Assembly: GCA_023128035.1 (NCBI GenBank)
Contig: JAGMES010000117.1
Location: 1 to 12,419 of the forward strand
Source: Halanaerobiales bacterium
Lineage (GTDB): Bacteria; Bacillota_F; Halanaerobiia; DY22613
DNA: 12,419 bases
Direction of reading: 5' to 3'
Shown here: positions 1-12,419 of the stretch, in pieces
How the letters are laid out: each line of letters begins with the position of its first letter
Numbering within the stretch: the stretch's first letter is position 1
Translations under genes and position numbers: made by a program
The notes under the pieces: model-generated
What the model saw: the letters and a program-made list of their open reading frames with translations, nothing else
Told to the model about the DNA's origin: nothing
Database searches by the model: none

Positions 1-40
1 GAATCTTTAAAATAAAAATGGGTAGTGAAGATAAAAAAAA

Positions 41-250
41 ATGGCATTTATAACAAAAAAACTAAAATGTGCATTGGATTTGGAGGGGGAATTTGAGGAG
101 AATCCAAAGCTGAAAGAAAGTTGGATTGGAATAATAAAAAAAGATAATAAATTATTTGTAACAGTAATAAACCGTGAAGATGTAGTGCAATCACAACAAC
201 AAAGAGAAATAAACAAAATTAAAGAAGAATTTAAGAAAGGTATTTTCTAA
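41..250 (+). CDS. Small hypothetical protein, 69 aa
   Basis: Family not recognised. The reading frame is complete. The N-terminal half (about residues 1-50) alternates hydrophobic and charged residues in a way that suggests beta strands, for example SWIGIIKKDNKLFVTVINRE. The C-terminal 20 residues (QSQQQREINKIKEEFKKG) are polar and probably helical. There is no signal peptide, membrane segment or cysteine cluster. The start at 41 is preceded only by a weak purine tract (GAAGATAAAA), so the start is less certain than for most neighbours. The next gene begins 128 bases downstream, after a possible promoter, so this gene probably ends an upstream transcript. Base composition resembles the rest of the window. 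That it is coding is fairly likely; no function can be offered. Confidence 0.6.
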   Translation: MAFITKKLKCALDLEGEFEENPKLKESWIGIIKKDNKLFVTVINREDVVQSQQQREINKIKEEFKKGIF

Positions 251-327
251 TCTTATTTTGATTTGTGAATAAGAAACAAATAAAAAATTGGAATAGCATT
301 AATTAAATAAAAATCTTAAAATCGAAT

Positions 328-356
328 TTGATACGGGTTTTATTGAAAACTTAAAT
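328..356 (+). promoter_or_regulatory. Candidate sigma-70-type promoter upstream of the first JAB gene
   Basis: TTGATA (328-333) matches the -35 consensus at five of six bases. It is followed, after exactly 17 bases, by TTAAAT (351-356), which matches the -10 consensus at four of six. The predicted transcript would start near 363 and lead into the gene at 378. In DNA this AT-rich such matches arise easily by chance, so this is a candidate only. Confidence 0.3.
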
Positions 357-377
357 TTTTCATGGGGGGGATTAGAG

Positions 378-794
378 ATGAAGAGAAAATATAAATTGAA
401 AAAGGAAAGGATAAAAGAGATTATCCTTAATTGTTCAGGAGAGAAAAACTATTCTACTGAACATTTATGGATCATAGGCTTTAAGGATAATAAGATTATT
501 GGTATAACGAAGATAGATGGAGGAAAGAGAAAGACATTTTTTTCTAATAGTGATATTAGACGCAGATTAAGAATGGATAACACAAAAGAATTTATTTTAA
601 TACATAACCATCCGTCAGGTAATGCTTTTCCTACTCGTAATGATTTAAAAACAATAAAACATTTAGATTTGCAAAAGAAAAGGGGATTAATAATGAGAGA
701 TTTTTTAATTTTTTCGGAGAAATTTATATACAGTTTTGAATGGAATAAGAATTTACCAAAACAGGGACCTACATATAATTTGATATTCTGGTAG
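378..794 (+). CDS. RadC-like JAB (MPN+) domain protein, divergent, 138 aa
   Basis: The core motif HNHPSGNAFPTRND (residues 76-89) matches the JAMM/JAB metal-binding signature HxH(x)nD of the RadC family (H76, H78, D89). That family is common on phages, prophages and plasmids. The protein is shorter than chromosomal RadC (usually about 220 aa) and lacks the N-terminal helix-hairpin-helix region. Upstream of the motif, residues 26-75 form the expected strand-rich part of the fold, but the usual Gly-Thr turn of RadC is not obvious. The C-terminal 25 residues are aromatic-rich and atypical. The start is set by a strong G-rich Shine-Dalgarno sequence (GGGGGGATTAG) just ahead of the ATG. The biochemical role of RadC-type JAB proteins is unresolved; older links to DNA repair are disputed, and a metal-dependent hydrolase activity is only inferred. 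A second, better conserved paralogue lies at 3757-4209. Confidence 0.85.
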   Translation: MKRKYKLKKERIKEIILNCSGEKNYSTEHLWIIGFKDNKIIGITKIDGGKRKTFFSNSDIRRRLRMDNTKEFILIHNHPSGNAFPTRNDLKTIKHLDLQKKRGLIMRDFLIFSEKFIYSFEWNKNLPKQGPTYNLIFW

Positions 795-858
795 GATTAC
801 TTTGAAAATATATGACGAAAAAATAGAAGAGGAGGAAAGTTTATTAAATTAATTTGAT

Positions 859-913
859 ATGGAGAAGCATGGTTGCAGCGATGAGAAGAAGGTTCGATTC
901 CTTTACTCTCCAT
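859..913 (+). ncRNA. Compact tRNA-like element in the leader of the 928 gene
   Basis: A perfect 7-bp closing helix joins 859-865 (ATGGAGA) to 907-913 (TCTCCAT). Inside it is a T-arm look-alike: GAAGG (888-892), the canonical seven-base T loop TTCGATT (893-899), then CCTTT (900-904), giving five pairs including one G-T. Between the helices, AGCATGGTTGCAGCG resembles a D arm with its GG pair but forms only two or three pairs. There is no room for an anticodon arm: the element is about 55 nt against about 75 for a tRNA, so it cannot be a normal decoding tRNA. It may be a degraded tRNA, a tRNA mimic or a processing signal. The strong Shine-Dalgarno sequence of the 928 gene begins three bases after it. 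Confidence 0.4.
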
Positions 914-927
914 TGGAGGCAGGAAAA

Positions 928-1122
928 ATGGAAAAACCGACAGCAGATATTCCCGTTGTGGTAGATGCTAAAGCTCATGTAGTTAGCATTTATTTCGACC
1001 CAGGGTCACAAGAACTTAGTAAGTCAGGCAAATCTGTTTTGCTTGGAACTTCTCGTGGCTTTGCTAATGTAGAAGGGATTAGCGTCTCGTATAATATTAT
1101 ACGACCTTTGAATGAGGGATAA
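928..1122 (+). CDS. Small GC-richer protein, 64 aa, probably well expressed
   Basis: Family not firmly recognised. The frame is open from 859, but the start at 928 is chosen because TTGGAGGCAGGAAAA lies directly ahead of it and the upstream codons coincide with the tRNA-like element. A hand count gives about 40% G+C, clearly above its neighbours, with C- or G-ending codons (CCG, CCC, GTC, CGT) that are rare elsewhere in the window. The protein looks like a small beta-rich fold. After alternating strands (IPVVVDAKAHVVSIYFD) comes a polar turn SKSGKSVLLGTSRGF, then VEGISVSYNIIRP. The Ser-Gly-Lys-Ser and Thr-Ser-Arg-Gly pattern gives an impression of a conserved small-protein family, but I cannot name it. 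The GKS is not a convincing P-loop, since no GxxxxGK is present. The gene carries its own terminator, so it seems to be a one-gene transcript. Confidence 0.8.
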   Translation: MEKPTADIPVVVDAKAHVVSIYFDPGSQELSKSGKSVLLGTSRGFANVEGISVSYNIIRPLNEG

Positions 1123-1152
1123 GGATTCCGCTTGGAATCTCTTATCTTTTTT
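1118..1152 (+). terminator. Rho-independent terminator
   Basis: GATAAG-GATTCC (1118-1129) pairs with GGAATC (1134-1139) and CTTATC (1141-1146). The stem has 12 bp, a GCTT loop and a single bulged T at 1140, followed at once by six T (1147-1152) and a further pyrimidine run. The stem overlaps the stop codon of the gene at 928-1122. It is the clearest terminator in the window and isolates the upstream unit from the genes at 1450 onwards. Confidence 0.85.
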
Positions 1153-1168
1153 CCCTCTTTTTTTAATT

Positions 1169-1299
1169 TATGGATTTGCATATAGGAAATAGATAGGGAG
1201 AAAATGAGTTTATTTTGTAATAAGGGCGAGGAAAGCTCTAAGAAATTATTTAGTATTTGATTTGACTGCCCCTCTCTATTTTCGTGCACAAAATCCATA
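1169..1299 (+). ncRNA. Possible structured RNA closed by two long helices
   Basis: This stretch has no gene on the + strand. TATGGATTT (1169-1177) is perfectly complementary to AAATCCATA (1291-1299). Inside that, 1185-1198 pairs with 1270-1283 at 13 of 14 positions, including one G-T and one mismatch. The two helices are separated by a symmetric 7 x 7 internal loop. The apical part can form further short hairpins: AATAA 1219-1223 with TTATT 1246-1250, and GAG 1228-1230 with CTC 1236-1238. The overall shape is a long, interrupted rod of 131 nt. It begins only 16 bases after a terminator, with no clear promoter, so whether it is a transcript of its own is unknown. A role as leader, small RNA or DNA-level cruciform is equally open. 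Confidence 0.35.
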
Positions 1300-1334
1300 G
1301 ATTCAGGATTTGCTTATACATTCTCTAAACAACC

Positions 1335-1458
1335 CGGTTTAAAAACCGATAAATAAAACCGACGAAACTTGATTGTGATGATTACTCCAATAATCAGGGG
1401 TTGGGAGTAAAATGAATAGGTAGATTTGAGAAATTGAAGACATAGAGAGATGACCCCT
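1335..1458 (+). promoter_or_regulatory. Leader of the 1450 operon: repeats and mutually exclusive hairpins
   Basis: Three signals fall in this gene-free stretch. First, CGGTT (1335-1339) pairs with AACCG (1344-1348), and AAAACCGA occurs twice 13 bases apart (1342-1349 and 1355-1362), which could be a protein-binding repeat. Second, TGATTA (1379-1384) pairs with TAATCA (1391-1396). That pairing competes with TTACTCC (1382-1388) pairing with GGAGTAA (1404-1410). Third, AGGGGT (1396-1401) is complementary to ACCCCT (1453-1458), which includes the A-C-C-C-C right after the ATG at 1450. Together they suggest a leader that could control translation of the 1450 gene. None of the helices is long, and the case rests only on complementarity. 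Confidence 0.3.
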
Positions 1459-1737
1459 AAAATTATTAAATGGGATTGGTATTATCAAACAGGAATGTCT
1501 TTAGAGGAACTATGGGAAATTATTAAAGAGGATAAAAAAATGATTGAAGAGTATTTTTTAGAAGCGATAGAATATCCAGATAGGAAAATAAATTTTCATC
1601 CAATCGTACTCAAGAGAGCAGGACGGGGATTGATGGAACCTATTAATGTTTACATTGATGGGGAATTTTGGAAACAGATAGTGGGAGAAAAGCAAGCAAA
1701 GAAAGAAGCGATAGGTTATATTGATATGAGTTATTAG
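1450..1737 (+). CDS. Hypothetical acidic small protein, 95 aa
   Basis: Family not recognised. The protein has a tryptophan- and tyrosine-rich N-terminus (KIIKWDWYYQTG), a helical acidic stretch (about residues 17-42, SLEELWEIIKEDKKMIEEY), a mixed segment with a Lys-Arg-Ala-Gly-Arg-Gly turn, and a C-terminal helix rich in Lys and Ala. It has no membrane segment, zinc ligands or enzyme motif. The start has only a weak purine tract (GAGAG) close to the ATG, unlike the strong sites of the genes that follow. The upstream leader contains possible competing hairpins that reach the first codons, so translation may be controlled. It heads a run of nine closely spaced genes ending near 3602, with the next gene starting 13 bases downstream. 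Confidence 0.7.
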   Translation: MTPKIIKWDWYYQTGMSLEELWEIIKEDKKMIEEYFLEAIEYPDRKINFHPIVLKRAGRGLMEPINVYIDGEFWKQIVGEKQAKKEAIGYIDMSY

Positions 1738-1749
1738 GAGAAAATAAAA

Positions 1750-1875
1750 ATGGGAAGAAGCATACATGCTTTTAAATCAAGGAGACGTAGAAATAAGAGA
1801 AAGAAAACTTTTGAAACTCTAAAGCAAGGAAGCCGAAATTTGAGTAGGATTTTAAAAGGAGAGAAAAAGAAATGA
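1750..1875 (+). CDS. Very basic 41-residue peptide
   Basis: A short complete frame with a good Shine-Dalgarno sequence (TTAGGAGAAAATAAAA) ahead of its ATG. The protein is strongly basic: the central segment FKSRRRRNKRKKTFETL has a run of Arg and Lys, and the C-terminus ends in GEKKK. There is no hydrophobic core, so it is probably unfolded alone and binds nucleic acid or an acidic partner. Its TGA stop overlaps the ATG of the next gene as ATGA (1872-1875), and the next gene's ribosome site (AAAAGGAG) lies inside this frame. Both points argue that it is a real, translationally coupled gene. Its function is unknown; DNA or RNA binding is inferred from charge alone. Confidence 0.7.
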   Translation: MGRSIHAFKSRRRRNKRKKTFETLKQGSRNLSRILKGEKKK

Positions 1876-2315
1876 GAAGCGAAATTTTGGTATTGGGTGA
1901 GGAGACTATGGAAGTGAGAATTGCTTTCATGGGTATAGATTTGCCGGGATGGAGGAATTTAGAAAAGCCTGTTAATAGATATTCGATTGGTATTAATATG
2001 GGGGTTGTCACAGAAACATTTGATTTCTGGGATTCAAGATATAACTTTGAAAAAAAGAAAACCCCAGATACATTAGAAGTGCTTGAATCTATTTTTGATG
2101 ATGCACTTGCTGTTTTATACCATGATGACTTAAAGGAGTTCTCAGATGCTTTTTGCTATAATAATTGCATACGAGCTATTAAAGCTTTTGATTTCTGTAC
2201 CCAAACACTTTTAAAGTTAGAGAGATTAGGATTTCAAGAAGATAATATACCCAAGGTGATGGATGATATAGAATGCTTTCAAGAAGAAAGTGCAGAGACA
2301 GCGGGGGAAGATTGA
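1872..2315 (+). CDS. Hypothetical protein, 147 aa
   Basis: Family not recognised. The acidic protein starts with a strand-like region (ILVLGEETMEVRIAFMGIDL), then a central aromatic-rich part with a Lys-Lys-Lys-Thr-Pro turn near residue 58. The C-terminal half is helical and acidic and contains two or three cysteines (FCYNNCIRAIKAFDFC). The cysteines are not spaced like a zinc ribbon. It has no membrane segment or signal peptide. Translation is probably coupled to the basic peptide gene upstream through an ATGA overlap, with AAAAGGAG nine bases before the ATG. The gene ends one base before the start of the next. Confidence 0.8.
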   Translation: MRSEILVLGEETMEVRIAFMGIDLPGWRNLEKPVNRYSIGINMGVVTETFDFWDSRYNFEKKKTPDTLEVLESIFDDALAVLYHDDLKEFSDAFCYNNCIRAIKAFDFCTQTLLKLERLGFQEDNIPKVMDDIECFQEESAETAGED

Positions 2316-2316
2316 A

Positions 2317-2571
2317 ATGAGAAACACAAGCATCTTTAAAGTAGTTAAGGGAAAGGAAAAGATAGGAGAATTTAGATTGCTCCATAACCTTAATCTCACA
2401 ATCTATATTGATTATAAAGAAGGGGGGATAAAAAATAAGGGTGATAGCTCTGATTTCTTTAGACTGTTATCCCTGTATAGAGAAAATGAAACTTCTAATT
2501 TGATTGAGAACCTTGATATAGGAACAGAACAGACATTGGAATTGTTAAAGAATGGTAGATTTCAATTTTAG
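2317..2571 (+). CDS. Hypothetical protein, 84 aa
   Basis: Family not recognised. The frame is open from 2290, but the ATG at 2317 is preferred because GCGGGGGAAG lies about eight bases ahead and it starts one base after the stop of the previous gene. The predicted protein begins with alternating strands (SIFKVVKGKEKIGEFRLL then LTIYIDYKEGG) and ends with a helical acidic part (LIENLDIGTEQTLELLKNG). It may be a small alpha/beta domain. It has no cysteine, membrane or enzyme motif. It belongs to the run of co-directional small genes and is followed 14 bases later by a 24-codon frame. Confidence 0.75.
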   Translation: MRNTSIFKVVKGKEKIGEFRLLHNLNLTIYIDYKEGGIKNKGDSSDFFRLLSLYRENETSNLIENLDIGTEQTLELLKNGRFQF

Positions 2572-2585
2572 GGGAAAAGAATAAA

Positions 2586-2660
2586 ATGTCAAAGCATAAA
2601 ATAGTTCGCTTAGGAACACCAGATGATAATTGGTTGGAGTATAAAGCTGAAGAACTTTAA
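2586..2660 (+). CDS. 24-residue peptide
   Basis: A short frame starting with ATG, preceded by TTTTAGGGGAAAAGAATAAA, a ribosome site in the style of its neighbours. It encodes MSKHKIVRLGTPDDNWLEYK and four more residues, a soluble peptide with no recognisable motif. It fills the gap between two supported genes and lies in the same direction. Being so short, it could be a chance frame or a decayed gene remnant. Confidence 0.4.
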   Translation: MSKHKIVRLGTPDDNWLEYKAEEL

Positions 2661-2701
2661 GAGAATTTAAAATTGTTCTATCAGAATAGGAGAAAGTAAA
2701 T

Positions 2702-3004
2702 ATGTCAAACAAACATAACCTAAGGAAATTACGACAGTTAGCAATCCAGAGATTGGGTGGCAGATGTGCTGATTGTGAGATTGATGATGAAGAAGTGCTG
2801 GTGTTTGATCACAAAAATAACGATGGTTATAAGGAGAGAAGAGAGATTAGTTCTTATATATATCATAAGAGATTATACGAAGGAATATTAGAAGATAGAA
2901 GAGAAGATATTCAACTGCTTTGTGCAAACTGTAATATGAAAAAAGTCAAGCGGGAAAAGGAATGGAATAATGGATTAAAGGATAAAAAAGAAGATGGAAG
3001 TTAA
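2702..3004 (+). CDS. HNH endonuclease-like protein, 100 aa
   Basis: The protein carries the zinc-binding HNH layout. A first Cys pair at 22 and 25 (CADC) is followed by VFDHKNNDG at 34-42, with the catalytic-type Asp-His (D36, H37), then a helical spacer and LLCANCNMKK at 72-81, with the second Cys pair at 74 and 77. The final motif residue is Asn78 where many relatives have His; both occur in HNH proteins. Its length suits free-standing phage HNH nucleases, which cut DNA in homing, packaging or defence. The N- and C-terminal tails are rich in Lys and Arg, as expected for DNA binding. The start is supported by ATAGGAGAAAGTAAAT ahead of the ATG. It overlaps the next gene by 11 bases. Nuclease activity is inferred from the motif; the target is unknown. 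Confidence 0.85.
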   Translation: MSNKHNLRKLRQLAIQRLGGRCADCEIDDEEVLVFDHKNNDGYKERREISSYIYHKRLYEGILEDRREDIQLLCANCNMKKVKREKEWNNGLKDKKEDGS

Positions 3005-3179
3005 AGAAGAAAAAGATAGATTGTTTCTAATACGGATGAGGGATGAATGGTGGATAAAAGCACGTTCAGAAAATGAGGCTGTATTACATCTTGTGAATGT
3101 AATATGTCGAGATAGATTTCTTGACGAGCATCATCCAGCTTTTCAATGTGTTTCAATACGGAGTGTTGATGAATCATAA
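2994..3179 (+). CDS. Hypothetical protein, 61 aa
   Basis: Family not recognised. It starts inside the last codons of the HNH gene in another frame, an arrangement typical of translational coupling; only a weak purine tract precedes the ATG. The sequence suggests two strands (LFLIRMRDEWWIKARS), a helix (ENEAVLHLVNVICRDRF) and a His-rich turn (DEHHPAFQCVSIRSV). It has two Cys and two adjacent His, but no clear metal-site spacing. The next gene follows after eight bases. Confidence 0.65.
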   Translation: MEVKEEKDRLFLIRMRDEWWIKARSENEAVLHLVNVICRDRFLDEHHPAFQCVSIRSVDES

Positions 3180-3187
3180 GAAGAAAA

Positions 3188-3496
3188 ATGGTTTATACCT
3201 TTGATAATGGAAGCAGGAACTTAGTAAAAATCGTAAAACGAGGAAAAAGGTGGGCAGTATATCAGCTAAAAGAAATACAGTGGTGGGATAAAGTATTTGC
3301 AGACTATAGGAGGAGTACAGAAACCAGATATAAGTTTATTTGGGAGAAAAAGGCGATTAACACCTATTCATATAAGCCTTTTGAGGATGCTGACGTAACC
3401 AACTACCCAGATAGCTTTATATCGGATGTAAAGAGGTGGCAACCGCATAAATTGTCTTATAGAGGTAAAGGAGAACAAAAAAATGGTCTGGGATGA
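3188..3496 (+). CDS. Hypothetical basic protein, 102 aa
   Basis: Family not recognised. The protein is basic and rich in Trp and Tyr. An N-terminal strand pair (RNLVKIVKRGKRWAVYQL) is followed by IQWWDKVFADYRRSTETRYK and an aromatic middle (ETRYKFIWEKKAINTYSYK). The pattern would suit a small nucleic-acid-binding or virus-host interaction protein, but no family motif is visible. The ribosome site is weak (AAGAAGAAAA), suggesting coupling to the upstream gene nine bases away. Its last codons contain the ribosome site and start of the 39-residue membrane peptide at 3483. Confidence 0.7.
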   Translation: MVYTFDNGSRNLVKIVKRGKRWAVYQLKEIQWWDKVFADYRRSTETRYKFIWEKKAINTYSYKPFEDADVTNYPDSFISDVKRWQPHKLSYRGKGEQKNGLG

Positions 3497-3602
3497 AATC
3501 ACGAATGAAGAATCAAATAAGCCTCCAGAAATAGATATTCTTTCTTACATAATAATCTTTATCCTCCTTATCTTCTTTGGGGAAATGATATTATTAATTT
3601 AG
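3483..3602 (+). CDS. 39-residue single-span membrane peptide
   Basis: The short frame overlaps the end of the previous gene by 14 bases and has its own ribosome site (AAAGGAGAACAAAAAA). It encodes an acidic N-terminal arm of about 18 residues (MVWDEITNEESNKPPEID), followed by one long hydrophobic span, roughly residues 19-39 (ILSYIIIFILLIFFGEMILL). With no positive charge at the N-terminus and a hydrophobic C-terminal end, the orientation cannot be called confidently. Small one-span proteins are common in phages, where some act on the membrane or on superinfection, but no such role can be assigned here. It closes the run of genes that began at 1450. Confidence 0.6.
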   Translation: MVWDEITNEESNKPPEIDILSYIIIFILLIFFGEMILLI

Positions 3603-3756
3603 AAGCGTGATAGTCTTTCTCTCATTCACATTTTTGATTACGTACAGATAAATTCTATCAATTCTATGCAAAAATTTAAACGATATATTCAGTATATTCA
3701 ATGAGATTTGTAAAGCTATACATTACTATCAAAAGTATAAAAATAGAAAAATAGGT
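3603..3756 (+). repeat. Intergenic stretch with two tandem 8-base repeats of 9-base period
   Basis: No gene is seen. AATTCTAT occurs at 3651-3658 and 3660-3667, and TATATTCA at 3684-3691 and 3693-3700. Each pair repeats with a 9-base step, and the two pairs are unlike each other. A weak promoter-like pair, TTGATT (3634-3639) and TATCAA (3656-3661) with 16-base spacing, overlaps the first repeat. The stretch probably holds the promoter or operator of the gene at 3757, but the AT-rich background makes chance matches likely. Confidence 0.3.
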
Positions 3757-4209
3757 ATGACAGAAATGACTAAAAAAACAAGATATGAAATAAAAGAAGA
3801 AATACGATTTATGGTAGTGAAGGAATCTTTAGATAAAGAAATACATTCAGCAAGGGATGTGTATTCTTTAATGAAAACAGAAGCAAGAATAGATAGAGAA
3901 TGTGTATGGGTGCTCCATCTAAATTCAAGAAAGAAATTGATAGAAAAAGAATTAGTAAGCATGGGAACAGCGGAGGAATCATTAATGCGTCCAAGAGAAG
4001 TATTTAGAAAGGCAATAATAAATGGAGCAGTTTCAATAATAATTGTTCATAATCACCCAAGCGGAAATGTAACACCCAGCGATGCTGATATTTTTGTATC
4101 TGAAGATATAAAAAAAGCAGGAGAGATGTTAGGAGTGCCCGTAGATGATTTTATAATAATAGGAAATGAATACACTAGTTTTGCTGATCAGGGAATTGGA
4201 GAGTTTTAA
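3757..4209 (+). CDS. RadC-type JAB domain protein, 150 aa
   Basis: This is a well-conserved RadC core. VWVLHLNSRKKLIEKELVS (about residues 50-68) is the strand-turn-strand that leads to a Gly-Thr turn (MGTAEESLMRPREVFRKAI). It is followed by HNHPSGNVTPSDAD at 98-111, which supplies the JAMM metal ligands H98, H100 and D111. The tail VPVDDFIIIGNEYTSFADQG is the usual RadC C-terminus. It is shorter than chromosomal RadC and lacks the helix-hairpin-helix part; residues 1-45 are a charged helical extension instead. This short form is typical of proteins carried by phages and plasmids. The biochemical function of the family is unsettled. The ribosome site is weak (AATAGGT close to the ATG), so the start could be wrong by a few codons. 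The next gene starts four bases downstream. Confidence 0.92.
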   Translation: MTEMTKKTRYEIKEEIRFMVVKESLDKEIHSARDVYSLMKTEARIDRECVWVLHLNSRKKLIEKELVSMGTAEESLMRPREVFRKAIINGAVSIIIVHNHPSGNVTPSDADIFVSEDIKKAGEMLGVPVDDFIIIGNEYTSFADQGIGEF

Positions 4210-4212
4210 GAA

Positions 4213-4401
4213 ATGAATGGAACAATAAGATTAAATGAGAAGTTTGAGGAAGTAGTAGATTGGAGAGAAACTTTTTATGTAATGTATTCTAATGGGGATA
4301 TTGAAATTACACATAGAGCTGAAAGTCAATATCCAATTATCAATATAAAAGAAATCAAAAAACTTGTAGAAGTATTTGAAAAGGTAGAGATTAAAAAATG
4401 A
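4213..4401 (+). CDS. Hypothetical protein, 62 aa
   Basis: Family not recognised. An acidic small protein with a ribosome site (TTGGAGAG) about eight bases upstream, inside the end of the JAB gene. The predicted structure is strand-rich: MNGTIRLNEKFEEVVDWRET, then FYVMYSNGDIEITHRAES, then a C-terminal helix (IKEIKKLVEVFEKVEIKK). Its stop overlaps the start of the next gene (ATGA at 4398-4401), so the two are likely translated together with the JAB gene. Confidence 0.7.
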   Translation: MNGTIRLNEKFEEVVDWRETFYVMYSNGDIEITHRAESQYPIINIKEIKKLVEVFEKVEIKK

Positions 4402-4592
4402 TAATAACAATCAATGTTGTGATAGAAAATATTACTCCCGATGAAAATACACAATCTGTTTTTGATACACAAAAAGAAAAGAAATTCTTATTGCTAGATA
4501 TGAAAAATATTGAAGATAAGAAACAATTATTCAAAGCAATAAAAGAATTTTTAGATGAAACCTTAAAGGATAAAAATGAAGAAAGGACATAA
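4398..4592 (+). CDS. Hypothetical protein, 64 aa
   Basis: Family not recognised. An N-terminal strand (MIITINVVIENITPDENTQS) leads into a charged middle and a C-terminal acidic helix (KQLFKAIKEFLDETLKDKNE). It starts within an ATGA overlap with the preceding gene, with AAGGTAGAGA upstream as ribosome site. No cysteines, membrane segment or catalytic motif is visible. Confidence 0.7.
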   Translation: MIITINVVIENITPDENTQSVFDTQKEKKFLLLDMKNIEDKKQLFKAIKEFLDETLKDKNEERT

Positions 4593-4609
4593 GGAATGGG
4601 AAGAGAGCC

Positions 4610-4641
4610 AGGATTTTCTATTCTTCCAAACAGAAAATCTT
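4610..4641 (+). repeat. 10-bp inverted repeat in the gap before the 4745 gene
   Basis: AGGATTTTCT (4610-4619) pairs with AGAAAATCTT (4632-4641) across a 12-base loop, with one G-T pair. No T run follows, so it is not a standard terminator in this direction. It may be a transcript-stabilising or processing hairpin between the 4398 gene and the 4745 gene. The rest of the 152-base gap holds only two very short frames (15 and 13 codons). Confidence 0.35.
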
Positions 4642-4744
4642 AAAAGCGAGAAAGAAGAAAATAGGAGTGAGGATGAAAAATGAAAGAATTCACTTGGAGA
4701 GCTAGGAAGCAGTTGGTTTGATATTCAATGTAAAGAGAATAAAA

Positions 4745-5833
4745 ATGAGTAATAAAATAAATGTGGAGCCCATCTGGTATGGAATACCAGCGACAGAAAT
4801 TTTAGAGTTAGTAGAGGGTGAAAAGTTTACTCGAAATCCTGAAGAAAATGGGATAAATATAGAGAGTATAGAAAAAGATAAAGAAAATAAATTGATATTC
4901 AAATTGAGTAACGGAATAAAATCCGAATTTACAAGTAATAAAATTATTAGTGTAAATGAAATTTTTAATTATTTTTCTAACTCCAAAAATCTTACTAGTT
5001 GGACATTACACTTTCTTGAGTATATAGCTTCAAATAGAAATGTTTTGTCTGAATTAAAAGAGAGGACATTTAATACTGTTGATTATTTGAATCTTAGTCA
5101 AATACAATTACGGAAAATGGAATCGAAAACTGGATTACCATTTATTGAATGTGCACCGTCTTACACTAATGGATTAACCCCAATTTTATATATGTGGGCA
5201 TTGGGTTGCAAAAAAGCGATGGAGGATTCTTTTTCATATCCTAATTTTAGAGCAGATAAACATCTTATACCAGAAGAATATATCACTTCAGACAATCAAA
5301 AAATTACTTTATATAAACGTCCTTTAATATCACAATTACCAAAGATTTATTTTATACCAGTTAGTATGACTGCAAGTAAGTTATCAAGCTTTTCAGTTAC
5401 AAAAATAAACGGTGTGACTGTAACAGGGGAAATTGAATCAAGATTATTAAAAGAAGAAACTATTCATTCTTCATTCTTAGATGAGAAATATTTGGGAAGC
5501 ACAGATGTTTTTTATGATTTCGTTTCTAATCTTTGGTTTAATATAGAAATGTTAGTGAATTCTACTTTTCCAGATTCGTTTTTCTCTTCAGAAATAAGAG
5601 AAAATACTCTATTAGATTTATATTACCAATCATGGTCAGTCATTTCCAATAAAGAGAGAGCACATGATGTTTGTCAGTCTTTGAGAATAGACATTAAAAG
5701 TCTTCTCAGAAGAAAATTGGTAAAAGAGAGAGAAGCTATATTAAAAGGGGGAGTTGAAGCTTCTAAATTTCTACGAGAAACTACATTTGAGTCATTAATT
5801 TATGAAGTTTGTAAAGAAAAGGAAATCTCATAA
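4745..5833 (+). CDS. Unknown 362-residue protein upstream of the MoxR ATPase
   Basis: Family not recognised, and no catalytic motif, zinc site, signal peptide or membrane span is visible. The start at 4745 is chosen because AAAGAGAATAAAA precedes an ATG in the same style as neighbouring genes; an in-frame TTG at 4718 with AGGAAG ahead would add nine residues. Residues 1-70 look strand-rich (LIFKLSNGIKSEFTSNKII). The centre holds a stretch with one Cys and several aromatic residues (GLPFIECAPSYTNGLTPILY), and the C-terminal third is helical and charged (DIKSLLRRKLVKEREAILKG). The gene lies 38 bases before the MoxR gene in the same direction. That makes it a candidate third component, substrate or adaptor of the MoxR/VWA pair, by position only. 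Its length and uniform base use indicate a genuine gene. Confidence 0.85.
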   Translation: MSNKINVEPIWYGIPATEILELVEGEKFTRNPEENGINIESIEKDKENKLIFKLSNGIKSEFTSNKIISVNEIFNYFSNSKNLTSWTLHFLEYIASNRNVLSELKERTFNTVDYLNLSQIQLRKMESKTGLPFIECAPSYTNGLTPILYMWALGCKKAMEDSFSYPNFRADKHLIPEEYITSDNQKITLYKRPLISQLPKIYFIPVSMTASKLSSFSVTKINGVTVTGEIESRLLKEETIHSSFLDEKYLGSTDVFYDFVSNLWFNIEMLVNSTFPDSFFSSEIRENTLLDLYYQSWSVISNKERAHDVCQSLRIDIKSLLRRKLVKEREAILKGGVEASKFLRETTFESLIYEVCKEKEIS

Positions 5834-5871
5834 TCTTTGTTTGGATATTAATAGATAGGAAAAAGAAAAAA

Positions 5872-6927
5872 ATGAACATAAAAGAAGCGAAAGAAAAAAT
5901 TAAGAAATTGTATGAATTAAGGATTGCGTTCATGTTGTGGGGCTCAACGGGCGTTGGGAAATCAGCAATCGTAAAAGAGGTAACAGAAGAGTTGGGCATT
6001 CAGTTAGTGAATAAATCGCTTTTGACGCTTGAAACTCCTGATCTTGAAGGTTACCCTTTCCCAGATTTTGATAAAGGAATAGTAAAACAACTTCCTCCAG
6101 AGTGGGCAACCTATCCGGAAAATTTTAATGGGATTATGTTATTTGATGAATTTAATCACGCTTCTGATGATTTGCAAAAAGCATTTTATTCTGTATTCTA
6201 TGATCATAAGATAGGAGATGTACTTCTTCCTGAAGGATTAGTGGTATGTGGGACTGGTAACAAACGAGAACATGGAGCACGGGTTATAGATATGGAAATT
6301 CCGCTAGAAGCTCGAATACATGAAATGGAAATCGAGCCAGATGCTGATGCTTGGAGAGAATGGGCTCTTACACATAACATTGATAAGGATATTATAGCTT
6401 ATATTTATTCTCATCCAGATAGTCTTTATGTTTATCCAGAAACAAGAAACGAAAAAGTAACTTGTGGAAGAGGTTGGGAAAGAGTATCAAAGCTATTGAG
6501 TAAAAAATTAGATTCCATTGAGGATTTAAGTGGTTCAATAGGATTATCTGTGGGAGCAGAGTTTATAACATTCAGAGAACTAAGTAAATGTATCCCTTCT
6601 ATTGATGCGATTCTCTTAGGAAAAGATGATGTAAAAATACCAGATAGGTTTGATATACTTTCTTATACTATCCAATCAGTAATACAAAGAATAAAAATAG
6701 AAAAGACTAAACAAAAACAATTAAAATCCAGCAAGGGTTATTTTAAATATGTGAGAAGAATATGGGAAATGGGAATGGCGAGTAGTCAACATGCTTCTTT
6801 TGTTGAAGCTAGTGCTGCGTTCACAAAGGATTTCAAAGTTGTCTTTCCTACTATATTCTCGCAGATGTTTAGTGATTCCAATTTCAAGAAAGTAATGAGT
6901 GGAATCGGAAAAGAGATTCTGGACTGA
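5872..6927 (+). CDS. MoxR-type AAA+ ATPase, 351 aa
   Basis: The Walker A motif is at 24-31 (GSTGVGKS), Walker B at 88-93 (IMLFDE) followed by FNHA, and sensor 1 in CGTGNKREHGARVI with N130. An Arg-finger candidate lies in IPLEARI (R148). The sequence after it, EMEIEPDADAWREWA, is typical of the MoxR subgroup that accompanies metallopeptidase-VWA proteins. Family members form ring-shaped ATPases that remodel a client together with a VWA-domain partner. The next gene, 56 bases downstream, encodes exactly such a partner. The start has AGGAAAAAGAAAAAA ahead of it. The C-terminal 120 residues are helical and basic and do not match a motif I know. The biological client here is unknown. ATPase identity is very secure; phage context and function are inferred. 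Confidence 0.95.
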   Translation: MNIKEAKEKIKKLYELRIAFMLWGSTGVGKSAIVKEVTEELGIQLVNKSLLTLETPDLEGYPFPDFDKGIVKQLPPEWATYPENFNGIMLFDEFNHASDDLQKAFYSVFYDHKIGDVLLPEGLVVCGTGNKREHGARVIDMEIPLEARIHEMEIEPDADAWREWALTHNIDKDIIAYIYSHPDSLYVYPETRNEKVTCGRGWERVSKLLSKKLDSIEDLSGSIGLSVGAEFITFRELSKCIPSIDAILLGKDDVKIPDRFDILSYTIQSVIQRIKIEKTKQKQLKSSKGYFKYVRRIWEMGMASSQHASFVEASAAFTKDFKVVFPTIFSQMFSDSNFKKVMSGIGKEILD

Positions 6928-6983
6928 TGGTAGAACATAAAATCTATAAAGGAAAAGAAAGATGAAATAAGGGAAGTCAAAAA

Positions 6984-8330
6984 ATGGACATAAATAAAAA
7001 AATCAGAAAGGCTAGATTTAAGTTTATCCAAGCTAAACCATTCTGGTCAAACATACTTGGGATTCCATATGAGTTTGATGATATAGAAACTCAATGTTGT
7101 TCTACTGACGGAAAGGCATTCTATCTAAATCCCAATTACATAAATGAAACAGAAATAGATGATTTACAGTTAGACTTCGCACATGAATATTTACATTTAT
7201 TATTAGGACATACAATAGACAAACGATTTAAATCTGTTAAAGGAAATCCCAATAAATTTTATATAGCTAATTTAGCAGCGGATTATGTAGTGAATAGTAT
7301 TATCAAGGAAGAATTTAAAAGAGAAGTTAAAGATGGCTATTATGATCCTCAATTCGGACATATGACATTTGAACAAGTTTATCATTTTTTAAATAAAGAA
7401 GGGGATAACCAAACTAAAGAGCGATTAGAATCAAAAGATAGTCCATGGAATAATGGAGAAGGTTCTAATCCTTCCTCTTCTCCTTCTTCTAATCCTCAAA
7501 ATAATGAAGAAAGTTTAGAGGATATATTAGATGATTTGCTAGGAGATGATAAAGATGATAAAGGAAAAGAGAAAGAGAAAGGGAGCAACAAAAGCGAATC
7601 TGGGAAGGATATAAAAAATAAAAATCAACAAAGAGAATACTTTAAGGACCATAAGAAATGGGAACATGATAACAAAAAAGAAAGCCCCATAATCACAATG
7701 CTCAGAAATACTTTGATGGGAGCACATTTACGTGGTGACTTACCTGCGGGATTAGAAAGAGAAGTACAAAATATTTTGCATCCTGCAATCCCAATAAGAG
7801 ATGTAATCTCCTCATTTGTTTTGGAGAAGTCCCAATCTAAACAAACTTGGAAACGAATGAAAAGAAGATTCTATCCTCCAATCTATCTTCCTAAGAGAGG
7901 ACAAAAACAAAAGCTCCATATAGGAGTGGCGATCGACACGAGCGGAAGCGTGGACGTTGATATGCTAAGTGAATTCAAAGCAGGAATGGGATATTTATTT
8001 TCTTTCTTCCGAAACAATCTTGAGGTTATAGTATTCCAAGCTGATGCTGCAATTCAGGGTGAAGATGTAATAAGAGAACCAGAGGACATGGAGAAAATAA
8101 AATGGAAGGGAGGAGGAGGAACAGATTTCAATCCTGTATTCGATAGGATGAGAGAAGAGCATCCGGAATTAAGAGGATTGATATACATTACGGATACTGA
8201 TGGAAAATTTCCTGATAAAGAATTATCATTTCCTACTGTATGGTTAGTTCCGGAAAAGGAAAGAAAGTATCATCACAAACCACCTTTCGGCAAATTAATT
8301 TTTTACGAAGGTGCGGTTTGTAAATCATAA
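6984..8330 (+). CDS. Metallopeptidase-like plus VWA-like protein (DUF2201 type), 448 aa
   Basis: It has two domains. The N-terminal part (about 1-150) contains FAHEYLHLLLGH, with the HExxH zinc-protease signature at 67-71 and a further His at 76, followed later by NLAADYVVN. This is the layout of the putative metallopeptidase domain that precedes DUF2201 VWA-like domains. Residues about 150-230 form a low-complexity linker rich in Ser, Asn, Asp, Glu and Lys. The C-terminal part (about 300-448) is VWA-like, with the MIDAS motif AIDTSGSVD (D318, S320, S322) and GGGTDFNPVFD (T380, D381). Such proteins are partners of MoxR ATPases, and the MoxR gene lies directly upstream. Whether the zinc site cleaves protein is not established for the family. 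The ribosome site is AAGGGAAGTCAAAAA. The next gene follows after 16 bases with a strong site. Confidence 0.93.
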   Translation: MDINKKIRKARFKFIQAKPFWSNILGIPYEFDDIETQCCSTDGKAFYLNPNYINETEIDDLQLDFAHEYLHLLLGHTIDKRFKSVKGNPNKFYIANLAADYVVNSIIKEEFKREVKDGYYDPQFGHMTFEQVYHFLNKEGDNQTKERLESKDSPWNNGEGSNPSSSPSSNPQNNEESLEDILDDLLGDDKDDKGKEKEKGSNKSESGKDIKNKNQQREYFKDHKKWEHDNKKESPIITMLRNTLMGAHLRGDLPAGLEREVQNILHPAIPIRDVISSFVLEKSQSKQTWKRMKRRFYPPIYLPKRGQKQKLHIGVAIDTSGSVDVDMLSEFKAGMGYLFSFFRNNLEVIVFQADAAIQGEDVIREPEDMEKIKWKGGGGTDFNPVFDRMREEHPELRGLIYITDTDGKFPDKELSFPTVWLVPEKERKYHHKPPFGKLIFYEGAVCKS

Positions 8331-8346
8331 AGAACGAGGAGTAAAA

Positions 8347-8649
8347 ATGGATGTAGATAATAAAATAATTAATAATCTAAAAGAAACAGCTATTACATTT
8401 TATAGAATGGAAGTACATAAAGAGATAGCAAATTTTTCTAATAAAAAGAAACATGATATTCTTCAAGAGATTTCAGATTTGTCCTTGAGAGAACCATTTT
8501 GGTTAGAACACCTTCCTAAATTTATCATTAAATCCTATGATGTTAATTATAAATTTAAAGGTCTTGAATTAATGGCTTGGATGTATGAATTAGGTAACGA
8601 TTTATTACATATAGAATTAAGTGAAGAAACTAAGATTAATATTCCTTAA
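8347..8649 (+). CDS. Hypothetical protein, 100 aa, last gene of the MoxR cluster
   Basis: Family not recognised. The frame is open from 8311, but the start at 8347 is chosen for the strong site ACGAGGAGTAAAA. The protein appears all-helical: DVDNKIINNLKETAITFYR, then KKKHDILQEISDLSLREPFW, then YKFKGLELMAWMYELGNDLL. It is acidic at the C-terminus and has no Cys, membrane span or catalytic motif. With a 16-base gap after the VWA gene it is probably co-transcribed and could be an accessory or client of the MoxR/VWA pair, although nothing in the sequence proves this. Confidence 0.75.
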   Translation: MDVDNKIINNLKETAITFYRMEVHKEIANFSNKKKHDILQEISDLSLREPFWLEHLPKFIIKSYDVNYKFKGLELMAWMYELGNDLLHIELSEETKINIP

Positions 8650-8957
8650 TAGAGTTTAAATTTAATAATCTGTAAATCTTAAATAGATATGTATATTATT
8701 AAAGGATAAAAATTTATGTTCAACAGATGTTTTTAGTATTAGTCTCACTCTAAAACTTAATGATTTATAAACAAATTCCGAAGCAAAAAAGGGTAGTTTA
8801 GAGAAGAATACATGAATCTATATAAGATATTTTTCTGATATTACAAAACTAATGCTATACTATGGAAAACTAATAAAAATTTAAAGTTGATAGTTTATAA
8901 CTTTAAGATTCTTATAATAAAGCTTATTATTAAATAATAATAATATTAAATAATAAT
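8650..8957 (+). promoter_or_regulatory. 308-base AT-rich gap with promoter candidate and 8-base dyad
   Basis: No gene is seen in this stretch. TGCTATACT (8853-8861) is an extended -10 element: TG, one base, then TATACT. No good -35 is present, which is acceptable for extended -10 promoters. Downstream, TTAAAGTT (8881-8888) and AACTTTAA (8899-8906) form a perfect 8-base dyad with a 10-base spacer, suitable for a dimeric repressor. An imperfect inverted repeat (CTCTAAAAC 8748-8756 with GTTTAGAG 8796-8803) and an AATAAT-rich tract (8935-8959) complete it. The stretch probably ends the MoxR transcript and starts the 8958 transcript, although no clear terminator is visible. Confidence 0.4.
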
Positions 8958-9443
8958 ATGGAAGAGAGTATGGGAAAAATAATAATGGTTCCGGGTGTTG
9001 CATTTAAATTAGCTTTTGTGTGCAAAACAGAAACTTATGAAGTTTATCTTTCAGCATATAGAAATTCACTTAGAAGAATATTAAGTTTAATGAATGAAAA
9101 TAAGTATAGTTTATTTATTTCTCCCTCCTCTCCCACAGTAAATTTTAAATATCCTCCTTATCCTCTATTTCTGTTTTATTTTAATTCTAATCCTTTTCTA
9201 ATTAATATAAAAAATATAACTGTCTCAGTTCCTACTAATAAATTAAGATTAATAGGAGACTTAGAAGCTATTACTTCTTCAAAATCACTTCAGATGCCCT
9301 GTTCTTTTCGTAAAATAAATGAGAAATTTTTAATATTCCATTGTTCAGAAGAAGATAAAGCAGAAGGAATTCATATAGGTATAACATACTTAAACATGCT
9401 TACAGAAGAGGACATTACAAAAATGTATGCTTGGGAGCAATAA
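8958..9443 (+). CDS. Hypothetical protein, 161 aa
   Basis: Family not recognised. Residues 1-45 look like strand-helix (FKLAFVCKTETYEVYLSAYR). A proline- and phenylalanine-rich middle (SPSSPTVNFKYPPYPLFLFY) is followed by strand-rich segments (INIKNITVSVPTNKLRLIGD) and a C-terminal region with two Cys. The aromatic middle is not a clear membrane span because it contains prolines and Asn. The start is uncertain. The ATG at 8958 has no ribosome site in the AT tract before it, and in-frame ATGs at 8970 and 8985 are alternatives; the one at 8985 has only GGGAAAAATAAT ahead. It is first after a promoter-like gap and is followed after 19 bases by a P-loop ATPase gene, so the two are probably co-transcribed. 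Confidence 0.75.
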   Translation: MEESMGKIIMVPGVAFKLAFVCKTETYEVYLSAYRNSLRRILSLMNENKYSLFISPSSPTVNFKYPPYPLFLFYFNSNPFLINIKNITVSVPTNKLRLIGDLEAITSSKSLQMPCSFRKINEKFLIFHCSEEDKAEGIHIGITYLNMLTEEDITKMYAWEQ

Positions 9444-9462
9444 GAAAATAAGGAAAGGTATT

Positions 9463-10086
9463 ATGGAAATCGAGAGAATCTTAAATAATGATATAGGTGT
9501 TCTTATGTCCCGAAGTAATGAAGGGAAAACACATACTCTTTGTTCTCTTATTCAAGAATACAAACAGAAATATAACGGTAGTGTAACAACATTTGGATTT
9601 AAAGATGCGTTAATTAATTTATTAGACGTACAATCCTTCTCAAGCTTAATAGAATTAGAGGAGATTAGAAATAGCGTAATTATAGTAGATGAAGTAGGAA
9701 TCTTGTTTGATTTAGAAAATAGAAAAAAGAGACGAATGATAGAAGGAACATTAAGATTAGTAAATCATAGAGGCAATAAAATATTATTATCAGGATTACC
9801 AAGTGATTTTAAGAAGTTTCTGTGTGCAAAATCAAAAGTATTTCTATTTAAAACATTAATGATAAGTGATTTGATTAATGGTAGTCTTGCAAAGGAAATG
9901 TTATTACAATACAGAGGATTAGGATTAGGTGCACATTCTTTATTACTTCCCAAAGAAATGATGCTGTGTTTTGATGGTCGTTTCTGGACTGAGAGAATGC
10001 CCTATAATGCAGCATATGATACTAAACTTGAAAACGAGAATTTATTCAAAAAAAGTACAGAAAAAAGTGCAAAAAATGTACACTAA
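9463..10086 (+). CDS. Small P-loop ATPase, possibly of the FtsK/HerA/Zot packaging type, 207 aa
   Basis: The frame is open from 9427, but the start at 9463 is chosen for AATAAGGAAAGGTATT directly ahead. The P-loop SRSNEGKTHTL is at 16-26; the usual first Gly is Ser, but the Gly-Lys-Thr core is intact (G21, K22, T23). Walker B is VIIVDEVG at 72-79. After it, RLVNHRGNKILLSGLPSDFK resembles the sensor region of FtsK/HerA and Zot-like ATPases, where RH-x-G is followed by a strand ending in a polar residue. A C-terminal part includes GLGAHSLLLPKEMMLCFDGR. It is short, about one ATPase domain. Such enzymes translocate DNA in packaging or in filamentous phage assembly. The next gene encodes a membrane protein, which would suit a membrane-coupled role, but the subfamily cannot be fixed from motifs alone. 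Confidence 0.75.
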   Translation: MEIERILNNDIGVLMSRSNEGKTHTLCSLIQEYKQKYNGSVTTFGFKDALINLLDVQSFSSLIELEEIRNSVIIVDEVGILFDLENRKKRRMIEGTLRLVNHRGNKILLSGLPSDFKKFLCAKSKVFLFKTLMISDLINGSLAKEMLLQYRGLGLGAHSLLLPKEMMLCFDGRFWTERMPYNAAYDTKLENENLFKKSTEKSAKNVH

Positions 10087-10105
10087 GATGTATTGGAAAA
10101 AAGAA

Positions 10106-10357
10106 ATGAAAAAAAATATAGATTTATTAAAAAGAATTATTGTTTTATTATGTGGTATTTGGGCATTAGGATTGGGAGGAAGAATGACAGTAGAACTTTA
10201 TATGTCTAGTGGATGGGTCCATGTCCCTCGTAATATATTCTATGGAATTAATATCTGGCTTGACTTTTTACCTCTCTTTATATTTGGATTGATTACTGTG
10301 GCAATAAAAATTAATGAAATAAGATTATCTATGTATCAAAAGGGAAAAGGGAAATGA
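10106..10357 (+). CDS. Two-span membrane protein, 83 aa
   Basis: Family not recognised. The frame is open from 9971, but most of that lies within the ATPase gene. The start at 10106 is taken for TTGGAAAAAAGAA ahead of it; in-frame ATGs at 10076 and 10088 are possible and would add ten or six residues. A Lys-rich N-terminus (MKKNIDLLKR) suggests a cytoplasmic start. It is followed by span 1 at about 11-30 (IIVLLCGIWALGLGG), a short outer loop (ELYMSSGWVHVPRN), span 2 at about 50-68 (IWLDFLPLFIFGLITVAI) and a basic tail (MYQKGKGK). Both ends are therefore predicted cytoplasmic. It follows the ATPase gene and overlaps the next gene as ATGA (10354-10357). A membrane partner of the ATPase is possible. 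Confidence 0.7.
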   Translation: MKKNIDLLKRIIVLLCGIWALGLGGRMTVELYMSSGWVHVPRNIFYGINIWLDFLPLFIFGLITVAIKINEIRLSMYQKGKGK

Positions 10358-10488
10358 AAACTATTAGACTTAATCGGAGGGATCATGTATTGTATGTGGG
10401 AGATTGTAGCAAGGATATTGATGACTGGAATAATATTACTATGATTTATAATGTAACTCATATATTAAATTGTGGTAGTAACGATTGA
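10354..10488 (+). CDS. 44-residue frame resembling the start of a dual-specificity phosphatase, ended by UGA
   Basis: It starts in an ATGA overlap with the membrane protein gene, with AAAAGGGAAAAGGGAA ahead. The text VLYVGDCSKDIDDW and later NVTHILNCGSND resembles the LY-x-GD and ITHILN segments near the start of dual-specificity phosphatase domains. The catalytic HCxxGxxR loop is absent because the frame stops at TGA (10486-10488). Beyond the TGA the same frame stays open for 23 codons to the TAA at 10558-10560 and reads like protein (VILGFVTEVEDVEERW), ending just before the next gene. Options are a decayed phosphatase-like gene, a genuine short gene with a chance frame after it, or UGA read-through. 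Other genes here use TGA as a normal stop, which argues against reassignment. The phosphatase resemblance is weak and based on a few residues. Confidence 0.5.
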   Translation: MKTIRLNRRDHVLYVGDCSKDIDDWNNITMIYNVTHILNCGSND

Positions 10489-10567
10489 TGTCTAATATAT
10501 AATAGAGATGTGATATTAGGATTCGTTACAGAAGTGGAAGATGTAGAGGAGAGGTGGTAATAGTAAA

Positions 10568-10783
10568 ATGAAGTTGGAAGAAAAGGAAAAAATAGAGGAA
10601 ATCCTTATAAAGATTGCTTCATTGTATAATCCCGAAGTCCCTCCAGACTTAATTAAAAAGCATGTAGTTCAATATGTTGATATTCTTGATAAGCATATAG
10701 ACAAAGATGGTGTTCTTATCCATGATTCTCCAAGAGAACTCCGCAAAGCAATTTCAAAGATTTCTCAACTCAAACAGGTTTGA
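10568..10783 (+). CDS. Hypothetical helical protein, 71 aa
   Basis: Family not recognised. The ribosome site is GAGAGGTGG about ten bases before the ATG. The protein is largely helical: KLEEKEKIEEILIKIASLY, a turn with NPEVPPD, then LIKKHVVQYVDILDKHI, a DKDG turn and a final helix (PRELRKAISKISQLKQV). The periodic hydrophobic residues suggest a helical bundle or a dimer. There is no metal site, membrane span or catalytic motif. The next gene starts five bases after the stop. Confidence 0.7.
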   Translation: MKLEEKEKIEEILIKIASLYNPEVPPDLIKKHVVQYVDILDKHIDKDGVLIHDSPRELRKAISKISQLKQV

Positions 10784-10788
10784 TGTGA

Positions 10789-11049
10789 ATGCCATTTATA
10801 GTTCTTAAAATTCCTCACAAATGTCCTTATTGTCAAAAGATAAATTCTTCTCTTAAGCATTATCGTTTAGTAGTTGATATTCCTTATAAGTTTGTGGGGG
10901 ATTTCATTATAAATTATTCCAGTAAGAAATTAGATTTTATTAAGGGAATAAATCATTGTAGTTTCTGTGAACATGATTATCAATGTAGAATAGGAATAAA
11001 GGAATCTATATTAACTAACATAGCAGTTTGTGAAAAGGAAACTGAATGA
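10789..11049 (+). CDS. Hypothetical protein with two CxxC pairs, 86 aa
   Basis: The protein contains CPYC at 12-15 and CSFC at 57-60, with about 41 residues between, plus two more Cys (about 66 and 80). The paired CxxC spacing looks like a zinc ribbon with a long insert, or a rubredoxin-like knuckle pair. The segment between (HYRLVVDIPYKFVGDFIINY) reads as strands, which is the usual zinc-ribbon filling. Zinc binding is an inference; the function is unknown. The ribosome site is poor (AGGTTTG), so translation may be coupled to the preceding gene, whose stop lies five bases upstream. Confidence 0.7.
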   Translation: MPFIVLKIPHKCPYCQKINSSLKHYRLVVDIPYKFVGDFIINYSSKKLDFIKGINHCSFCEHDYQCRIGIKESILTNIAVCEKETE

Positions 11050-11122
11050 CTAAGAATAAATCTAACAATCTGTTATTTCAAACAATAAGGTAAGGGGAAT
11101 TAAAAAAGGGGTATTCTTAAAG

Positions 11123-11209
11123 ATGATTGATTTAACTACAACAAGTTTAATTATTTATTTTTTAATTCTCTATAAATATTATAGTTTGGTTATTAGTGAT
11201 ATTTCTTAA
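11123..11209 (+). CDS. Possible 28-residue hydrophobic peptide
   Basis: A short ATG frame encoding MIDLTTTSLIIYFLILYKYY and eight further residues, with a hydrophobic stretch of about 14 residues that could insert in a membrane. A purine tract AAAGGGG lies 12 bases upstream, which is further than usual. It sits alone in a 266-base stretch between two better supported genes. The rest of that stretch is AT-rich leader and a tRNA-like element. It could well be a chance frame. Confidence 0.3.
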   Translation: MIDLTTTSLIIYFLILYKYYSLVISDIS

Positions 11210-11224
11210 GAAGAAGAAGAAGAA

Positions 11225-11294
11225 GTGGGAGATGGTGTAATGGAAACACAACCGTACCCCGGTAGTTTGAATAGGTCCGACTCCTATTCCCCAC
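11225..11294 (+). ncRNA. tRNA-like element in the leader of the 11316 gene
   Basis: GTGGG (11225-11229) pairs with CCCAC (11290-11294), and GAATAGG (11269-11275) pairs with CCTATTC (11283-11289) around the seven-base loop TCCGACT. That gives 12 bp in acceptor-plus-T-arm arrangement, as in tRNA. A D-arm-like hairpin is present: GTGT (11235-11238) with ACAC (11246-11249), loop AATGGAA containing the usual GG. The anticodon position is replaced by a short hairpin, ACCG (11251-11254) with CGGT (11260-11263), loop of five. Canonical arms would need 17 bases here, not 13. So it looks like a tRNA with a shortened anticodon arm, and the decoding identity cannot be read. No CCA end is encoded. A strong ribosome site (AGGAGGAGG) follows about six bases later. 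Confidence 0.45.
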
Positions 11295-11315
11295 ATTATT
11301 AGGAGGAGGGATATA

Positions 11316-11612
11316 ATGGAAATGATTGCGTTGTTAATAGTTGTTTCAATGATAAGTGCTGGAAGCTTTGTTTATTTGGCTCTATATTATTTTTTAAGAC
11401 TTATGGAATTAGAAGCAGTAAACAAAGAGTTAGAAAGGGAATTGGAAAAGGAGAAACAAAAAAGTATGTCTAACATTAAACCGACCATTAGATTAGAGGA
11501 ATTAATATTTCTTGAGTGTGTAATTGATTTGTTATTTAGGGAAGACAAATATTGCGTCCAAATTGCTGATACTAATGGGCGGATACTTCAAAGACAATTT
11601 CACGATTTTTAA
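11316..11612 (+). CDS. Membrane-anchored coiled-coil protein, 98 aa
   Basis: Family not recognised. The strong ribosome site TTAGGAGGAGGGATATA precedes the ATG. Residues 4-27 form one membrane span (IALLIVVSMISAGSFVYLAL), which could also act as an uncleaved signal anchor. A coiled-coil segment rich in Glu and Lys follows at about 30-50 (MELEAVNKELERELEKEKQK), then a soluble part with mixed strands (FLECVIDLLFREDKYCVQIA) and two Cys. The layout resembles small phage inner-membrane or spanin-like anchors, but no such identity can be claimed. It directly follows the tRNA-like element. Confidence 0.75.
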   Translation: MEMIALLIVVSMISAGSFVYLALYYFLRLMELEAVNKELERELEKEKQKSMSNIKPTIRLEELIFLECVIDLLFREDKYCVQIADTNGRILQRQFHDF

Positions 11613-11618
11613 AAGAAA

Positions 11619-11897
11619 ATGATAGTAAAAGAAAAAATGAAAGGAATGCTTACGGATTGCGTGAATGGAAAACAAAAGGAAGTAGAACTTGGTTATAGAA
11701 TAGAAGAAGGTGAAGAATATTCAGTATTTCATTTGATTGGTGGTCCAACAGGATATGAGGATTTTAGAATCGAAAGAGTAGATGTATATAGAATGATTCA
11801 GTTTGGATGGACAGCTTGTATGGGAACGAAGAATACATATGATAGATTGTATATTCGAGCAGAGGAAATGAAAAAAGCATTGGGAGATTATATTTAA
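11619..11897 (+). CDS. Hypothetical protein, 92 aa
   Basis: Family not recognised. It starts six bases after the previous stop with a poor ribosome site (AAAAGAAA); an in-frame ATG at 11637 is an alternative. The predicted fold is strand-rich: LGYRIEEGEEYSVFHLIGG, then a Gly-Pro-Thr-Gly turn (GGPTGYEDFRIERVDVYRM) and a C-terminal helix (DRLYIRAEEMKKALGDYI). It has no metal site or membrane span. Composition matches its neighbours. Confidence 0.7.
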   Translation: MIVKEKMKGMLTDCVNGKQKEVELGYRIEEGEEYSVFHLIGGPTGYEDFRIERVDVYRMIQFGWTACMGTKNTYDRLYIRAEEMKKALGDYI

Positions 11898-11901
11898 ATA
11901 A

Positions 11902-12090
11902 ATGATAACAAAAGAAGAATTTATAAAATATGAAAAGGTTAGAATGAGTGGCGTAACAAATATGATGGATGTTGAAATAGTAAGTTCTCTAACTTCTTTG
12001 GACGAGGAAAAGATTATAGAAATTATAAATGATTATAAATCTCTAAGTAAACAATATCCAAATGTAAGGAACAATTCTTTTCCTTTATAA
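11902..12090 (+). CDS. Small conserved-looking phage protein, 62 aa
   Basis: The text ITKEEFIKYEKVRMSGVTNM, followed by LTSLDEEKIIEIINDY, has the feel of a short protein family that I associate with phages and low-GC Gram-positive bacteria. In that family a Ser-Gly-x-Thr-Asn-Met motif is followed by a helix ending in IM/INxY. I cannot name it, and this is recollection rather than a search. The protein is helical throughout with no cysteines. The ribosome site is GGGAGA, some 12 bases before the ATG, within the end of the previous gene. The next gene starts 17 bases after the stop. Confidence 0.7.
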   Translation: MITKEEFIKYEKVRMSGVTNMMDVEIVSSLTSLDEEKIIEIINDYKSLSKQYPNVRNNSFPL

Positions 12091-12107
12091 GCAGGGAATT
12101 AAAGAAA

Positions 12108-12269
12108 ATGAGAACTATTGATTTTGAAGATCAGAAAACATTTATAGAAGAAATACTTTCTATGAGATATGGAAGGATATCTGAAGCTGGCATTCATCAC
12201 AGGAAAAAGGAGTGGTTAAGTTGGTATTTTTCAAGGAAAGCACAAAAAGAAATTAGGGAAAATCAATAA
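12108..12269 (+). CDS. Hypothetical basic protein, 53 aa
   Basis: A complete short frame with AGGGAATTAAAGAAA ahead of the ATG. It encodes an acidic first part (MRTIDFEDQKTFIEEILSMR) and a basic second part with a His pair (GIHHRKKEWLSWYFSRKAQK). The whole may be two helices. There is no recognisable motif. Its position in line with co-directional genes and its own ribosome site support it. Confidence 0.6.
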   Translation: MRTIDFEDQKTFIEEILSMRYGRISEAGIHHRKKEWLSWYFSRKAQKEIRENQ

Positions 12270-12298
12270 TTATAATAAATAAAAATTGAGGTAAAAAA

Positions 12299-12419
12299 AT
12301 GGATTTGATAGACGAGATATTAAAGATATTTTATGGCTCTATGTATGTGCAGGGTCAAGACGGATTAGAATATAGAGGAAAATTAGAAGAATTGTTTGAA
12401 AAACAAGATAAAATAGGGG
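12299..12419 (+). CDS. Partial gene running off the window, at least 40 aa
   Basis: The start at 12299 follows TTGAGGTAAAAAA, a good ribosome site. The frame is open to the end of the window, so the C-terminus is missing. The visible part (MDLIDEILKIFYGSMYVQGQ and on) is a short acidic N-terminal helix, a Gly-rich turn and a second helix rich in Glu and Lys. No family is recognised. Confidence 0.55.
   Translation, partial: MDLIDEILKIFYGSMYVQGQDGLEYRGKLEELFEKQDKIG

Follow-up and report, generated by a model that had tools for sequence, protein, structure and literature searches.

MoxR-type AAA+ ATPases with a metallopeptidase-VWA partner are an already known viral pair. In group 2.2 jumbo phages, a MoxR with a metallopeptidase-vWA protein was reported and a virion-assembly role proposed, according to the part of the report at hand (PMC7824862). 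Hardycor1 and other haloviruses carry AAA and vWA genes that the available text does not describe as metallopeptidases; the Hardycor1 vWA protein comprises 711 amino acids, and the two genes are located in a replication/accessory module (PMC7911831). The excerpted core-protein table of N4-like phages places N4 gp24 (an AAA+ ATPase) and gp25 between RNAP2 and the DNA polymerase (PMC7650795). For cyanophage S-CREM1, the accessible portion of the report lists 14 virion proteins as structural, of unknown function or unmatched, and a MoxR ATPase is not named among them (PMC9964418). In Acidianus two-tailed virus (ATV), the MoxR protein p618 and the VWA protein p892 act in tail development, as stated in the available section of the source (PMC4124505). 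Finally, Methanophagales virus GBV301 is classified as Kukulkanvirus guaymasense (Ekchuahviridae, Nakonvirales; PMC9894754), and the word MoxR is absent from the main text of that ANME-1 virome paper.

Although MoxR matched 758 phage records and its VWA partner 436, out of 50,697 (tblastn, all matches below 60% identity), no tested client of the metallopeptidase-VWA type was found named in the available portions of the literature on the pair. A neighbouring gene that tracks one MoxR clade, together with a variable gene array in the relatives, would offer a concrete way into this question. Here, such a locus is described from a contig assigned to a Halanaerobiales bacterium (JAGMES010000117.1); "the window" refers to the whole analysed stretch of 12,419 nucleotides.

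The locus and its genes

An earlier note on this DNA, made from the letters alone, had described a MoxR gene directly followed by a protein with HEYLH and MIDAS motifs, flanked by two genes for 362 and 100 residues in one direction; this description proved accurate. The flanking genes are called X and Y here. All four lie on the plus strand, separated by gaps of 38, 56 and 16 nt (Table 1). Mechanical ORF calling places the starts of X and Y at TTG 4718 and GTG 8311, respectively; the lengths given here count X from an internal ATG and Y from its ATG.

Table 1. Features of the window discussed in the text.
Feature	Length (aa)	Positions	Strand	Remarks
RadC-like JAB gene		3757-4209	+	synteny anchor to GBV301, 57% identical; PF04002, E 1.1e-37
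X	362	4745-5833	+	upstream of MoxR in all 5 loci of the MoxR clade; uncharacterised family
MoxR-type AAA+ ATPase	351	5872-6927	+	viral family phrog_1297
Metallopeptidase-VWA	448	6984-8330	+	phrog_1314, PF13203 and PF09967
Y	100	8347-8649	+	not supported as part of the cassette
161-aa ORF	161	8958-9443	+	at best a weakly matching member of the array of small paralogues found after VWA in relatives
Small ORF o10789		10789-11049	+	synteny anchor; relatives after the array in L168 and L169

The MoxR protein matches phrog_1297 over residues 1-329 (E 3.8e-66), with the Walker A motif GSTGVGKS at residues 24-31 and the Walker B motif IMLFDE at 88-93. Its partner matches phrog_1314 (E 6.6e-74), PF09967 (E 6.1e-19) and PF13203 (E 1.2e-18), the latter two above the Pfam cut-off. 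HEYLH (67-71) sits within the longer zinc motif HEYLHLLLGH, and the MIDAS motif DTSGS occupies residues 318-322. Given its metallopeptidase and VWA domains, the PHROGs label of phrog_1314, "HNH endonuclease", looks like a misnomer. No effector domain follows the VWA part: the DUF2201 match reaches residue 439, 9 residues before the protein ends at 448.

The GC content of the window varies between 25 and 35% per 1 kb. The earlier note had taken the stretch for phage DNA. The stretch, the one contig that represents its virus, now looks like DNA of a relative of the head-tailed viruses that infect methane-eating archaea.

The MoxR/VWA pair across viruses and cells

The locus scans listed the best 80 of at least 566, the best 80 of 192 and the best 80 of 163 confirmed loci. 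A survey of the pair covered 173 viral loci including the window; locus L008 was excluded as a duplicate of L168. In 29 of the 173, MoxR or VWA had no match at E 1e-8, which left 144 loci with the pair. VWA lies downstream of MoxR on the same strand in every one of them, directly adjacent in 60. Walker A is present in 133 of the 144 MoxR ORFs, DxSxS in 141 of the VWA partners and HExxHxxxxH in all 144. The earlier note had regarded MoxR and VWA partners as an established remodelling pair. The pair is real and of viral type, and since the zinc motif occurs in every partner, proteolysis is likely as well and not remodelling only; such conservation of a predicted zinc site suggests that cutting matters.

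A cellular home for this MoxR was sought in genome loci, where the best 80 of 163 were 24-30% identical, with titles mostly from Bacillota; no archaeal provirus was present among these 80. Defence libraries returned weak matches to MoxR only (DolB, E 7e-7).

Some other viruses have different genes beside the pair. A DUF3150-like protein accompanies it in 16 viral loci, lying between MoxR and VWA in 9 of the 13 in which it could be placed; the label rests on a match just below the Pfam cut-off (E 1.9e-4), and a protein annotated as DUF3150 in locus L006 gave no DUF3150 match. An Nmad5-like protein stands beside the pair in 37 loci. Among 10 representatives of the neighbour families in other viruses, one was an exonuclease, three belonged to families of unknown function and six had no match. 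X is not homologous to the DUF3150-like neighbours (hhalign probability 0.1%) and is unrelated to the Nmad5-like ones. Collectively, we infer that different virus groups attach different third genes to one pair.

X accompanies a single MoxR clade

X had no match in phage records, and a single-sequence search of the protein database returned X alone. Its relatives were reached through its neighbour. When viral contigs were scanned with an alignment of MoxR sequences, the matches listed included L008, whose MoxR is 61% identical, and the 343-aa ORF directly before that MoxR matches X (25% over 355 residues, E 6e-12). A scan with two MoxR sequences added L169 (71,922 bases), L170 (80,678 bases) and L171; L168 is L008 with a longer flank. 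MoxR of the window is 58-61% identical to MoxR of these four relatives (tblastn). X itself matches them with phmmer at E 1.1e-14 to 5.6e-7, compared with a best E of 0.0043 for 100 shuffled X queries, and with tblastn in L168 and L169 only. A two-sequence X profile retrieved 14 relatives of 261-364 residues.

An X HMM (E <1e-3) run against the ORFs of 253 loci and the window found X in the window, L008/L168, L169, L170 and L171 only. X is present in 5 of the 144 viral pair loci and absent from the other 139, and in all five, including GBV301, it lies upstream of MoxR. The MoxR proteins of the five X loci group together in a tree of 159 sequences, set apart from the rest by a branch with 100% SH-aLRT; where this clade belongs relative to the other groups is uncertain, as long branches meet there. 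The tree comprised 142 of the 144 pair loci (at least 250 aa) and 17 cellular rows, obtained by taking one in four of the genome loci with a match and applying a length filter. A scan led by X gave five viral loci, of which four contain a complete X with MoxR next to it, the fifth being cut by the contig end. The upstream gene pointed out in the earlier note is thus a conserved neighbour of the pair. Between L170 and L171, X is under purifying selection (dN/dS 0.04), as are MoxR (0.05) and VWA (0.12). Based on these observations, X-MoxR-VWA is a real three-gene cassette at five loci, comprising a known pair and a lineage-specific, uncharacterised partner. It should be noted that X is known from five loci, of which L170 and L171 are near sisters.

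It is rather unlikely that X is a mere stable neighbour in a conserved gene block, functionally unlinked to MoxR or VWA, although other genes of the region are syntenic too. The RadC-like gene is shared with L169 (tblastn E 3e-54; no tblastn match in L168, L170 or L171) and o10789 with L168 and L169. Further, X immediately precedes MoxR in the window, L168 and L169, whereas L170 has a 143-aa ORF between the two and L171 has a 55-residue match to that ORF in its shorter gap. Thirteen ORFs that lie upstream of MoxR in the window, among them X, were tested against the four relatives, and just two, X and o2290, match all of them. However, the matches of o2290 are weaker (E 1.4e-5 to 0.0028), and X is the conserved gene next to MoxR in all five loci. 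The RadC-like gene is not claimed as part of the cassette mechanism.

X gave no Pfam match over the cut-off (one 20-residue match to TRCF, E 0.0054) and no NCBIfam or PADLOC match. W151, S182-D183, H241-S242, Y293 and S296-W297 (window numbering), among others, are invariant over 17 aligned rows (alignment A8); alignment A9 retains 15 of these, excluding P0013 (261 aa, mosaic-looking) and P0016 (truncated). The structure model of X from the window sequence was poor. The model of GBV301 X was confident (mean pLDDT 90.3, pTM 0.84). Its N-terminus consists of strands and short helices and is followed by a helical stretch, a central region rich in strands and a C-terminal part made of helices; compared with solved structures, the model gave no convincing match. 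As there is neither a family match over the cut-off nor a convincing structural one, any role assigned to X is a guess. No paper describing X or the cassette was found among the titles and abstract beginnings of the MoxR, DUF2201 and ANME-1 virus literature searched. Regardless, X points to an uncharacterised family of proteins that is conserved in head-tailed viruses of archaea.

Genomic position in GBV301

L169 encodes a protein identical to QIT36_gp049 of GBV301, which provides a genomic context for the cassette. GBV301 resembles the window in the order X-MoxR-VWA, in the RadC-like gene upstream and in a relative of o10789 downstream. Identity to the window is 24% for X, 59% for MoxR and 48-51% for VWA (two pieces). 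The two differ in a paralogue array and a GATase-II-like gene, which are present in GBV301 but were not found in the window, and in GC content, which is 38% in L169.

The GBV301 cassette is on the minus strand together with PolB (PF00136) and NrdD, whereas the tape measure gene (phrog_28, E 2.6e-45) lies on the plus strand, as does a capsid-like gene (PF25209, under the cut-off). That the cassette shares its strand with PolB and not with the tape measure favours a non-virion role, bearing in mind that position is not expression. This position bears on the alternative that the cassette serves virion assembly, with a chaperone and a maturation protease that remodel and trim proteins of the capsid or tail and with X as an assembly factor. 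The jumbo-phage proposal described above speaks for this alternative. Further, ATV p618 belongs to the virion and interacts with p892, p387, p653 and p800, as given in the available part of the source (PMC4124505). Also on the minus strand of GBV301 is a ClpP-like gene; in PHROGs, it is matched best by head maturation proteases (phrog_94, E 4.8e-29), so that the block may hold virion functions too. The ATV comparison is, however, weakened by sequence: the viral MoxR profile misses p618 (E 0.22), the VWA profile does not list p892 up to E 1, and ATV is therefore an analogy. The other ATV ATPase, p529, does match the MoxR profile (E 2.2e-8). As far as the available parts of the sources go, the strand in GBV301, the Hardycor1 module and the S-CREM1 virion list speak against a purely virion role, and we consider the virion-assembly explanation rather improbable.

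Genes downstream of VWA

The earlier note had suggested a four-gene set that includes both flanking genes. This held for X and failed for Y. A protein-database search returned Y alone, and Y matched nothing in L168-L171 (tblastn, phmmer). In all four relatives, VWA is followed by a different family, a tandem array of small proteins, mostly of 140-180 residues. Y scores 0.7 bits against the array HMM. In its favour, Y starts close behind VWA, has a GAGGAG stretch before its ATG, and its base composition by codon position resembles that of the neighbouring genes; in addition, the database search was of limited sensitivity, as a single-sequence search of the same kind missed the relatives of X. 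On balance, Y as a fourth member of the cassette is not supported, and the four-gene set appears extremely unlikely.

The array proteins of L168-L171 link into one cluster of 29 ORFs, which no window ORF joined. An array HMM, built from 22 of the 29 and one ORF of a separate pair, detected 5, 8, 9 and 13 ORFs in the four relatives, counting fragments and training members, and had no significant match in other loci, ATV or the rest of GBV301. The best of 120 window ORFs against this HMM was that at 8958-9443 (E 0.0037; E 1.1 in a wider ORF set), and one of 300 shuffles scored equally high. Judged by these scores, this ORF would be at best a weak array member, with Y lying between it and VWA.

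The arrays of L170 and L171 are collinear, apart from additional members that L171 carries in two insertions (~10.9-11.8 and 16.0-16.4 kb), and an AbiEi-type antitoxin gene (PF13338) lies inside the L170 array, with a counterpart in L171. Over eight orthologous pairs between these two loci, dN/dS ranged from 0 to 0.69 and never exceeded 1, which gives no sign of positive selection. Seven of the eight are above 0.12 (0.13-0.69) and one pair is identical in protein; the value of 0.69 is unreliable because the L171 ORF of that pair ends differently. The array dN exceeds that of MoxR in five of the eight pairs; some of the array, but not all of it, has thus diverged faster. A docking motif in the array tail is kept as an idea: the last 30 well-filled columns are just modestly more conserved (mean entropy 1.9-2.3 vs 2.3-3.0). 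A GIELEF motif had suggested an amidoligase in the relatives; Pfam and NCBIfam gave no match, and an amidoligase is therefore not claimed.

Proposed function of the cassette

The reading preferred here is that X-MoxR-VWA is a three-gene cassette for an adaptor-fed, ATP-driven protease, with host or replication proteins as more likely clients than virion proteins; in our judgement, it has an even chance of being right. The cassette would belong to head-tailed viruses related to the archaeal Kukulkanvirus group. From the homology, motifs and gene order, we infer that MoxR forms an ATP-driven ring, to which the VWA/MIDAS part of its partner would couple the client. The zinc-peptidase domain would then cut the client as it is pulled or loosened by the ring. 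X, which co-occurs with this MoxR clade, may be a third subunit, particular to this lineage, with the task of selecting or presenting clients, and can be tested as a client or an adaptor. The PolB-strand placement in GBV301 is consistent with expression together with replication genes; if the cassette is so expressed, proteins of the host or of replication would be more probable clients than those of the virion. Host-directed action is possible.

A bolder extension, which we consider decidedly unlikely, is that this viral protease uses exchangeable selectors. X would be the constant adaptor and the array proteins interchangeable adaptors or decoys against changing host targets, e.g. defence proteins of methane-oxidising archaea. 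If true, this would represent a viral system for degradation in which the range of targets is built in and can be enlarged.

Comparison with described systems

The VMAP-MoxR-vWA ternary conflict systems share with the cassette the gene order of third component, MoxR and vWA, according to the available part of the report (PMC7159879). By this likeness, the cassette could be a viral counterpart of such systems, used in defence or as a weapon between elements. The variable small genes that follow VWA, including the AbiEi-type antitoxin gene in L170 and L171, add to this explanation. However, VWA proteins of VMAP systems have effector tails, whereas the protein here is a metallopeptidase-VWA that lacks one, and X has no recognised VMAP domain (no Pfam match over the cut-off) and no NCBIfam or PADLOC match. 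Further, VMAP-type systems are reported preponderantly from multicellular prokaryotes (PMC7159879). A conflict system of the VMAP type is thus very unlikely.

ATV p618 and p892 resemble the cassette in that a viral MoxR interacts with a VWA protein and with other viral proteins, as the accessible section of the source describes (PMC4124505). They differ in having no detectable homology to the viral MoxR and VWA profiles, in that their genes lie apart in the genome, and in their virion tail role.

The phage MoxR and metallopeptidase-vWA pair has the same components as the cassette, namely a zinc-peptidase-VWA gene near MoxR, co-directional with it and drawn from the same two families, phrog_1297 and phrog_1314. 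The cassette differs from it in X, which is restricted to the clade described here, while some other viruses have DUF3150-like or Nmad5-like neighbours of the pair.

Small paralogues downstream of the VWA gene

In the four related viral loci carrying the X-MoxR-VWA cassette (L168–L171), the metallopeptidase-VWA gene is followed by a tandem array of uncharacterised small ORFs that are paralogous to one another, numbering 5 to 13 per locus by HMM count. The insertions within the array are not alike between the two near-sister viruses L170 and L171; an AbiEi-type antitoxin gene lies in the array of L170 and has a counterpart in that of L171. In the window, Y (the 100-residue ORF directly after VWA) is separated from ORF 8958–9443, a weak candidate array member, by 308 nt (8650–8957) with a GC content of 18.5%, within which the ORF listing of the window contains none. 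The 219-residue ORF further downstream had no match in Pfam.

Features of the window and of related viral loci
Feature	Location	Strand	Remarks
RadC-like JAB gene, first	window 378–794		more diverged from GBV301 gene (33% over 63 residues)
RadC-like JAB gene, second	window 3757–4209		57% identity to a GBV301 gene
219-aa ORF	window 9427–10086		P-loop-like stretch SNEGKTHT ... VIIVDEVG
Class-II glutamine amidotransferase-like gene (PF13230)	L169:5218–6042		5' of X
Class-II glutamine amidotransferase-like gene (PF13230)	L170:5103–5990		5' of X
AbiEi-type antitoxin gene	L170:13157–13768		within array; PF13338, E 3e-6
AbiEi-type antitoxin gene	L171:13895–14506		array counterpart; 95% identical to L170 gene
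1023-aa protein	L255:10889–13960 (GBV301, about 46.5–49.6 kb)	plus	intein/LAGLIDADG signatures

Other genes and the naming of the VWA partner

A Pfam search of the window found no class-II glutamine amidotransferase-like gene of the kind preceding X in L169 (Methanophagales virus GBV301) and L170. The window holds two RadC-like JAB genes less than 4 kb apart. The metallopeptidase-VWA family, phrog_1314, bears the PHROGs label 'HNH endonuclease', a name also given to the protein in several NC_ phage records. Among other viruses, recurrent neighbours of the MoxR/VWA pair are a DUF3150-like gene (16 loci) and an Nmad5-like gene (37 loci).
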